Assembly: GCA_009777235.1 (NCBI GenBank)
Contig: WRMH01000010.1
Span: 1-64,000, forward strand
Length of the DNA: 64,000 nucleotides
Reading direction: 5' to 3'
DNA from: Oscillospiraceae bacterium
GTDB taxonomy: Bacteria; Bacillota; Clostridia; Oscillospirales; Oscillospiraceae
Part shown: piece after piece, positions 1-64,000 of the stretch
How the letters are laid out: every line of letters begins with the position of its first letter
Position numbering within the stretch: the stretch's first letter is position 1
Position numbers and translations under genes: made by a program
The notes under the pieces: generated by a model
Seen by the model: only the letters and a program-made list of their open reading frames with translations
The model's database searches: none
What the model was told of the DNA's origin: nothing

Positions 1-49
1 GAGATAATCCGAGCCCTCTGTCCGCTCCCGTAATAATCACACTTTTCAT
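1..49 (-). CDS. SDR-family oxidoreductase, N-terminal fragment (cut by window edge)
   Basis: Only the first 16 codons are in the window; they read leftward from an ATG at 49-47. The peptide is MKSVIITGADRGLGLS, which is a first beta strand followed by a TGxxxGxG nucleotide-binding turn, the start of a short-chain dehydrogenase/reductase Rossmann fold. It lies 24 bp downstream of the ThuA-like gene on the same strand, so it is probably the next gene of the leftward sugar operon. Substrate and cofactor preference cannot be judged from this fragment. Confidence 0.7.
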   Translation of the reverse strand, partial: MKSVIITGADRGLGLS

Positions 50-73
50 GTTTAAAGCTCCTTACTTTGCCAT

Positions 74-763
74 TTACTTCTTTTTGCCGCACCAAAGCAG
101 CGCGTTTTCCAATGTTTTTTGAAAATGCGAATTGAGCCAGACACTCTGGAGATGTCCCTGCGTGAGGGTGCAAACGCGGCCCTTGCCGTGCTCCCGAACA
201 AAGCCCGCCGCTCCGATCCATGCGGAAGTGTTGAAATACGGCTCATTTTCATATTTGCTCTCGTCGCCCTGTCCGGCCGAATAAGAAGCGATAATAACAT
301 CAATGTCGTCGGTCAGTATCTCTAAACGGTAATGCTCGTCAATCTCGCAAAACATCCCGACGCCGTCTGTTATCGGATGCGGTTTTATAGGGGCTGCCGT
401 GACGGGACAATTGTTTGGATGGAATGTAAAGCGGCATCCGACAAGGCGGCTCAGGGCATGGGTGGTTTCGTCAAACACCGTTCCGTTATGTATGACGAGC
501 AATCCGCCTCCGTCATGAATATAGCCGATAAATGACTCTTGAATCTCGTCTGTCAGCCACGGGCTGTTATCGGATTGGGATTTGTGATTGCATTTACAAA
601 GCATGACGGTATCATAATCGTTAAGCATATCGGGGTCAAAATCTCCGGCATCTTTGATAATGTCAAATGAGTAGCCCTTGGCTTTGAGCGGCACTATTCC
701 GTTTATCGGGACATCGCCCGGGTGCCAGTGATCGTCACAGAGCAATAAGGTTTTCATATCCAT
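74..763 (-). CDS. ThuA-like domain protein (trehalose-utilisation family)
   Basis: A 229-residue cytoplasmic protein without signal peptide. It has the glutamine-amidotransferase-like fold of the ThuA family: an N-terminal strand with LLLCDDHWHPGD, a central GGGLLVIHNG segment and a late GAAGFVREHGKGRV strand-turn. ThuA proteins often sit in sugar-acid or disaccharide operons; ThuA has been linked to 3-keto-sugar metabolism, but most members have no proven reaction. A GAGGAG ribosome site lies 9 nt before the ATG at 763. It follows the xylanase gene by 17 bp and precedes an SDR gene, so it belongs to the leftward carbohydrate operon. The exact function is not assigned. Confidence 0.8.
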   Translation of the reverse strand: MDMKTLLLCDDHWHPGDVPINGIVPLKAKGYSFDIIKDAGDFDPDMLNDYDTVMLCKCNHKSQSDNSPWLTDEIQESFIGYIHDGGGLLVIHNGTVFDETTHALSRLVGCRFTFHPNNCPVTAAPIKPHPITDGVGMFCEIDEHYRLEILTDDIDVIIASYSAGQGDESKYENEPYFNTSAWIGAAGFVREHGKGRVCTLTQGHLQSVWLNSHFQKTLENALLWCGKKK

Positions 764-780
764 TATATCAATCTCCTCAT

Positions 781-1983
781 CTACTTTTTGCTTATTTCAA
801 ATTCGACGCTTCCGCCGGGAAATTTGGCAAGATATGTGCCGAAAAAGCCTGTAACCTCGATAACTCCGTTTTCATCGGTTTTAAGGATTTGCTCCGGTGT
901 GCGCCATTTTTTGTGTATGAGATTGTATAAAGCGTCATATGCGGGTTTTTGCCGCGCATCCTTTGTTACAAGCCCGCATGGGGCGTTTAGCCATCCGCCG
1001 TCGGTAAAGCTCCAATATGTAAACGCTTCAACCAGCGGATAATTGAAAAGAGTCTCATAAAATGTCACAAGCTGCTGCGCTTGACGCTCCTCGCCCTCCG
1101 GGGTTGACGGCCAGTTGTCCGGTATCCAGTCGTTGAGATCAACTATATGTTTGGGCATTAAGTCGCCCGAAACGAGATTGATCTCGGTAAAATGCAAGGG
1201 CAGGCCGAATTTTGAAAACCGCTCTAAAATCTCCTCAGTTTTTTCCAAGCTCCAAACGCCTTGATGCATATGTGATTGCAATCCGATTGCGTCTATACAA
1301 ACTCCGGCGTCAAGGAGCTTTGTGACAAGATCGCTATAATCTTCCGACATATCAAAATCATTTATAAGCAGCGTAGCTTTTGGGTTTGCCGCGCGCGCCT
1401 CGTCAAAGAGTTTTTTGACCAACGCAACTCGGCCTTCGCGTTTGCATATCCGGGTTACGGCGTTGTCATAGCGGTCGAAATCCGGCATGATGACGACTTC
1501 GTTGACGACGTCCCATGTGTCAATATAGCCTTTAAAATCAGTAACTTCGCGGTTTATGCGTTCAAGCTGTAATTTTAATATTTCAAGGTCGTCAAACTCG
1601 AGAAGCCAATCGGCGCATACGGTATGCCAGCACAAGGGGTGTCCCTTCACAAGAACGCCGCGCTCACAGAGCCATTTGGCGGCATTTAATGTTTCCCGCG
1701 TCATGGGTTTTCCGCGAACCGATTCAAAACGCCCCCAGTAGAAAGGTAAAGTAATAAAGTTGAATATCTCAAGCATTTTTTCGACGCGCTTTATGGCGGA
1801 AGTATTCTCATCTCCCTGTAAAAGCCCGTTTACGGTTTGAATGGTCTCAAATCCGGCGCAGCCAAACTTTAAACCGCTTGTAAGCTGGATTACCGTGACA
1901 TCAATGCCGGGCAGCGGCACACCCGCGCTATTTGTGATTTTGATCGGTGTTGTGGAAATTCTGTCAGGATATTTATTTTTCAT
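781..1983 (-). CDS. GH10 endo-1,4-beta-xylanase, intracellular type
   Basis: A 400-residue glycoside hydrolase of family 10. The family acid/base glutamate is in WDVVNEV (E162), the nucleophile in LHFTEINL (E267), and the substrate-site motif KGHPLCWH lies near residues 113-120. A short beta-rich stretch (about 1-45) precedes the barrel. There is no signal peptide or membrane segment, so the enzyme should act in the cytoplasm on imported xylo-oligosaccharides, like the intracellular GH10 enzymes of aldouronate-utilisation clusters (established knowledge, e.g. Paenibacillus). The ATG at 1983 has a GGAGG site 8 nt upstream. It is the second gene of the leftward operon, close to a divergently transcribed LplABC-type importer. 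Confidence 0.92.
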   Translation of the reverse strand: MKNKYPDRISTTPIKITNSAGVPLPGIDVTVIQLTSGLKFGCAGFETIQTVNGLLQGDENTSAIKRVEKMLEIFNFITLPFYWGRFESVRGKPMTRETLNAAKWLCERGVLVKGHPLCWHTVCADWLLEFDDLEILKLQLERINREVTDFKGYIDTWDVVNEVVIMPDFDRYDNAVTRICKREGRVALVKKLFDEARAANPKATLLINDFDMSEDYSDLVTKLLDAGVCIDAIGLQSHMHQGVWSLEKTEEILERFSKFGLPLHFTEINLVSGDLMPKHIVDLNDWIPDNWPSTPEGEERQAQQLVTFYETLFNYPLVEAFTYWSFTDGGWLNAPCGLVTKDARQKPAYDALYNLIHKKWRTPEQILKTDENGVIEVTGFFGTYLAKFPGGSVEFEISKK

Positions 1984-2012
1984 AATGCGATTCCTCCATA
2001 TGTTTATATAAG

Positions 2013-2714
2013 TCAGTTAAAAAACAAGGTCAGCGCGTCTAAGGCGTTTGTGTAATTTGATGCTGTCACGGCAATGCAAAAATAGGCTTCGGTAAATAAT
2101 GATATGCCAAGCTCGGTTATGAGGGAGCTGTCCGTTATTCGTATGCCGACGATCCTTTCCGTTTGCTTCTCTTCGTCAGACCCGTAAGCAGCCGAGACGG
2201 TTTCTTCCGTTATACGGCTATACGTATCGGGATATAGCGCTTCAATTTCAGAAAGCGTATTTTCCAAAGGAAGCAGAAATTCAATTTTTGAGTAATTTTC
2301 GAGAGTTTCAAAATCAAGGATAAATATATCTATCGCTCCGGATGAAAGCATTGCCAGCCGCTTATTTTCCTGTATCATCATATAAGAGGGGTCGTCTTCA
2401 AGAAAGAGCGTGACATAGTATTCAACTATCTGCGAGCCTGCGTTTGAAAACAGCTTCTCGCCGATTGTTTGCGCGAGGGCGTGCATATCATCGGACAATA
2501 TATATGACGCGTCCCATTCGATATGCAGACCGATGTTTCGCCTGTTGCCGCAGGTTGTAAGCACAGATACCAAGATTATGACACCGAGGACTCCGCCTAT
2601 GATAAAAAAGCGGTAATAGTCCCAGATATATCCGAGTTTTTCCTTAAACGGCATGTCACTTAGCTTTTGCAGCTCGCTTCGTGACCTGTCCTTGCTGCGG
2701 GGCATATAGTTCAA
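2013..2714 (-). CDS. Hypothetical protein with one membrane helix
   Basis: About 233 residues, family not recognised. A basic N-terminus (MPRSKDRSRSELQKL, then MPFKEKLGYIWDYYRF) precedes one hydrophobic helix at about residues 36-54 (FFIIGGVLGVIILVSVLTT). The remaining 180 residues are soluble and acidic, probably outside the cell. Small proteins with this KEKLxYIWxYYRF-TM layout recur beside Clostridia sugar transporter operons (recollection, not searched), but no role is known to me. The start is uncertain: a TTG at 2714 sits 5 nt after AGGTG, while an ATG at 2705 is farther away. It is the first gene of the leftward operon, behind the promoter at 2754-2782. Confidence 0.6.
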   Translation of the reverse strand: MNYMPRSKDRSRSELQKLSDMPFKEKLGYIWDYYRFFIIGGVLGVIILVSVLTTCGNRRNIGLHIEWDASYILSDDMHALAQTIGEKLFSNAGSQIVEYYVTLFLEDDPSYMMIQENKRLAMLSSGAIDIFILDFETLENYSKIEFLLPLENTLSEIEALYPDTYSRITEETVSAAYGSDEEKQTERIVGIRITDSSLITELGISLFTEAYFCIAVTASNYTNALDALTLFFN

Positions 2715-2730
2715 ATAAGCACCTCACGGT

Positions 2731-2762
2731 AAATATAATTGATTGCTTTTACAATTATATTT
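2731..2762. repeat. 11-bp inverted repeat overlapping leftward promoter
   Basis: Arms AAATATAATTG (2731-2741) and CAATTATATTT (2752-2762) are perfectly complementary around a 10-nt spacer. The right arm covers the -10 box of the leftward promoter and the left arm covers the expected transcript start, so the element looks like an operator for a dimeric repressor. AT-richness makes some chance symmetry possible. Confidence 0.5.
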
Positions 2763-2782
2763 CACAAGAGCGTCACCGTCAA
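2754..2782 (-). promoter_or_regulatory. Sigma-A-type promoter for the leftward xylanase/ThuA operon
   Basis: On the minus strand TTGACG (2782-2777) and TATAAT (2759-2754) are separated by 17 bp. Transcription should start near 2747, about 30 nt before the first gene. It faces away from the promoter at 2830-2858. Confidence 0.7.
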
Positions 2783-2829
2783 GTTTCTTTATTTCTTTCT
2801 TTCGGGCGTATTATTTTTTAGCAAAGATA

Positions 2830-2858
2830 TTGACAATAATGCTGCGGTGCTGTAAATT
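2830..2858 (+). promoter_or_regulatory. Probable promoter for the ABC importer operon
   Basis: A perfect TTGACA (2830-2835) is followed after 17 bp by TAAATT (2853-2858), a 4/6 match to the -10 consensus. The importer gene starts 60 bp downstream with an AAGGTG ribosome site. Confidence 0.55.
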
Positions 2859-2918
2859 ATAGAGGTGGTCAGGCATGACTGCTTACTTTGGTAAAATCAA
2901 ACAGAAAGGTGAAGTATA

Positions 2919-4697
2919 ATGAAAAAAATCCTTGCATTGCTTTTGGCTGTAATTATGAGTGTGGGTATACTCGCAGCCTGCGAAGGAGAGCCAGAGGGCG
3001 CAAAAGGCGGAGATGACCCCGTGACAACGCCTACTCCCGGACCTTCGGGTGAGCAAAAATCAGAAAGACAACTGCTGGCAGAACAGTACGGACTTCCGTG
3101 GACAGACGAAATGGAGTCATGGCAGCCCATATCATTTACCTATTTCAGCCGCAATCCCGGTCAAGTACCGGCAGCGGACAACCCTATCATTGAAATAGTA
3201 AGTAAGATAACGAATGTCACGATCGAATTTGAAATGCTCGTCGGCGACCTCGGCACAAAGCTCGGAACCATGCTTACCGGCGGTGATGTGCCCGACATGA
3301 TATTTGTCGGAGGCGACGCGGGCATAGCTATTGACTCGGGAAAATTTATGCCGATTGACGACCTGATCGAAGAGTATGCGCCAAGACTCCGCGCTCACTA
3401 CGATCCATGGTGGGACCTTATGCGTTATACGGATGGACGCATTTACACAGCCGAAATTTGGAGCACGCCGGTAGGTGAGAGGTATACATTCTGGGATAAC
3501 GCAACCGCGTTTTGGATTCAAAAGGATGTGCTCGACCATTTTGGCTACGCACCGCGCACTCTCGACGAATACTTTGATTTTCTCAGAGAGTATAAAGAGC
3601 TCTACCCGACGATAGACGGTATGCCGACGGTCGCCTTTTCGATACTGCACGATATAAACGGAAAGCGTTACAGCATTGACAACGGCGGATTCTTCCTCGC
3701 CGGGCACGCCAACTGGGGCGGCGCGGTAAACACCGATGGCAGCGGACCGGATGCGGCTATATCTCCTGATGTACATGCCCGTTGGACGAGCGATTTCCAA
3801 TACAAATGGTGGAAGAAATTAAACGAAGAGTTCCACAAGGGCACGTTCAGCCAAGAAACCTTTACACTTTCCGAGAGTGACTATGTCGCGCAAATAGCCA
3901 ACGGCGTTGTGCTTGGCGTATGCGATCAGCAATGGGTCTTTGAGGAAGGCGAAAACACGCTCATCGGCGACCAGCGTTATAATCGCACATATCTGCCTGT
4001 AGGTATAGTATATGACGATTCAATCACGCCTGCCTATTTAGACGACAAATCGGAAAGTTTCACGGGCTCTAACGGTATCAATATCAGCAACACAATCTCC
4101 GACCCCGTAAGGGCTATAAAATACTTAGATTGGATCATTTCCGAAGAGGTTCAAAAATTCCTTTACTGGGGCATTGAGGGCGAGCATTATTTCTACAATG
4201 ACGAAGGCCGTATCGAGCGTCCCCCCGAGCAGCGTGAGCTCCAGCTTGCCACAAGATGGACAACAGACAACCTCGGACGCTTCCTCTTTAACGCAATGCC
4301 TAAGATGCAAGGAACATATCCGTCAGACGGCAACCCGACCGATACGAGCCAGTCTTATGTTGAATGGTACGCATCGCTGACGTCGTATGATAAAGAAATC
4401 TACGAAAAGCTCGGCATCGAGACGCAAATCGGACTTTGGGGACCGATAGGTCAAAGACCGGCATTTTATCCCTATTGGAGCATTACACCGCCGAGAAATT
4501 CCGATGAAGAGTTTGTAAACAATCGAATCGGTGATATTACAAAAGCGCAAATAGCCCTTATGATCGTCGCGGATGAAGATAAGTTTGACGATTTGTGGGA
4601 GAGCTTTGTCGCCGACATACATGCTGTGGACGTATCGGGACTTGAAGCGTATTTTGCGAGCATAGCGCAAACCAGAATAGAAGCCACGGGCGGATAA
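2919..4697 (+). CDS. Sugar ABC transporter substrate-binding lipoprotein (LplA type)
   Basis: 592 residues. A lipoprotein signal peptide (MKKILALLLAVIMSVG, lipobox LAAC with Cys at about residue 20) is followed by an acidic/Pro-Thr linker and a large extracellular solute-binding domain of the family-1, LplA-like size class (about 500-590 aa). It would be anchored outside the membrane and deliver an oligosaccharide to the two permeases encoded next. The LplA/LplB/YtcP organisation together with GH10 and glucuronate genes suggests (methyl)glucurono-xylo-oligosaccharides as ligand; this is inference. It has its own terminator-like hairpin downstream, which usually leaves the binding protein more abundant than the permeases. 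No ATPase subunit is encoded here; such importers normally share an MsmX-type ATPase. Confidence 0.9.
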   Translation: MKKILALLLAVIMSVGILAACEGEPEGAKGGDDPVTTPTPGPSGEQKSERQLLAEQYGLPWTDEMESWQPISFTYFSRNPGQVPAADNPIIEIVSKITNVTIEFEMLVGDLGTKLGTMLTGGDVPDMIFVGGDAGIAIDSGKFMPIDDLIEEYAPRLRAHYDPWWDLMRYTDGRIYTAEIWSTPVGERYTFWDNATAFWIQKDVLDHFGYAPRTLDEYFDFLREYKELYPTIDGMPTVAFSILHDINGKRYSIDNGGFFLAGHANWGGAVNTDGSGPDAAISPDVHARWTSDFQYKWWKKLNEEFHKGTFSQETFTLSESDYVAQIANGVVLGVCDQQWVFEEGENTLIGDQRYNRTYLPVGIVYDDSITPAYLDDKSESFTGSNGINISNTISDPVRAIKYLDWIISEEVQKFLYWGIEGEHYFYNDEGRIERPPEQRELQLATRWTTDNLGRFLFNAMPKMQGTYPSDGNPTDTSQSYVEWYASLTSYDKEIYEKLGIETQIGLWGPIGQRPAFYPYWSITPPRNSDEEFVNNRIGDITKAQIALMIVADEDKFDDLWESFVADIHAVDVSGLEAYFASIAQTRIEATGG

Positions 4698-4710
4698 GAA
4701 CCCGCAGGGA

Positions 4711-4745
4711 GATGGGGCTGATAATTCAGTCAGCCCCATCTTTTT
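4711..4745 (+). terminator. Intrinsic terminator / attenuator inside the importer operon
   Basis: A perfect 11-bp stem, GATGGGGCTGA (4711-4721) with TCAGCCCCATC (4730-4740), has an 8-nt loop and is followed directly by TTTTT. It starts 14 bp after the binding-protein stop codon and lies before the first permease, so partial read-through is expected. Confidence 0.85.
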
Positions 4746-4820
4746 AACATACCGTGCAACATTGCAACATTTACCGCATACATTTAAGGCTCCCAAATAT
4801 GATAAGGGATGGTCATAGAC

Positions 4821-6449
4821 ATGAATGACACAGCAAACAGCGCTATCGCTTCACAAAATGGATTTTTAAATTTTCCAAAAAGATTTTGGGTCACCTTGAC
4901 GGGGTTGGTTGGCATTTTTATCGTATCCATGCTCAATTGGGCGCACGATGATCTAATTTTCCAATTTACCGAATGGAGAGAGCTTTTTCCGGGTATCGAA
5001 TATTTAAGAGATGTGCCTGTAAGATTTGGCCTTGCGGATTTATTGGGGAGCTACCAAAACACCAATCTATATTTTTACTTTGGCGACTTATCGCAATACA
5101 ATATCTTTAAGATCATGTCAATCGTTATAGCCGTACTGCTGGTCTTGTCTTTTGCGACGGTACTTTTCGCGCTCGTTCGCTACCGCTCGAAACATTTTAC
5201 CAAGCTGTGCATACTGGGCTTTAGCCTTTTTGCATTTACGGCACTCTTATACATTGTTTTTACGATGCTGATTTCCACAACGGACACACCGCTCGACACA
5301 TATAAAATCATTATGGCAGTGCTCATAGTGCTGCTTGTAGCGTCATTTTTACTTATGATACCCGTTTTCATACAAAAACGCAAAGACCCGGTAAAATCTC
5401 AAACTGTTTATAAGTTTGCTTTATCGGCTTTTCTGTCCTTATCTTTTATTACCATTACGATGCTGATAATCGAAGCGATGCTCGAAACGATAATTACGGC
5501 AATACCGGTCATAATATTTGTGGCATCGCTTTCCACCATACCTTTTTTACTCGATCCCGCGGAGGTAAAAAGCAAGCGTTTGAGCAGATTTTTACATCAA
5601 AAGGCATTTTTCTATATGATAATACCCATAATGGCATACGTTTTCTTGTTTAGCTATTATCCGCTCAAGGGATGGGAAATGGCTTTTCAGGACGACCCAC
5701 TGTTAAAAGAAACTTCATATATAGGTTTCAAATGGTTTGTGTTCTTATTTACAGAGGGCGAATTTTGGAAGATTATGCGAAATACGCTGGGAATGAGCGT
5801 AATAAATCTCGTGTTGGGATTCACGACGTCTATATTCTTTGCGCTTTTGCTAAATGAAGTGCGGCAAAAATATTTCAAGAGGGTTGTGCAGACAATATCT
5901 TATCTGCCGCATTTTCTGTCGTGGGTTATTGCGGCGGGAATGATCACGCAGTTTTTGATGAGCGACGGCCTGTTAAACCAGATGTTGGGCAGCGATAAGG
6001 TTTGGCTTACCGACGCCGATAATTTTTGGTGGATAGTCGGTTGGGGCAATGTTTGGAAAAGCGTAGGCTGGAACACCATCATCTACCTTGCCGCCATTAC
6101 CTCGATTGACCCGGAGCTTTACGAAAGCGCCGAGCTTGACGGAGCCGGACGGTTTGCGAAAATGATACACATTACGCTGCCCGGCATAAAGTCCACCATA
6201 CTCGTTTTGCTCATAATGAGCATTGGCTGGATACTGAGCGCGGGATATGAAGTGCAGCTTCTTTTGGGTAACACGCTTACTTGGGATAGGGCTGAGACTA
6301 TTGACACCTTTGTCTACCGCTACGGCATACAGGATATGAGGTTCCCGCTCGCTACGGCTCTCGGAATGTTTAAGACGGTAGTAAGCATAATTCTCATCAC
6401 CGGAGCCAACTTTGCCTCTAAGCGTTTTGCTAAAGAGAGCTTGGTATAG
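4821..6449 (+). CDS. Sugar ABC transporter permease (LplB type) with extra N-terminal membrane domain
   Basis: About 542 residues from the ATG at 4821, which has TAAGGGATGG about 8 nt upstream; an ATG at 4809 is also in frame but would overlap that site. The C-terminal half (from about LHQKAFFYMIIPIMAYVFLFSYYPL) is a normal LplB permease of about 290 residues with the ATPase-docking EAA loop, ESAELDGAGRFAKMIHITLPG. Ahead of it lie about 250 residues with roughly six further hydrophobic helices that ordinary LplB proteins lack. The protein would sit in the cytoplasmic membrane and pair with the next permease. The function of the extra domain is unknown. Confidence 0.88.
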   Translation: MNDTANSAIASQNGFLNFPKRFWVTLTGLVGIFIVSMLNWAHDDLIFQFTEWRELFPGIEYLRDVPVRFGLADLLGSYQNTNLYFYFGDLSQYNIFKIMSIVIAVLLVLSFATVLFALVRYRSKHFTKLCILGFSLFAFTALLYIVFTMLISTTDTPLDTYKIIMAVLIVLLVASFLLMIPVFIQKRKDPVKSQTVYKFALSAFLSLSFITITMLIIEAMLETIITAIPVIIFVASLSTIPFLLDPAEVKSKRLSRFLHQKAFFYMIIPIMAYVFLFSYYPLKGWEMAFQDDPLLKETSYIGFKWFVFLFTEGEFWKIMRNTLGMSVINLVLGFTTSIFFALLLNEVRQKYFKRVVQTISYLPHFLSWVIAAGMITQFLMSDGLLNQMLGSDKVWLTDADNFWWIVGWGNVWKSVGWNTIIYLAAITSIDPELYESAELDGAGRFAKMIHITLPGIKSTILVLLIMSIGWILSAGYEVQLLLGNTLTWDRAETIDTFVYRYGIQDMRFPLATALGMFKTVVSIILITGANFASKRFAKESLV

Positions 6450-6462
6450 GAGGGACAGTGAC

Positions 6463-7401
6463 ATGGAAGCAAAAGCAAAAATAGATCAGTCAAAATTCCG
6501 GCAGCGCTTGCCCGACTACATATTCATTTTGTGCAACACAATATTTATGTGCTTCATAATATTGATCATGCTATACCCGTTTGTAAATACGCTTGCCATA
6601 TCCCTAAACGACGCATTAGACAGCGTAAAAGGGGGCATCGGGCTTTTGCCGCGCAAATTCACTCTTGATAACTTCGATCAGGTGTTTAAGAACGCCAGAA
6701 TTCTTACGGCATTTACAAACTCGGTGGGGCGCACTGTCATATCTACCGCCGGAGGAGTGTTTCTTTGTTCGATGGCGGCGTATGTGCTGAGCCGAAAGGA
6801 ATTTATGTGGAATAAATTTGTCACGGTTTTCTTTTTGCTCACGATGTATATCAGCGCCGGTCTTATACCTATGTATATGCTGTACGGAAAACTCAGCCTG
6901 ATCAATAGCTTTAATGTATACTGGATACCCGGTTTGTTTGGAGCTTTTAACATAATCGTTATACGAACCTATATTCAAGGCTTGCCGGACAGCCTTGTCG
7001 AGGCGGCGCGCCTTGACGGGGCGGGGGAATTTCGTATCTTCGCTCAAATTGTTCTGCCAATCTGCAAGCCTGTTTTGGCTACAGTCGGCTTATGGATAGC
7101 GGTTGGAAACTGGAATGATTGGTTTACGACCGCCGTCTATGTTTCCGGTCAAAGAAACATAGAGCAATATACAACGCTTCAGTATGAGCTATATAGCGAG
7201 CTTCAATCTGTCCTTGCGCGGATGGGAGAGCGTCAATCAGAATTTTTGGCGTCGCAGGGCGCGGCGGCAAGGCAAAATACCACTACCGTCTCGGTACGCG
7301 CCGCCACCACTATCGTTGCCGCCCTGCCGATATTGTGCGTATATCCGTTTTTGCAAAAATACTTCGTAAAAGGCGTCCATGTGGGCAGCGTCAAAGGATA
7401 A
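6463..7401 (+). CDS. Sugar ABC transporter permease (YtcP/LplC type)
   Basis: 312 residues from the ATG at 6463, chosen because AGGAGGG lies 10 nt before it; an upstream in-frame start at 6412 would overlap the preceding permease and lacks such a site. Six membrane helices are visible. The EAA docking loop reads VEAARLDGAGEFRIFAQIVLP. The C-terminus PFLQKYFVKGVHVGSVKG is the usual ending of this subfamily. It forms the heterodimeric membrane channel with the preceding permease and starts 13 bp after it. Confidence 0.92.
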   Translation: MEAKAKIDQSKFRQRLPDYIFILCNTIFMCFIILIMLYPFVNTLAISLNDALDSVKGGIGLLPRKFTLDNFDQVFKNARILTAFTNSVGRTVISTAGGVFLCSMAAYVLSRKEFMWNKFVTVFFLLTMYISAGLIPMYMLYGKLSLINSFNVYWIPGLFGAFNIIVIRTYIQGLPDSLVEAARLDGAGEFRIFAQIVLPICKPVLATVGLWIAVGNWNDWFTTAVYVSGQRNIEQYTTLQYELYSELQSVLARMGERQSEFLASQGAAARQNTTTVSVRAATTIVAALPILCVYPFLQKYFVKGVHVGSVKG

Positions 7402-7426
7402 TCGCATAAGAGCCGCACAAAGAGAC

Positions 7427-7511
7427 GCACGCAACATAACATTGCACGCAAAATGATATTTCACGCAACATCACGTTTCACGCAACATCACGTTGCGCGC
7501 AAAATAACGCC
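7427..7511. repeat. Five 17-bp tandem repeats between importer and uxaC
   Basis: The core CGCAA recurs at 7430, 7447, 7464, 7481 and 7498, an exact 17-bp spacing. Units 3 and 4 (7461-7477, 7478-7494) are identical; units 1, 2 and 5 are degenerate but share CGCAAMAT. The period is not a multiple of three and the block is non-coding. It may be an array of regulator-binding sites or a simple tandem duplication. Confidence 0.85.
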
Positions 7512-7540
7512 AAGCGCGAGCATATAATTTTATGGCCGGA

Positions 7541-7576
7541 TTGCTTCTGTCCGCTTATAGTAGCGGATGGAAGCAA
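7541..7576 (+). promoter_or_regulatory. Stem-loop in the uxaC leader
   Basis: TTGCTTCTGTCCGC (7541-7554) can pair with GCGGATGGAAGCAA (7563-7576) as a 14-bp RNA stem with two G-U pairs and an 8-nt loop. No U-run follows, so it is not a standard terminator. It could be a processing or stability element or, as DNA, an operator. It also covers an ATG at 7567, which argues against that codon as the uxaC start. Confidence 0.5.
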
Positions 7577-7626
7577 CAAACAATATTGCATATATGAAAA
7601 ACACACAGTTGCAGGAGGGCGACGTA

Positions 7627-9072
7627 ATGAGTAAATTTATGGATGAGGATTTTCTGCTCACAGGCAAGACGGCAAAAAAGCTATATCATAACTGCGCATC
7701 CAAGATGCCGATCATTGATTATCATTGCCATATTGACCCTGCCGAAATTTATCAAAACAAGCGCTTTGCCGACTTGTCGGAAATTTGGCTTTCCGGCGAT
7801 CACTATAAGTGGAGGCTCATGCGGGCTTCGGGGATAGAAGAGGAGCTTATCACGGGCAATGCTTCAAACCGGGAAAAATTTGAGGCATTTGCAAGCATAT
7901 TGCCTCGCGCAATAGGAAATCCAGTATATCACTGGGCGCATTTGGAACTAAAGCGTTTCTTTGATATTGATATACCGCTGAATTCCCGCAGCGCTGGCGA
8001 TATTTGGGAAGCGGTCTCACAAAGGCTCTCGAAAGATAATAGCCTTCGCGCTCGCGGCATAATCAAAAGCATGAATGTTAAGACCATTGTTACTACGGAC
8101 GATCCGACGGACAGCCTAAGGTGGCACAAAAAGATAGCGAGCGATGATAGTTTTGACGTAAATGTGCTGCCTTGCTGGCGTCCTGATATGGTAATGGGCA
8201 TTGATTGTGACAATTTTCCCGAATATATACAAAAGCTGTCAGCTGCCGACAGCAACAATGACGGAACATCCGCCGTAGGCGCTAAATCAAATCGGAACAG
8301 CATTAAAAGTCTCGACGATTTAAAGAGCGTATTGCGAGAGCGTATGAACCATTTTGCGGAAAATGGGTGCAAAGCCTCAGATCACGGGATTTTTGAGATT
8401 GTGTACGCACCGGCCTTCGATGAAGAAATATCCGCCATATTCAAAAATGGACTCGAAGGCAAAACGGTCAGCGCGGACGATGCAAATAAGTTTAAATATT
8501 ATATGCTCTCATTTCTCGCAAGAGAATATTCGCGCTTAAATTGGGTAATGCAGCTTCACTACGGCGTTTTGCGAAACGTAAACACGGCCTTGCATAGCAA
8601 ACTAAAAGCAAACGCGGGTTTTGACTGCATAGGCTCTGCCTCCGGGCTTGCCGGGCTTGCAAAATTTTTGGATTCGCTAAATATCACAGGTGAGCTGCCA
8701 AAGACTTTGATTTTTTCGATAAACCCAAATGATAATGAAGCGATAAACACGCTTGCGGCATGCTTTACGGAAGAAAAGGTAAAAGGGAAAGTCCAGCAGG
8801 GGAGCGCGTGGTGGTTTAACGACACATATCAAGGAATGAAGCGGCAGCTCATCAGCTTTGCCGAAAATGGCGTGCTGGGAAATTTTATTGGTATGCTCAC
8901 GGACTCGAGAAGTTTCACAAGCTATACGCGTCATGAATATTTCAGGCGCATTTTATGTGATTTGCTCGGCGGGTTTATTGATACAGGGCGTTATCCTGAC
9001 GATATGGAGCATATCGGAGGCATTGTGCGTGATATTTGCTACAATAACGCAAGGGACTTTTTCGGGTTTTAA
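7627..9072 (+). CDS. uxaC: Uronate (glucuronate/galacturonate) isomerase
   Basis: 481 residues. It converts D-glucuronate to D-fructuronate (and galacturonate to tagaturonate) in the cytoplasm, the first step of hexuronate catabolism. Family signs are the N-terminal MSKFMDEDFLLTGKTAKKLYH, the metal-binding IIDYHCHIDP of the amidohydrolase-like barrel, and the C-terminal segments MLTDSRSFTSYTRHEYFRR and ICYNNARDFF. The ATG at 7627 is preceded by AGGAGGG, which is why longer upstream starts were rejected. It is followed after 27 bp by the reductase that uses its product. Confidence 0.95.
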   Translation: MSKFMDEDFLLTGKTAKKLYHNCASKMPIIDYHCHIDPAEIYQNKRFADLSEIWLSGDHYKWRLMRASGIEEELITGNASNREKFEAFASILPRAIGNPVYHWAHLELKRFFDIDIPLNSRSAGDIWEAVSQRLSKDNSLRARGIIKSMNVKTIVTTDDPTDSLRWHKKIASDDSFDVNVLPCWRPDMVMGIDCDNFPEYIQKLSAADSNNDGTSAVGAKSNRNSIKSLDDLKSVLRERMNHFAENGCKASDHGIFEIVYAPAFDEEISAIFKNGLEGKTVSADDANKFKYYMLSFLAREYSRLNWVMQLHYGVLRNVNTALHSKLKANAGFDCIGSASGLAGLAKFLDSLNITGELPKTLIFSINPNDNEAINTLAACFTEEKVKGKVQQGSAWWFNDTYQGMKRQLISFAENGVLGNFIGMLTDSRSFTSYTRHEYFRRILCDLLGGFIDTGRYPDDMEHIGGIVRDICYNNARDFFGF

Positions 9073-9099
9073 CAAAATCATATCGGAGGCCGCGTCAAC

Positions 9100-10641
9100 A
9101 TGAAATTAAACGATATAGGCATAAAAGACAAAAAATCATGGGAGCAAAAAGGTTATATAACGCCTTGCTTTGATCGTGAGGTCATAAGAAAACACACGAA
9201 GTCCGCTCCCGTATGGCTGCACTTTGGAGCCGGAAATATCTTTCGCGCCTTTATTGTTGTACTCGCTCAGCGGCTTATTGATATGGGCTCGCTAAACGGA
9301 GGCATTATAGCGGGAGAAGGCTATGACTATGAAATTTTGGATATTGCCTATAAACCTTTTGACGACCTGTCAATCTGCGTGACGCTGATGCCTGACGGCA
9401 ATGTCAAAAAAGAGGTCGTCTGTGCCGTCACGGAATCTGTAAAAACAGATAAGGACGGTATGTCAAGGCTGCGTGAGATATTCGCTTCGCCAAATCTGCA
9501 ATTGGTCAGCTTTACAATAACCGAAAAAGCGTATGACATGAACAACCCTTTTATCGGAATTCTCGCGGAGCTGTGCTTATGCCGCTTTATAAACGGAGCT
9601 TTCCCGCTTGCGCTTGTGAGCATGGATAATTGCTCAAATAACGGAATATTGCTCAAAAACGCGGTGCTTGAGTATGCAAAGAAAAATATCAATACGGATG
9701 CCGATTTTCTTTCCTATATAGACAATCCCGAAAAACTTTCATTTCCCTGTACTATGATTGACAAGATTACGCCATATCCCGATCGGGGCGTCGCGAAAAT
9801 GCTCACAGATGACGGCATAGAAGATATGAAAATCTTAGAAACGGCAATGAAATCCGTCACGGCTCCTTTCGTCAACGCGGAAGCTCCCCAGTATCTTGTC
9901 ATAGAAGATGTTTTCCCAAACGGCAGGCCGCCGCTTGAGAAAGTTGGCGTAATGTTTACCGATCGCGAGAGCGTTTATAAGGTTGAAAAAATGAAAGTCA
10001 GCACATGCCTAAATCCGCTACATACGGCAATATCCGTATTTGCGTGTATGCTCGGCTTTACGCGTGTCAGCGACGCCATGCGCGACGAGGATTTGCAAAG
10101 GCTTGTACAAATGGTCGCGAAAGAGGGTTTGCCTGTCGTTTCTGATCCGAAAATTATTTCACCATCAGAATTTATTGACACGGTTTTAAACCTTCGTTTG
10201 CCTAACCCGCATATACCCGACACGCCGCAGCGCATAGCCACGGACACATCAAAAAAACTCGCGGTGCGTTTTGGCGAGACGATAAAAGCATATATGCAAA
10301 GCGATAAGTTAGATATAAGAGAGCTTGTCGCGATACCGCTCGTACTGGCGGGTTGGTGCCGCTATATAATGGGGATTGATGACGACGGCAATGAGTTTGA
10401 AACCGACCCTGATCCGCTTTTGCCTGAGTTAAAACCGCTCTTTGACGGCATAACGCTCGGATGCGATGACAATTACGCTTCGGTGCTGCGGCAAATACTG
10501 TCGAAGAGCGATATATTTGGCGTTGATTTATACAAGGCAGGCATCGCAGAAAAAGTAACTTCGTATTTTGGTCAAATGATATCCGAGCCGGGCGCGATAC
10601 GAAAGGCACTGCAAGAAAACCTGCCTCACGGCAAATCATAA
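9100..10641 (+). CDS. uxuB: Mannitol dehydrogenase family protein, probable fructuronate reductase
   Basis: 513 residues of the long-chain polyol-dehydrogenase family (mannitol dehydrogenase / fructuronate / tagaturonate reductases). The N-terminal Rossmann part shows VWLHFGAGNIFRAF. A later segment reads KVSTCLNPLHTAISVFACMLGF, where the catalytic-helix Lys-x-x-x-x-Asn-x-x-His pattern of the family can be seen (KVSTCLNPLH). By position after uxaC it should reduce D-fructuronate to D-mannonate with NADH. Which substrate is really used cannot be read from sequence; tagaturonate is the main alternative. Confidence 0.82.
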   Translation: MKLNDIGIKDKKSWEQKGYITPCFDREVIRKHTKSAPVWLHFGAGNIFRAFIVVLAQRLIDMGSLNGGIIAGEGYDYEILDIAYKPFDDLSICVTLMPDGNVKKEVVCAVTESVKTDKDGMSRLREIFASPNLQLVSFTITEKAYDMNNPFIGILAELCLCRFINGAFPLALVSMDNCSNNGILLKNAVLEYAKKNINTDADFLSYIDNPEKLSFPCTMIDKITPYPDRGVAKMLTDDGIEDMKILETAMKSVTAPFVNAEAPQYLVIEDVFPNGRPPLEKVGVMFTDRESVYKVEKMKVSTCLNPLHTAISVFACMLGFTRVSDAMRDEDLQRLVQMVAKEGLPVVSDPKIISPSEFIDTVLNLRLPNPHIPDTPQRIATDTSKKLAVRFGETIKAYMQSDKLDIRELVAIPLVLAGWCRYIMGIDDDGNEFETDPDPLLPELKPLFDGITLGCDDNYASVLRQILSKSDIFGVDLYKAGIAEKVTSYFGQMISEPGAIRKALQENLPHGKS

Positions 10642-10766
10642 TATCGGATATGATCGGCTCGGGCATATGAAGCCGGTTCAGGCATTTAGAAGCTGCAAAG
10701 TGCCTCAAAGCCGCGCCGGCAGGCGGATAGTCAGAACATTTTATATTGGAGAAAAAGAATCGAGCT

Positions 10767-12011
10767 ATGTTTGTTGAAAACGAAAAGCAAGGTATCAGCG
10801 TATGTCAAATAAAAGAAAGCCTTTGCGCGTACTTGTCAAGCAAAAGGCTAAACAAAGTGCTGCTCGTCCCCCCCGACATAACACGGAAAAACTCCGGGGC
10901 GGGAATCATCACGGAGCTTTTGTATGATATTCTCGACGATGTTCATATAGATATACTTCCGGCGCTCGGTACGCATATGCCAATGACCAGAGATGAGCAA
11001 ACAGCTTTTTTTGGCGGCAAAATCCCGCCGGAGAGGTTTCTTGTTCATGATTGGCGAAACGGGGTCAGTAAAATAGGGGAGATACCTGCAAAACTCGTGC
11101 GTGAGGTTTCGGAAGGCTTGATCAATGAAAAAATGGAGCTTGAAATTTCAAATTATTTGCTTGATCCGTCATACGACCTCATATTGTCCATCGGCCAGGT
11201 AGTGCCGCATGAGGTTGTCGGAATGGCAAATTATACGAAAAATATAGTCGTTGGCTGCGGCGGTAGCGGAATTATCAGCGCTTCGCACATGCTTGGAGCG
11301 TTTTACGGCCTCGAACGCATAATGGGTAAGGATCATTCCCCGGTGCGTAAGGTTTTCGACTATGCGCAGGAGCAGTACATTTCAAAATTGAGCGTGGAGT
11401 ATATCCTTACGGTTACTCGCACAAGCGGCGGTCAGACAGATATAATCGGATTGTATATGGACAAAAAGCGCGATGGGTTTGACCGTGCGGTGGCTCTTAG
11501 CCAAAAGCATAACCTAAACTATGTGGATAAACCCATAAATACCTGCGCGGTATGGCTCGACGAAAAAGAATACCGCTCGACTTGGCTCGGGAATAAAGCA
11601 ATATACCGCACCAGAATGGCAATCGCGGACGGCGGCCATCTTATGATACTTGCGCCCGGCGTGATGTGCTTTGGCGAAGACTGTGAAATTGACAGGCTTA
11701 TAAGAAAATATGGTTACATAGGCAGGGAAAAAATACTTGCTCTTTGCAAAACAAAGGCGGAGCTAAGGGGCAATCTTTCCGCCGCGGCGCATTTGATACA
11801 CGGCTCATCTGACGGACGCTTTGAAATTACATATGCGACAAAAAATCTTACTCGAGATGAAGTCGAAAGCGTGGGTTTTAGGTATATGCCGCTCGATGAA
11901 GCCATCGCCCTCTATGACCCGCTCCGGCTAAAACCGGGTTATAATACGCTTGCAAGCGGCGATGAGGTATACTTTATCGAAAATCCGGCCTTGGGTCTTT
12001 GGGTATTGTGA
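10767..12011 (+). CDS. LarA-superfamily nickel-pincer racemase/epimerase (possible mannonate/gluconate 2-epimerase)
   Basis: 414 residues from the ATG at 10767; a TTG at 10746 is in frame but overlaps the GGAG site. It belongs to the LarA (DUF2088) superfamily of alpha-hydroxy-acid racemases that use the nickel-pincer nucleotide. Visible active-site residues are DITR (D37-R40), GTH (H70), PHE (H148), YTKN (K158) and SHM (H174). The 10- and 16-residue spacings H148-K158-H174 equal those of L. plantarum LarA H174-K184-H200, so the cofactor-tethering Lys and a Ni-ligand His are kept. It follows uxaC and uxuB in the operon. A D-gluconate 2-epimerase is known in the superfamily; in this position it could turn mannonate into gluconate. 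The substrate is inference. The cofactor-making larB/C/E are not in the window. Confidence 0.8.
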   Translation: MFVENEKQGISVCQIKESLCAYLSSKRLNKVLLVPPDITRKNSGAGIITELLYDILDDVHIDILPALGTHMPMTRDEQTAFFGGKIPPERFLVHDWRNGVSKIGEIPAKLVREVSEGLINEKMELEISNYLLDPSYDLILSIGQVVPHEVVGMANYTKNIVVGCGGSGIISASHMLGAFYGLERIMGKDHSPVRKVFDYAQEQYISKLSVEYILTVTRTSGGQTDIIGLYMDKKRDGFDRAVALSQKHNLNYVDKPINTCAVWLDEKEYRSTWLGNKAIYRTRMAIADGGHLMILAPGVMCFGEDCEIDRLIRKYGYIGREKILALCKTKAELRGNLSAAAHLIHGSSDGRFEITYATKNLTRDEVESVGFRYMPLDEAIALYDPLRLKPGYNTLASGDEVYFIENPALGLWVL

Positions 12012-12077
12012 TTTGTTGCATTTGAAATTACATTTTGATTTTTGACGCAAATAAGAGTAAATTAGTGCCTTAAAAAC

Positions 12078-12107
12078 TTGCATTTGAATACAAAAATAGT
12101 GTATAAT
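12078..12107 (+). promoter_or_regulatory. Promoter of the carD-ispD-ispF unit
   Basis: TATAAT at 12102-12107 lies 18 bp after TTGCAT (12078-12083), a weak -35. The same TTGCATTTGAA string that forms this -35 region also occurs at 12016-12026. The carD start codon is 50 bp downstream. Confidence 0.55.
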
Positions 12108-12156
12108 ACAATAGTAACGCAATCTACAGCGTTATGCTTGAAAGGTTTTGGATTTT

Positions 12157-12633
12157 ATGTTTCAAATTGGGGATATGATTGCTCACCCCATGCACGGTGC
12201 CGGAATAATAGACAGCATCGAAGAGCGAAGAATGAACGGATGCACAAGACAATACTATGTGTTGAAGATGCCTGCCGGTGGTATGGTTGTCATGATACCG
12301 ATTGAGTCATCCGAACAGATTGGCGTCAGACCGATAGTTGACTCAAACGAAGCCGACAATCTCATGGCGTCTATCTCAAATATTGACGCGGAGATGACAT
12401 CAAATTGGAACAGGCGTTACCGTGAGAATATGCAGCGTATCAAAAGCGGCGATTTGATTGAAGTGGCTCGGGTCGTTAAGGGGCTTATGACAAGAGATGT
12501 TGAAAAAGGGCTTTCCACAGGCGAGCGCAAAATGCTCCACTCGGCTAAACAGATTTTTATTTCAGAGATCGTATTATCAAAAAAGCTCTCTTATGAAGAG
12601 GTCGAATCTCGCTTAAACGCTTCACTTGCGTAG
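12157..12633 (+). CDS. CarD/CdnL-family transcription regulator
   Basis: 158 residues from the ATG at 12157, with AAAGG 11 nt upstream. The N-terminal RNA-polymerase-interacting Tudor-like domain starts MFQIGDMIAHPMHGAG and includes YYVLKMPAGGMVVMIP; a helical C-terminal domain follows (MLHSAKQIFISEIVLSKKLSYEEVES). CarD-type proteins bind the polymerase beta subunit and stabilise open promoter complexes. The gene precedes ispD by 8 bp, an association common in Clostridia. Confidence 0.93.
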   Translation: MFQIGDMIAHPMHGAGIIDSIEERRMNGCTRQYYVLKMPAGGMVVMIPIESSEQIGVRPIVDSNEADNLMASISNIDAEMTSNWNRRYRENMQRIKSGDLIEVARVVKGLMTRDVEKGLSTGERKMLHSAKQIFISEIVLSKKLSYEEVESRLNASLA

Positions 12634-12641
12634 GTATTTAT

Positions 12642-13370
12642 ATGCCGCTTTTTAAATTACTAAAGCTATTAATGCCTATATCGTTAAAAAAAACTCCCAC
12701 TTGCAGCGTAGTTATAGCCGCAGCCGGCAGCTCGCAAAGATGCAAAGGGGAGGACAAGCTGTTTTATGAAATAAACGCCAAACCTGTCCTTGCATATACT
12801 ATTGAGGCGTTTCAAAAATGCGATAGCGTCAATGAAATCGTCGTTGTGACAAAAGAAAACAATCTCGGCAAAGCTGCCGATATGTGCCGCCGTTATGGGC
12901 TGACTAAAGTAAGCAAGGTTATCACCGGAGGCATGACAAGAACACAGTCTGTATATAACGGGGTCTGCGCGCTGTCGGATAAAGCAAAGCTCATAGCCAT
13001 CCACGATGGGGCAAGGCCGTGTATCAGCGGCGATATTATTGTAAACACGATAAATAAAGCGGCGAAGTTTAACGCGGCAGTTGCTTGTGTCAAGGTCACA
13101 TCAACCCTTAAAATAGCCGACGGAAGCATGATCATCAAAAAGACCGTGGATAGGGATGGGTTTGTAGAAGTGCAAACACCCCAGATATTCCGGGCGCAAA
13201 TCATAAAAGCCGCGCTCGCGAATGTGATAAAAAAATCTATCGCCTGTACGGATGACTGCGGCGCGGTAGAACTGTTAGCAGTGCCAATACATATCACGGA
13301 AGGTTCAGGAAAGAACATAAAAATCACCACGCCCGAGGACTTGGAGATTGCGGAGGCATTTTTATCATGA
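12642..13370 (+). CDS. ispD: 2-C-methyl-D-erythritol 4-phosphate cytidylyltransferase
   Basis: 242 residues. It makes CDP-methylerythritol in the MEP route to isoprenoids. The nucleotide-binding N-terminus is VVIAAAGSSQRCKGEDKLF, with AIHDGARPC and the later FVEVQTPQIFRA and CTDDCGAVE motifs of the family. About 20 extra residues precede the first strand; an ATG at 12672 is an alternative start. The gene overlaps ispF by 4 bp, so the two consecutive pathway genes are translationally coupled. Confidence 0.95.
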   Translation: MPLFKLLKLLMPISLKKTPTCSVVIAAAGSSQRCKGEDKLFYEINAKPVLAYTIEAFQKCDSVNEIVVVTKENNLGKAADMCRRYGLTKVSKVITGGMTRTQSVYNGVCALSDKAKLIAIHDGARPCISGDIIVNTINKAAKFNAAVACVKVTSTLKIADGSMIIKKTVDRDGFVEVQTPQIFRAQIIKAALANVIKKSIACTDDCGAVELLAVPIHITEGSGKNIKITTPEDLEIAEAFLS

Positions 13371-13855
13371 TGAGTTGTGAGTACAAAATCGGTCACGGAT
13401 ATGACGCCCATAGGCTCATAGGCGGGCGAAAATGCGTATTATGCGGCGTTGAGATACCTTGCCCGTTCGGGCCGGACGGACATTCCGATGCCGATGTGCC
13501 GATACATGCGCTCATGGATGCTTTGCTCGGGGCTTGCGCACTTGGAGATATCGGAGAACACTATCCGCCATCTGAGCGTGCATGGAAAGATATAAGCAGC
13601 ATGGAGCTGCTTGCCAAGACATATGCGCTTATTTTATCGCATGGCTATTGTGTCGGCAACGTGGATATAACCATCGTGCTTGAAGCCCCGCGTTTATCAG
13701 AGTATATAAGGCAGATGAGAGAGAATATAGCCGCGGTTTTAAAAACCGATGTCGGCACTATCAGCGTCAAGGCGACTACGGAAGAGGGCATGGGTTTTAC
13801 CGGAAGCGGCATGGGCGTTTGCGCCACCGCAGTAGTATGTTTGCGCAAAATATGA
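13367..13855 (+). CDS. ispF: 2-C-methyl-D-erythritol 2,4-cyclodiphosphate synthase
   Basis: 162 residues, the normal size. Metal-binding GHGYDAHRL (D and H of DxH), GHSDADVPIHALMDALLGA and the C-terminal KATTEEGMGFTGSGMG signature are all present. It cyclises CDP-ME-2-phosphate to MEcPP. The last five codons and the stop lie in the left copy of the 21-bp direct repeat that bounds the CRISPR-Cas island. No terminator of its own is evident; the hairpin 19 bp downstream has its U-run on the other strand and belongs to the tracrRNA. Confidence 0.97.
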   Translation: MMSCEYKIGHGYDAHRLIGGRKCVLCGVEIPCPFGPDGHSDADVPIHALMDALLGACALGDIGEHYPPSERAWKDISSMELLAKTYALILSHGYCVGNVDITIVLEAPRLSEYIRQMRENIAAVLKTDVGTISVKATTEEGMGFTGSGMGVCATAVVCLRKI

Positions 13856-13861
13856 TATAAT
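13841..13861 (+). repeat. Left copy of 21-bp direct repeat bounding the CRISPR-Cas island
   Basis: A perfect match over 21 bp (TTGCGCAAAA then TATGATATAAT) to 21243-21263. The left copy contains the last codons and stop of ispF; the right copy carries the extended -10 of cdaA. The match stops abruptly on both sides. It may be a target duplication from island insertion, or recurrence of a promoter-like motif. Confidence 0.85.
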
Positions 13862-13866
13862 TAGAT

Positions 13867-13957
13867 AAAAAAGAGGGCTATCAAAGCCCTGCATACGATT
13901 TCGGATTTACCTTATTTGAACTTGTAGTGTAGTTCCAAAGGGGTATCAAGCCCTTGT
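13867..13957 (-). ncRNA. tracrRNA of the type II-A CRISPR-Cas9 system
   Basis: Read leftward, the transcript begins near 13957. It carries an anti-repeat of 26 nt perfectly complementary to the CRISPR repeat (13949-13924), then AAGTTCAAATAAGG, a nexus-like GGTAAATCCG, and ends in the hairpin AGGGCT/AGCCCT (13890-13874) with six T. Paired with the crRNA repeat, a lower stem GUUUGA/UCAAAU and an upper stem flank a GA/AAGU bulge, the same bulge as in S. pyogenes. The expected length is about 91 nt, with only one hairpin after the nexus. The gene is divergent from the cas operon. Ends are predicted, not measured. Confidence 0.93.
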
Positions 13958-13963
13958 GGATAC

Positions 13964-13992
13964 ACTATAACCTAATGATTGTGAGATGTCAA
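13964..13992 (-). promoter_or_regulatory. Promoter of the tracrRNA
   Basis: On the minus strand TTGACA (13992-13987) and TATAGT (13969-13964) are exactly 17 bp apart. The first purine at the usual distance is the A at 13957, just before the anti-repeat. Confidence 0.88.
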
Positions 13993-14114
13993 GCATTTTT
14001 TGCAATGCTTTTTTTGCGTTTGCGATTTTACGATTTTTGTAATGTTGCAGGATTTTTTGTGTAGCATCTCAAAGCTAAACATTTTGAAAAAGAGAAGAAA
14101 AACGCTATGCAGTA

Positions 14115-14123
14115 TGCTATAAT
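14115..14123 (+). promoter_or_regulatory. Extended -10 promoter ahead of regulator relic
   Basis: TGC followed by TATAAT (14118-14123) is an extended -10 box; no convincing -35 is seen. It could drive the truncated regulator and, by read-through, the cas operon. Confidence 0.4.
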
Positions 14124-14172
14124 GAAAATTGAACATTTTAGATAAACATTCATAATAAATCCGAAGAAAGAA

Positions 14173-14520
14173 TTGATATTATGTGATTCCCCGCCTGAAT
14201 TTGATACTGACGAGGATAGGAATTACTTTATTGTTACGCTGCGGCAGCACGAAGGGTTTAGAACTAATGGTGATGAAAAGAAAAAAATGGATGTCCCTGT
14301 AAATGTCCCTGTAAATGTCCCTGTAAATGTCCCTGTATCTCGTAGGGAGAAACTTAAAGAGATTGTTGCTGACAATCCATCAGTTACTGCGTATGAATTA
14401 GCTGCAATTTTCTCCGTGACAACGAAGACAATCAAGCGAGATCTAATCATGCTTAAAAAAACAGGGCAGTTAAAACGTGTTGGTTCCGATAAAACAGGGC
14501 ATTGGGAGATTGTCGAGTAA
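14173..14520 (+). pseudogene. 5'-truncated AlbA_2/HTH regulator remnant
   Basis: The frame starts at a TTG and encodes 115 residues that match only the tail of the larger 'putative DNA-binding domain / ATP-binding' regulators (AlbA_2 family). That tail consists of PPEFDTDEDRNYFIVTLRQHEGF, a VPVN-repeat linker and a final winged helix (VTAYELAAIFSVTTKTIKRDLIMLKKTGQL). The usual 300-400 N-terminal residues are missing; an in-frame stop lies 30 bp upstream. It therefore looks like debris of a lost gene between the tracrRNA and cas9, although a stand-alone small HTH protein is possible. No ribosome site supports the TTG. Confidence 0.65.
14291..14337 (+). repeat. 12-bp tandem repeat (four copies) in the regulator remnant
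   Basis: ATGTCCCTGTAA is repeated at 14291, 14303, 14315 and 14327 (the last copy lacks one base). In frame it encodes the VPVN linker typical of this regulator family, so copy number can change by slippage without loss of frame. Confidence 0.9.
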
Positions 14521-14711
14521 TCATTGAGCTTGAACTTGACTTTATCGAAACTGTATACGTTTTTAATCGAGCGAATGAGGGAAGCCCGTTTTCGGGCAGG
14601 AAGGCGAGAGGACATCTTAGACGAGTTATATAGGATTTTATGGCTACTCTTACAGCAGAGGGGATATTATCTAAAAGTATAAAATTCATGGAAAAGTAAT
14701 AGGGGGACAAT

Positions 14712-17700
14712 ATGAAAAAATATTTAGGATTGGATGTTGGCACGGAATCAATCGGCTGGGCTTTGACGGATGAAAATTACGAGCTTTTGACTCGGAAAAA
14801 GTCTCCGATGTGGGGCGTACATCTTTTTACGCCTGCCGACAACAGCGACGAAAGGCGCAAATATAGGTGTACCAGGCGGCAGGTCAGGCGGCGCAAATGG
14901 CGCATCCGAATATTGCAAGAGCTGTTCAACGAAGAGATATCAAAGGTTGACGAGGGCTTTTTTGCCCGATTGAAGCTGCAAAAGGAAGGTCTGTTCACCG
15001 AAGGGGATAAAGAGTATTTTTCCGCATACCCTACCATCCATCATTTAATTCGCCATCTTCAAACCACAAAGGAAAAACCTGACATCCGACATATCTATCT
15101 GGCGTGTAGCTATTACATGAAGCATCGCGGACATTTTTATTCCAACATAAAAGTAGATGCGAGCTTCGAGGAACTATTGAAACTGGATGACACGTTTGCT
15201 GAGTTCGCCACTTGTGCGGAAGAGAGATTGGGCATAGTTCTTCAATATGACATCGGCCTGATTGAGTATGCTCTGCAAGAAGGTACTGCGACAAAAACCA
15301 AATCTGCGTTGAGCAAGGCTCTGACGGCGACTTCCGATGATGAGGACAAGCTGAATCATGTCATCAAGCTACTCTCGAACGCCACGGTGAATGTCGGTGA
15401 TTTGTTTTCGCTGGAAGATAATGACAAGAAAATCAAGCTCAAAGATGCCGACTTTGAAACCGACACCATTCATGAGCTGAGGCTTGAGCTTGGCGATGAT
15501 TTTGAGCTATTGGAGAAAGCGAAGCAGGTCATGGACTGGGTGGTTTTGCGTTCGATTTTGAAAGATGAAAAGAGCGTAAATACCCAGAGGCTGTCTTTAT
15601 ACAATTATGTCAAATCAGACAAGGAATTGCGTGGGGCAAAGCTTGACGAGTTCATGAAAGAGCGGCACAAGGAAAACCGCGTAATTCCATATCAGTTGCA
15701 GTGGGCGGATTTTCGCAAGGTACTGGATAATATTGCCCGTTTTTATCCCGCATTAGACACGGTGAAAATAGGTGAGTTGTTCAAGCATAAGATTCCATAC
15801 TATGTCGGTCCTTTGAAAAAGGGCGGGGATTTTGCTTGGGTAGAAAAGAGAGGCGACGAAAAAATCTATCCGTGGAATTTTGACGATATTATTGACAAAG
15901 AAAAAACCCGCGAAGCCTTTATCGGCCGCATGACGGCAAAATGCACATACTTGGTAGGCGAAGATGTATTAGCAAGGGACAGCCTGCTTTATGCAAAATT
16001 CGTGATTTTGAATCAGCTTAACAATCTGCGGTTAAATGGCGAAAAATTGGATATCGGAGTGAAACAACGCTTATATCATGCCATGTACATTGACCAAAAC
16101 GGCACGGTGTCGATTGCGAAGATAGGTAAATGGTTGCGTTCGGAAAACCTAATCGAGGCAAATGCCGCTATTAGCGGGGTTGACACCATTCTACAAGGAA
16201 ACTTGAAAGCATATCACAATTTCAAGTCTTTTTTCGAGGCAAACAAACTGACCCCAAAAGAAGCAGAAGAAATAATCTATCGGCTGACGGTATTTGGCGG
16301 TGAGAAAGGTGAGCTGAAAAATTGGCTATGCTCGTCATTCGAAAAGTTAGACGACGGGGATATAAAGCGCATTCTTCGTTTTAATTACAAAGAATACGGT
16401 CGATTATCGCTAAAGCTTTTGGAAGGCGTTTGCCACGAGGATAGGAGCATCATTCAAATGATGTGGGAAACGAACAATAATTTCATGGAACTATTGTCGG
16501 ACAAATTTACTTTCACCGATAAAATCAATGAAATGAATGATGAAAAAGAAAGCCCAAACAGGGATTTGAATGAATGGCTGGACGAGCATTACATTTCCAA
16601 TCGGGTGAAACGCACGATTTTCAGGAGTCTTGACATCATCGACGAGATAATCGAGATGGAGGGCAAGCCGGATAAAGTCTTTATTGAAATGGCAAGGGGC
16701 GAGGAGGAGAAGAAGCGCACGAGGTCGCGAAAAAAGGAACTGGAGGAACTGCTGACAGGCAACAAGGAACTGTTGGAAGAGTTGAGTCAGTATGATGATG
16801 CCAGCCTGCGGCAAAAGAAATTGTTTCTTTATTTCATGCAAAAAGGCCGTTGTATGTACACAGGGGAGACGATTTCACTTTCCACACTTTTGTCCGACAA
16901 TTGGGATATCGACCATATATGGCCCAGGGCAAAGGTCAAGGATGACAGCATCCGTAATAACCTCGTGCTGGTTGACAAGACCGCCAACGGTGAAAAGGGC
17001 GACAGCTATCCACTTCCTCCCGACATACGGGACAATATGCGCGGGTTTTGGGAGGAACTGAAAGCAAAAGGCAACATTAGTGAGGAAAAATACATCCGAT
17101 TGGTGCGGGCAACTGCTTTTTCGGAAGATGAAATGGTGAATTTCATTAACCGTCAACTGGTCGAAACAAGGCAGTCCACCAAGGCTCTCGCCCAATTGCT
17201 AAAGGAAAAATACGACATTAAGCCGATTTATGTCAAGGCGGGATTAGTGACGGAGTTTAGACAGCAGTATGAGTATTTCAAATGCCGTGAAATCAATGAT
17301 TACCACCACGCCAAGGATGCTTATTTGAACATTGTTTGCGGCAACGTGCATGACTTGCTTTTCAGTAATGTGCGGGTGTTCGTGAGGAAAAGGGATAATT
17401 TTTCGGTCAAACCCGAGGTTCTTTACAGCAAGCGTGACTGGCTGAAGAATGACTGGAAAGAAAACACCCATGGCATAATCAGGCAGACGATGCAAAACAA
17501 TAAGGTGAAGTATACAGAGTTTGCGTTTGAGAATAGAGGTGGTTTGTGGGGGAAAACCCTCGGTCTTGTTCCGCGCAAAGGTGAAGTAGATGGAGCGGGA
17601 AAGCCATATGAGCTGTCCACCTGTTTCTTTGCGTTGATATCCTATCGGCTCAAGGGGCAAATGCTGACACGACTTGTCCCGATATATAATTATAAACTGG

Positions 17701-18287
17701 AGGAGTTTGACAAGGACAAGGCGAATTATTTTGAGAATGTTTATCCGCAGTTGAATGAGAAATTTGTAGGCGAGAATGTCAAGTTCATTCGCACGGTTAA
17801 ATTGAGAAGTGTCGTGACGGAAAAAGGTGTCCGTTATCGGGTAACAGGGAACACGAATATGTCGCACACATATCAGTTGGTGTTGTCGTCAGACATGGAA
17901 GAGCATTTACGCAAGCTGTTAAAAGCTGTTGAAAAAAATGATTACCGCAATATCGAGGTTGGGAAAAATCATATGCTGTTCAAGTCTTTTAAGGACAAGC
18001 TCTCGAGTTCCGTTTATTCGAAGATTAGTTCAATAGCAATGCAGATTGAATGTTTTGACGAGGACGAGTTCGTGGGCTTGGATATAGAAAAACAAACGAC
18101 ATTTTTGAAAAACGCATTAAATCTTTTCACGGCGAATAAAGTATTTGCTGATTTGACATTGATGGGTGGGGTGAAATTAGCGGGAGCCATGAGAATTCCG
18201 TCAGCGGTAGACATCGACTACATCATTGACCAATCCCCAACCGGTTTCCACGAAAGGAAATTCAAAGTGGGAGGTCAAGATTCATGA
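14712..18287 (+). CDS. cas9: Type II-A CRISPR-associated endonuclease Cas9 (1191 aa)
   Basis: RNA-guided double-strand DNA nuclease. RuvC-I is LGLDVGTESIGWAL with D8; an Arg-rich bridge helix follows (RRQVRRRKWRIRILQ, near 58-72). RuvC-II has IEMAR (E659). HNH has DIDHIWPRAKVKDDSIRNN with D734-H735, and RuvC-III has YHHAKDAYL (H865-H866, D869). All catalytic positions are intact. The length lies between compact (about 1050) and S. pyogenes-size (about 1370) II-A enzymes. The C-terminal PAM-interacting domain (about 950-1191) is not assignable by eye, so the PAM is unknown. An AGGGGGAC site precedes the ATG. The stop overlaps cas1 by 4 bp, giving a cas9-cas1-cas2-csn2 operon. Confidence 0.98.
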   Translation: MKKYLGLDVGTESIGWALTDENYELLTRKKSPMWGVHLFTPADNSDERRKYRCTRRQVRRRKWRIRILQELFNEEISKVDEGFFARLKLQKEGLFTEGDKEYFSAYPTIHHLIRHLQTTKEKPDIRHIYLACSYYMKHRGHFYSNIKVDASFEELLKLDDTFAEFATCAEERLGIVLQYDIGLIEYALQEGTATKTKSALSKALTATSDDEDKLNHVIKLLSNATVNVGDLFSLEDNDKKIKLKDADFETDTIHELRLELGDDFELLEKAKQVMDWVVLRSILKDEKSVNTQRLSLYNYVKSDKELRGAKLDEFMKERHKENRVIPYQLQWADFRKVLDNIARFYPALDTVKIGELFKHKIPYYVGPLKKGGDFAWVEKRGDEKIYPWNFDDIIDKEKTREAFIGRMTAKCTYLVGEDVLARDSLLYAKFVILNQLNNLRLNGEKLDIGVKQRLYHAMYIDQNGTVSIAKIGKWLRSENLIEANAAISGVDTILQGNLKAYHNFKSFFEANKLTPKEAEEIIYRLTVFGGEKGELKNWLCSSFEKLDDGDIKRILRFNYKEYGRLSLKLLEGVCHEDRSIIQMMWETNNNFMELLSDKFTFTDKINEMNDEKESPNRDLNEWLDEHYISNRVKRTIFRSLDIIDEIIEMEGKPDKVFIEMARGEEEKKRTRSRKKELEELLTGNKELLEELSQYDDASLRQKKLFLYFMQKGRCMYTGETISLSTLLSDNWDIDHIWPRAKVKDDSIRNNLVLVDKTANGEKGDSYPLPPDIRDNMRGFWEELKAKGNISEEKYIRLVRATAFSEDEMVNFINRQLVETRQSTKALAQLLKEKYDIKPIYVKAGLVTEFRQQYEYFKCREINDYHHAKDAYLNIVCGNVHDLLFSNVRVFVRKRDNFSVKPEVLYSKRDWLKNDWKENTHGIIRQTMQNNKVKYTEFAFENRGGLWGKTLGLVPRKGEVDGAGKPYELSTCFFALISYRLKGQMLTRLVPIYNYKLEEFDKDKANYFENVYPQLNEKFVGENVKFIRTVKLRSVVTEKGVRYRVTGNTNMSHTYQLVLSSDMEEHLRKLLKAVEKNDYRNIEVGKNHMLFKSFKDKLSSSVYSKISSIAMQIECFDEDEFVGLDIEKQTTFLKNALNLFTANKVFADLTLMGGVKLAGAMRIPSAVDIDYIIDQSPTGFHERKFKVGGQDS

Positions 18288-19150
18288 GTTGGCGGACAGT
18301 CGCCATCACAGGCAGGGCGAAGCTTGATTATCGCATGGGGTATATGCTTATCCGCAAGGATACGGAACAGAGGGTATTCCTGGATGATGTCAATGTGCTG
18401 ATTTTGGAAAGCACAGCCATATCGCTGACTACATATCTGCTTAAGGAGCTGGCAAGCAAAAAAGTCAAAACCATTTTTTGCGATGAGTTGCATAATCCCT
18501 ACGGAGAGTTGTCGCCATTTTATAATAACACTTCCTGCACAGCCAACATTGCAGAGCAGATTGCTTGGGAGAAGGTAAGAAAAGATGCGGTGTGGCGGAA
18601 CATTATCAAGGAAAAGATTAAGAATCAAGCAGAGGTCTTGCGCTCCATAGGGGAGTGTGAAAAAGCGGAAATGTTGCAAGCTTATGCGGAGGATGTCAGG
18701 GATGGCGACATATCCAACCGCGAGGGTCATGCGGCTAAGGTGTATTTTAACGCTCTTTTCGGCAACAGTTTTTCCAGAGGACAAGACAATCAGATCAATG
18801 CCGCTCTGAATTATGGCTACGCCCTGATATTGTCAGTATTCAACCGTGAAATTGTGGCGTTTGGTTATCTCACACAGCTTGGTATAAATCACCATAATAC
18901 GTACAATTATTTTAATCTAAGCTGTGACTTAATGGAACCTGTCCGCCCGTTTGTTGATTTATTGGTGAAAACTTCGGACTTCAAAGAGTTTGGCATGACG
19001 GAAAAGCATATAATGCTCGGATTGCTGTCACAGGAAGTGAATGTGAATGGTCAGAAAAATTATTTGACCAATGCAATTTCCGTTTATACGAAAAGCGTTT
19101 TGAACGCAATAAACTCTGAAGATGAAATAAAATACGTGCATTTCTTGTGA
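18284..19150 (+). CDS. cas1: CRISPR integrase Cas1 (type II)
   Basis: 288 residues, the usual size for type II. The start MSWRTVAI resembles the MGWRTVV start of II-A Cas1. The metal-binding residues of the integrase are visible: E147 in REGHAAKVYF, H203/H204 in LGINHHNTYNYF, and E218 in CDLMEPVRPFVD. With Cas2 it forms the complex that inserts new spacers at the leader end of the array; in II-A systems Cas9, tracrRNA and Csn2 also take part. ATGA overlap with cas9 indicates coupled translation. Confidence 0.97.
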   Translation: MSWRTVAITGRAKLDYRMGYMLIRKDTEQRVFLDDVNVLILESTAISLTTYLLKELASKKVKTIFCDELHNPYGELSPFYNNTSCTANIAEQIAWEKVRKDAVWRNIIKEKIKNQAEVLRSIGECEKAEMLQAYAEDVRDGDISNREGHAAKVYFNALFGNSFSRGQDNQINAALNYGYALILSVFNREIVAFGYLTQLGINHHNTYNYFNLSCDLMEPVRPFVDLLVKTSDFKEFGMTEKHIMLGLLSQEVNVNGQKNYLTNAISVYTKSVLNAINSEDEIKYVHFL

Positions 19151-19159
19151 GGAATGAAA

Positions 19160-19480
19160 GTGAGTTATCGTTTTATGCGTGTGATGGTCATGTTTGACCT
19201 GCCGACCGTGACGGCTGAAGACAAATGCAGTTACCGAATGTTTAGGAAGAAGCTTATAAAGGATGGTTTTTTGATGATGCAAGAGAGTATATACGTCAAA
19301 ATAGCCATAAACCCTGCCGCCGGTGAAGGCATCATCAACAGAGTTGAGAAATATAAGCCCAAAAAAGGCATCATTCAAGTGCTGACTGTCACAGAAAAGC
19401 AGTTTGAAAGGATGCGCTTTATAGTCGGTGAGCCAAGCGGCGATATTGTAAGCTCTGCAGAAAGGCTAATGATATTATGA
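19160..19480 (+). CDS. cas2: CRISPR-associated Cas2 (type II)
   Basis: 106 residues from a GTG at 19160, chosen because GAGG lies 7 nt before it and because the resulting MSYRFMRVMVMFDLP matches the MSYRYMR start usual for II-A Cas2; an ATG at 19154 would abut the ribosome site. The ferredoxin-like fold begins with the strand ending in the conserved Asp of MFDLP. Cas2 is the structural dimer of the Cas1-Cas2 integrase. Its stop overlaps csn2 by 4 bp. Confidence 0.95.
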   Translation: MSYRFMRVMVMFDLPTVTAEDKCSYRMFRKKLIKDGFLMMQESIYVKIAINPAAGEGIINRVEKYKPKKGIIQVLTVTEKQFERMRFIVGEPSGDIVSSAERLMIL

Positions 19481-20145
19481 GGTTGATTATTCCTGATATT
19501 GACAAATACTTTGATTTTGATAATCAAGTGGTGAATCGTTTGGTCATAGAGAGTCCGTTTTTGTGGCGCAAGGTTTTACAATCTTTCAGAAATCAGTTTG
19601 AGCGGGGGTTTGAATATGCAAGGGCTTATGACGGAACGACAGAATTGAATTTCACAGCAAATGCGGAAATCATATACTCGCCGATTGATATAAATGCAAA
19701 CCGGAGCAGGCTATTGACGAAGTTATATAAGGCTTTGACCGTTGATGGTATAAGCGGCGAGCAGTTAGAAAAAACATACTCTTTGAAACGGGATATCCGA
19801 AATTACTTTGAACAGTTTCTTTGCGATTATGATTTTGACTTAGTGTACAATGATGATTTCGATATGACAAGCCTGTTTAAAGTGATCGGGATCAGGTTTA
19901 ACGAAGCATCAAACGATGTGCTTAATAACTTACTGGAGTATATGCTTTGTGTTCAGACCTTTGACGGAGACAAAGTATTCATACTAATTGGGCTTAGTGA
20001 TTATATGAGCAGTACAGAGAAAGAGAAATTTCATGAAACTGTTTTGGCTAAAGAAGTAAAACTTTTCTTGTTGGACAGAGCCTTGTATGAAAGAAGCAGA
20101 TTAGAGAAAATAGTTGTAATAGATGATGATTTGTGCGAGATTTAG
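19477..20145 (+). CDS. csn2: Adaptation protein Csn2 (defines subtype II-A)
   Basis: 222 residues, the short Csn2 class like that of S. pyogenes (about 220). Family features are the N-terminal MRLIIPDIDKYFDFD, the middle YSLKRDIRNYFEQFL helix region and the ending KVFILIGLSDYMSSTE ... VVIDDDLCEI. Csn2 forms a ring-shaped tetramer that slides on DNA ends during spacer acquisition. Its presence makes the locus II-A. The leader begins directly after the stop. Confidence 0.92.
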   Translation: MRLIIPDIDKYFDFDNQVVNRLVIESPFLWRKVLQSFRNQFERGFEYARAYDGTTELNFTANAEIIYSPIDINANRSRLLTKLYKALTVDGISGEQLEKTYSLKRDIRNYFEQFLCDYDFDLVYNDDFDMTSLFKVIGIRFNEASNDVLNNLLEYMLCVQTFDGDKVFILIGLSDYMSSTEKEKFHETVLAKEVKLFLLDRALYERSRLEKIVVIDDDLCEI

Positions 20146-20275
20146 CTGGAAATAGCGGCACAACTGTAGTATAATATGAGTGAAGGAGGAAATACATATG
20201 AGCTATTTTCAATTTGCAGATCTTATCAATCTGCCCTCAATGTTCACAGTGATTTTGGGTATTTGTGAATTTGAG
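20146..20275 (+). promoter_or_regulatory. CRISPR leader with ATTTGAG anchoring sequence
   Basis: 130 bp between the csn2 stop and the first repeat. The leader ends in ATTTGAG (20269-20275) directly against repeat 1, identical to the leader-anchoring sequence that guides Cas1-Cas2 integration in streptococcal II-A arrays (established knowledge). It also holds the array promoter and a small open frame. New spacers are expected at the repeat-1 side. Confidence 0.88.
20147..20175 (+). promoter_or_regulatory. Pre-crRNA promoter in the leader
   Basis: TGGAAA (20147-20152) and a perfect TATAAT (20170-20175) are 17 bp apart. Transcription would start near 20182, about 94 nt before the first repeat. 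Confidence 0.65.
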
Positions 20276-20281
20276 GTTTGA
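20198..20281 (+). CDS. Possible 27-residue leader ORF
   Basis: An ATG at 20198 follows AAGGAGG (20183-20189) by 8 nt, as good a ribosome site as any in the window. The frame (MSYFQFADLINLPSMF..., ending ...CEFEV) runs through the ATTTGAG element and stops at TGA inside repeat 1. No family is recognised. It may be a real leader peptide, a relic of a gene interrupted by the array, or chance. Because its last codons are fixed by the leader and repeat DNA, selection on the peptide end is not implied. Confidence 0.3.
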   Translation: MSYFQFADLINLPSMFTVILGICEFEV

Positions 20282-21037
20282 GAGTAGTGTAGTTCCAAAG
20301 GGGTATCAAACTATGTGTTGGACGATGAAAAACAATGCTCCGTTTGAGAGTAGTGTAGTTCCAAAGGGGTATCAAACTATCAAAACCATAATGCCTGTGT
20401 GTCATCAGTTTGAGAGTAGTGTAGTTCCAAAGGGGTATCAAACAAACAACAACGCCTATAGGAAATATAATAAGTTTGAGAGTAGTGTAGTTCCAAAGGG
20501 GTATCAAACTGTGCGGTAATCGTCGCGTTCAACATCGTTGTTTGAGAGTAGTGTAGTTCCAAAGGGGTATCAAACAACGACGCGACCGATACCGATATGG
20601 AGGGTGTTTGAGAGTAGTGTAGTTCCAAAGGGGTATCAAACTCTCCCTGTACTTCTTATTCGACACTCATGTTTGAGAGTAGTGTAGTTCCAAAGGGGTA
20701 TCAAACAGGCACGGTGACACTAAAAGTGATGTGGGGTGTTTGAGAGTAGTGTAGTTCCAAAGGGGTATCAAACCTTGCGTTTAGCTTTGCCCTACCAACT
20801 TTTGTTTGAGAGTAGTGTAGTTCCAAAGGGGTATCAAACCACCGCCGCCTATACGGACAGTAATTGTAGTTTGAGAGTAGTGTAGTTCCAAAGGGGTATC
20901 AAACCTATGTAACAGTTGCAGCATATTACCAATCGTTTGAGAGTAGTGTAGTTCCAAAGGGGTATCAAACCTGAAACAACGCTAACCAAATACAGGACCA
21001 AGTTTGAGAGTAGTGTAGTTCCAAAGGGGTATCAAAC
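20276..21037 (+). CRISPR. Type II-A CRISPR array, 12 repeats and 11 spacers
   Basis: Twelve identical 36-bp repeats (GTTTGAGAGTAG ... GGGGTATCAAAC) start at 20276, 20342, 20408, 20474, 20540, 20606, 20671, 20738, 20804, 20869, 20935 and 21002. Spacers are 29-31 bp (30,30,30,30,30,29,31,30,29,30,31) and all differ. Even the last, leader-distal repeat shows no decay. Orientation follows from the leader position, the downstream place in the cas operon and complementarity to the tracrRNA. The repeat and anti-repeat share 26 contiguous positions. Confidence 0.99.
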
Positions 21038-21242
21038 TGTAATTATAAAGAAAACAATCTTGTTTGCGCCGCGGCGAAAAACAATCTTAAGTGGTTCCTC
21101 AAAAGCACTTGAAAAATTATTCAAATATTGTAAAATATACATAAGAAGATTAAAAGATGAAGATTTTGTGGATTTACAATTTCAATTATCGGTGAATGTT
21201 TTGAGGATGAATTTAAATAAATCACATATGTTCCAGCATAAA

Positions 21243-21263
21243 TTGCGCAAAATATGATATAAT
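21243..21263 (+). repeat. Right copy of 21-bp direct repeat, with cdaA extended -10
   Basis: Identical over 21 bp to 13841-13861. It ends in TGA-TATAAT (21255-21263), an extended -10 box well placed to transcribe cdaA. If the island arose by insertion, this copy would be the original cdaA promoter or the duplicated ispF end. Confidence 0.8.
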
Positions 21264-21285
21264 AACCTCCAGCGGTTATTATATC
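21256..21285. repeat. 12-bp palindrome over the cdaA promoter
   Basis: GATATAATAACC (21256-21267) and GGTTATTATATC (21274-21285) are perfectly complementary around TCCAGC. The left arm contains the TATAAT box and the expected start point lies in the loop, so this could be an operator for the cdaA operon or a 5' hairpin. Confidence 0.6.
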
Positions 21286-21334
21286 GGTGATTTTGACCGC
21301 TACGCTTATCACATTATTTTCAACGGGAGCAATT

Positions 21335-22210
21335 ATGGCAATAGACCTTAGAGAAATTTATGAACAAGTAATTGGCGTGCTCACATCTCTTAGATACTCC
21401 CTTCGTATCTGGGATATTATTGACATACTGATTATCGCGTTTCTCATATATAGAGTCCTCAGCATTATGCAAAAGACAAGCGCCAGCAGCGTCATTAAAG
21501 GGCTGCTCATTCTCCTTGCGGCAGCGTGGATCGCAAATTTCTTCAACATGAACATATTGACCTATCTGCTCAGACAGGTTATGCAGCTTGGAATACTTGT
21601 CATAGTAGTTTTGTTTCAACCTGAAATACGCAAACTGTTTGAAAAAATGGGTACGGCAAATTTTGGTGGAATATTTAGAAAACGCAGGAGATACGATAAT
21701 ATTGAGGCAGTTATACAAAATGTCGCCGAATCATGCGTAGCAATGGCGGAAAATAAAACAGGCGCGCTCATTGTTTTTGAGCGGAAAGTGGGCTTAAACG
21801 ATTACGCTGTCACGGGGGTCGGCATAGACGCAAAAGCATCTTCCGATCTTATACAAAGCGTATTTATCGAAAACGCCCCCATGCACGATGGAGCGCTCAT
21901 TATTCGTGAGGACCGTATTCTTGCCGCCGCCTGTATGTTGCCGTTATCAACAAATTATAACTTGAGCAAGGAACTCGGCATGAGACATAGAGCCGGGGTC
22001 GGTCTTAGCGAACGCTCGGATGCGGTGGTTGTTTTGGTCTCGGAACAGACGGGTACTATATCTGTCGCAATTGACGGGATGCTGAAACGTAATTTAGACA
22101 ATGATACGCTCGCTCGGCTTCTTATAAGCGAAGTGCTGCTTTTTAACGACAGCCGTGAGATGAAAAGGCGAGCCAAGTACGCAAGGCAAAAGGTGACAAG
22201 CGATGATTAA
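21335..22210 (+). CDS. cdaA: Diadenylate cyclase CdaA
   Basis: 291 residues from the ATG at 21335 with GGGAG 5 nt upstream; a TTG farther upstream (21287) is less likely. Three N-terminal membrane helices (about 20-90) precede a cytoplasmic DAC domain with both catalytic motifs, DGA in MHDGALII and RHR in MRHRAGVGL. It condenses two ATP into cyclic di-AMP, which controls potassium and cell-wall homeostasis. The gene overlaps cdaR by 8 bp, its usual regulator partner; the often-linked glmM is not next in line here. Confidence 0.96.
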   Translation: MAIDLREIYEQVIGVLTSLRYSLRIWDIIDILIIAFLIYRVLSIMQKTSASSVIKGLLILLAAAWIANFFNMNILTYLLRQVMQLGILVIVVLFQPEIRKLFEKMGTANFGGIFRKRRRYDNIEAVIQNVAESCVAMAENKTGALIVFERKVGLNDYAVTGVGIDAKASSDLIQSVFIENAPMHDGALIIREDRILAAACMLPLSTNYNLSKELGMRHRAGVGLSERSDAVVVLVSEQTGTISVAIDGMLKRNLDNDTLARLLISEVLLFNDSREMKRRAKYARQKVTSDD

Positions 22211-23495
22211 AGAGATATTAAAGAAATTTGCGACGCGAATCGTCTATATATTGTTTTCCCTTATGCTCTCGATTGCGCTGTGGATGTATGTGGAGATAAC
22301 GGAAAACGATATGCAAACACTCGAAATCAGCGATGTCCATATTGAGCTGCTCAATATGGAGCTGCTGCACGACAGGGATTTGCTGGTTTCGTCAATTTAC
22401 ACCGAAAATCTTTCGCTTACGTTTGAAGGTTCCCGCTCCAATATTTCCAGACTTGCGGTTGAAGGCGCGGTGACCGTTGAGGTAGACCTTGAAAATATCC
22501 GCCAAATGGGTTTTGCAAGCCCGATCTATAATGTTATACTGCCCTCGTCGGTAAATGCCAATGACGTATCTATTGTCGGAAGGTCGGCATCCCGTATTAC
22601 TTTGTATATAGACAGGATATTTTCAAAAAATATCGAGGTTCGGACAAATTATACGGGCGGTACGGCGAGCGATGATTTGATCGCTGATATTCCCGTTATA
22701 GACCCTCAATCTATCACGGTTCGCGGGCCTGAGGAAATCGTGCTGCGTATCAGTCATGCTTTTGTCCCCATAGTCAGGGAAAACTTATCATCCACATATC
22801 AGGCGGAGCTTCCTTTCGTTTTATACGATACCGACAATGAAATAATAGAACAATCTATACTTGACACCCTTGTCTTGTATCAAGACCAGATACATATCAC
22901 GATACCCATAGTGCAGGTAAAGACCATATTTCTTCATGTTGAGCTGCTTCACGGTATTACAACATCTGAAACAAACACCGAAACAGTAATATCTCCGGGA
23001 GAGATCACCGTTTCGGGAGACCCTGAACTCTTAAAAGACCTCAACATTATACATATCGGCAATATAGATATGCAAAGTTTTGGCACAACATCTCAGCCAA
23101 GGGAATTTCCGATAAGGATACCAAATTACATAACAAACTTGTCGGGAGAAACATTTGCCACCGCGCAGGTTCGCACGTCAGGGCTTGCCGCGACCGCGTT
23201 TAGCGTAACAAATATACAGCCAATCAATATACCCCCGGGATATAATATTGAATTTATTACGCAATCTATTGACGTGAGAGTGCGCGGTACGCAAAACGCG
23301 CTCAACATGATTACGCCGATGAACTTTAGCATTATAGCCGATTTTTCGGAAATAACGAGTACCGGATTTGCGTCCATAACGGTAAATCCCGCCATTGTCG
23401 GAACAAATGCCGAGATTGAGGTGGTCGCGCCACTGGCATCGAGCGAATATAGGGTAAATGCCAGAGTGTCTGAAGAGGAGAGCGAGAGCCCATGA
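22203..23495 (+). CDS. cdaR: YbbR-domain protein CdaR, regulator of CdaA
   Basis: 430 residues. One N-terminal membrane helix (about residues 13-28, IVYILFSLMLSIALWMYV) is followed by repeated extracellular YbbR beta-domains of about 80-90 residues, ending in a Glu/Ser-rich tail. CdaR binds the membrane cyclase and modulates cyclic di-AMP synthesis. Overlap with both neighbours shows tight coupling in the operon. Confidence 0.9.
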   Translation: MIKEILKKFATRIVYILFSLMLSIALWMYVEITENDMQTLEISDVHIELLNMELLHDRDLLVSSIYTENLSLTFEGSRSNISRLAVEGAVTVEVDLENIRQMGFASPIYNVILPSSVNANDVSIVGRSASRITLYIDRIFSKNIEVRTNYTGGTASDDLIADIPVIDPQSITVRGPEEIVLRISHAFVPIVRENLSSTYQAELPFVLYDTDNEIIEQSILDTLVLYQDQIHITIPIVQVKTIFLHVELLHGITTSETNTETVISPGEITVSGDPELLKDLNIIHIGNIDMQSFGTTSQPREFPIRIPNYITNLSGETFATAQVRTSGLAATAFSVTNIQPINIPPGYNIEFITQSIDVRVRGTQNALNMITPMNFSIIADFSEITSTGFASITVNPAIVGTNAEIEVVAPLASSEYRVNARVSEEESESP

Positions 23496-24370
23496 TAAAA
23501 AGCATGACAGGATTTGGCGCCGCCAAAGGCGCTTCGGGAAAGCTCGAGATTTCCGTCGAAATAAAAAGTGTAAACAACAGGCATTTTGATTGTTCAGTAA
23601 AGATACCGCGCATTTTCGCGCAAATAGAAGAACAGCTTAAAGCGGTTGCCGGAACGTATATTTCACGCGGAAAAGTTGATATATCCGTTTTTATTGATTC
23701 GTCAAATGCCGATGATATAGAGGTTCGCGCAAATCATTCGCTTGCGAAAGAATACATCATGGCGCTGCGTGAAATCGCGGCCGAAAATAATCTTAGCGGC
23801 GACATTCGCGTCGCAGACCTCATCCGTTATCCCGATATACTGCAAGTCGCGAAACGGGAGATAGACGCCGATGTCCTTGGCAATGATATTGGCGGCATAC
23901 TCGACAAAGCATTGCAAGGCTTTAACGAAATGCGATTGCGCGAGGGAGCAAAGCTAAAAGACGATATTTTGATTCGAATCGAACAAATAAGCAAATTGAT
24001 TGAGTTGGCCGAAGAAGTTTCTCCGCAGTCTGTTCAAACGTATAGAGAAAAGCTTGAGGCAAGAATGATGGAGATACTGCACTCATCAACAATAGATGAG
24101 TCGCGCATACTGACCGAAGTTGCAATATTTGCTGACCGCGTAGCGATAGATGAAGAAATCATCAGGCTAAAGAGCCATATCGCGCAGCTTGATGAGTTGT
24201 TGGCTCAAAGCGAGCCTGTTGGCAGAAAAATTGATTTTTTGCTGCAGGAAATCAACAGGGAAGTCAATACTATCGGTTCAAAGGGCAGTGACCCGGCTAT
24301 GTCAAAAATCGTTGTTGCTTTAAAATCAGAAATAGAGAAAATACGCGAGCAAGCTCAAAATATTGAGTAA
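23492..24370 (+). CDS. YicC/YloC-family endoribonuclease
   Basis: 292 residues, full length. The start MIKSMTGFGAAKG and the segment SVEIKSVNNRHFDCSVKIPR are family signatures; the C-terminal half has the conserved RKIDFLLQEINREVNTIGSK and the ending KSEIEKIREQAQNIE. Members are endoribonucleases acting in RNA turnover. In Firmicutes the gene typically precedes remA-gmk-rpoZ-priA, exactly as here. It overlaps cdaR by 4 bp. Confidence 0.95.
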   Translation: MIKSMTGFGAAKGASGKLEISVEIKSVNNRHFDCSVKIPRIFAQIEEQLKAVAGTYISRGKVDISVFIDSSNADDIEVRANHSLAKEYIMALREIAAENNLSGDIRVADLIRYPDILQVAKREIDADVLGNDIGGILDKALQGFNEMRLREGAKLKDDILIRIEQISKLIELAEEVSPQSVQTYREKLEARMMEILHSSTIDESRILTEVAIFADRVAIDEEIIRLKSHIAQLDELLAQSEPVGRKIDFLLQEINREVNTIGSKGSDPAMSKIVVALKSEIEKIREQAQNIE

Positions 24371-24388
24371 TCTTTGCGGGAGGATATA

Positions 24389-24646
24389 ATGAAGCTCATC
24401 AATATCGGTTTTGGAAATATGGTATCGGCAGAGAGGATTATAGCGATTGTCAGCCCTGAATCCGCGCCGATAAAGCGTATCGTTTCCGATGCCCGCGTGA
24501 GCGGGGAGCTGATTGACGCGACATTTGGACGCCGCACGCGCTCTGTTATCATAACCGATAACAACTGCCTGATACTCTCTGCGCTGCAGCCCGAAACCAT
24601 TGCATCACGAATCGGCCAGGATTCTAAGGTGACGCATGATGAATGA
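24389..24646 (+). CDS. remA: RemA-family DNA-binding regulator (DUF370)
   Basis: 85 residues from the ATG at 24389, which has GGGAGG 5 nt before it. Signature segments are [23 protein letters not shown], seen in two adjoining parts, and [22 protein letters not shown]. RemA activates biofilm matrix genes in Bacillus; in other Firmicutes its targets are open. It overlaps gmk by 11 bp. Confidence 0.93.
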
Positions 24647-25199
24647 TAAAGGCAAGCTGGTAATTATATCCGCTCCGTCCGGCTGCGGCAAAGGCACCAT
24701 CATTGCGGAGATATTGCGTCTGCGCCCATCCTATATCTTTTCTGTGTCCGCCACTACCCGAACCCGGCGCATAGACGAAAAAGATGGCAGGGAATATCAT
24801 TTCATTTCCCGAGACAAGTTTGAAGAGATGATATCAAATGACGAGTTTTTTGAATGGGCGGAGTATGTCGGAGATTTTTACGGAACGCCAAAAAAACCGA
24901 TATACGATTTTGTAAACGGCGGCGCGACAGTTTTGCTTGATATAGAAGTGCAAGGCGCAAAGCAAGTCATATCCCGCGAGCCGAACGCGACATCTATCTT
25001 TATTATACCCCCGAGTATGCAGGAGCTTGAAAAACGCCTTCGCGGGCGCGGCACAGATTCGGAAGAAAAACTCGCGGCCCGTTTGGAGAGGGCAAAGGAA
25101 GAGCTTGAGGAAAAGTATAATTATGAGCATATCGTCGTAAACGACGTAATCTCCCGAACGACGGAAGAAATATTGCATATTATTGAACGAAAGGATTGA
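24636..25199 (+). CDS. gmk: Guanylate kinase
   Basis: 187 residues. The P-loop is [10 protein letters not shown], followed by the GMP-binding [17 protein letters not shown] and [10 protein letters not shown] motifs. It phosphorylates GMP to GDP. The usual neighbour rpoZ follows after 6 bp. Confidence 0.96.
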
Positions 25200-25205
25200 A
25201 TCAAT

Positions 25206-25406
25206 ATGTTATACCCATCACTGGCCAGTTTACTAAAGCAAATCAACAGCCGTTACTTACTCGTCAATATCATTGCGCGGCGCGCACGTGATATTACATT
25301 AACCGATAAGGGGTTTGACGAGTACAGATGCGAAAAACCCGTATCAAGAGCTATTGATGAAATCGCCGCGGGCGAGCTCATGGTTACGCTGCCCGACGAT
25401 CTTTAA
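25206..25406 (+). CDS. rpoZ: RNA polymerase omega subunit
   Basis: 66 residues, typical of Firmicutes omega. The core LLVNIIARRARDIT and KPVSRAIDEIAAGEL segments are conserved. It assists assembly of the beta-prime subunit. It lies between gmk and priA, its usual place. Confidence 0.92.
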   Translation: MLYPSLASLLKQINSRYLLVNIIARRARDITLTDKGFDEYRCEKPVSRAIDEIAAGELMVTLPDDL

Positions 25407-25418
25407 GCCGCTTGCATA

Positions 25419-27428
25419 ATGAGCCAACTTGTTGCGAAAATTGCCGTTTCCGCGGCAACCTATCATATAGATAAGCCATACGATTATCTCATACCGGAGG
25501 CTTCTTCGCATTTGGCAATTGCCGGAATGAGGGTTATGGTTCCGTTTTCCAGATATGACAAGTTGGTCGAGGGCGTTATTTTATCCGTAACTTCAAACAG
25601 CAAATGCGGCAAGCTCAAGGTTATTGAATCGTTTGTTGACGAGCGGCCTTTAATTGACGAAGAGAACATAAAGCTCGCTTTGTGGATGAGCGACAGATTT
25701 TTTTGCACGGTATATGATGCCCTTCGCGCAATGCTGCCGGTCAAACTTAAAGCAAAAAAACATCCAAAATCCGGCGAAAAAACAACAAGCAAGCTCGCAA
25801 ATATGCCCGAAATGCGGCTAAGCGACGAGCAAAGCGCGGTTTTTGACGAAATTGTTAAGCTCTTTGAGCGCGGCTGTCCAAGCGCCGTTTTGCTCTACGG
25901 TATAACGGGCAGCGGCAAAACGCTGATTTATATAAAGCTCATCGAAGCGGTGCTGGCGCAAAATAAAACAGCAATAGTGCTGGTGCCCGAAATAGCGCTC
26001 ACCCCGCAGACTGTCAGGATATTTAAGTCTCATTTCGGCGGCTTTATCGCTGTTTTGCACAGCGCACTCCCATCTCGCGAAAGATATACGGAGTGGACGC
26101 GCATTAGCGGCGGTGAGGTAAAGGTTGTGATCGGAACACGCAGCGCGGTTTTTGCCCCGCTAAAAAATATCGGGCTCATTGTTATAGATGAGGAACAAGA
26201 GCATACCTATAAATCGGAGAGCAGCCCGCGCTATCATGCCAGAGAAGTTGCGAAATATAGAGTGACCCGCTCATCGGGGATGCTTCTGATGGCTTCCGCG
26301 ACACCGTCAATTGATAGCATGTATGCGGCAAAAACAGGAAAGTACAAGCTCTTCAGGCTTGACAGCAGGTTTAACGAAAAAGGATTGCCGTCTGTTATAG
26401 TCGTTGATATGAAAAACGAGCTAAGAGCCGGAAACGGAGGGGCAATCAGCTCCGTATTGCGCGAAGAGCTAAGAGCGAACATTCAGCGCGGCGAGCAAAG
26501 CATTTTATTTATAAATCGGCGCGGTGCCAGCCCGATTGTTACCTGCGGTGAATGCGGATACACCTATAGATGCAAAAAATGCAGCGTTTCAATGACATAT
26601 CACACTACGGGTATGCGGCTTCTCTGCCATTATTGCGGATATACGATACCTGTTGGCACGCTCTGCCCGAAGTGTTCCGGCAAGCTAATGTTCATAGGCT
26701 CGGGCACGCAAAAGGTAGAGCAGGAGTTGTCGGATTTGTTTCCGGATGTCGGTATAATCCGCATGGACGCCGATACGACGATGCGAAAAAACGCGCATAA
26801 CAAACTTTTGTCACAGTTTCGCGGCAATGAAGCTCATATTTTGCTCGGTACGCAAATGGTAACAAAAGGATTGGATTTTGAAAATGTAACGCTTGTGGGT
26901 GTACTCAGCGCCGATCAATCGCTTTATATGAGTGATTTTCGCGCAAATGAAAGAACATTTTCTCTCATAACGCAAGTCGTGGGCCGAAGCGGCAGAGGCA
27001 AGAAACCCGGCAGGGCAGTAATACAGACATTCACGCCGGAAAATAAAATCATTGAATATGCCTCAAAACAGGATTATGATATATTCTACGACAATGAAAT
27101 TGCGCTCAGACAAGCGCTTGGAAGCCCCCCTGTACGCGACTTGCTTGTCATTACCGTTACGGGAGCCGGAGAAGCCGCTGTCGCCGCCTCATCATCGGCT
27201 TTGAAAGTGCTCTTTCGTAAATATTTTGAAAAAGAAGCTAATGTTGATATTCTCGGACCGGCTCCCGCTCCGATGCCCAAAATCAATAATAAATATATTT
27301 ACAGGATTTTGTTAAATTGTGAGAACAGCAAACATATCAGGGCAATAGTAGCACACGGCGTCAAAGAATTTTCACGAGGCAAGAAGCCAAGTGGCGTAAC
27401 GGTATATGCCGACGTTGACATGTGCTGA
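25419..27428 (+). CDS. priA: Primosomal replication-restart helicase PriA (short form)
   Basis: 669 residues. The N-terminal 3'-DNA-end-binding domain (about 1-105) is present. The helicase shows Walker A GITGSGKT and Walker B IDEEQEHTYKSE. The zinc module has eight cysteines (CGECGYTYRCKKC ... CHYCG ... CPKC), and motif V/VI residues are in TKGLDFENVTLVG and QVVGRSGRG. PriA restarts stalled replication forks. Only about 30 residues link the first domain to the helicase, so the winged-helix domain of E. coli PriA appears to be missing; the total is shorter than in E. coli (732) or B. subtilis (805). Confidence 0.95.
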   Translation: MSQLVAKIAVSAATYHIDKPYDYLIPEASSHLAIAGMRVMVPFSRYDKLVEGVILSVTSNSKCGKLKVIESFVDERPLIDEENIKLALWMSDRFFCTVYDALRAMLPVKLKAKKHPKSGEKTTSKLANMPEMRLSDEQSAVFDEIVKLFERGCPSAVLLYGITGSGKTLIYIKLIEAVLAQNKTAIVLVPEIALTPQTVRIFKSHFGGFIAVLHSALPSRERYTEWTRISGGEVKVVIGTRSAVFAPLKNIGLIVIDEEQEHTYKSESSPRYHAREVAKYRVTRSSGMLLMASATPSIDSMYAAKTGKYKLFRLDSRFNEKGLPSVIVVDMKNELRAGNGGAISSVLREELRANIQRGEQSILFINRRGASPIVTCGECGYTYRCKKCSVSMTYHTTGMRLLCHYCGYTIPVGTLCPKCSGKLMFIGSGTQKVEQELSDLFPDVGIIRMDADTTMRKNAHNKLLSQFRGNEAHILLGTQMVTKGLDFENVTLVGVLSADQSLYMSDFRANERTFSLITQVVGRSGRGKKPGRAVIQTFTPENKIIEYASKQDYDIFYDNEIALRQALGSPPVRDLLVITVTGAGEAAVAASSSALKVLFRKYFEKEANVDILGPAPAPMPKINNKYIYRILLNCENSKHIRAIVAHGVKEFSRGKKPSGVTVYADVDMC

Positions 27429-27475
27429 GCGTATGAGTATTTATTTTGGTAAAAGCCGGAAAGGATAGTATTGAT

Positions 27476-28024
27476 ATGGCTATAAGAAATATTTTGAGCG
27501 ATGAGGACACAGCTCTTTATAAAACAAGCCGAAATGTGACCGATTTTGGTAGCAGGTTGCATACCCTTATTGATGATATGCGCGAGACCTTGCTTGACGC
27601 AAACGGGATAGGCTTGGCGGCGCCGCAGGTTGGTGTACTGCGTAGGGTTGCGCTTATAATTGATACGAGCCGTGAATCGGACGAGGATGCAAATACGCGG
27701 CCCGGCGATAATATTATTGAACTAATAAACCCGGTGTTTCTTCATCAGGAGGGCGAAGAGTCCTCGAGCGAGGGTTGCCTTAGCGTGCCGGGCGTTTATG
27801 GCATTGTAATGCGCCCGCAAGCCGTAAAAATCAAAGCGCAGGACAGGTATGGCAATGAGTATGAGCTTGACGCGGCAGGTCTGACGGCACGGGCTATATG
27901 TCATGAGATTGACCATTTGAACGGTGTGCTCTTTACCTCGGTGGCCGAGCGCATATTGACCGACGAAGAAGTCGAAGAGATGAGCAAGAGTGAACAACAA
28001 GAAGAGGAAGAGCATAGGATTTGA
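27476..28024 (+). CDS. def: Peptide deformylase
   Basis: 182 residues from the ATG at 27476 (GGAAAGGAT upstream); a GTG at 27446 is a weaker start. The three metal-enzyme motifs are intact: GIGLAAPQVG, EGCLSVPG and HEIDHLNG. It removes the formyl group from nascent proteins. An acidic tail (SKSEQQEEEEHR) ends the protein. Its stop overlaps the TTG start of fmt. Confidence 0.96.
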   Translation: MAIRNILSDEDTALYKTSRNVTDFGSRLHTLIDDMRETLLDANGIGLAAPQVGVLRRVALIIDTSRESDEDANTRPGDNIIELINPVFLHQEGEESSSEGCLSVPGVYGIVMRPQAVKIKAQDRYGNEYELDAAGLTARAICHEIDHLNGVLFTSVAERILTDEEVEEMSKSEQQEEEEHRI

Positions 28025-28920
28025 AAATAGTATTTATGGGTACGCCGGAGTTTGCCCGAGAGTCACTGCAATATCTATATGATGATAAATATGATATAGC
28101 CGCTGTTTTTACCGCTATTGATAAGCCGAGAAACAGGGGCATGAAGCCGTCCCCAACCCCTGTAAAAGAGCTTGCAGTAAAAAATAATACCCCGGTGTAT
28201 CATCCAATAGATTTGACTGCGGATAAAATAAAGAGCTTGGGCTGCGATTTGATTGTCGTTGTGGCATTTGGCGAAATGCTGCGTGAGGACATACTGCTTA
28301 CGCCGCCTTTGGGCTGCATAAATATACATGGCTCAATGCTCCCGAAATATCGCGGGGCGGCGCCCATCCAACACGCAATCTTAAATGGCGATACAATAAC
28401 CGGAGTCACAGCCCAGTATATGTCAAAAAAAATGGACGAAGGGGATATAATTCATATCGAGACAACGCCAATCGGTGATGACGAGACGTCAGAGGATTTG
28501 TTTTCCCGTCTGTCCCGTATTGGGGGAGAGCTTCTTATCAGGACTGTTTTTGACATTGAAAACGGCGCCGCGCCTCGTATTTCCCAGAACCACGCGGATG
28601 CGACCTATGCGCCCAAGCTAACAAAAGACATGGCCCCTATTGATTTTAACGCGAGTGCAAATGAGATAAAAAACAAGATACGCGCTTTTGTGCCTTGGCC
28701 TGTGGCTACGGCTCCAATCGGCGGCAGGATGGTAAAGGTATATTCGGCGGATATTGGCGAAAAAGCGGCGGGAGAATTGCCCGGCAAGGTTATAGGCGGC
28801 ACAGACCGGGGGATAGAGATAGCCTGTAAAGACGGCACGGTCATTATAACAAGACTTCAAGCTCCCGGCGGCAAAATTCTTTCGGCGGCGGATTACATGA
28901 GAGGTAACCCCTTAGTATGA
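28021..28920 (+). CDS. fmt: Methionyl-tRNA formyltransferase
   Basis: 299 residues from a TTG start (TTGA overlap with the def stop), which gives the family-typical MKIVFMGTPEFARE. The folate/active-site motifs INIHGSMLPKYRGAAPIQ and the Asp of MDEGDI are present, with a C-terminal OB-like domain. It formylates initiator Met-tRNA; def later removes the group. The next gene starts within its stop (ATGA). Confidence 0.96.
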   Translation: MKIVFMGTPEFARESLQYLYDDKYDIAAVFTAIDKPRNRGMKPSPTPVKELAVKNNTPVYHPIDLTADKIKSLGCDLIVVVAFGEMLREDILLTPPLGCINIHGSMLPKYRGAAPIQHAILNGDTITGVTAQYMSKKMDEGDIIHIETTPIGDDETSEDLFSRLSRIGGELLIRTVFDIENGAAPRISQNHADATYAPKLTKDMAPIDFNASANEIKNKIRAFVPWPVATAPIGGRMVKVYSADIGEKAAGELPGKVIGGTDRGIEIACKDGTVIITRLQAPGGKILSAADYMRGNPLV

Positions 28921-30020
28921 AAAAAGATGTAAAATCTATGCTGCCCGACGAGCTTGAAGAATATTTTTTAAAAATAGGGGAGAAGAGGTACAGGGCAAAG
29001 CAGGTTTTCTCATGGCTGCATAAGGGAGTCAAGTCGTTTGACGAAATGACAGACTTGCCTTTGGAGCTGCGCGAAAAGCTAAGCGAGTATCTTTATTTGT
29101 CTGTTCCAAAACTGTTAGATAAGCGCGTATCAAAAAAAGACGGCACCGTTAAATATCTCTGGCTGCCGGGCGGCGATAGCCTCAATATCGTCGGCGATGA
29201 TTCACAAACCGCTTTAGATAATGCGAATACTTTCACGGATGGCATTGAGAGCGTGCTCATGGATTACCATCATGGTATAACGATATGTGTTTCAACCCAA
29301 ATCGGCTGCAAAATGGGGTGCGCTTTTTGCGCATCCACTATTGGCGGATGGGTCAGAAATCTATCCGCGTCCGAAATGCTCGATCAAGTATTGTTTTCTT
29401 CCGCCGAGAGTCAAAAACGTATTTCAAATATCGTTCTTATGGGTATCGGAGAACCGCTTGATAATTTTGACAATGTTATGCGTTTTGTCGCTTTGGCCAC
29501 ACACCAAAAAGGTCTGAATATCGGTGCGCGCCATGTTACCCTCTCAACGTGCGGAGTGATAGAAAACATTGACAAAATGGCGGCTTGTGGTGTACAATTG
29601 ATGTTGGCCATATCGCTTCACGCTCCTGATGACGAGACAAGAAACAAACTTGTGCCGTATAACCGCGTCAGCGGAATTAAAGCGCTCGTTGAAGCCGCCA
29701 AAAGATATACCGAAAAGACCGGCAGACGGGTAACATATGAATATACAATGATTGACGGAGTCAATGATTCTCCCGAGCAGGCAATAGCACTCTCAAAACT
29801 GTTAAAAAATACGACGAGCCATCTCAATCTTATTTCCCTAAGCTCTGTGTCCGAGTGCGGGTTTGTCTCCAGTAAGAAAGAAAACTTTGAGCTGTTTGCG
29901 TATACGCTAAAAAAACATGGGGTAAATTTTTCTATAAGACGCAGTTTGGGCGCGGATATCGAGTCGTCATGCGGTCAACTCCGCAGAAAGAGCAAAAATG
30001 GATGCATGGGGCATAACTGA
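28917..30020 (+). CDS. rlmN: Dual-specificity rRNA/tRNA adenine-C2 methyltransferase RlmN
   Basis: 367 residues. The radical-SAM cluster motif CKMGCAFC is preceded by the helical RNA-binding part (KRYRAKQVFSWLHKG). The second catalytic cysteine is in SSCGQLRRKS near the end. It methylates A2503 of 23S rRNA and A37 of some tRNAs. It overlaps fmt by 4 bp and prpC by 23 bp. Confidence 0.97.
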   Translation: MKKDVKSMLPDELEEYFLKIGEKRYRAKQVFSWLHKGVKSFDEMTDLPLELREKLSEYLYLSVPKLLDKRVSKKDGTVKYLWLPGGDSLNIVGDDSQTALDNANTFTDGIESVLMDYHHGITICVSTQIGCKMGCAFCASTIGGWVRNLSASEMLDQVLFSSAESQKRISNIVLMGIGEPLDNFDNVMRFVALATHQKGLNIGARHVTLSTCGVIENIDKMAACGVQLMLAISLHAPDDETRNKLVPYNRVSGIKALVEAAKRYTEKTGRRVTYEYTMIDGVNDSPEQAIALSKLLKNTTSHLNLISLSSVSECGFVSSKKENFELFAYTLKKHGVNFSIRRSLGADIESSCGQLRRKSKNGCMGHN

Positions 30021-30732
30021 CAACGGTAAGGTCAGAAAAACAAATCAAGATGTGTTCAAAATACATCTCGACGAGCAAAAAGGCATTGCGATCGTGGTTG
30101 TTTGCGATGGCATGGGAGGCGCCGCGGCGGGAAATATCGCGAGCAAACTTGCCTGTGAAACATTTTTTGAGCATGTCAGAGATTATCTAAATGACGATGC
30201 ACAACTTGACGATATATCGGAAATTGCGGCAAACGCTTCAGCTTCCGCAAATACTGCCGTATTCAACAAAGGCATGAATAACGATGAATACTCGGGGATG
30301 GGCACAACCCTTACAGCATTGATTTCATCAAAAAACGGGGAAGCCGTCGCGAATATCGGAGACAGCCGCGCATATCACATTTCAGAAAGCGGGATTGCCC
30401 AGATAACAAAAGACCATTCCATTGTTGAGGAAATGATAGACAGGGGAGAGATAGAGCGCAGCGAGGCGCATCTTAACCCAAAAAAGAATCTCATCACAAG
30501 AGCAATCGGCGCGTCTCCCTATGAGCAGACCGATGTATTCACGCAAAACATTGACACAGGCGATTTAATTGTTTTGTGCACGGACGGACTTTCAAATCTT
30601 GTTATGGAAGATGAGATACTCTCTTTGCTAAAAAACTCTGCCGATCTGCGCTCCGGCTGCACCGCGCTGATTGATGAAGCACTCTCTCGCGGAGCCCCGG
30701 ACAATGTTACTGTTGCCGTATTTAGAAAATAA
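29998..30732 (+). CDS. prpC: PP2C-type serine/threonine phosphatase
   Basis: 244 residues, full length. Metal-binding motifs are VRKTNQD, VCDGMGG, GDSRAY and GAPDNVTV. It is the partner phosphatase of the PASTA kinase encoded next. The ATG lies inside the end of rlmN. Confidence 0.96.
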   Translation: MDAWGITDNGKVRKTNQDVFKIHLDEQKGIAIVVVCDGMGGAAAGNIASKLACETFFEHVRDYLNDDAQLDDISEIAANASASANTAVFNKGMNNDEYSGMGTTLTALISSKNGEAVANIGDSRAYHISESGIAQITKDHSIVEEMIDRGEIERSEAHLNPKKNLITRAIGASPYEQTDVFTQNIDTGDLIVLCTDGLSNLVMEDEILSLLKNSADLRSGCTALIDEALSRGAPDNVTVAVFRK

Positions 30733-30753
30733 CCGCGCCCGGCGGTGGTTTTT
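30731..30753 (+). terminator. Weak terminator-like hairpin between phosphatase and kinase
   Basis: ACCGC/GCGGT with a 5-nt loop, then GG and TTTTT. Short and imperfect; it may only attenuate transcription into the kinase gene. Confidence 0.4.
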
Positions 30754-30789
30754 ATATTATTTACATATCCAAAAAACAGGAGAAATTTG

Positions 30790-32733
30790 ATGGATAACTA
30801 CGACAAATACATAGGAAGAATACTCGATAACAGATATGAAATATTAGAACTCATCGGCGTAGGCGGTATGGCATATGTTTACAAGGCGCTTTGCCACCGC
30901 TTAAACAGATTGGTAGCGATAAAAATCCTAAAAGAGGACTTGGCAGCCGACGAGGAGTTTCAACGTCGTTTCTATACAGAATCTCAAGCTATAGCGATGC
31001 TTCAACATCCGAATATAGTCGCCGTATACGATGTCAGCCGCAGCGGCAGCTTGGAATATATTGTCATGGAGCTCATGGATGGCATTACCTTAAAGCAATA
31101 TATTACAAGAAAAGGGCTTTTGAGCTGGAAAGAAGCTGTGCATTTTTCCATACAAATAACCAAAGCCCTTACACATGCTCATGCGCGCGGCATTATCCAC
31201 CGTGATATTAAACCTCACAATATAATGATTCTAAAAGACGCAAGCATAAAAGTAGCGGATTTTGGCATTGCGAGATTACTTTCAGTACAAAACACGCTCA
31301 CACAAGACGCGCTCGGTTCCGTTCACTATATATCGCCCGAGCAGGCAAAGGGCAGCCTCATTGACGCGAGATCAGATATTTATTCTGTCGGTGTCGTAAT
31401 GTATGAAATGCTTACCGGACGTCTGCCGTTCGTGGGCGATACGGCGGTTTCGGTTGCCATTCAGCATATCAGCGCGATGCCGCTTTTGCCAAAGGATATT
31501 AATCCTGATATACCCATTGGCCTTGAAGAGATTACCATGCACGCTATGGAGCCCAACATAAACATACGTTTTACCACGTCTGATGAAATGCTTGCGGATT
31601 TAGAAGAATTTCGCAAAAATCCGGGCATTGTTTTTGATTACGCGGTTTCAAATCCCGCGGAGAGAGTTTCCGCAGATGTCGAAGAACCCTATGAAACAAG
31701 AATTATACCAAAAGAAGCTATACCCGCGCCCGGTCGTTCTGCTTTATCTTTCATTACGCCACGGCCAAAAACAGACTTAACGCCGGATGAACATCGCGAC
31801 GCAACGAGAAGATCGCGGAGCACAGGCACTCTTGTCGGGATTTTGTCGGTAGTCGTAGTAATTTTGATTTTGCTTTCAGTGCTTATTGTTGAGTTGATCA
31901 AGATAATGGGAGTCAGCAACAATACCGAGACAGTTACCATACCGAATTTTATCGGCAGAATGTACGATGATATTCGATACGATATAGATTATATAAATTT
32001 ATTCGAGTTTGTAGACGAATACAAACCCGACAGTGAAAAGCCGATAGGTACGATACTGGCGCAAAATCCCACGCCCGACAGAGAGCGCGATATACCCCCG
32101 AATGGAGAAAAAATAAAGATTACTTTGACGATTTCGAGCGGTGATGAACCGCCCGCAGATATGATAAATCTCATCGGCAAGCATTTTTCGGAAGCCGGAA
32201 GAGAGCTTAGCGTACTGGATCGCAGCGTGATTGTTGACATGAAAATCGAAGAAGATGACAGTGTGCCGGAAGGTATCATTATCAGGACAATTCCAAGGGA
32301 GGGAGACCCTGTATACAGAGGCAGTACCGTTACTATTTATTATGCCGTCCCGGCTTCTCTTAGATATGTGACAATACCTCCGGACTTAAAAGGAAGAAGC
32401 AGGGAAGAGGTGGAGCTTATTTTAGATGAAGAGGATATCGTGCTTATATGGAATGAGTATTATTATGATGATATACCCGAAGGCCGCGTAACATTCGTGC
32501 AGGCCGAAGGCTCAAATGTACCCAGAGGTACCCAAATAAATATATCTGTCTCCTTAGGTCCGGAGCCAACGCCCACGCCGCCGCCTGTGCCCGAGACTCC
32601 CGATGTTCCTGACACGCCGCCGCCCGCGACGGATCAGCCCCCACCCGACCCATCCACGCCGCCGCCTGAGCCCCCGCCAACCGATCCGCCCGACCCTCCG
32701 CCAAATACTCCCGATTTATCTCCTGATACGTGA
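30790..32733 (+). CDS. prkC: Membrane Ser/Thr protein kinase with PASTA repeats
   Basis: 647 residues from the ATG at 30790 (AGGAG upstream), preferred over a GTG at 30745. The kinase domain (about 10-270) has GVGGMAYVYKA, catalytic Lys45 in VAIKIL, HRDIKPHN and DFGIAR. One membrane helix lies near 345-370. Outside the cell follow three PASTA domains (starting near VTIPNFIGRM, DMINLIGKHF and VTIPPDLKGRS) that sense muropeptides. The last about 60 residues are a Pro/Thr/Asp-rich tail (PPPEPPPTDPPDPPP), unusual in length. The kinase controls cell wall and dormancy exit in relatives. Confidence 0.96.
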   Translation: MDNYDKYIGRILDNRYEILELIGVGGMAYVYKALCHRLNRLVAIKILKEDLAADEEFQRRFYTESQAIAMLQHPNIVAVYDVSRSGSLEYIVMELMDGITLKQYITRKGLLSWKEAVHFSIQITKALTHAHARGIIHRDIKPHNIMILKDASIKVADFGIARLLSVQNTLTQDALGSVHYISPEQAKGSLIDARSDIYSVGVVMYEMLTGRLPFVGDTAVSVAIQHISAMPLLPKDINPDIPIGLEEITMHAMEPNINIRFTTSDEMLADLEEFRKNPGIVFDYAVSNPAERVSADVEEPYETRIIPKEAIPAPGRSALSFITPRPKTDLTPDEHRDATRRSRSTGTLVGILSVVVVILILLSVLIVELIKIMGVSNNTETVTIPNFIGRMYDDIRYDIDYINLFEFVDEYKPDSEKPIGTILAQNPTPDRERDIPPNGEKIKITLTISSGDEPPADMINLIGKHFSEAGRELSVLDRSVIVDMKIEEDDSVPEGIIIRTIPREGDPVYRGSTVTIYYAVPASLRYVTIPPDLKGRSREEVELILDEEDIVLIWNEYYYDDIPEGRVTFVQAEGSNVPRGTQINISVSLGPEPTPTPPPVPETPDVPDTPPPATDQPPPDPSTPPPEPPPTDPPDPPPNTPDLSPDT

Positions 32734-32747
32734 TTTGGTCTTAAATT

Positions 32748-33629
32748 ATGGCGGATGGTATTATCTATAAAGCATTGAGCGGATTTTACTATGTAAAATC
32801 TGTAGGGGAAACGGTTCGCTGCACTGCGCGCGGCCGTTTTCGGCTTGACAAAAACATTCCATTGGTTGGAGATAATGTAAGGTTTGAGTATGTCGAAAAT
32901 GGTAATGGATTCCTTACGGAGATTTTGCCGCGCAAAAACTCTTTTTTGCGACCTCCGCTTGCCAATATTGACAAAATGGTGATTGTCGCTTCAGCAGCCT
33001 TGCCAAAAGCCGATCCATTTTTAGTAGATAAAATGACGGTAATAGCAATAGGCGCCCAATGTGAACCTGTTATATGTATAAATAAACTCGATCTTGATAG
33101 CGCGGATGACTTATATGAGATATATAAAGGTATTGGCCTTACAGTGCTTAGAACCAGTGCTGTAACAGGTGAAGGTATTTCAAACTTGGTTGATGTTATA
33201 CAAGGCTCGATATGTGCTTTTTGCGGTAATTCCGGAGTAGGGAAGTCCAGTATTCTAAATGCCCTTGATCCGAGTTTCCATATTATAACAGGTCATGTAA
33301 GCCGGAAACTTGGCAGGGGATGCCATACAACGCGCCATATTGAGCTTTTTGATCTTTCATCGGGCGCTATTGTGGCGGACACCCCGGGGTTTTCCGCGTT
33401 TGATACCGGATATGTTGCCGAAAAAAGAGATATACAGCTTCTTTTTCCTGAGTTTTTAAATCTGGTCGGAACATGCCGATTTGATGATTGCGGGCATATA
33501 GACGAGCCGGACTGCGCGATTTTAGATGCCCTGCATCGCGGAAGATTACAAAAAACTCGGCATGACAGCTATAAACGCTTATATGAACAAGCCGGAAGAT
33601 ATAAAAAATGGGAGCAAAAATCAAATTGA
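32748..33629 (+). CDS. rsgA: Ribosome small-subunit GTPase RsgA
   Basis: 293 residues. An OB-fold start is followed by a circularly permuted GTPase: G4 NKLDL, G5 TSAVTGEG, then G1 GNSGVGKSS and G3 DTPGF. The C-terminal zinc knuckle is CRFDDCGHIDEPDC. It matures the 30S subunit. Its position after the prpC-prkC pair is the standard Firmicutes order. Confidence 0.96.
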   Translation: MADGIIYKALSGFYYVKSVGETVRCTARGRFRLDKNIPLVGDNVRFEYVENGNGFLTEILPRKNSFLRPPLANIDKMVIVASAALPKADPFLVDKMTVIAIGAQCEPVICINKLDLDSADDLYEIYKGIGLTVLRTSAVTGEGISNLVDVIQGSICAFCGNSGVGKSSILNALDPSFHIITGHVSRKLGRGCHTTRHIELFDLSSGAIVADTPGFSAFDTGYVAEKRDIQLLFPEFLNLVGTCRFDDCGHIDEPDCAILDALHRGRLQKTRHDSYKRLYEQAGRYKKWEQKSN

Positions 33630-33647
33630 AGAAATGGAGTTTACATA

Positions 33648-34217
33648 ATGCATCATATCGTAACACATATGGGACAGTGCTTTACACCTCTTGAGCCGGA
33701 GATTGATAAAATATTGATCGAAGATATTGCACATTCATTATCGCTTTTGTGCCGCGCAAATGGTCATATAGACAGGTTTTATTCAATAGCGCAGCATTCA
33801 ATAAGCTGCGTATATGAAGCAAAAGCACGGGGCTATTCGGCCAGAGTGCAGCTTGCGTGCCTTATTCATGACGGGAGCGAGGCTTACATATCGGATATTA
33901 CACGACCTGTTAAAATGTATTTGCCGGAATATAAAATCATTGAGAAGCGTTTGCAAGATACTATATACACAAAATATTTAGGAGTGCCGCTTACAGAGGA
34001 TGAATTTTTGGTAGTAGATGAAATAGACGGCAATATACTTATATGTGAGTTTCACGCGCTTTCAAGAAACAGAGAGCTTGTCGGAGCATACAAAACTCCA
34101 ATCCCGGTTTTAAAAAGCTCTCCGTCATTTGAAACACGCCCAACAGAAGAAGTAGAAACTGAATTTCTCAAGGTTTATTATGGCGTTATGCACGCGGGCA
34201 TAATACAAGGCAGATGA
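33648..34217 (+). CDS. HD-domain phosphohydrolase (YfbR-like)
   Basis: 189 residues with the metal-binding histidines of an HD hydrolase: H in YSIAQHSISC, HD in ACLIHDGSEAYISDITRPVK and a downstream Asp in EIDGNILICEF. The layout resembles YfbR-type 5'-deoxynucleotidases, but the substrate is not known. It starts 18 bp after rsgA and is the last gene of the long rightward operon. Confidence 0.82.
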   Translation: MHHIVTHMGQCFTPLEPEIDKILIEDIAHSLSLLCRANGHIDRFYSIAQHSISCVYEAKARGYSARVQLACLIHDGSEAYISDITRPVKMYLPEYKIIEKRLQDTIYTKYLGVPLTEDEFLVVDEIDGNILICEFHALSRNRELVGAYKTPIPVLKSSPSFETRPTEEVETEFLKVYYGVMHAGIIQGR

Positions 34218-34355
34218 GAAGATAGATGGCGTTTTGTGCTTATAACCGCGCAATCAAGCAAGCAGCAAAGCAGATTACCTGTGTTGTGCTGCTTACGCTC
34301 GTTAATCTTTTATCTTGTTGCGGTATATCGTCCTTATCTGAAAACCAGAATCTGA

Positions 34356-34401
34356 CCACCCATAATTAAACAAAATCTTTATTTTGTTTAATTATAGGTG
34401 G
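34356..34401. repeat. Large near-perfect hairpin upstream of the recombinase
   Basis: Arms CCACC-C-ATAATTAAACAAAAT (34356-34376) and ATTTTGTTTAATTAT-A-GGTGG (34381-34401) pair over 20 of 21 positions with a 4-nt loop (CTTT). No U-run follows on either strand, so it is not a classical terminator, though it lies where the rsgA operon should end. Confidence 0.85.
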
Positions 34402-34430
34402 CGTTCCATATAGCACATTTTGCGTTTTTA

Positions 34431-34439
34431 TGCTATAAT
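34431..34439 (+). promoter_or_regulatory. Extended -10 promoter of the recombinase gene
   Basis: TGC-TATAAT with TATAAT at 34434-34439 and no clear -35. The start codon is about 120 bp downstream. Confidence 0.45.
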
Positions 34440-34557
34440 GTGCCTTGTCAGTGGCTATCCCTTGCCTTTCATATGCTGCCGCTTTCCTCTCGCGCAATGG
34501 CCGGACGCGCTGAATTATCTCCGCAAAAAGTTATGCTATTTGGAAATGAGCGTTTTT

Positions 34558-35562
34558 ATGGATTACAGAGCACAGTCTCCCGAAATTATACGCGAGTTTT
34601 TGTTTTATCACGAAACTATCAAAGGACACTCGAAGAAAACTGTTGACGAGTATTTTCTTGACTTGCGGACATTCTTTCGTTTTATGCTCATTCATAAAGG
34701 CATTGCAAATAGAGATATGCCTTTTGATGACTTGTCAATTGCGAACATTGACAAAGACTTTGTAAAGTCCGTTACTATAGCTGATGTGTACGAATATCTC
34801 GCCTTTCTCTCACGCGACAGAATAAAACACCATAAAAGCCGCTATGCTGAGTATGGACTAAGCGCGGCGACCCGTGCGCGTAAAACAGCCGTTATACGCT
34901 CTTTTTATAAATACCTTACGCTCAAATCTACCAACAATAGGCTTAGTGAAAATCCTGTCGCCGACCTTGACGCCCCGAAATTGCGAAAATCACTCCCCCG
35001 CTTTCTGAGCCTCGATGAAAGCCGTAAATTACTCGGCAGTGTTGATGGCACATTTCGCGAGAGGGATTTTTGTATTTTGACGATTTTTCTAAATTGCGGA
35101 CTGCGTATTTCCGAACTGGCAAACTTAAACCTTACTGATTTGCGTGAAGACTCCCTTCGAGTGCTCGGCAAAGGAAATAAAGAGCGCATAGTCTATCTAA
35201 ATGATGCCTGCGCCGCCGCCATAAACGACTATCTTTTATCGCGCAAAACAATTACGGCTATAGACACTCGCGCGCTGTTTCTCTCAAGCCGCCGCACAAG
35301 GATAAGCACATCAAACATTCACAGCCTTGTAAAGAGACATATAATGGTGGCAGGGCTTGATAAAACCAAGTATTCATCCCACAAATTACGCCATACGGCG
35401 GCGACACTCATGCTAAAAAGCGGCGTCGATGTCAGGACATTGCAGGAACTGCTCGGACATGAACATCTGAATACTACGCAAATTTATACGCATATAGAAA
35501 ACAGCAGCCTCAAAGAGGCCGCCATGAAATCTCCCCTATCTGATTATCATAAAACAAAATAA
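34558..35562 (+). CDS. Tyrosine recombinase, XerC/XerD-like
   Basis: 334 residues from the ATG at 34558; the ribosome site is weak, and an in-frame extension to 34420 exists. The N-terminal SAM-like core-binding domain (about 1-115) is followed by a catalytic domain with the Arg of NCGLRISELANL, the HxLR of SHKLRHTAATLM, the His of LGHEHLNTTQ and the nucleophile Tyr in IYTHIE. It probably resolves chromosome dimers at dif or acts as a related housekeeping recombinase. It stands alone between convergent operons. Confidence 0.88.
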   Translation: MDYRAQSPEIIREFLFYHETIKGHSKKTVDEYFLDLRTFFRFMLIHKGIANRDMPFDDLSIANIDKDFVKSVTIADVYEYLAFLSRDRIKHHKSRYAEYGLSAATRARKTAVIRSFYKYLTLKSTNNRLSENPVADLDAPKLRKSLPRFLSLDESRKLLGSVDGTFRERDFCILTIFLNCGLRISELANLNLTDLREDSLRVLGKGNKERIVYLNDACAAAINDYLLSRKTITAIDTRALFLSSRRTRISTSNIHSLVKRHIMVAGLDKTKYSSHKLRHTAATLMLKSGVDVRTLQELLGHEHLNTTQIYTHIENSSLKEAAMKSPLSDYHKTK

Positions 35563-35682
35563 TTTCCGCCGGGACAACGCAAAGATGAAGCGTCAGATAT
35601 TTTGCCTCACGAGCAAAAAACGCAAAAAGCTTCATTTGAAAGTCTTGCCAACCCCTCACAACAGGCACAAATAAGCACATAA

Positions 35683-38079
35683 TCAGCAAACAATAATGTT
35701 TACGAGCCTATTTTTTACAACGATTGTTTTTGTGATTTGCTTGCCCTCTATGTGTCGGGCAATTTTTTCGTCCGCTTTTGCTTTTTCAATGAGAAAATCG
35801 TCATCACAATCCGGCGGTACTTTTATGGTAGAGCGCAGCTTGCCAAGCACTTGAACGGCAATCTCAATCTGCGCTTCTATGGTTTTACTCTCATCATGCT
35901 CCGGCCAAGCCTCTTTTGCCGCATAGCCGCCAAAACCCTGCATTTCCCAAAGTTCTTCAGCAATATGTGGAGCAAAGGGCGAAAGCAGCGTCAGCAGCAC
36001 CTTATAATCGCCCTGTGTGGGCGGCGTTATGTAAAAGTCGTTTACAAGTGCCATTAGAGTAGCAATTGCCGTGTTAAATTTTAGGTTTTCAATATCATTG
36101 CCAACCTTTTTAATGGCGCGGTGTATAGCGGCTTCGTGGCTTGAATCGGCGTCTTTTAAGATTGCTCCATCGGCTGCGAGATTCCATATGCGATCTAAAA
36201 ATCGTTTGCAGCCCTTTACCGCCTGACTCGACCATGCCGCAGTTTTTTCAAAGTCGCCGATAAACATGATATACAGGCGCAAAGTGTCCGCCCCATACTC
36301 ATTTATGTAGTCGTCGGGATTTATGACATTGCCTCGTGATTTGCTCATTTTCTGGTTGTCCTCGGCAAGAATCATGCCTTGACTGGTGCGTTTATTATAA
36401 GGCTCCGCAGTAGGCACTACTCCAATGTCATAGAGAAACTTGTGCCAGAAACGCGAATAGAGCAAATGGAGCGTTGTGTGTTCCATTCCTCCGTTATACC
36501 AGTCTACCGGAGTCCAGTAAGAAAGCGCATCCCTACCGGCCAAGGCGGTATCGTTATGCGGATCGGTATAACGCAGAAAATACCAACTCGAGCCCGCCCA
36601 TTGCGGCATAGTGTCCGTTTCGCGTTTTGCAGGTCCTTTGCACTTCGGGCATACGGTAGAAATCCAATCCGTCATGGCGGCAAGCGGGCTCTCCCCTGTT
36701 TCGGTAGTCTCGTAATTTTCTATCTCCGGCAATAAGAGTGGCAAGTCGCTTTCGGATAGCGGCACATAACCGCATTTCTCGCAGTTTACAATAGGTATTG
36801 GCTCACCCCAATATCTCTGACGCGAGAACACCCAGTCACGAAGTTTGAAATTTACCGTTTCTTCGCCCAAGCCCTCTTTCGCGAGCCATTTTGTGATCTT
36901 TACCTTAGCATCTTCGACGCTTAGACCGTTTAAAATACCGGAATTTACCATTATACCGCTATCACAATCTACATATGCCTCTTTGCTTATGTCGCCGCCT
37001 GAAACAACCTCAACAATAGGCAAATTATATATTTTTGCAAATTCCCAGTCGCGTGTATCGTGTCCCGGCACAGCCATAATTGCGCCCGTACCGTAGGACG
37101 CGAGCACATAGTCGGAAATAAATATTGGAATCTCTTTGTTTGTAACAGGATTTACCGCCCGTATGCCTTTTAGCTCAACGCCGCTTTTTTCTTTAACAAG
37201 TTCAGTGCGCTCAAAATCCGACTTCTTTGCCGCCAAGGCTTGATATGCTTTGATCTCATCAGGATTATCCAATGTCCATTTTTGCAGCAGCGGGTGTTCG
37301 GGAGACATAACCATATACGTCGCGCCATATAATGTATCCTGACGTGTCGTAAACACCTGTATCGTATCGCCGGATGTCGTCATAAAATCAATACGCGCAC
37401 CGACCGATCTGCCTATCCAATTGCGCTGCTGAGCCTTGACCCTCTCAACATAATCAACCGTGTCTAAATCATCAATGAGCCTTTGGGCATATTTTGTTAT
37501 TTTGAGCATCCATTGGCTTTTCTCGCGCCTTACTATATCAGCCCCGCAGCGTTCGCAAACATTGTCCACAACTTCTTCATTAGCCAAAACGCACTTGCAG
37601 GACGTACACCAATTGACGGGTATAAGCGCTTTGTATGCCAGCCCGGCATCGAACATCTTTAAAAATATCCACTGTGTCCACTTATAGTAGCTCGGGTCTG
37701 TGGTATCAACGCATCTTTCCCAGTCAAAGCTATAACCAAGCCTTTTAAGCTGCCCTGTAAATTTTGCGATGTTATCCCGGGTCACGGCAGCGGGGTGGAT
37801 TTTGTTTTTGATCGCATAATTTTCCGTAGGCAGACCGAAAGCGTCAAATCCTATGGGAAACAGTACATTAAAGCCTTGCATACGCCTTTTCCTTGCGACT
37901 ATGTCCATAGCTGTAAAGGGACGCGGATGCCCTACATGAAGGCCAGTGCCGGATGGATAAGGAAACTCGATGAGGACATAGAACTTCGGTCTCTCTCCCC
38001 CATTTGACGCGCAAAAAGCCTTTTCATCATCCCACTTTTTTTGCCACTTACTTTCAATACCCGTAAAATCGTATTTCAT
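35683..38079 (-). CDS. leuS: Leucyl-tRNA synthetase
   Basis: 798 residues from the ATG at 38079, giving the family start [16 protein letters not shown]; an upstream in-frame extension to 38148 is not needed. Class I motifs are HVGHP (HIGH-like) and KMSKSRGN. The CP1 editing domain (T-rich DWEFA region) and zinc cysteines ([21 protein letters not shown]) are present. It charges tRNA-Leu. It is the last gene of the leftward smc-to-leuS run; no T-box leader was recognised. Confidence 0.96.
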
Positions 38080-38095
38080 ATTAAACCGCCATTTC

Positions 38096-38146
38096 GCAGG
38101 CGACACAAATAGTTGAAAATGTGCGCGCTCATCGTTTTTCGCCTGC
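38096..38146. repeat. Inverted repeat in the leuS leader
   Basis: GCAGGCGA (38096-38103) and TCGCCTGC (38139-38146) are complementary, with CACA/TGTG extending the pairing inward. It lies 17 bp before the leuS start codon and could fold in the leader RNA. The role is unknown. Confidence 0.4.
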
Positions 38147-38226
38147 AAAATGATAAGCGTTTTATGATTTTAAGTACGCTCTCCGGCGTTATTTCAAAGT
38201 GCGCTTTGGGGCGGCACCGGCAAGTC

Positions 38227-38583
38227 TCATTTGAGTATCGGCTCTATATCAACATCTTCGGCATCGCTCCACAGGCGTTCCAATGTGTAAAACTCACGGG
38301 CTTCCCGTAAAAACAAATGTACCACCAAAGAGCCGTAGTCCAATAATGCCCACTGATTTGCTCTTGCGCCTTCTACGCGCAAGAGAGTCTCGCCCTGCTC
38401 GCCAAGCACTCTTGCAAGCTCATCCGACAAGGTCTTTAGGTGCACTTCGGACCCTGCCGTACAAATAATAAAGTAATCGGCAAGAATCGTGACATCGGTG
38501 GTTCGCAGAAGTTTTATATCCTGCGCCATCTTTGCGTCGAGCGCTTTCACGGCAATTGCCGCAATTTCATTAGCAGTGAGCAT
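38227..38583 (-). CDS. rsfS: Ribosomal silencing factor RsfS
   Basis: 118 residues, normal length. Conserved segments are DVTILADYFIICTAGSE, VEGARANQWALLDYGSLVVHLF and FYTLERLWSDAE. It binds ribosomal protein L14 and blocks subunit joining under starvation. In Firmicutes it commonly follows nadD/yqeK; here an LCP gene lies between them. Confidence 0.95.
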   Translation of the reverse strand: MLTANEIAAIAVKALDAKMAQDIKLLRTTDVTILADYFIICTAGSEVHLKTLSDELARVLGEQGETLLRVEGARANQWALLDYGSLVVHLFLREAREFYTLERLWSDAEDVDIEPILK

Positions 38584-38628
38584 TAGCAGATAAAAATCCT
38601 TTCAAAGCAATGATTATACACAAAAATC

Positions 38629-40059
38629 TTATGGTCTCCAGTCAATGGTGCCTTTCCAATTCCCATCGGTGACATATAGTCTCTTTGAGTCATTATCGTA
38701 GGTCAGAATACTCACATCATCGGCAGTTATTGTCGCGTAAAACGGACTGAGTTTGGTATTTACAATCTCCAGCCACTCATCAACTTTGATAGCGACAAAC
38801 TCACCTCTGTAGTAAAGCTCTCCCGGCAATGTGTAAAAGTTTATGTCTGAAGGATTGATATCCAAAAACTCACGGCCCAATCTCACAACAGATTCCATTT
38901 CAAGGTTGGTTTTTGTACGGTTAAAGAATATGTCAGCGTAGGTAGAGATGTTTATTGAGCCTTTTTTTGCGAGTATTTGCTCAATAGCGGCCTTTAAAAA
39001 GTTTTGTTGATTTTGTATTCTCCATAAGTCTCCCTTATTAACCTCATCTACAAATCTGATTCGCATGACGCCCATTGCCTGATGGCCTGTCAGCAAGCGG
39101 CTGCCTTTCGGCACGACATAATGCAGATCGTTTTCTTCATCATAAAAATCTATGTCTACCGGGACATTAAAAGTTACCCCGCCTATATCGTCAATCAATC
39201 TGCTAAACGCCGACATATTGATAGTTATCCAAAAGTCCAGCTCAAACCCCAGCATATCCGAAAAATATCTGCTCGTGTCTTTCATTACCGCTTGATATGC
39301 GCTGTCGTCTCTTCCATGCCTATTTATCATGCTTGCCTGAACATAATTTGCTTTTTTCATCCAATAGCTATTTTCCCACGGCACATTCAGTAATGTATCC
39401 CGGGGTATGTTTACGACTTCTAATGTATGATCTTCCATATTGAACGAAGCAACCATTATGGTGTCCGTCAAACCACCTGCAATACCCATAATCAGAAATG
39501 TAATTTGGTCGGTGTTGCGTATCTCGTCGAGCGGAGGCAAAGGTGCATCATCCTTCACGCCTGGGATTCTTACGGGCGGTAGCGGGTTGCCTTGCTCATC
39601 TGTACCCGGCGATTCAACGTCTATTCCCGGAACAATCCCTGAACCCGCTAAGTGGGTGTCGCTGATATAGTAAAAATAGCTGAAAAACGGCTCGACCTTC
39701 CACCATATGATTGCCATAGTAGTGGCAAGGAGCAAAACGATGCATAGCACGGTACTTATAATCGAAATTACTTTAACCTTGCCGGATACACGCGATAATA
39801 ATACAAGTATTATAAAACCAAGCGTCGCGCCTGTGATGGCGATAGCTTTAATCTGCAGCGACAACTTGAAAATTACGATCAGGGCTATAAGCAAAAACAC
39901 GGCAACAGCGGCCAATACAACAAACGCAGCACTGCCTTGTGATGATGATCGTTTAATATGCCGCGCGCCGTTTTCCGGGCTCGCATTGTTTGAGTTTACG
40001 CTTCTTTTTGCCGTGCGCGAAGTCTCTCCGCCGCTTCGTCTGTTGCCGCTCCGCTTCAT
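38629..40059 (-). CDS. LytR-CpsA-Psr (LCP) family cell-wall glycopolymer ligase
   Basis: 476 residues. A basic Ser/Asn-rich cytoplasmic start (about 1-42) is followed by three membrane helices (about 43-115) and an extracellular LCP domain with the typical DTIMVASFNMEDHTLEVVNIPRD region, read in two parts, and RFVDEVNKGDLWRIQNQQNFLKA. LCP enzymes transfer lipid-linked polymers to peptidoglycan. Start and stop overlap nadD/yqeK as TAATG. Confidence 0.92.
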   Translation of the reverse strand: MKRSGNRRSGGETSRTAKRSVNSNNASPENGARHIKRSSSQGSAAFVVLAAVAVFLLIALIVIFKLSLQIKAIAITGATLGFIILVLLSRVSGKVKVISIISTVLCIVLLLATTMAIIWWKVEPFFSYFYYISDTHLAGSGIVPGIDVESPGTDEQGNPLPPVRIPGVKDDAPLPPLDEIRNTDQITFLIMGIAGGLTDTIMVASFNMEDHTLEVVNIPRDTLLNVPWENSYWMKKANYVQASMINRHGRDDSAYQAVMKDTSRYFSDMLGFELDFWITINMSAFSRLIDDIGGVTFNVPVDIDFYDEENDLHYVVPKGSRLLTGHQAMGVMRIRFVDEVNKGDLWRIQNQQNFLKAAIEQILAKKGSINISTYADIFFNRTKTNLEMESVVRLGREFLDINPSDINFYTLPGELYYRGEFVAIKVDEWLEIVNTKLSPFYATITADDVSILTYDNDSKRLYVTDGNWKGTIDWRP

Positions 40060-41168
40060 TATGTTGTTACCTTTCTTTTGGATACGCCCATTAAGTCCTC
40101 AAGAGCCTCATATGTAGATTTGTTTGGAGTTATGCCCTTGTCTGCCAAATCGCTTATAACCATATTTAACCCCATGATCATCGCTTTGTTAATATCTTCA
40201 TAAGCAAGCCTTCTCATTTGCTCCACGTTTTCATAATCCCTTGTCAGTTCAATATAATCGGCCACATAGATAATCTTATCGAGCAGTGTCATGCCGGGCG
40301 AGCCTGTTGTGTGTAATTTAATAGCCTCCGCGACTTCATCAGAAACGCCAAACATAGATTTTGCGAGCAGTGCCGCCGTCAATGGGTGCAGTATTTTAGC
40401 TTCGTTAATATTGTAACTATTTGTGTAACTATTTGTAATTATTCTATGCTCTGCAATTATACACAAATTTTCATTAAAATCAAGCCTTTTTGTAATATCG
40501 TGTAAAATTGCCGCTTCGCGGGCATCGTCAACGCTTGCGTTCCAACGCTTGGCAAGCTCTGCGGCCGCCTTTTCGGTTTCTTTTACGTGCAAAATACGAC
40601 CCGGGTCAAGCATTGAGTATGCCTCATCGCGAAGCCACTTCCAATTTGGTTTTGCGTTATATAGCCTGTGTTGAATTATGAGCTTGTAATTTGCCCCGCA
40701 AATATATTGATCGCCCTCACGCTCAGGCAATAAGCCGCGCAGCGTTGTTGATGAAATATCAACAATATCACGCCTTAGCAAAACAGGTTCTGCGGCGGAG
40801 AGCAGCTTGTCGCTCTGCTTCCATGTATCGAGAGAGTCATACATATCGTTTCCTACGAGTAAATACAGCTTTGCGTCGGGATACTCCTTTTGTATTTGGG
40901 TGACCGTATCAATTGTGTAATTATTTTCCGCGCTGTATATTTCCATATCGGATACAATTGTATTTTCTATATCGCAAAACGCGTTTTTCGTCATTTGCAG
41001 CCGTATATCGGGACTTGGCGTAAAAAGAGGCATATTCTTGTGCGGTGATGTGCCGGTAGGTATCACAATGACAAGATCAAGGCTCTTCTCCCCTATTGCC
41101 CTTGCCGCCGCCGCCGTATGCCCGATATGCGGCGGATTGAAAGCTCCGCCAAAAATCCCTATTTTCAC
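40059..41168 (-). CDS. nadD: NadD-YqeK fusion: nicotinate-nucleotide adenylyltransferase plus HD Ap4A hydrolase
   Basis: 369 residues joining two enzymes that are usually separate neighbours. Residues 1 to about 170 are NadD: GGAFNPPHIGH nucleotide site, TGTSPHK, and ISSTTLR. Residues about 185-369 are YqeK: HVKETEKAAAELA, AAILHDITKRL, HPLTAALLAK and LLDKIIYVADYIELTR. NadD makes deamido-NAD; YqeK cleaves diadenosine tetraphosphate. The NadD part is short: WKQSDKLL passes almost directly to VDISSTTLR, with about 20-40 fewer residues than usual. It overlaps rdgB by 4 bp. Confidence 0.9.
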   Translation of the reverse strand: MKIGIFGGAFNPPHIGHTAAAARAIGEKSLDLVIVIPTGTSPHKNMPLFTPSPDIRLQMTKNAFCDIENTIVSDMEIYSAENNYTIDTVTQIQKEYPDAKLYLLVGNDMYDSLDTWKQSDKLLSAAEPVLLRRDIVDISSTTLRGLLPEREGDQYICGANYKLIIQHRLYNAKPNWKWLRDEAYSMLDPGRILHVKETEKAAAELAKRWNASVDDAREAAILHDITKRLDFNENLCIIAEHRIITNSYTNSYNINEAKILHPLTAALLAKSMFGVSDEVAEAIKLHTTGSPGMTLLDKIIYVADYIELTRDYENVEQMRRLAYEDINKAMIMGLNMVISDLADKGITPNKSTYEALEDLMGVSKRKVTT

Positions 41169-41785
41169 TCTTTTTTGCCACCTTCTCTCACGGATAACTC
41201 ATATGTCTCGAGAGCTAAGTAAAACTCGCGTAATGCGATACCTCTGTGTGATATGGAATTTTTTTCCTCATGCGAAAGCTCCGCCATTGTTTTGGTCATT
41301 TTGTCGGGTATGAAAACCGGGTCGTATCCAAATCCATTATTGCCGCGAGGCGCTGTTGATATTTTGCCGCCGCACTCGCCGGTGGCGGTGATGATCTCGC
41401 CCGAAGGGAAAGCGCATACAATGGTACAGACGAATTTTGCGGCTCGATGTTCCGCTTTTTCCATTTTTGATAGTAAATATATACATCTTTGTTCCGAAGT
41501 CAGACTTTCACCGCCATAGGTGGCGGTGTGCAAGCCGGGCTCGCCTCGGAGCGCATGGACAACAAGCCCTGAATCATCCGCTATTGCCGGCATACCCGAA
41601 ACTTTGCATATCGCGCGCGCTTTTAGCGCGGCATTTTCAAAAAATGTATCACCTGTTTCCAAAATATCAATGGTTATGCCGAGCTCGCCGCGGCTGATGA
41701 CAGATATTCCGAGCTTTGCGAGTATGTCGCGCATCTCTGCTATTTTCCCCGGATTGGAGGTTGCAAGAACATATGTCATACTCAT
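41165..41785 (-). CDS. rdgB: XTP/dITP pyrophosphatase (RdgB/HAM1)
   Basis: 206 residues. Family motifs are LATSNPGKIAEM, ADDSGLVVHALRGEPGLHTA, NGFGYDPVFIP and SHRGIALREF. It removes deaminated purine nucleotides from the pool. Its ends overlap both neighbours, showing a compact operon. Confidence 0.96.
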   Translation of the reverse strand: MSMTYVLATSNPGKIAEMRDILAKLGISVISRGELGITIDILETGDTFFENAALKARAICKVSGMPAIADDSGLVVHALRGEPGLHTATYGGESLTSEQRCIYLLSKMEKAEHRAAKFVCTIVCAFPSGEIITATGECGGKISTAPRGNNGFGYDPVFIPDKMTKTMAELSHEEKNSISHRGIALREFYLALETYELSVREGGKKE

Positions 41786-42696
41786 GATAATATTGCCTCC
41801 GTGAAATCGCCCGCATTAAAATCCATTAAGTCGGTCACTTTCTCGCCGATACCAATGAGCTTTACGGGTACGTCAATCTCTGCCGCTATGGCATAAACAA
41901 TGCCGCCCTTTGCCGTGCCGTCAAGTTTAGTGAGTATGATACCCGTAATATCCGCAGCTTCCTTAAACAAAAGCGCTTGCCTGAGGCCGTTTTGCCCGGT
42001 TGCGGCATCAACTACCAACAATATTTCAAGATCAGCCTCGGGCAGCTCGCGATTGATTATGCGGCAAATCTTGCGAAGTTCATTCATGAGATTTGATTTA
42101 TTATGGAGCCTTCCCGCTGTGTCGCAAATAAGTATATCGGTCTTACGCGCTTTTGCGGCACATATTGCGTCAAATATAACCGAAGCGGGGTCTGACCCTT
42201 CCTCGCGGCGTATAATATCCGCGCCGCTGCGCGTTGCCCAAAGGGAAAGCTGTTCGCCGGCAGCAGCGCGAAACGTGTCGCCCGCGCACAGCAATACGCT
42301 CTTGCCGGAGGATGCAAACCTTGCGGCGAGCTTGCCCGCGGTAGTCGTCTTTCCTACTCCGTTGACGCCGACAATCAAAATTACCGATGGCGCAGTTTCC
42401 AATTTCAGCGCGGCGGAGTGAGTTAATTTATCGGAAAGTATCCGCGCCAACGCCTTTTTTATTTCGAAAATACCTTTAAGGCCATCTTTGATAACCGTTT
42501 CTTTAAGCTCATCTACCGCGCAAGTTGCAAGCTGTGCGCCCACATCGGCCAAAATAAGCGTTTCTTCAAGCAAATCAAAGAAATCGTCGTTTGCCCCCGT
42601 AAAAGACGCAAGTGCCGCGCCAATTTGACGGGATGTTTTTGACAGTCCTGATTTTAGTCTGCCGAGCGCGCCTTGCACGCTTTTAAAAGGTTCCAT
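41782..42696 (-). CDS. ftsY: Signal recognition particle receptor FtsY
   Basis: 304 residues, the short form without a long acidic N-domain. GTPase motifs are GVNGVGKTTTAGKLA, DTAGR and TKLDGTAKGG. It docks the SRP-ribosome complex at the membrane. The smc-ftsY junction is a TAATG overlap. Confidence 0.96.
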   Translation of the reverse strand: MEPFKSVQGALGRLKSGLSKTSRQIGAALASFTGANDDFFDLLEETLILADVGAQLATCAVDELKETVIKDGLKGIFEIKKALARILSDKLTHSAALKLETAPSVILIVGVNGVGKTTTAGKLAARFASSGKSVLLCAGDTFRAAAGEQLSLWATRSGADIIRREEGSDPASVIFDAICAAKARKTDILICDTAGRLHNKSNLMNELRKICRIINRELPEADLEILLVVDAATGQNGLRQALLFKEAADITGIILTKLDGTAKGGIVYAIAAEIDVPVKLIGIGEKVTDLMDFNAGDFTEAILS

Positions 42697-45600
42697 TACA
42701 CGCTAACCCTGCTGCCCAAATGCTTTTCGGCTTCATCCAGATCAACGCACAGTATATTTGATACGCCAAGCTCTTGCATGGTAATACCGTAAAGCACATC
42801 GGTTTCTTCCATTGTACCTCGTTTGTGCGAGATAACTATCATCTGCGTCTTGCTTGACATATGTCGCATATAATCGGCAAAACGGAGCACATTTGCCTCG
42901 TCAAGCGCCGTATCTATCTCATCCATGACGACAAACGGCGGCGGACGGACAGATAAGATGGCAAAATATATCGCAATAGCCACAAACGCTTTTTCTCCGC
43001 CAGAGAGCAGCGTGATAGTCTTGAGAGATTTTCCGGGCGGTTGCACTTTTATTTCGATACCGCATCCGAGAACATCATCGGGGTCTTCGAGAAAGAGCGA
43101 AGCTGTACCTCCGCCAAAGAGCTCTTTAAAAGTGCTCTCAAATTTCTCACTGATAAGATTAAACTCCCGCGTGAAAATATCGCGCATACGTGATGTGAGA
43201 TCATCTATAATCCCCAAAAGCTCGCCCTTGGCGTTTTGGACGTCGTCGCGCTGCGCTGTATAGTTTTCATAACGCTCGCTGACACGCTCGTATTCTTTTA
43301 TGGCATTTGGGTTTACAGGCCCGAGCTCGTCAAGCTCACGGCGTATCGCATTGATTCTTCGTCTTGCGGATGCTGGGCTGTCTATTGGCGTGCCATGATT
43401 TATCGCGGCGCTTCTTGATAATTCATATGTGCTCCACAGCTTATCTATGATTGTTTCTTCTTCGTTTTTTATTGCCTGCAGCTTCATCTCGCAAGATGAT
43501 ACTTTACGTTGCTTATCGCTCAGTTCTTCGGTTTTATCCTTTATAATTTTGTTTATGCCGCTTCGCTTTGCCTCGATCTCAATTTTTACGTCGTTTAGCT
43601 TGGACAAGCGTTCCTTTTGCAAAGATATTTCAGTTCTGATTGTCAGGGTATCTTGCTCTTTATTTTTAATTTGAGTGCAAATCAGATTGTTTTTTTGCTC
43701 CAATTTACCTATCATTTCTATTTGCCGCTCGCGGGAGCCCGACATTTCATCGCGCAAACCCATGAGTTCGGCAACCGCTTTGAGCAATGACTCCCTTTCG
43801 GCATCAAGTGCGGCAGTCTGCGAACGAATTTCGCCAAGAGCTAAGTTTACCCTCTCGCGCTCTTTTGTAAATAATTCATTATTTCGTATAGCCGATTCAA
43901 TCTCCGCGCCGACCGACGATATTTCGCTTTCCAAAGCGGAGATGGTTTTTGTCAATGATTCGGTGTCGGCGGAGTTTTGTGAGAGCCGGGATTCGATCTG
44001 GGAGCTTTCAGCCGTGATGCTCTTAATCTTTTCATTTATGGTTTGGATGTTTTGCTCGCGGTGTGTTTTCTCGATTTCATGCTTCATTATATCTTCCTGT
44101 GCCAACCTAAGCTCCCCGAGAGCTGTTTCAAGCTCATATTCCGCCGCTGTCTTTTCGCGGACACATTCGGCGTGTTCCCGTTCGGCCTTTGCCAAATCGT
44201 CGTCAGAAGCCTTTATACGGCTCTCAAGCTGTTCTAATTCATTTGCTCTTGAAAGTACGCCAACGGTACTGGCCGCGCTTCCGCCCGTCATCGAGCCGCC
44301 TTTGTTTATGACCTGCCCGTCTTGCGTAACGATTTTATATTGGTGATTGTGCTTTTTTGCCAGCCGGATTGCGGCGGAGAGGTCATCCATAATAATAACG
44401 CGGCCAAGCAAGCTGTTATATATACCGCTAAATTTTGAGTTATATTTTATCAAATTGATCGCAAGGCCGATAAAACCTTCATCATTTTTAAATTTCGCTT
44501 CGTCAAGGCAGTTTCCGTTTATCGTAGATATCGGAAGAAACGTGGCTCTGCCTCCGTCACGGCGTTTGAGGAGATTTATCGCGGCTTTTCCATCTTCTTC
44601 CGTATCAACAATGATGTTTTGAAGCGAACCGCCCAGAGCCGTTTCAATCGCTATGGTATATGCGTCATCCGTCTTAACTTGGCTTCCAACCGTTCCGTGA
44701 ATATTATTTAAAGCCCCTCTGGAATATTCTTGCATTATCATTTTTACTGATTTATGGTATCCCTGATAGTCTTTTTCCATTTCACGGAGCAGCATTTGCC
44801 GAGATTTAAGAGTTTTCAAGTCAAACGACAGACGTTCGAGTTTCTCACCGGAGAGCTCCGCTTTCTTTGCGCGGTTATTGGCTTTGATGGTAAGCCCGCC
44901 GATTATGTTATCGAGCGATATAGCGTCATCCCGCGCCTTTTGAAGTATGCTATTTTGCTTTTTATGTTCCGCCTCAAGAGCTTTGAGGCCATCTTTTGAC
45001 GATAACAGTTCCTGCTTGACCGATTCTTCCATATCATAGAGCTCTTGAGCCGTCGAAACAAGCCCCGAAAACTCAGATTTCTTGTTGCTGTGAGCAGACT
45101 GCAGCTCCTGCTCTTTTTTAATGAGTTCGCTGTGGAGCTTTACAGATTCGCCGGATACAGACATTATGCTCTCAAGCTCGTCAGACAGTGCAGTGATTTC
45201 CCCGTCTTTTTGTTTTTTTGCGCGGGAAATTTCAGAAAGCCTGGTTTCACGGCTGCTGATTTGTGTTCCTACGCCGTCTTGCTGCTGCCTGCTGCTTTCA
45301 AGTTCGCTTTTAATATGCTCAATCTGCCCGAGATTGCTGTTTAACTCTGATTTTAGCACGGCAACCGCCGCATCCGCCTCGCTGTTTTGATGCTCCGCGG
45401 CGGAAATAAGGTCGCGAATGGATTGCGCATCTTTTTCGCCGTCCGCCGTCAGAGAGCTTAGTGATTCGGACTGCGAAAATATTTCGTCAAGCTCTATTTG
45501 TTTGGCGTCCAGACCTCGCGTTGCATCCATAAAATCATTTTCAGCCTTTTGAGTACGCGCCCCGATCGTCTCCAATTCTTTAAGCCATAATGAAATTTCC

Positions 45601-46283
45601 ACGCCGCGCAGCTCGCCGTTTAACAGAAGATACTTCTTTGCCGTTTCCGCCTGCTCGCGCAAAGGCCCCACCTGAAGCTCAAGCTCGGATATTCTGTCCC
45701 CTATTCTAAGCAGATTGTCCTCGGTCTGCGCGAGCTTGCGCTCGGCTTCGTCCTTTTTGTGCCTGTACTTGGAAATACCCGCCGCTTCTTCAAAAATATC
45801 ACGCCTGTCTTTACTCTTTGTTGATAGGATTTCGGCGATTTTACCCTGTCCAATGACAGAATATCCCTCGCGGCCAAGACCTGTGTCCATGAGCAGCTCC
45901 GTTACCTCTTTGAGCCTGACCATAGACCTGTTGATGTAGTATTCGCTTTCGCCGGAACGATAGCACCGTCTGGTAAGCATGACTTCCGAAGTATCCAGAC
46001 CCAGATGCCCGTCGGAGTTGTCAAGTATGAGAGAGACTTCGGCAAAATTTTGCTGCGGCCTTCTCAACGTGCCGCCGAAAATAACGTCCTCCATCTTTCC
46101 GCTGCGCAAGGTCTTGGTGGACTGTTCCCCCATAACCCAAAGCATAGCATCGGCAATATTTGATTTGCCGCTGCCATTTGGGCCTACTATTCCCGTAATC
46201 GGCTTTTCAAACGTGAGCCTCGTTTGTGTTGGAAAGGATTTAAATCCTTGTATTTCTAAGGATTTTAAGTACAGGGCAAACAC
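42696..46283 (-). CDS. smc: Chromosome segregation ATPase SMC
   Basis: 1195 residues, the full family length. Walker A is GPNGSGKSNIADA near the N-terminus; two long coiled coils flank a hinge at about 500-660 (GTVGSQVKTDDAYTIAIE onwards). The signature LLSGGEKAFVAIA and Walker B FVVMDEIDTALDEANV close the head. SMC dimers with ScpAB compact and segregate the chromosome. The rnc gene, its usual neighbour, lies 6.6 kb upstream behind two phosphorylases and a kinase. Confidence 0.97.
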   Translation of the reverse strand: MFALYLKSLEIQGFKSFPTQTRLTFEKPITGIVGPNGSGKSNIADAMLWVMGEQSTKTLRSGKMEDVIFGGTLRRPQQNFAEVSLILDNSDGHLGLDTSEVMLTRRCYRSGESEYYINRSMVRLKEVTELLMDTGLGREGYSVIGQGKIAEILSTKSKDRRDIFEEAAGISKYRHKKDEAERKLAQTEDNLLRIGDRISELELQVGPLREQAETAKKYLLLNGELRGVEISLWLKELETIGARTQKAENDFMDATRGLDAKQIELDEIFSQSESLSSLTADGEKDAQSIRDLISAAEHQNSEADAAVAVLKSELNSNLGQIEHIKSELESSRQQQDGVGTQISSRETRLSEISRAKKQKDGEITALSDELESIMSVSGESVKLHSELIKKEQELQSAHSNKKSEFSGLVSTAQELYDMEESVKQELLSSKDGLKALEAEHKKQNSILQKARDDAISLDNIIGGLTIKANNRAKKAELSGEKLERLSFDLKTLKSRQMLLREMEKDYQGYHKSVKMIMQEYSRGALNNIHGTVGSQVKTDDAYTIAIETALGGSLQNIIVDTEEDGKAAINLLKRRDGGRATFLPISTINGNCLDEAKFKNDEGFIGLAINLIKYNSKFSGIYNSLLGRVIIMDDLSAAIRLAKKHNHQYKIVTQDGQVINKGGSMTGGSAASTVGVLSRANELEQLESRIKASDDDLAKAEREHAECVREKTAAEYELETALGELRLAQEDIMKHEIEKTHREQNIQTINEKIKSITAESSQIESRLSQNSADTESLTKTISALESEISSVGAEIESAIRNNELFTKERERVNLALGEIRSQTAALDAERESLLKAVAELMGLRDEMSGSRERQIEMIGKLEQKNNLICTQIKNKEQDTLTIRTEISLQKERLSKLNDVKIEIEAKRSGINKIIKDKTEELSDKQRKVSSCEMKLQAIKNEEETIIDKLWSTYELSRSAAINHGTPIDSPASARRRINAIRRELDELGPVNPNAIKEYERVSERYENYTAQRDDVQNAKGELLGIIDDLTSRMRDIFTREFNLISEKFESTFKELFGGGTASLFLEDPDDVLGCGIEIKVQPPGKSLKTITLLSGGEKAFVAIAIYFAILSVRPPPFVVMDEIDTALDEANVLRFADYMRHMSSKTQMIVISHKRGTMEETDVLYGITMQELGVSNILCVDLDEAEKHLGSRVSV

Positions 46284-46349
46284 CAGCCTTCCGAATTATC
46301 TTAATCTGTAACATTATATACGCACATGACCTGATTTTCAACAAAAACA

Positions 46350-46389
46350 TGCACGAAAATACAAAATAATGTATCTGTATTTTCGTGCA
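46350..46389 (-). terminator. 14-bp palindrome between kinase gene and smc, probable terminator
   Basis: TGCACGAAAATACA (46350-46363) and TGTATTTTCGTGCA (46376-46389) are perfect complements around 12 nt. Read leftward the stem is followed by TGTTTTTGT, so it may end transcripts of the phosphorylase-kinase genes before smc. The stem is AT-rich for a terminator. Confidence 0.5.
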
Positions 46390-46478
46390 AATACTATATG
46401 TAGACAGTTGCTTGTTTGCGGCTACCACCCAGACCCGGCGAGGAATGAGCGCAAGGGTCTTGGCAGTGACTGTTTGCC

Positions 46479-48002
46479 TTACAGCATAGACAGCGTTTTA
46501 AATCCGTCTTTCATGCCGGGATATAAATCTTTAAATAAATTATAATAATCGGCATAGACAGTGGAATTTGCTAAAATAGGCACATCTGATGGGTTTACTT
46601 TAATAATGGATTTACACGCCTCTGAAACGCTTGGATAAAGCCCTGTGCCGACCCCTGCCATAATAGCGGCTCCGAGTGCCGGGCCTTCCCTGTTTTGAAT
46701 TGTGGTGACGGGAAGCTCAAATACATCCGCAATCATCTGCCGCCACAGGGGGCTTCGCGCCCCGCCTCCGGTGGCATATATTTCACTAAAACCGACGCCA
46801 AGCTCGCGCAGCACGTCTAAAGATTGCCGGAGAGCATAGACAACGCCCTCCATAACGGCGCGGAGCATATCGTATTTTGTGTGGATGGCGGACAGCCCAA
46901 AGAAAACCCCTCTCGCGTTCGGGTCAAGTATCGGGCTTCTCTCCCCCATTAGATACGGCAAAAATATAAGCCTGTCGGCGCCGATAGGTACTTTAGAGGC
47001 GCTATCTGTCATCTGGTCATAGATATTTTGTCCAAGCTCTTTGGCCTCTTTCATCTCCTGCGTGAAAAAGTTGTTGCGCATCCATTGAAACGACAAACCC
47101 GCCGCGAGAGAACATCCAAAAACCGCCCAAGCTCCCGGCACGGCAGAGCAAAATGTATTGACGCGCCCCTTTAAATCCACCGCGACACTGTCAGAATGTG
47201 CGAATAAAACACCAGACGTGCCGATCGTTATAAAGGCTTTGCCGCTGTCAACCACGCCTGTTCCGATTGCGGCGGCCATATTGTCGCCGCCGCCGTATAC
47301 AACGGGCGTACCCTCTTTAAGGCCGGTCAGCAAAGCCGCCTCTTTTGTTATGTACCCGGCAACATCACATGCTTCTTTGACCTCAGGCAGCATGGATGCG
47401 TCAATACCCAATTTACCGAGCACTTCCTTTGACCAGTCGCGGGTATTGATGTCGAGCATATTCATGCCGGAAGCATCGCTTGCTTCCATTCCGAAATTGC
47501 CCGTCAGTTTGTAGCGAATATAGTCTTTCGGAAGCAGTATGTGACGGCATCGCTTAAAATTATCGGGTTCGTTGTTTTTGACCCAAAGGATATTCCCTGC
47601 GGTAAAACTTGTCAGCGCGGGATTTGCTGTGAGTTCAATCAGCCTTGACGCCCCGACGAGCCTTGTTATTTCATCACATTCTTTTGCTGTGCGGCCATCG
47701 CACCATATAATGCTGTTTCTTATGACCTCCCCGTCCTCTCCGAGCATTACAAGTCCGTGCATTTGCCCGGAAAATCCAATCCCGGCAATATCCTCAGCGG
47801 CGATGTTTGCTTTTGCCAGCACTTCTTTTAGTGACTTTACACAGGCATCCCACCAATCGGACGGGTCTTGCTCCGCCCAGCCGTTTTGCGGCTGATGAAG
47901 CGGATATTCAACGGTTGCCGAGCCGCATAAAACGCCAAACTCGTCAAACAACGCCGTTTTTGTGCCTGATGTTCCGATATCAATTCCAATAAGATACTTC
48001 AT
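46479..48002 (-). CDS. xylB: FGGY carbohydrate kinase, probable xylulokinase
   Basis: 507 residues. The N-terminal phosphate loop is IGIDIGTSGTKTALFD, and GFSGQMHGLVML is the XylB-specific substrate loop; YGGGDNMAAAIGTG and the C-terminal ATGGGARSPLWRQMIADV are FGGY signatures. It phosphorylates D-xylulose (xylose route); a different ketose or polyol cannot be excluded. It lies 20 bp after a cellobiose-phosphorylase-like gene on the same strand. No xylose isomerase is in the window. Confidence 0.88.
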   Translation of the reverse strand: MKYLIGIDIGTSGTKTALFDEFGVLCGSATVEYPLHQPQNGWAEQDPSDWWDACVKSLKEVLAKANIAAEDIAGIGFSGQMHGLVMLGEDGEVIRNSIIWCDGRTAKECDEITRLVGASRLIELTANPALTSFTAGNILWVKNNEPDNFKRCRHILLPKDYIRYKLTGNFGMEASDASGMNMLDINTRDWSKEVLGKLGIDASMLPEVKEACDVAGYITKEAALLTGLKEGTPVVYGGGDNMAAAIGTGVVDSGKAFITIGTSGVLFAHSDSVAVDLKGRVNTFCSAVPGAWAVFGCSLAAGLSFQWMRNNFFTQEMKEAKELGQNIYDQMTDSASKVPIGADRLIFLPYLMGERSPILDPNARGVFFGLSAIHTKYDMLRAVMEGVVYALRQSLDVLRELGVGFSEIYATGGGARSPLWRQMIADVFELPVTTIQNREGPALGAAIMAGVGTGLYPSVSEACKSIIKVNPSDVPILANSTVYADYYNLFKDLYPGMKDGFKTLSML

Positions 48003-48022
48003 ATAAGTTCCTTTCCTCTGTA

Positions 48023-50464
48023 TTATAGTTTACATAAAACATTGACCGTGCTCCCGCGAGAAGCCGGCGGGATAATCCACGCGCCGGGCTCACTTGAAGT
48101 TATTTCGCTGCCGTCTGCCCAAAGGCCGCGTTCTTTACCGGAGCGTGTGACTGTAATATTATACACAGCGCCTCTGAAAACACGCCTTATCTCGACATTA
48201 TCAAACCTCTCCGGCAGACACGGCGCGATTATAAGCCCGTCGAGCGTCGGGCGTATGCCAAGCAGATACTGGCTTACATTTAGAAATGTCCAGGCGGCAG
48301 TGCCTGTAAGCCAACTGTTTTTCGCCTCGCCCGGTGTCGGAGCTTCCTTACCGGCTATCATCTGGCTGTAGACATACGGCTCGGTGCGATGTATCTCGCT
48401 GATATCTTCAAGATAAGCCGGGCAAATGCGCCTGTATACTTCAAACGCCTCGTCTGCGTTGCCGAGCGTTGCTTCGGCAATGCTGACCCACGGGTTATTA
48501 TGGCAAAAAACAGCGCCGTTTTCTTTGTAGCCGGGAGGATAACTGCTGACCTCTCCCAGATTTAAGTGATATTCTTTATATGTCGGCCATAATAAGCAAG
48601 TGCCGTATTCATAAGTAAGATGGGTTTTGGTGCTTTCGAGCGCTTTTTGCGCGGCGCCGCTATCTATGCCAACGCGAGCCATAACGCACATGCCCTGCGG
48701 CTCAATATAAATCTTACCGTCAACGCAATCCTTGCCGCCGACTTTATCTCCGTTTGAATCATAGGCGCGTAAAAACCATTCTCCGTCCCAACCGTCTTTT
48801 AAAATAGCTTTTGACATAGCCTCGACCTGCAAACGCGCTTTTGCGGCTTCATCCGCTTTGCCGCTTTTATCACATAGCTCGGCAAATTGCGTGCCGTAGA
48901 GGACAAACATACCCGCTATGAACACACTCTCGGCGTTGCTTGTCATATTGCCACATGTCTGAAAACTCTCACCGGGCTCTGCGGAATAACAGTTTAAATT
49001 GAGGCAATCATTCCAATCCGCGCGGCCTATGAGAGGAAGGCTGTGCGGGCCTAAGTTGTTTAGCGTGTAATTGAAGCTGGCGCGTACATGCTCAAATAAC
49101 GGTCTTTCCGTCCCTTCCTTGTTATCAAACGGCACGGGCTCATCCAAGATTGAATAATCCCCTGTTTCTGATATATACGCGTACACGCAAGCAATGAGCC
49201 AGAGCGGGTCATCGTTAAATCCCATACCCACCTCTTCATTGCCCCGTTTTGTAAGAGGCTGGTATTGATGATATGCGCTGCCGTCTTCAAATTGTATTGC
49301 GGCTATATCGAGTATACGTTCGCGGGCGCGCTCCGGCACCATATGCACAAAACCGAGCAAATCCTGACACGAATCACGAAAACCCATTCCCCTGCCCGTG
49401 CCGCTCTCATAATAGCTCGCGCTGCGGCTCATGTTAAAGGTCGTCATGCACTGGTATTGATTCCAAATATTGACCATTCTGTCGAGCTTTTCATCGCCGG
49501 ATTTCGTATGATATTTGCAAAGCAGCTCACTCCAGTAATTTGAGAGCTTGCTTAACTCCTCGGCGACCGCACGGCTATTTCCATAACGGCTTATCAGTTC
49601 TTTGGCCGGCTTCTTGTTTATAACGCCGTTTTTTGCGGGGCCTTCCCATTTTTGTTCATTTGGCAATTCGACATACCCAAGTACAAAAATATACTCCGCG
49701 CACTCACCGGCTTTGAGAACGGTTTCAATGCGATGGCTCCCAATCGGCGACCATCCGTGCGCGATGCTGTTTGCGCTTTTATTTTGCGTGACAACTTCGG
49801 GCGACTGATATGAGTTGAATTTACCGATAAAGGTGTCAAGGTCGGTGTCAAACCCGTCGGTTTTATGGTCTACATAGTAAAAAGCGTAGTGATTGCGGCG
49901 TTCGCGGTATTCGGTCTTATGGTAGATAACGCCGTCTTCTACCTCAACCTCGCCAATGCTGAGGTTGCGCTGAAAATTAGTGCCGTCGTCAACGGCATTC
50001 CATAAGCAAAATTCGATAGCGGAGGTGGTGCTCACATTCTTGACGGTATCAGATTTATTTTTTAAAACAAATCTGTGAATCTCAACATTCGCGTCTATTG
50101 GCACAAAACAGGTAAGCTCACACAGAAGAGAATCCTTTTGTGCTTCAAACACCGTGTAGCCCATGCCGTGACGGCATTTAAACGAGTCGAGCCGTGTCTT
50201 TGCCGGCAAAAACGTCGGACTCCATACAGTCCCGCCGTCATTTATATAGTACATTCTACCGCCTGTATCACGCGGCACGGCATTATATCTATAGCGTGTC
50301 AGGCGTCTTAATTTTGCGTCACGATAGAATGTGTACCCTCCTCCGGTGTTTGATATTATTCCAAAGAATTCTTGCGACCCAAGATAATTTATCCACGGCA
50401 GCGGCGTATCGGGCGTATTGATAACATACTCACGCGCGGTATCGTCAAAATATCCAAATTTCAT
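48023..50464 (-). CDS. GH94 cellobiose phosphorylase
   Basis: 813 residues, the family size. N-terminal beta-sandwich begins [15 protein letters not shown]; the alpha/alpha barrel holds [21 protein letters not shown], split here from [19 protein letters not shown], and [10 protein letters not shown], the segment carrying the catalytic Asp. [14 protein letters not shown] and [11 protein letters not shown] shape the phosphate/acceptor side. It splits cytoplasmic cellobiose with phosphate to glucose-1-phosphate and glucose, saving ATP. Lack of a signal peptide fits this. It lies 52 bp after the second GH94 gene. Confidence 0.88.
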
Positions 50465-50516
50465 AATATGCCTTCCTTTTATGTTTAATGTTCAAATATG
50501 GCGGGAAAACGGGTGT

Positions 50517-52901
50517 TTACATTTTGATAATAATGTCGTTATCTTGCTTTAAGGAGGATTCCGGTATGAAAATACCGTCTTGTACCGCGCCGTTTACAGT
50601 CACTGATTTTACTCCGCTCTGGCTGCCGGAGGGATTATTTACGGTAATGTTCAGCGTTTTGCCCCGCAGTTTTTTAACCATGCTCCAGCTTTTCCATTGA
50701 CCCGGTATTGAGGGGTTGATCTCAATGCCATCGGGCGACGGGCGCAAACCGAGTATGCCCTCCACCATAGCGACCATAACGGTTGTCGCGGCGCCTGTCA
50801 GCCAATGCACATGCGCGCGCCCTCCAAACGGGCTATCCTTGGCTTCGATTGTTTGAGCGTGCGCGTATGGCTCCATAACGCGGCGGTCGGCATCCTCGTT
50901 CATATACGCCGGACACATTTCACGCAAATATTCATATGCCCTGTCGCCCCTTCCAAGCAAAGCCTCCGCCAAAATCGCCCAGCCTTGCGAGTGACAGAAA
51001 ATACCGGCATTTTCCTTAACGCCCTTATTGAAACAAATCGCAAGAGCTCCGTCAAAGGCGTGTTCCTTATATGCGGGATACATGAGCATAGTGCCATATG
51101 GCGTGTTAAGCTCGCGGTAAACGCTGTCCATTGTCAAAGCGCCGCGCTTTGCCCCCGAATGACCGGATATAACGCCCCATGACTGCGGATTTAGCCACAT
51201 CGCGGCTTCCGGATCGTCTCTTTTTCCGATAATCTGCCCTTTTTCCGTAAAGCCGCGAATCCATCTGTCTTCATTCCAGCACAGATCGTCGGTCTTAGTA
51301 CCAAGCTCTGAGAGCATCTTTTCGAGCCATTGCACATACTCCGCGTCGCCCTTTAGTTCGGCATAGTCTTTTAGGATACGCATTGCGTAAATAAACTGAA
51401 AGAGCACAAAGGTTGATTCGCCCATTTTTCCGAGTCTCAAACAGTCGTTCCAGTCCGCGTGAAGCCCCGCGGGCATACCGTGTGGTCCGAGGTTATCCAG
51501 CGAAAACCCGATGGCCCGTTTCAGGTGCTCATAGACCGAAACCTTCTGATTTACATCGGCAAACACCACTTCATAATCGAGAAAAGACAAATCGCCCGAT
51601 TCGTCAATGTATTTTTTTATCGTCGGAAACAGCCACAGGGCGTCGTCGGCGCGATAACTCGGGTGGCCTGTTTCTTTGACGTAGGAATCATCGTCTGGCG
51701 TACCCTCAAAGCCCGCGTTGTGGTCATACTTTACGAGCGGCAGCCCTGCGCCGTTTGACACCTGCGCGGAAAGCATAAATTCAATTTGGGTTCTTGCCAT
51801 CTCCGGGGCTAAGTGGATAATGCCCTGAATATCCTGCACGGTGTCACGATAACCAAATCCGTTGCGCAAACCGCAATACTGGAAAGACGCGGCCCGCGAC
51901 CAAATGAACGTAATAAAGCATTGATACGCGTTCCAGACGTTTACGACGTTATTAAACTTATCATCGGGAGTTGTGACTTGCAGATTGTCCAATTTGCTGT
52001 GCCAATATGTCTTTAGCTCGATAAGGTCCGCATCAACCATGCCGGGTTTTGAATACTGGTCTATTATAGCGGCGGCTCCGTCTTCCGACCGGTTTCCCAA
52101 TAAATAAATAAGTTCTTTCGTTTCACCGGGAGCAAGCAAAATATCGCTCTGCAGCGCACCGCAGGAGTTGCCGCAATAATTGAGATCGTTATTTAGCCCA
52201 TGCTCAATACCTACAGGGCTTGCATAACTGCGATAGTTGCCCACAAACCTATCCCTGTCGCCGCAATACGCGCCGACGCTGCCTCCCGCCAAACCAAAGA
52301 AACGATCCTTCGCGGGATCATTATAATGCTCGTTAATACGCTGCAAAATGTAGTTGTCTTTATAATATGTGCGGCTAATAAACAAGGTATACTGCAAGTT
52401 GACCTGATCTTGTTCGTAAAAAGGCTCGTTTGTAAACTCCACATAACCCGTGACAGATAATTTGCGCGGTCTATCATCCGAGTTTGTGACTTTCAATCTC
52501 CAAACCTCATAAGTCGCGCCATGTGGCACAAAGTACAAGGTTTCGGTTTTAATTTTCCTGTACTTTGAAGAAATCTTAGTATATGCTGTGCCGTGCCGAC
52601 ATTCCGACTCATATTGGTCAAGCGGCTTTCCGACCGGCATCCACGAGGCTGACCAAAAGTCGCCGTCGCTTAAATCCCGGATGTAGATATATCTACCCGG
52701 CTGATCGGCTGTAACGGAGTTGAAGCGATAGCGTGTCAGGCGGCCTTTTGCGCCCGACTTGACAAAGCTGTATCCGCCGGCATTATTTGAAATAATAGCG
52801 CCGTATTCGGGACTGCCCAAATAGTTCGCCCATGCCGACGGCGTGGCGGGATTAGTGATCACGTACTCTCTGTTTGCTAAATCGAAATAACCATATTGCA
52901 T
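50517..52901 (-). CDS. GH94 disaccharide phosphorylase, acceptor unknown
   Basis: 794 residues with the GH94 plan (MQYGYFDLANREYVI, GGYSFVKSGAKGRLTRYR, NGFGYRDTVQDIQGI, HADWNDCLRLG, GIFCHSQGWAILAEALLG, HWLTGAATT). It differs from its neighbour in the substrate loops; the sequence recalls the chitobiose-phosphorylase and cellobionic-acid-phosphorylase branches more than cellobiose phosphorylase (recollection, not searched). It cleaves a beta-linked disaccharide with phosphate in the cytoplasm. The ATG overlaps the rnc stop as TAATG, with AGGAGAAAG inside rnc as ribosome site, so its translation is coupled to RNase III. Confidence 0.82.
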   Translation of the reverse strand: MQYGYFDLANREYVITNPATPSAWANYLGSPEYGAIISNNAGGYSFVKSGAKGRLTRYRFNSVTADQPGRYIYIRDLSDGDFWSASWMPVGKPLDQYESECRHGTAYTKISSKYRKIKTETLYFVPHGATYEVWRLKVTNSDDRPRKLSVTGYVEFTNEPFYEQDQVNLQYTLFISRTYYKDNYILQRINEHYNDPAKDRFFGLAGGSVGAYCGDRDRFVGNYRSYASPVGIEHGLNNDLNYCGNSCGALQSDILLAPGETKELIYLLGNRSEDGAAAIIDQYSKPGMVDADLIELKTYWHSKLDNLQVTTPDDKFNNVVNVWNAYQCFITFIWSRAASFQYCGLRNGFGYRDTVQDIQGIIHLAPEMARTQIEFMLSAQVSNGAGLPLVKYDHNAGFEGTPDDDSYVKETGHPSYRADDALWLFPTIKKYIDESGDLSFLDYEVVFADVNQKVSVYEHLKRAIGFSLDNLGPHGMPAGLHADWNDCLRLGKMGESTFVLFQFIYAMRILKDYAELKGDAEYVQWLEKMLSELGTKTDDLCWNEDRWIRGFTEKGQIIGKRDDPEAAMWLNPQSWGVISGHSGAKRGALTMDSVYRELNTPYGTMLMYPAYKEHAFDGALAICFNKGVKENAGIFCHSQGWAILAEALLGRGDRAYEYLREMCPAYMNEDADRRVMEPYAHAQTIEAKDSPFGGRAHVHWLTGAATTVMVAMVEGILGLRPSPDGIEINPSIPGQWKSWSMVKKLRGKTLNITVNNPSGSQSGVKSVTVNGAVQDGIFIPESSLKQDNDIIIKM

Positions 52902-53596
52902 TATACTTTCTCCTTCATTGTTAATATTGCTTGCTTTGCTGCCGCTTGTTCGGCTGCTTTCTTGCTTTTACCCGTACCCTTGCCTTTTACTTGACCGCCT
53001 ACGGATACTTCTACGGTAAATGTCTTGTTATGATCCGGTCCTTCTTCGCCAACCGTTTTGTATTCAAGCGTTAAGTTTGGTTTTGTTTGAATATGCTCTT
53101 GAAGCATGGATTTATAATCGGAGTTTTTTCCTGACGATTTATTTATAAGAGGGGCAAATATATTTGTGACAAACTTAACAGTCGGCTCCATGCCTCCGTC
53201 TAAAAAAATTGCCGCGATCACAGCCTCAAAAACATCCGCCAAGATAGACGGCCGCCGATGCCCTCCCCCGACTATTTCGCCCCGGCTCAGCAGCATATAC
53301 GGACCGATATCAAGCTCAAGGGCGAGTGAGCTAAGGCTTTTCTCGCATATGATTTTCGCGCGGAGCTTAGACATCTCGCCTTCGGTAAGCGCGGGTTTAT
53401 GATTAAAAATGAGTACGGACACTATTGCCCCGAGCAATGAATCTCCCAAAAATTCTAAGCGTTCGTAGCTTGCGGCGCGGTTATGCTCATGTTCGTTTGT
53501 GTAGGATTTATGCGTCAATGCCTGACGAAGAAAATTTATTTCATTAAATCTATATCCTATTTTTTCTTGCAGAATACACAGCTTACATCCAGTCAT
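52901..53596 (-). CDS. rnc: Ribonuclease III
   Basis: 231 residues. Catalytic signature YERLEFLGDSLLG is followed by the second acidic site in ILADVFEAVIAAIFLDGG and a C-terminal double-strand RNA-binding domain (DYKSMLQEHIQTK ... GKGTGKSKKAAEQAAAKQAI). It processes rRNA precursors and, in type II CRISPR systems, the tracrRNA-crRNA duplex. GGAG lies 7-8 nt before the ATG. It has its own consensus promoter. Confidence 0.97.
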   Translation of the reverse strand: MTGCKLCILQEKIGYRFNEINFLRQALTHKSYTNEHEHNRAASYERLEFLGDSLLGAIVSVLIFNHKPALTEGEMSKLRAKIICEKSLSSLALELDIGPYMLLSRGEIVGGGHRRPSILADVFEAVIAAIFLDGGMEPTVKFVTNIFAPLINKSSGKNSDYKSMLQEHIQTKPNLTLEYKTVGEEGPDHNKTFTVEVSVGGQVKGKGTGKSKKAAEQAAAKQAILTMKEKV

Positions 53597-53616
53597 AAAT
53601 CATCTCCACTATGTAA

Positions 53617-53645
53617 ATTCTAAGACCCGGCGCCTAATATGTCAA
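53617..53645 (-). promoter_or_regulatory. Promoter of rnc and the GH94 genes
   Basis: Minus-strand TTGACA (53645-53640) and TAGAAT (53622-53617) are 17 bp apart. The expected start is about 15-20 nt before the rnc start codon. Confidence 0.78.
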
Positions 53646-53738
53646 TAGCTAACGCACTATTTTTTATAGGTCTTTCGCAACCTTCAATCCGACCTTTAAT
53701 GATAGCTCTTTTTGCGCAGTAAAATAGTCGCTTGAAAT

Positions 53739-54743
53739 TTATACAGGCGGCATTTTGTTAAAATTATCCGTCAATTTCGATGCGACATCACTTTCCGCCT
53801 CTCTTACCGCTTGCGCTATTGCGCTTGAGATTGCCGCGGCATTTGACGATCCGTGCGCTTTGATGACAGGCTTTGATATGCCAAGAAGCGCTGTCCCACC
53901 CGTTGAATCGGGATTTAATTTTTGCTTTAATCCAAGCATTTTCTTTTTTAGCAATAGGGCGGCTATTTTTGAGCTAACGCCGCTAAAGAACATCGTCTTT
54001 AGTTCCGAAACGACAAGGCTCGCGGCGCCCTCTATTGATTTTAGCATTACATTTCCCGAAAACCCGTCGCATACCAAAACGTCGCAGCCGCCTTTCATGG
54101 CATCTTTTGCCTCAATGTTTCCAATGAAATTAAGCTCTGTCTTTTTCAGTAAATCATATGTTTCAAGCTGCAGGGGCGTACCCTTTGTGCTTTCGGCTCC
54201 ATTATTAAGAAGCCCTATGCGCGGCGAATTTATCTTTAGCATATCCCGTGCATAAAAAGCGCCCATATATGCAAACTGCACTAAATATTCAGGAGTGCAC
54301 TCGGCATTCGCGCCGCAATCAATGAGTATAAATCGGCCTGTGGTGCTTGGTATGACAGGCGCTAAGGCTGCGCGTCTGACTTTGCGAATACGCTTTACAA
54401 TGAGAGTCGCTCCGGCCAAAATAGCTCCGGTACTGCCTGCCGAAACGAGGCCGTCTCCATGACCGTCGCGGAGGAGCTTAAACCCAACCGTGAGCGATGA
54501 ATCTTTTTTTGTCCGTATTGCCGTTGAGGGGTCGTCTTTTACGTCAATCACCTCAGAGGCATTGACTATCGTCAGGTTTTCGGGCAGCTTGCGTATGCCT
54601 GTCCGCTCCATTGCCTTGCGAATATCATCTTCAATACCCACCAGAGTTACGTTGATATTTTGACGCTCCGCCGCGTTTATTGCGCCAAGCACAATCTCGT
54701 CGGGAGCATTGTCGCCGCCCATTGCATCTACGATTATTGTCAT
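53739..54743 (-). CDS. plsX: Phosphate acyltransferase PlsX
   Basis: 334 residues. MTIIVDAMGGDNAPDEIVLGA is the family start in two parts; GSTGAILAG, DCGANAECTPEYLVQFA and VCDGFSGNVMLKS are conserved. It makes acyl-phosphate for phospholipid synthesis. Firmicutes usually carry acpP between plsX and rnc; no such gene fits in the 142 bp here. Confidence 0.96.
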   Translation of the reverse strand: MTIIVDAMGGDNAPDEIVLGAINAAERQNINVTLVGIEDDIRKAMERTGIRKLPENLTIVNASEVIDVKDDPSTAIRTKKDSSLTVGFKLLRDGHGDGLVSAGSTGAILAGATLIVKRIRKVRRAALAPVIPSTTGRFILIDCGANAECTPEYLVQFAYMGAFYARDMLKINSPRIGLLNNGAESTKGTPLQLETYDLLKKTELNFIGNIEAKDAMKGGCDVLVCDGFSGNVMLKSIEGAASLVVSELKTMFFSGVSSKIAALLLKKKMLGLKQKLNPDSTGGTALLGISKPVIKAHGSSNAAAISSAIAQAVREAESDVASKLTDNFNKMPPV

Positions 54744-54751
54744 TTTATAAG

Positions 54752-56911
54752 TTATTCCTTTCCCGGAGTTTTGTCATTTTTGGCTGTCTCGCCGCTTTTT
54801 TTTCTTACTCTGTAGCCCCGTTTGTCTTCGGGAAGAAAGTTTTCGCACTTTTCATTAATGCAAAACGGTTTCTTTGCCCCTCTGCCGGAAAGTTTAAACA
54901 TGGTTTGCCCGCACTCGGGGCAATTGTCGGAAACGGGTATGTCCCATGTCATAAATCCACACTCTTTTTGCTCGCACGCATAATACGGATAACCTTTTTT
55001 TGATGTCCTCTTTAAAATACGCAAATCGCATTTTGGACATTTGCCCGGCATTTCAATAACAATGGGTTTTGTAAACGTACATTCGGGATAACCGGGGCAA
55101 GCCAAAAATCTGCCGAACCTGCCGGATTTGATCACCATTTGCTTTCCGCACACGTCGCAATGCTCATCTGAAAATTCATCGGGGATTTTTATTCGCTCGT
55201 CGCCCAGAGCCGACTCCGCATTTTCCAAGGTTTTGCTAAAATCCTTATAGAACATATCAAGGACATGTATCCAGTCGTCTTTGCCCTGCTCAACATTGTC
55301 AAGCTGCTGCTCCATACGTGCGGTAAATCCGAGATCAACAACATCCGCAAACATGTCCTTCATAAGTTTGACGACGACTTCGCCAAGCGATGTCGGGCGC
55401 AGAAATTTCCCTTCTTTTACGACATACTCTCTGCCGAGTATCGTTGATATGGTCGGCGCGTATGTGCTCGGCCTCCCAACGCCTGTTTCTTCCATTGCCC
55501 GAATGAGCGTCGCTTCTGTATAGCGCGACGGCGGCATGGTGTATTTTTGCTGCTTATCAATGAAGTCAAGGATAAGCCTGTCGTTTTCTTTTAGCGCCGG
55601 AAGTTTCGGTTCCTTTTTTTCCTTTTCTTCATCGGTGTGCTCTTCATACACGGCGGCAAATCCCTGAAAAACAACAACAGAGCTGTTTGCGCGGAAAATA
55701 TGACCGGCGGATTCTACATCTACCGTAACACTGTCATATATGCCCGGAGCCATTTGGCTGGCTATAAAACGGCTCCAAATGAGCTTATATAAGCGATATT
55801 GCTCGCTTCGCAAGCTGCCTTTTATCTTCTCAGGGGTAAGGAAAACATTACTCGGGCGGATCGCCTCATGAGCATCCTGCGCGCCGCTTTTGGTCTTATA
55901 AATGTTTGGCGTGCCGGGATAAAAATCCGACCCGAATGTATTGATTATCAGCTTTTTTGCGTCGCCTGCCGCTTCATTTGATATACGCAGCGAATCGGTT
56001 CTCATATAAGTAATCAAACCGACAGCGCCCTGACCGCTCACGTCAATACCTTCATAAAGCTGCTGTGCGATAGCCATGGTTTGGCGAGGGGTCATATTTA
56101 GCCTGCGCGAAGCCTCTTGCTGGAGAGAGGAAGTGATAAATGGCGGAGAGGGCGTCCGCTTTTTTTGCGTATTGGTGATGGACTCTACAATAAATGGGGC
56201 GGAGCTAACTTCGTCAACAACGGTTTTGACGTCATTTTCGCTGCAAAGCTGAACTTTCTTTTTGTTTTTGCCATAATAGGCCGCCGTAAAACTCCCTGAC
56301 TTGTCGGCGGTCAGCAACTTTACGTTGAGCAGCCAATACTCTTTTGCCACGAAGTCTCGTATATCATTTTCCTTGTCTACGACAATTCGCGTTGCGACGG
56401 ATTGTACCCTGCCGGCGGAGAGGCCGCGCCGTATTTTCTTCCATAACAGCGGACTGAGCTGATATCCGACTATTCTGTCCAATATCCGCCTTGCTTGCTG
56501 CGCGTTGACGAGGTCCATATTGATTTGGCGTGGATTTTCAATGGCTGTGCGAACAACATTTTTGGTTATTTCATTAAAGCTGACTCTAAAGGCGCGTTCA
56601 TCGGAAAGCTCGAGCAGCTCTTTGAGATGCCACGATATAGCCTCGCCCTCTCTGTCGGGGTCGGTTGCTAAATATATTGTCTTGCTTTTTTTTGCGGCCG
56701 ACTTTAATTCCTTTATAATGGCATCACGCGCCTTAACTGGTTGATAATCCGGCTCAAACCTGTTATCAACATCAACTCCTATCTTGCTTTTTGGCAAATC
56801 ACGCAGATGACCCATGGACGCGGCTACCTTAAAATCCGCGCCAAGATATTTGCCTATGGTTTTTGCTTTTGCGGGTGATTCCACTATTACTAAATTTGAT
56901 TTATTTGCCAT
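54752..56911 (-). CDS. topA: DNA topoisomerase I
   Basis: 719 residues. The Toprim domain starts LVIVESPAKAKTIGKYLG, with metal residues in TDPDREGEA; the catalytic Tyr is in GLITYMRTDSLR. Three C-terminal zinc ribbons follow (CDVCG...CPGYPEC, CPKCD...CEQKEC, CPECG...CINEKC). It relaxes negative supercoils. dprA lies immediately upstream with no spacer, the standard dprA-topA pair. Confidence 0.97.
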   Translation of the reverse strand: MANKSNLVIVESPAKAKTIGKYLGADFKVAASMGHLRDLPKSKIGVDVDNRFEPDYQPVKARDAIIKELKSAAKKSKTIYLATDPDREGEAISWHLKELLELSDERAFRVSFNEITKNVVRTAIENPRQINMDLVNAQQARRILDRIVGYQLSPLLWKKIRRGLSAGRVQSVATRIVVDKENDIRDFVAKEYWLLNVKLLTADKSGSFTAAYYGKNKKKVQLCSENDVKTVVDEVSSAPFIVESITNTQKKRTPSPPFITSSLQQEASRRLNMTPRQTMAIAQQLYEGIDVSGQGAVGLITYMRTDSLRISNEAAGDAKKLIINTFGSDFYPGTPNIYKTKSGAQDAHEAIRPSNVFLTPEKIKGSLRSEQYRLYKLIWSRFIASQMAPGIYDSVTVDVESAGHIFRANSSVVVFQGFAAVYEEHTDEEKEKKEPKLPALKENDRLILDFIDKQQKYTMPPSRYTEATLIRAMEETGVGRPSTYAPTISTILGREYVVKEGKFLRPTSLGEVVVKLMKDMFADVVDLGFTARMEQQLDNVEQGKDDWIHVLDMFYKDFSKTLENAESALGDERIKIPDEFSDEHCDVCGKQMVIKSGRFGRFLACPGYPECTFTKPIVIEMPGKCPKCDLRILKRTSKKGYPYYACEQKECGFMTWDIPVSDNCPECGQTMFKLSGRGAKKPFCINEKCENFLPEDKRGYRVRKKSGETAKNDKTPGKE

Positions 56912-58042
56912 CTAACCAACAATCTCCCATTTTCCGTATATATTTCGTTTTATATACCCTGCAAGCTCAAGGCTTGTAAGCGACATTAAGACATTTTGAG
57001 CGGCAAGTCCTGTTTTAGCTATTATTTCGTCGGTGAGTATCGGGTCTTTGCCGATTGAATCCGCTACGGCTTTATCGTCACCGCTAAAATTATTTGCGAG
57101 GGTATCTAAGCCAATATAGTCTAACGCCCGCCCGTTGTCAATTGGTTTTTTTACGCAGCCGAACAAATCCTTATATTCATCTATTATATCAAAAGCTGTC
57201 AGAAACGGTATCGCGCCGACGCGCAGCAGTTTGTTTGACCCCATGCAGGCGGGTGAATCTACATTGCCGGGCAGTACAAATACATCGCGCCCTTGCTCCA
57301 CGGCACGCTGTGCCGTTATGAGCGCGCCACTTTTTAGCGGAGCTTCGATCACGGCCACGCCGACTGATATCCCGCTTATGATCCTGTTTCGCAAAGGAAA
57401 ATGAAACGGATCGCCTTTTGTGCCGGGCGGATATTCGCTGATTACCGCGCCGTTTTTTAAAATTTCATTAAATAATGGTTTGTTTTCGGCAGGATATACG
57501 GTATCAAGACCGGTGCCTACTACCGCAATGCTCGGCGTATTTCCCTTTACCGCGCCGATGCTTGCGGCGGCATCCACGCCCTTGGCAAGGCCCGTCACCA
57601 CTATTATATTGTTTTGAGAAAGGATAAGCCCGGCTTTTTCAGCTTGCGATAAGCCATATTGAGTGCAGTTTCTTGTACCGACAATACCTACGGTCGGAAA
57701 CTCGTCAATAGCGGGAAGCGTACCTTTTACATAAAGCACAAGCGGCGGATCGTAGATATTCCGCAATCTTTCCGGGTACTGCGCATCCGGCATAGACAAC
57801 ACCATGCAACCGGTCTTATCGCATAACTTGAATATCTTTTCGACGGGTTTTAAATCCTTGTCTATGAGCCTCAAAATCAAATTGTTATCCAGTCCGTAAA
57901 TGCCTCTCAATTCACTTTCCGTCGAGTCGTAAACGGCCTTTGGCGAGCCAAAGTAATCAAGCAGCAGCTTTGCCCGCATATTGCCTATGCCGCTTCGTGA
58001 GGATAACCATATAAAATACTCGATAGAATACTCAGATGTCAT
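56912..58042 (-). CDS. dprA: DNA-processing protein DprA
   Basis: 376 residues from the ATG at 58042 (AAAGGAA 7 nt upstream), preferred over an in-frame start at 58066. An N-terminal helix-hairpin part precedes the Rossmann core with VGTRNCTQYG, GLAKGVDAAA and the RNRIISGIS motif; a C-terminal winged helix follows (DEIIAKTGLAAQNVLMSLTSLE). DprA loads RecA on incoming single strands in transformation. It overlaps trmH by 11 bp. Confidence 0.94.
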   Translation of the reverse strand: MTSEYSIEYFIWLSSRSGIGNMRAKLLLDYFGSPKAVYDSTESELRGIYGLDNNLILRLIDKDLKPVEKIFKLCDKTGCMVLSMPDAQYPERLRNIYDPPLVLYVKGTLPAIDEFPTVGIVGTRNCTQYGLSQAEKAGLILSQNNIIVVTGLAKGVDAAASIGAVKGNTPSIAVVGTGLDTVYPAENKPLFNEILKNGAVISEYPPGTKGDPFHFPLRNRIISGISVGVAVIEAPLKSGALITAQRAVEQGRDVFVLPGNVDSPACMGSNKLLRVGAIPFLTAFDIIDEYKDLFGCVKKPIDNGRALDYIGLDTLANNFSGDDKAVADSIGKDPILTDEIIAKTGLAAQNVLMSLTSLELAGYIKRNIYGKWEIVG

Positions 58043-58787
58043 GAACGATTCCTTTCTTTGCTTCATACATTATGATTGAAGCCGCGACCGCAACATTAAG
58101 CGACTCACAGCCGGGCGTAATGGGAATACATATTGTCTCGCCGCAAAGCCGCTTTAAGTCCTCGGATATGCCCTGCCCTTCATTTCCCATAACGATAATC
58201 GCATCTTTTAAATCCGCCTTATATACCGGCAAATACCCATTGTCGCCCGATGTACCGATAATTCTTACGCTAATTTGCTCAAGCTCGCCGATACTTACAA
58301 ACCCTATGCGCTGTCTGAATATAGCTCCCATGGATGCTCTGACTGCTTTCGGATTATAGGCATCCGCGGTGCTGCCAAAAAAGATCACGCTGTTTATTCC
58401 AAATGCGTCGGCACATCTGATAATTGTCCCCACATTGCCCGGGTCTTGTATATTATCAAGCAGTATATGTGTCCCTGTGCGATATTCAAAAGTTTTCAAA
58501 GGAGGCAGCTTGCAAGTAAACAATACATTTTGCGGGCTTTTAAGCGGCGAAATTGAATCCATAATGCTTTGGTCAATCAGATATACGGGAGTGTTTTCCG
58601 GCAATGCCGCCTTCAAATCTTCTGTGGTAAATACAGCCGTTATGGGCGCGTTATTTTTTACCGCTTCATCTAAGAGCTTACGGCCGTCGCACAAAAACTC
58701 ACCTTTTGCTTTTCTGTAGCTTGAATCCTTACCCAGATTTTTTGCGTGAACGCATATGCTATTTTTTCTGCCGGTTATTCTTTCCAC
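58032..58787 (-). CDS. TrmH/SpoU-family RNA 2'-O-methyltransferase
   Basis: 251 residues from a GTG start at 58787. The N-terminal substrate-binding domain includes KGEFLCDGRKLLDEAV. The knotted SPOUT domain has the three motifs DNIQDPGNVGTIIR, IVMGNEGQGIS and PGCESLNVAVAASIIMYE. It methylates a ribose in rRNA or tRNA; the target nucleotide cannot be told. Confidence 0.92.
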   Translation of the reverse strand: MERITGRKNSICVHAKNLGKDSSYRKAKGEFLCDGRKLLDEAVKNNAPITAVFTTEDLKAALPENTPVYLIDQSIMDSISPLKSPQNVLFTCKLPPLKTFEYRTGTHILLDNIQDPGNVGTIIRCADAFGINSVIFFGSTADAYNPKAVRASMGAIFRQRIGFVSIGELEQISVRIIGTSGDNGYLPVYKADLKDAIIVMGNEGQGISEDLKRLCGETICIPITPGCESLNVAVAASIIMYEAKKGIVHDI

Positions 58788-58838
58788 GTTTCTTTCCCAC
58801 TTTTTTGCATTTTTTCTACATTTTACCCTTTATAGTCC

Positions 58839-58863
58839 AAGAAGCCGTTTTCTACGGCTTCTT
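58839..58863 (-). terminator. Hairpin after lysS
   Basis: AAGAAGCCGT (58839-58848) and ACGGCTTCTT (58854-58863) form a 10-bp stem with a 5-nt loop 17 bp after the lysS stop. No U-run follows directly, so termination may be weak. Confidence 0.5.
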
Positions 58864-58879
58864 GCGCTTTGCGCAAAGT

Positions 58880-60376
58880 TTATTCTGTCGGCTTCATCGT
58901 CGGGAATAAAATCACATCCCTAATTGAAGAACTGTTTGTAAGCATCATAACACATCTGTCAATACCGACGCCAAGTCCGCCTGTCGGCGGCATCCCATAC
59001 TCAAGAGCGTTAATGTAATCATAATCCATCATTGACGCTTCCAAGTCGCCTTTCTCCCGCAGCGCAACTTGCCGGGCAAATCTTTGGTATTGATCTATCG
59101 GGTCGTTTAATTCGCTAAACGCGTTGCCCATCTCGCTGCGGCATATAAACAGCTCGAATCTTTCCGTAAGGCGCGGGTCGGCAACTTTTCTTTTGGCAAG
59201 CGGGGATATTTCTACGGGATGGTCTGTGATAAAAACCGGGCCCGTGAGCTTATCTTCAACCTTTTGCTCAAAGCACTCACAGAGCAGATTGCCCCAAGTT
59301 TCTTCTTTATCCTCGGGCATTTTGATACCCAAGCCCCGCACGGCATCCGCCGCTTCCCTGTCGTTTTTTATCGGCGTAAAATCAATACCCGTATGCTCTT
59401 TCACAGCCTCGGTCATTGTCATGCGCTTCCACCCCGGCGAGAGGTCAATTTCTGTTTCATGCCACCTTAGCTTATATGTCCCAAGCAATTTCATGGCGGC
59501 TGTGGCAAGCAGTTCTTCAAACAAATCCATCATATCATTGTAATCGGCATATGCCTGATAGAGCTCAAGCATCGTAAATTCAGGATTATGCCGGGTGCTC
59601 ATGCCTTCGTTTCTAAATACGCGGCCGACTTCGTATACTCTTTCAATACCGCCGACAATCAATCTTTTGAGGTGAAGCTCCGTAGCGACACGCATATACA
59701 TTTCAAGGTCAAGGGTATTGTGGTGCGTTATAAACGGTCTGGCGCTGGCTCCGCCGGATATGGTGTTTAAAACAGGGGTTTCGACTTCAATATAGCCTCT
59801 TTGATCCAAAAACTCGCGTATATGCTTTATAAACGCGCTGCGCAGATTGAAGGTTTTTCGCGTATCCGGGTTCATAATAAGGTCTACATATCTTTGGCGG
59901 TATTTCAGCTCTTGATTTGTAAGCCCGTGGTATTTTTCGGGGAGCGGGCGAAGAGATTTTGCCAAAAGCTCAATGTAATTGCAATGAACGGAAATCTCGC
60001 CCATCCGTGTTTTAAAGACCGTTCCTTTTACGCCGATTATGTCGCCGATATCGCCGCGTTTTATGTCGTCAAAACGCTCATCGCCAACCTCGCTTTGCTT
60101 TATGTATAGCTGTATACGGCCTTTGTCGTCTGATATATCAGCAAATATCGCTTTTCCCATTTCACGTTTTGCCATGATTCTGCCGGCCAATGATACATCC
60201 CGGCCTTCCATTTTTTCAAAATCATTTGTTATATCTGATGAAAAATGGGTGCGCAAATACTTAGTAACATGAAACGGGTCACGATTTTCGGATTGCAGCC
60301 TGGTTAGTTTTTCTCTGCGTATTTGCAATATTTCGCTAAGGCTTTGCTCTCTTTGGTCTGATGTAATGTCGTTCAT
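58880..60376 (-). CDS. lysS: Lysyl-tRNA synthetase, class II
   Basis: 498 residues. An OB-fold anticodon domain (VSLAGRIMAKREMGKAIF) is followed by the class II core: motif 1 near FIKHIREFLDQRGYIEVETP, read from its two halves, motif 2 YEVGRVFRNEGMSTRHNPEFT and motif 3 GLGVGIDRCVMML. It charges tRNA-Lys. It follows greA by 44 bp and shares its promoter. Confidence 0.96.
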   Translation of the reverse strand: MNDITSDQREQSLSEILQIRREKLTRLQSENRDPFHVTKYLRTHFSSDITNDFEKMEGRDVSLAGRIMAKREMGKAIFADISDDKGRIQLYIKQSEVGDERFDDIKRGDIGDIIGVKGTVFKTRMGEISVHCNYIELLAKSLRPLPEKYHGLTNQELKYRQRYVDLIMNPDTRKTFNLRSAFIKHIREFLDQRGYIEVETPVLNTISGGASARPFITHHNTLDLEMYMRVATELHLKRLIVGGIERVYEVGRVFRNEGMSTRHNPEFTMLELYQAYADYNDMMDLFEELLATAAMKLLGTYKLRWHETEIDLSPGWKRMTMTEAVKEHTGIDFTPIKNDREAADAVRGLGIKMPEDKEETWGNLLCECFEQKVEDKLTGPVFITDHPVEISPLAKRKVADPRLTERFELFICRSEMGNAFSELNDPIDQYQRFARQVALREKGDLEASMMDYDYINALEYGMPPTGGLGVGIDRCVMMLTNSSSIRDVILFPTMKPTE

Positions 60377-60420
60377 TTATATATTCGTTTCTTTCCTTAT
60401 CTTTCGCGTTTGCCGCGCCT

Positions 60421-60894
60421 TTATTCGATTTTTAATATTTTAAATTGCAGCTTGCCGATGGGTGCTTCCACCTCTATCGTATCGTCTTTTCTCTTGCCGA
60501 TAAGCTCTCTGCCGATTGGGGAATCGTCTGATATTTTGAGCTGCGCAGGGTCTGCGTCCTGCGATCCCACCATCTCATATGTGAGGTCTTCTTTGCGTTC
60601 AACGTCGAAAACCGTAACCTTGCTGCCCATGCCTATAACATCCGTTTTCTTTGTTACTTTTACAATCTCGGCATTTTCTATGAGGTTTCTTATCTCCGCT
60701 ATTTTTGAGTATAGCTTCCCTTGTTCTGTCTTGGCTTCGTCATATTCGCTGTTTTCTGTCAGGTCGCCAAATGACCTGGCTTCTTTAATCTGCTGTGATA
60801 CTTCCTTTTCGCGAACGGTTGTAAGATAGGTAAGTTCTTCCTTGAGCTCATTGAGCCGTTCTTCGCTCATTTTGTATTTTGCCTCTTTTATCAA
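60421..60894 (-). CDS. greA: Transcript cleavage factor GreA
   Basis: 157 residues, normal length. The start is a TTG at 60894: GGAAGGAG lies 8 nt before it, whereas the first ATG (60870) would cut the coiled coil. N-terminal coiled coil (LNELKEELTYLTTVREKEVS) and a C-terminal FKBP-like domain (ISDDSPIGRELIGKRKDD) are clear. It rescues backtracked RNA polymerase. Confidence 0.95.
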   Translation of the reverse strand: MIKEAKYKMSEERLNELKEELTYLTTVREKEVSQQIKEARSFGDLTENSEYDEAKTEQGKLYSKIAEIRNLIENAEIVKVTKKTDVIGMGSKVTVFDVERKEDLTYEMVGSQDADPAQLKISDDSPIGRELIGKRKDDTIEVEAPIGKLQFKILKIE

Positions 60895-60992
60895 AACAAA
60901 ACACTCCTTCCGTACTTATGTAACGCACAGTTTTTGCGAAACAATATTTGATTACAAGCAAAAAAAGAAAAGCAATTTGTTGCCATAACCTG

Positions 60993-61021
60993 ATTATATG
61001 CCCTGTGCCGCCATTTGTCAA
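60993..61021 (-). promoter_or_regulatory. Perfect-consensus promoter for greA-lysS
   Basis: Minus-strand TTGACA (61021-61016) and TATAAT (60998-60993) are exactly 17 bp apart, directly after the S41 peptidase gene. It predicts a 5' leader of about 92 nt. Confidence 0.92.
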
Positions 61022-61042
61022 CACAAATTTGCTGACGCCGCT

Positions 61043-62260
61043 TTAATCTGTGAGCAATGAGAGCGCTTTTTGAAGCTGCGGGTCATCTTCGTGAGTCAAG
61101 GTGCCCATCAGATATGATATTAACTCATCTTCGCTCATCTTCACAAGATAATCGGGAGTATAACCGCCAATATCGTATAGGCTGATTCGGTTTGGCGTCA
61201 GATAATTGCCCGTCGAAAGATGTACCGCGCCCCCGCCCGAGAGCGTTATGGTGGTCTGCATTCTGTTCTTTCCGGTTGTTTGCTCACCGACGGTAAGCGC
61301 GTAATCATACTCGCTAAGGACAGCGGTAAAATATTCCGCCCCGCTGTATGAATATTCATTGACAAGAACAACGGTCGGCAAATCAATAAAGCTGCTGTCC
61401 GATGTGGTGATTCTCTCCGTTTGATCCGTGCTTATGGAGATGAAAATCTCCCCTTCCGGCAGCAGAAAATCAAGGATTTCCGTCATTTCCGTTACTTTAC
61501 CGCCATTATTTGAGCGAACGTCATAAATAATCGCAACAGCGCCGCGATCTACGAGATTGTTCACGGCTTCAATAAACCCCTGTGCGGCTCCGTCTTCAAA
61601 ATTTCCCAAAGCGACATAACCAATACCGCCCGGCAGCATTTCATAAGCAACCGGGATAGTGTGTATAATGCCATACACTACGGTTATCTCGCTAAAGCTG
61701 CCGTCCGCGCGATATATCGTAAGCAGCGCCGTATCGCCTATCGGACGCCGCAAGGCATTGCGTATCTCCTGCATATCATATCCGGCTATTGCAGCATTGT
61801 CTATTTTTGTTATCACATCCCCTATCACAATGCCGGCAGCTTCCGCGCCCGAATTTGAATATACATTTGTCACTAAAATACCGCCGCGCTCATCGTCGGT
61901 CTGCACTTCAACGCCAATCCCGTGATAGCGGTTATCTGAATTTTCAAGGTAATAGGCGTATGCTTCGGGCGTCATATAAAATGACCAATTGTCATCCAAG
62001 GCGTCAACGATGGCGATCTTCGCTATTTCCAAAAGCTCGTCAATATCGTAATCGCCAATAAATCTTGAAGCGATGATTGCAAGCAGCTCTTCCATATCGC
62101 CCGTGACGCTTGTGATATCGGTACCGTCCGGGGAAGCTGCATCACTTTTTCTATCCGAACCGGTGAAAAACATCACAAAGAGGAACGCGAGCGCGCATAT
62201 CAGAGCCAATATCAACAGCATTAGCACCAGACGCACTTTTAATGACAATTTATTTTCCAT
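61043..62260 (-). CDS. S41-family C-terminal processing peptidase (CtpA-like)
   Basis: 405 residues from the ATG at 62260 (AGGTG 9 nt upstream). One N-terminal membrane helix (about 8-32) anchors the protein outside the cell. A PDZ domain follows (GIGVEVQTDDERGGILVTNVY to about 190) and the protease domain has the catalytic Ser in YSYSGAEYF and Lys in TTGKNRMQ. Such proteases process envelope proteins or cell-wall hydrolases; the gene lies 103 bp after an M23 wall hydrolase. Confidence 0.92.
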   Translation of the reverse strand: MENKLSLKVRLVLMLLILALICALAFLFVMFFTGSDRKSDAASPDGTDITSVTGDMEELLAIIASRFIGDYDIDELLEIAKIAIVDALDDNWSFYMTPEAYAYYLENSDNRYHGIGVEVQTDDERGGILVTNVYSNSGAEAAGIVIGDVITKIDNAAIAGYDMQEIRNALRRPIGDTALLTIYRADGSFSEITVVYGIIHTIPVAYEMLPGGIGYVALGNFEDGAAQGFIEAVNNLVDRGAVAIIYDVRSNNGGKVTEMTEILDFLLPEGEIFISISTDQTERITTSDSSFIDLPTVVLVNEYSYSGAEYFTAVLSEYDYALTVGEQTTGKNRMQTTITLSGGGAVHLSTGNYLTPNRISLYDIGGYTPDYLVKMSEDELISYLMGTLTHEDDPQLQKALSLLTD

Positions 62261-62363
62261 AAGATATGACACCTGTTAGCGGTAAATATTTTCAGCATAG
62301 ATTTTATCTATGGGCGCGGAAAGTATATAAGCATAGTTGCGCAAGCCGCAGTATACTAAGATA

Positions 62364-63611
62364 TTACAGTTTTTCGAGAGGATTGATCCTCGTGCCGTTT
62401 ACGGATACTTCAAAGTGCAAATGCGGACCCGTCGAAACTCCGGTAGAACCGATTAGCCCGATAACCTGACCCTTTGAAACAGAAGCACCCACCGAAACAC
62501 TCCTCGAACTCATATGCGCATACAGCGTCGTCATTCCGTTTCCATGACTGACAACGACATAGTTGCCATATCCCGAATTGTATGTTGATGTAATGACGGT
62601 TCCCGAGTCGGCAGCGTATATGTTAGCTCCGTGCGCTGCGTTTATATCAATGCCGTTATGCATCCTTCTGTCGCCGTATATGGGATGTGTCCTGATACCG
62701 TACGGACTCGTCACCTCTTTGCTGGTGGTGGGCCACATCAGCTCGCCGGTGCCCGTAACCATGGATACGTTAGACTGTGCCTGCTGCTGCTGTTGCCTGA
62801 GTATACGAAGCCTCTCCTCCTCTTGCTTTTTGCGCAGCTCCTCCGCCTTAGCGTTGATTTCCCTTTGTACGCGGTCTTCTTCCTCGATAACGAGTGCGCG
62901 CAATTGCCTTTCGGTCTCAAGATTGTCCTCCATCTGTTTAATGAGGGCATGTGCTTCTTCAAGCTGCATTTCAAGCTCCGCCATCATCAATTCCTGATTG
63001 ACAAGCTCACCGTCAAGTTCTGATTTAGTAATCTCAAGCTCTACCTTTTTTTGCTCGGTCAGATTACGCGAAAGCTGCAGCATTCTATACGAATCCTCAT
63101 CCGCCTGCATTATATCGGAAACAAAATCAAGCCGTGCAAGCAAATCGGAGAAGCTGGTCGAATCAAAGATTATCTCAAGATATGTTATGACGCCGTTTTC
63201 TTCCATGTCGCGGACACGCGCCCTATATCTCCGCAGCTGCTCTTCTTCTCTGTTTTGCGAGACAATGACCTCGTTTTCCTTTTCTCTGATCAGCCTGTTA
63301 TATTCAACAATCGTCGCGTTTATGTTGTCTATTTCAAGGCCCGTGAGCATAATGCGCTGGTCGAGCACTTCTTTTTTGCCTATTTCCGCCATACGTTCAT
63401 ATTCGATCGTATTTATTCTGGAATTTATTTCGCGTTTTTGCCGTTCATACTCTCTTTTTTCTTCTTTAAGTTTGTCTATTTGGGATTGAGTGACGGTGTT
63501 TGAGATCAAAGACGGCGCCGCAAGCGCGTTGATAGCCATCACCGCCACGGAAAGCAGCATTATAACCGCCAAAACTATTGCGACTATCCTAACAAATTTC
63601 TTACTGTTCAT
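62364..63611 (-). CDS. M23 metallopeptidase with coiled coil (EnvC-like murein hydrolase)
   Basis: 415 residues from the ATG at 63611; a TTG at 63626 is an alternative. A signal/anchor helix (about 8-30) is followed by about 230 residues of coiled coil, a short Gln-rich hinge (RQQQQQAQSN) and a C-terminal LytM domain with zinc ligands in MHNGIDINAAHG and GPHLHFEVSVNG, the HxH motif. It lies directly downstream of ftsX, matching FtsEX-activated hydrolases such as EnvC/PcsB (established). The ribosome site GGAGG lies 30 nt before the ATG, with a small hairpin (63619-63635) between. Confidence 0.92.
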   Translation of the reverse strand: MNSKKFVRIVAIVLAVIMLLSVAVMAINALAAPSLISNTVTQSQIDKLKEEKREYERQKREINSRINTIEYERMAEIGKKEVLDQRIMLTGLEIDNINATIVEYNRLIREKENEVIVSQNREEEQLRRYRARVRDMEENGVITYLEIIFDSTSFSDLLARLDFVSDIMQADEDSYRMLQLSRNLTEQKKVELEITKSELDGELVNQELMMAELEMQLEEAHALIKQMEDNLETERQLRALVIEEEDRVQREINAKAEELRKKQEEERLRILRQQQQQAQSNVSMVTGTGELMWPTTSKEVTSPYGIRTHPIYGDRRMHNGIDINAAHGANIYAADSGTVITSTYNSGYGNYVVVSHGNGMTTLYAHMSSRSVSVGASVSKGQVIGLIGSTGVSTGPHLHFEVSVNGTRINPLEKL

Positions 63612-63741
63612 GCTTGTTTCGGGCAAAAAACCCGATACTCACCTCCTTGTGATTGATACTGACCCTGCGGCGTGCCGCGAGGCACTTCTGGATTGTCCTT
63701 ATGCTTTATCTAATTTTTAATATGATATCCAAAAAAGAAGT

Positions 63742-64000
63742 TTATACCTTTAGGTACCTGTTTAAGGCAATGCCGCTGCCGCCAACGCCGACGCTAAATC
63801 CGACGGCAACAAACAAAAGTATTACCTGCACTGTTATATTTGACGAAATCGGAACAAGGCGGATAAATCCCGCAAACTCGGCAACACCCCTTGCGGCGAC
63901 ATCATATAAGCTCCATGTCACTATGTAGGCCGTCAGCGAGCCCAAGAGACCCAAAATAAAGCCCTCTACAATAAACGGCCAGCGTATGAAAGCGTTTGTA
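63742..64000 (-). CDS. ftsX: Cell-division protein FtsX, C-terminal part (cut by window edge)
   Basis: About 86 residues of the C-terminus are visible, continuing past the window: TNAFIRWPFIVEGFILGLLG, a long membrane helix, a loop and a final helix ending in RYLKV. This is the last periplasmic-loop-to-TM4 region of FtsX permease-like proteins. FtsX with FtsE relays a signal across the membrane to an M23 hydrolase, encoded next. Confidence 0.85.
   Translation of the reverse strand, partial: TNAFIRWPFIVEGFILGLLGSLTAYIVTWSLYDVAARGVAEFAGFIRLVPISSNITVQVILLFVAVGFSVGVGGSGIALNRYLKV

Follow-up and report, generated by a model that had tools for sequence, protein, structure and literature searches.

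A type II-A CRISPR–Cas9 locus from an Oscillospiraceae bacterium in which Cas9 and the tracrRNA both lack parts kept by related systems

The type II-A CRISPR–Cas locus described here raises the question of whether a Cas9 that has lost guide-binding parts can still serve adaptive immunity. It lies in the window, by which we mean the whole stretch of 64,000 nucleotides that was analysed, and is complete in gene content and order, with a tracrRNA, cas9–cas1–cas2–csn2, 12 repeats and 11 spacers. Such an intact locus should not be read as an active one, because regions described as essential for cleavage by SpCas9 are partly missing. Judged from the sequence, we lean modestly towards the reading that it provides functioning type II-A adaptive immunity with an evolutionarily trimmed effector. 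The parts of the locus and its borders are as follows.

13841–13861, plus strand: left copy of a 21 bp direct repeat, at the 3' end of ispF
13867–13957, minus strand: tracrRNA, with anti-repeat 13951–13916, nexus 13913–13902 (AAGGTAAATCCG), terminator hairpin 13890–13874 and T-run 13872–13867
13964–13992, minus strand: tracrRNA promoter match by consensus only, TTGACA-17-TATAGT, 11 of 12 positions
14712–18287, plus strand: cas9, 1191 amino acids, large-clade type II-A Cas9 (open reading frame and profile evidence)
18284–19150, plus strand: cas1 (type II; open reading frame, TIGR03639 at 293.3 bits)
19154–19480, plus strand: cas2 (open reading frame, TIGR01573 at 64.5 bits)
19477–20145, plus strand: csn2, 222 amino acids (open reading frame, TIGR01866 at 143.4 bits)
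20236–20275, plus strand: leader end, with ATTTGAG adjoining the first repeat
20276–21037, plus strand: CRISPR array, 12 identical repeats and 11 spacers, four of which (1, 2, 5 and 6) have their match on a single inovirus-like contig
21243–21263, plus strand: right copy of the 21 bp direct repeat, upstream of cdaA

The original prediction had described every part of a II-A system as present with undamaged frames and identical repeats, and this is borne out by the reading frames, the profile matches and the array. All four Cas proteins exceed the curated cut-offs of their profiles (Cas9 scores 751.5 bits against TIGR01865), and the 36-nucleotide repeats at 20276–21037 are identical in 12 of 12 copies including the last, with spacers of 29–31 nucleotides. 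The leader end ATTTGAG is the most frequent one among relatives (44 of 66). The direct repeat flanks the locus on both sides, and an empty site is present in a genome of the same genus. Because its anti-repeat (13916–13951) and the repeats share polarity, the tracrRNA is encoded on the minus strand; its putative 5' start is placed from the promoter match, and its predicted terminator consists of the hairpin at 13890–13874 followed by T6. Rfam gave no match at gathering scores.

The Cas9 of the window belongs to the large SpCas9/FrCas9-like clade, as it aligns over its full length, carries the RuvC and HNH catalytic residues and contains Cas9_REC and Cas9_PI. At 1191 residues, compared with 1303–1405 in 116 clade relatives, it does have the middle size first ascribed to it, but it is a large-clade Cas9 without REC1 segments and not an intermediate class. 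The retention of all catalytic residues, also claimed at the outset, is confirmed by one-to-one alignment with SpCas9 (reference sequence taken from the vector pCAGO): D8 corresponds to D10, E659 to E762, D734/H735 to D839/H840, N759 to N863, H865/H866 to H982/H983 and D869 to D986. The PAM-interacting domain had been called unrecognizable, which does not hold: Pfam Cas9_PI matches residues 969–1182 (E 6.2e-29), and its presence rules out this domain as the cause of the small size.

The enzyme is not near any characterized one, as had been expected; its closest solved structure is FrCas9 (9jwk/9jwn), with 29–30% identity. No relative exceeds 39% identity over the whole alignment, local segments reaching 48% over 300 residues, and its terminal branch is the longest in a Cas9 tree of 105 sequences (1.10; the next is 0.94). 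Close relatives were not found by single-protein scans of genome and viral contigs, and tblastn of plasmids and phages gave at most 34% identity. Genome contigs yielded 558 related stretches, of which the best 80 were kept. Nor was a second trimmed large-clade Cas9 seen in the genome samples (1441 genome-searches including repeats, with samples of the larger groups), trimming being judged by alignment for 119 relatives and by match tables for all others. The alignment holds these 119 relatives and the window Cas9, some genomes being present twice from two collections; entries without a usable long frame were left out (L006, L045, L047, L048, L076, L089, L119, L126, L136 and L187), and five further rows were set aside in a later step. 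For the segment comparison, L108, L122 and L088 were omitted and near-duplicates kept, giving 116 relatives.

The losses in the protein fall at three sites of cas9.

14973–15005, plus strand: loss site in the repeat-interacting region, codons 88–98 (SpCas9 110–124 without counterpart)
15618–15677, plus strand: REC1 loss site, codons 303–322 (SpCas9 332–339, 342–363 and 374–400 without counterpart)
17538–17579, plus strand: shortened phosphate-lock loop region, codons 943–956 (SpCas9 1107–1115 without counterpart)

The interval between SpCas9 residues 325 and 407 spans 24 residues in the window Cas9, 81 in SpCas9 and 78–126 in the 116 relatives. The anti-repeat-interacting REC1 segment (SpCas9 312–409) is thus not kept complete, with about 57–75 residues missing, and much of the length deficit, as read from the alignment, is in REC1. 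FrCas9 from Faecalibaculum rodentium (1372 residues), in contrast, has this segment, the alignment passing over its residues between 317 and 423 opposite 286 to 314 of the window Cas9. A region of REC2 size is kept, since no SpCas9 segment of at least four residues is missing between 125 and 331. In the predicted structure, model confidence is low at residues 945–966. A sequencing frame error in cas9 is ruled out by several separate in-frame losses within a single open frame, and further by the absence of any remnant of the missing segment in the DNA.

The nuclease domains have been spared. At columns conserved in at least 95% of sequences, the window Cas9 departs at none of 64 positions in the nuclease domains and at 17 of 85 in the bridge helix, REC and WED/PI, whereas 97 of the 252 departures of the other 101 non-redundant sequences fall in the nuclease domains (Fisher p 4.5e-4). 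Domain limits in this comparison were set by us, SpCas9, L185 and L186 were left out, and 115 rows were reduced to 102 non-redundant ones.

The guide RNA is reduced as well. It had been likened to that of S. pyogenes, a likeness that holds in the nexus and in the bulge of the repeat:anti-repeat duplex but not in the hairpins, since only one follows the nexus, compared with two in the SpCas9 guide. There is no hairpin between nexus and terminator, where clade relatives usually have two, and 63 of 68 relatives have three hairpins 3' of the nexus (two chance pattern hits left out). The five with fewer are L123, L158, L161, L168 and L176; in all of these except L161 the folded stretch seems, by eye, to stop at a T-run short of the terminator. 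Measured from where the lower stem ends, the tail runs 41 nucleotides to the T-run, the shortest of 60, compared with 46–86 (median 70) in the 59 relatives that also have a recognized array; the stretches behind the shortest of these (46 and 47 nucleotides) likewise seem, by eye, to end at a T-run before the terminator. The duplex, in turn, is the most stable of the 60, at -51.4 kcal/mol (relatives: median -34.0, lowest -50.6), with 27 of 28 positions of the upper stem paired and the four-nucleotide bulge, nexus and terminator present. The GA/AAGU bulge is kept although the residues thought to read it are lost; its conservation among relatives is partly built in, as part of it ([AG][AG]GTT) was prescribed in the search pattern for their tracrRNAs.

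The array records what the system has met. Spacers 1, 2, 5 and 6 match one filamentous-phage-like contig of 6704 bp (L215) at 30/30, 28/30, 28/30 and 26/29 positions, that is, with 0, 2, 2 and 3 mismatches, compared with at least 9 in 100 shuffles of each spacer. The 3' flanks of the four protospacers are CAAAG, CAAAG, TGAAA and TAAAC, so NRAA directly follows all four on the spacer-identical strand; with four sites, three of them mismatched, and a motif read after seeing them, NRAA is a candidate PAM. The shared motif may be taken as a sign that Cas9-guided spacer acquisition has worked, and at least part of the immunity appears to be directed against small filamentous phages. Among 19 genomes of the genus, the host's included, two carry Zot/pI-like homologues of the contig; the host is not one of the two, and its genome holds only short, chance-level spacer matches.

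Viral contigs were scanned with seeds of five of the 11 spacers (4, 5, 7, 9 and 11), and spacers 1, 2 and 6 were matched on the contig that spacer 5 had brought in. The seeds of spacers 4, 9 and 11 matched nothing there. Seed matches of spacer 7 in two viral contigs reach 20/31 and 21/31 when the whole spacer is counted and were rejected as chance, as was a 25/30 match of spacer 3 in a relative's chromosome, which is about the chance expectation and has no fitting flank. The best match of spacer 4, to the phage record MT837297 (L212), covers 26/30 with mismatches near the 3' end and a flank, TTTGG, without NRAA. Five related phage contigs (L225–L229) and two prophage loci (L230, L231) held no spacer match with up to six mismatches, L232 and L233 none with up to seven, and phage and plasmid collections gave only weak matches at E up to 10.

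For a functional system, the following steps would apply. Cas1–Cas2–Csn2 would take up spacers of about 30 bp, with tracrRNA-loaded Cas9 picking the PAM, and several spacers would have been drawn from small filamentous phages with relatives in genomes of the host genus. The crRNA and the short tracrRNA would pair and guide Cas9 to double-stranded DNA bearing a 3' NRAA, where the intact HNH and RuvC domains would cut; we infer that the window Cas9 still does so. The losses in protein and RNA may have evolved together, and the guide scaffold may be held by the very stable duplex, the nexus and the WED/PI side in place of the REC1 grip. In favour of the functional reading we count the REC1 loss, the short tracrRNA, the nuclease-sparing column pattern, the duplex stability, the four L215 protospacers, the Zot/pI-like homologues in the genus, the chance-level host matches and the statement in PMC12216489 that tracr-loaded Cas9 is key in II-A systems to marking prespacers bearing the right PAM. 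Against it stand the deletion data discussed below, the terminal branch, the 17 conserved-column departures, the bulge kept without its readers, the four-site PAM, the spacer 4 match lacking the motif, the possibility that the spacers are older than the deletions, and the failure to see a second member, with the best 80 of 558 related stretches in genome contigs kept. The narrower proposal of a naturally minimized, active ribonucleoprotein, in which protein and tracrRNA were shortened jointly and the guide is held through duplex and nexus without the REC1 anti-repeat grip, with an NRAA PAM, is plausible but tentative, and we give it somewhat less than an even chance.

The main rival, which we consider unlikely, is a decaying effector: in-frame deletions in REC1, the phosphate-lock region and the tracrRNA would have left Cas9 inactive or weak, the array would be a relic of a former full-length system, and the frames would simply be still unbroken. 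The lost regions overlap segments of SpCas9 (97–150 and 312–409) that are described in PMC6478683 as absolutely essential for cleavage, and PMC8476515 names REC2, REC3, HNH and RuvC as tolerating large deletions in dCas9, REC1 not being among them. Decay would also account for the longest terminal branch, the many changes at conserved columns and an architecture shared by no relative seen. Nevertheless, at least three separate in-frame losses have left all 1191 codons free of stops and frameshifts, the conserved nuclease columns are unchanged, the tracrRNA still has its promoter and terminator matches, and even the last repeat is identical to the others.

It is very improbable that target cleavage has been lost or reduced and Cas9 kept for PAM selection in acquisition or for transcription repression: the shared NRAA indicates PAM-aware acquisition, in keeping with the prespacer marking of PMC12216489, and the losses fall in guide-binding parts, but such a role would not demand that the nuclease residues and 64 of 64 conserved nuclease columns all be kept. 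An ordinary II-A system, with REC1 and tracrRNA lengths varying freely and without particular meaning, is very improbable, since despite the standard gene set and the pairing of compact Cas9 with two-hairpin guides reported for clade V (PMC7606464), the REC1 segment lies far outside the clade range and all 59 tracrRNA tails compared are longer.

Compared with named systems, the candidate NRAA differs from the NNTA of FrCas9 and the NGG of SpCas9. The compact SaCas9-like enzymes of clade V resemble the window system in a nexus and one larger hairpin after the duplex and in a smaller protein (PMC7606464); unlike them, the window Cas9 keeps the bulge and the REC2-size region and aligns over its full length with the large clade. 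Its REC1 loss therefore looks separate from that of compact Cas9, SaCas9 being compared through search matches only. SmacCas9 (NAAN; PMC7235249), compared on type and PAM, is likewise a II-A enzyme with an adenine-dinucleotide PAM, the adenines lying at positions 2–3 compared with 3–4 in the window candidate.

Without parts that related systems keep, this Cas9 and its guide RNA form a natural test of minimal Cas9 needs. If inactive, the system would be informative too, as a Cas9 that sheds guide-binding parts and yet retains each of the conserved nuclease positions examined. If active, it would be some 180 residues smaller than SpCas9 and would combine a short guide RNA with an A-rich PAM. It would then also show that segments held to be indispensable in SpCas9 can be lost in nature, while REC2, which SpCas9 can do without, has stayed, and through this contrast the contacts that Cas9 needs for guide-RNA recognition would become directly testable.

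Cas9 sizes are bimodal, with modes near 1100 and 1375 aa (PMC7606464, in the part available), and the Cas9 of this locus (W), at 1191 aa, therefore falls between them. The 116 aligned relatives from the large SpCas9/FrCas9-like clade are 1303-1405 aa long and share 28-39% identity with W over the alignment; in genome searches, most full-length relatives matched W in two pieces, with the break near W residues 285-320. When aligned with SpCas9 (the copy in vector pCAGO), W has no counterpart of SpCas9 residues 110-124, 332-339, 342-363, 374-400 and 1107-1115, and its other gaps lie at 32-43, 940-951, within 1021-1073 and in the PI domain. This domain is recognisable, contrary to the original prediction, which had rightly described the catalytic residues as kept: they match those of SpCas9 one to one in the alignment. 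The stretch between SpCas9 positions 325 and 407 is 24 residues long in W, compared with 81 in SpCas9 and 78-126 in the relatives (median 99, n = 116); the corresponding figures are 15, 27 and 22-35 between positions 101 and 129, and 11, 18 and 14-29 between positions 1103 and 1122. Since the outgroup SpCas9 also has these segments, their loss would have happened on the W branch. Residues S104, F105, R115, H116, F351, Y359 and D364 of SpCas9, which we take to be guide-duplex contacts, are each represented in W by a different residue or a gap; L101, K163, Y325 and R403 are conserved, and R340 is replaced by K. In dCas9, a deletion scan showed that large deletions are tolerated in REC2, REC3, HNH and RuvC; small ones were generally tolerated, except in the phosphate-lock loop and the bridge helix (PMC8476515, in the portion consulted). 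Separately, a record labelled Bacteriophage sp. (MT835488, 2501-6538) carries a full-length Cas9 gene with an open frame of 1370 codons, which is either phage-borne or part of a host fragment wrongly recorded as phage.

The anti-repeat upstream of cas9 shares the polarity of the repeats, which places the tracrRNA on the minus strand, the same orientation as described for FrCas9 (PMC8931148, in part). The putative tracrRNA promoter of the locus matches the consensus at 11 of 12 positions, the terminator match is a hairpin followed by T6, and both the nexus GG-UAAA-UCC and the 4-nt bulge AAGU are retained. Counting the terminator, three hairpins follow the nexus in 63 of 68 relatives, whereas W has one, the terminator itself; from the lower-stem end to the T-run there are 41 nt in W versus 46-86 nt in the relatives (median 70, n = 59). 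Compact SaCas9-like enzymes are described as using guide RNAs with two hairpins (PMC7606464, as far as the accessible text goes). The repeat:anti-repeat duplex of W, at -51.4 kcal/mol, is the strongest of 60 compared (relatives: median -34.0, lowest -50.6), and its upper stem has 26 contiguous pairs (relatives: median 12, maximum 28). The anti-repeat lies 802 nt from cas9, compared with 63-229 nt in 66 relatives, because an HTH gene fragment intervenes between the tracrRNA and cas9. This fragment (14173-14520; DeoR/HTH_11), with 12-nt repeats coding VNVP, may be what is left of a larger regulator.

In RuvC and HNH, W keeps the conserved state at all 64 columns that are conserved in at least 95% of sequences; in the bridge helix, REC and WED/PI it differs at 17 of 85 such columns (12 substitutions and 5 gap columns). 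Among the other non-redundant sequences (n = 101), 97 of 252 departures fall in the nuclease domains (Fisher p = 4.5e-4 versus W, with domain limits set by us; several columns inside one deletion do not make independent events). The terminal branch of W is the longest of 105 in the tree, and its root-to-tip distance of 3.16 is inside the range of the others (median 2.83, maximum 3.27). We read the cutting function as apparently under continued constraint and the RNA-facing side of W as reshaped, a pattern that falls short of proving activity.

The claim that the locus is a complete type II-A system was confirmed by its gene set, curated families, array and anti-repeat. Family searches recognise cas9, cas1, cas2 and csn2, with neighbours overlapping or almost touching, and the array comprises 12 repeats of 36 nt, all identical, and 11 spacers that are 29-31 nt long; its leader ends in ATTTGAG, an ending shared by 44 of 66 related arrays. 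An exact 21-bp direct repeat brackets the locus, and the assembled genome has no exact copy of it other than these two:

Direct repeat copies flanking the CRISPR locus
13841-13861, left 21-bp copy, in the 3' end of ispF
21243-21263, right 21-bp copy, before cdaA

Among 28 other loci whose flanks were long enough, comparable repeats reach at most 15 bp, save for a 20-bp repeat-derived sequence in one. In the same-genus genome G176, cdaA directly follows ispF, as at an empty site, and across the genus 12 of the 19 other cdaA loci, that of G176 among them, have an ispF match nearby. Because of the flanking repeat and this adjacency, the locus was probably inserted as one unit; a search of five proteins recognised no integrase. 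No Cas9 match was found in the G176 assembly. The same assembly has a contig-end II-A-like array (contig C47, 7777-8013; repeat GTTTGAGAGTAGTGTAATTTCAAAGGGCAGCAAAAC) beside genes named by eye as AbiE-like.

A 21-nt piece of spacer 5 matched one IMG/VR contig of 6704 bp, on which the whole spacer aligns at 30 of 30 positions and spacers 1, 2 and 6 with 2, 2 and 3 mismatches, respectively; shuffled spacers (100 per spacer) gave at least 9. The contig size and one encoded protein, which matches the Zot-like and M13 pI morphogenesis families, point to an inovirus, and two other frames had no PHROG match. Such targeting is not new, since inoviruses are targeted by several CRISPR types (PMC6813254, in part). 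Of 19 genomes of the genus, 2 have related Zot/pI genes; none was found in the host genome. Inovirus-type Zot/pI-like genes in same-genus genomes G214 (contig C80) and G008 (contig C41), with 57% and 53% identity to the counterpart on the targeted contig, perhaps mark prophages; no spacer matched the Zot/pI loci of the genus or five related phage contigs. Spacer 4 aligns at 26 of 30 positions with 1501-1530 of a human-faecal phage record (MT837297), without NRAA, by chance or as a diverged target.

The protospacers are followed at the 3' side by CAAAG (spacers 5 and 1), TGAAA (spacer 2) and TAAAC (spacer 6), with NRAA as the candidate PAM; the 5' flanks of the four sites have nothing obvious in common. 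As NRAA occupies 5.7% of contig positions, its presence at all four sites has a chance of ~1e-5, before correcting for a motif picked afterwards. Within the array itself, GTTT follows each spacer and does not fit NRAA. Given the key part that Cas9 loaded with tracrRNA plays in type II-A in marking prespacers that have the right PAM (PMC12216489, in the part at hand), the shared 3' motif suggests that a PAM-reading Cas9, either pre-deletion or already trimmed, took part in acquiring these spacers.

In the literature covered, with most subscription journals lying outside it, no description was found of a large-clade Cas9 that naturally lacks the REC1 segments binding the duplex, which is weak evidence of novelty. 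By descent we place W in type II-A and the large Cas9 clade; in architecture we regard it as new.
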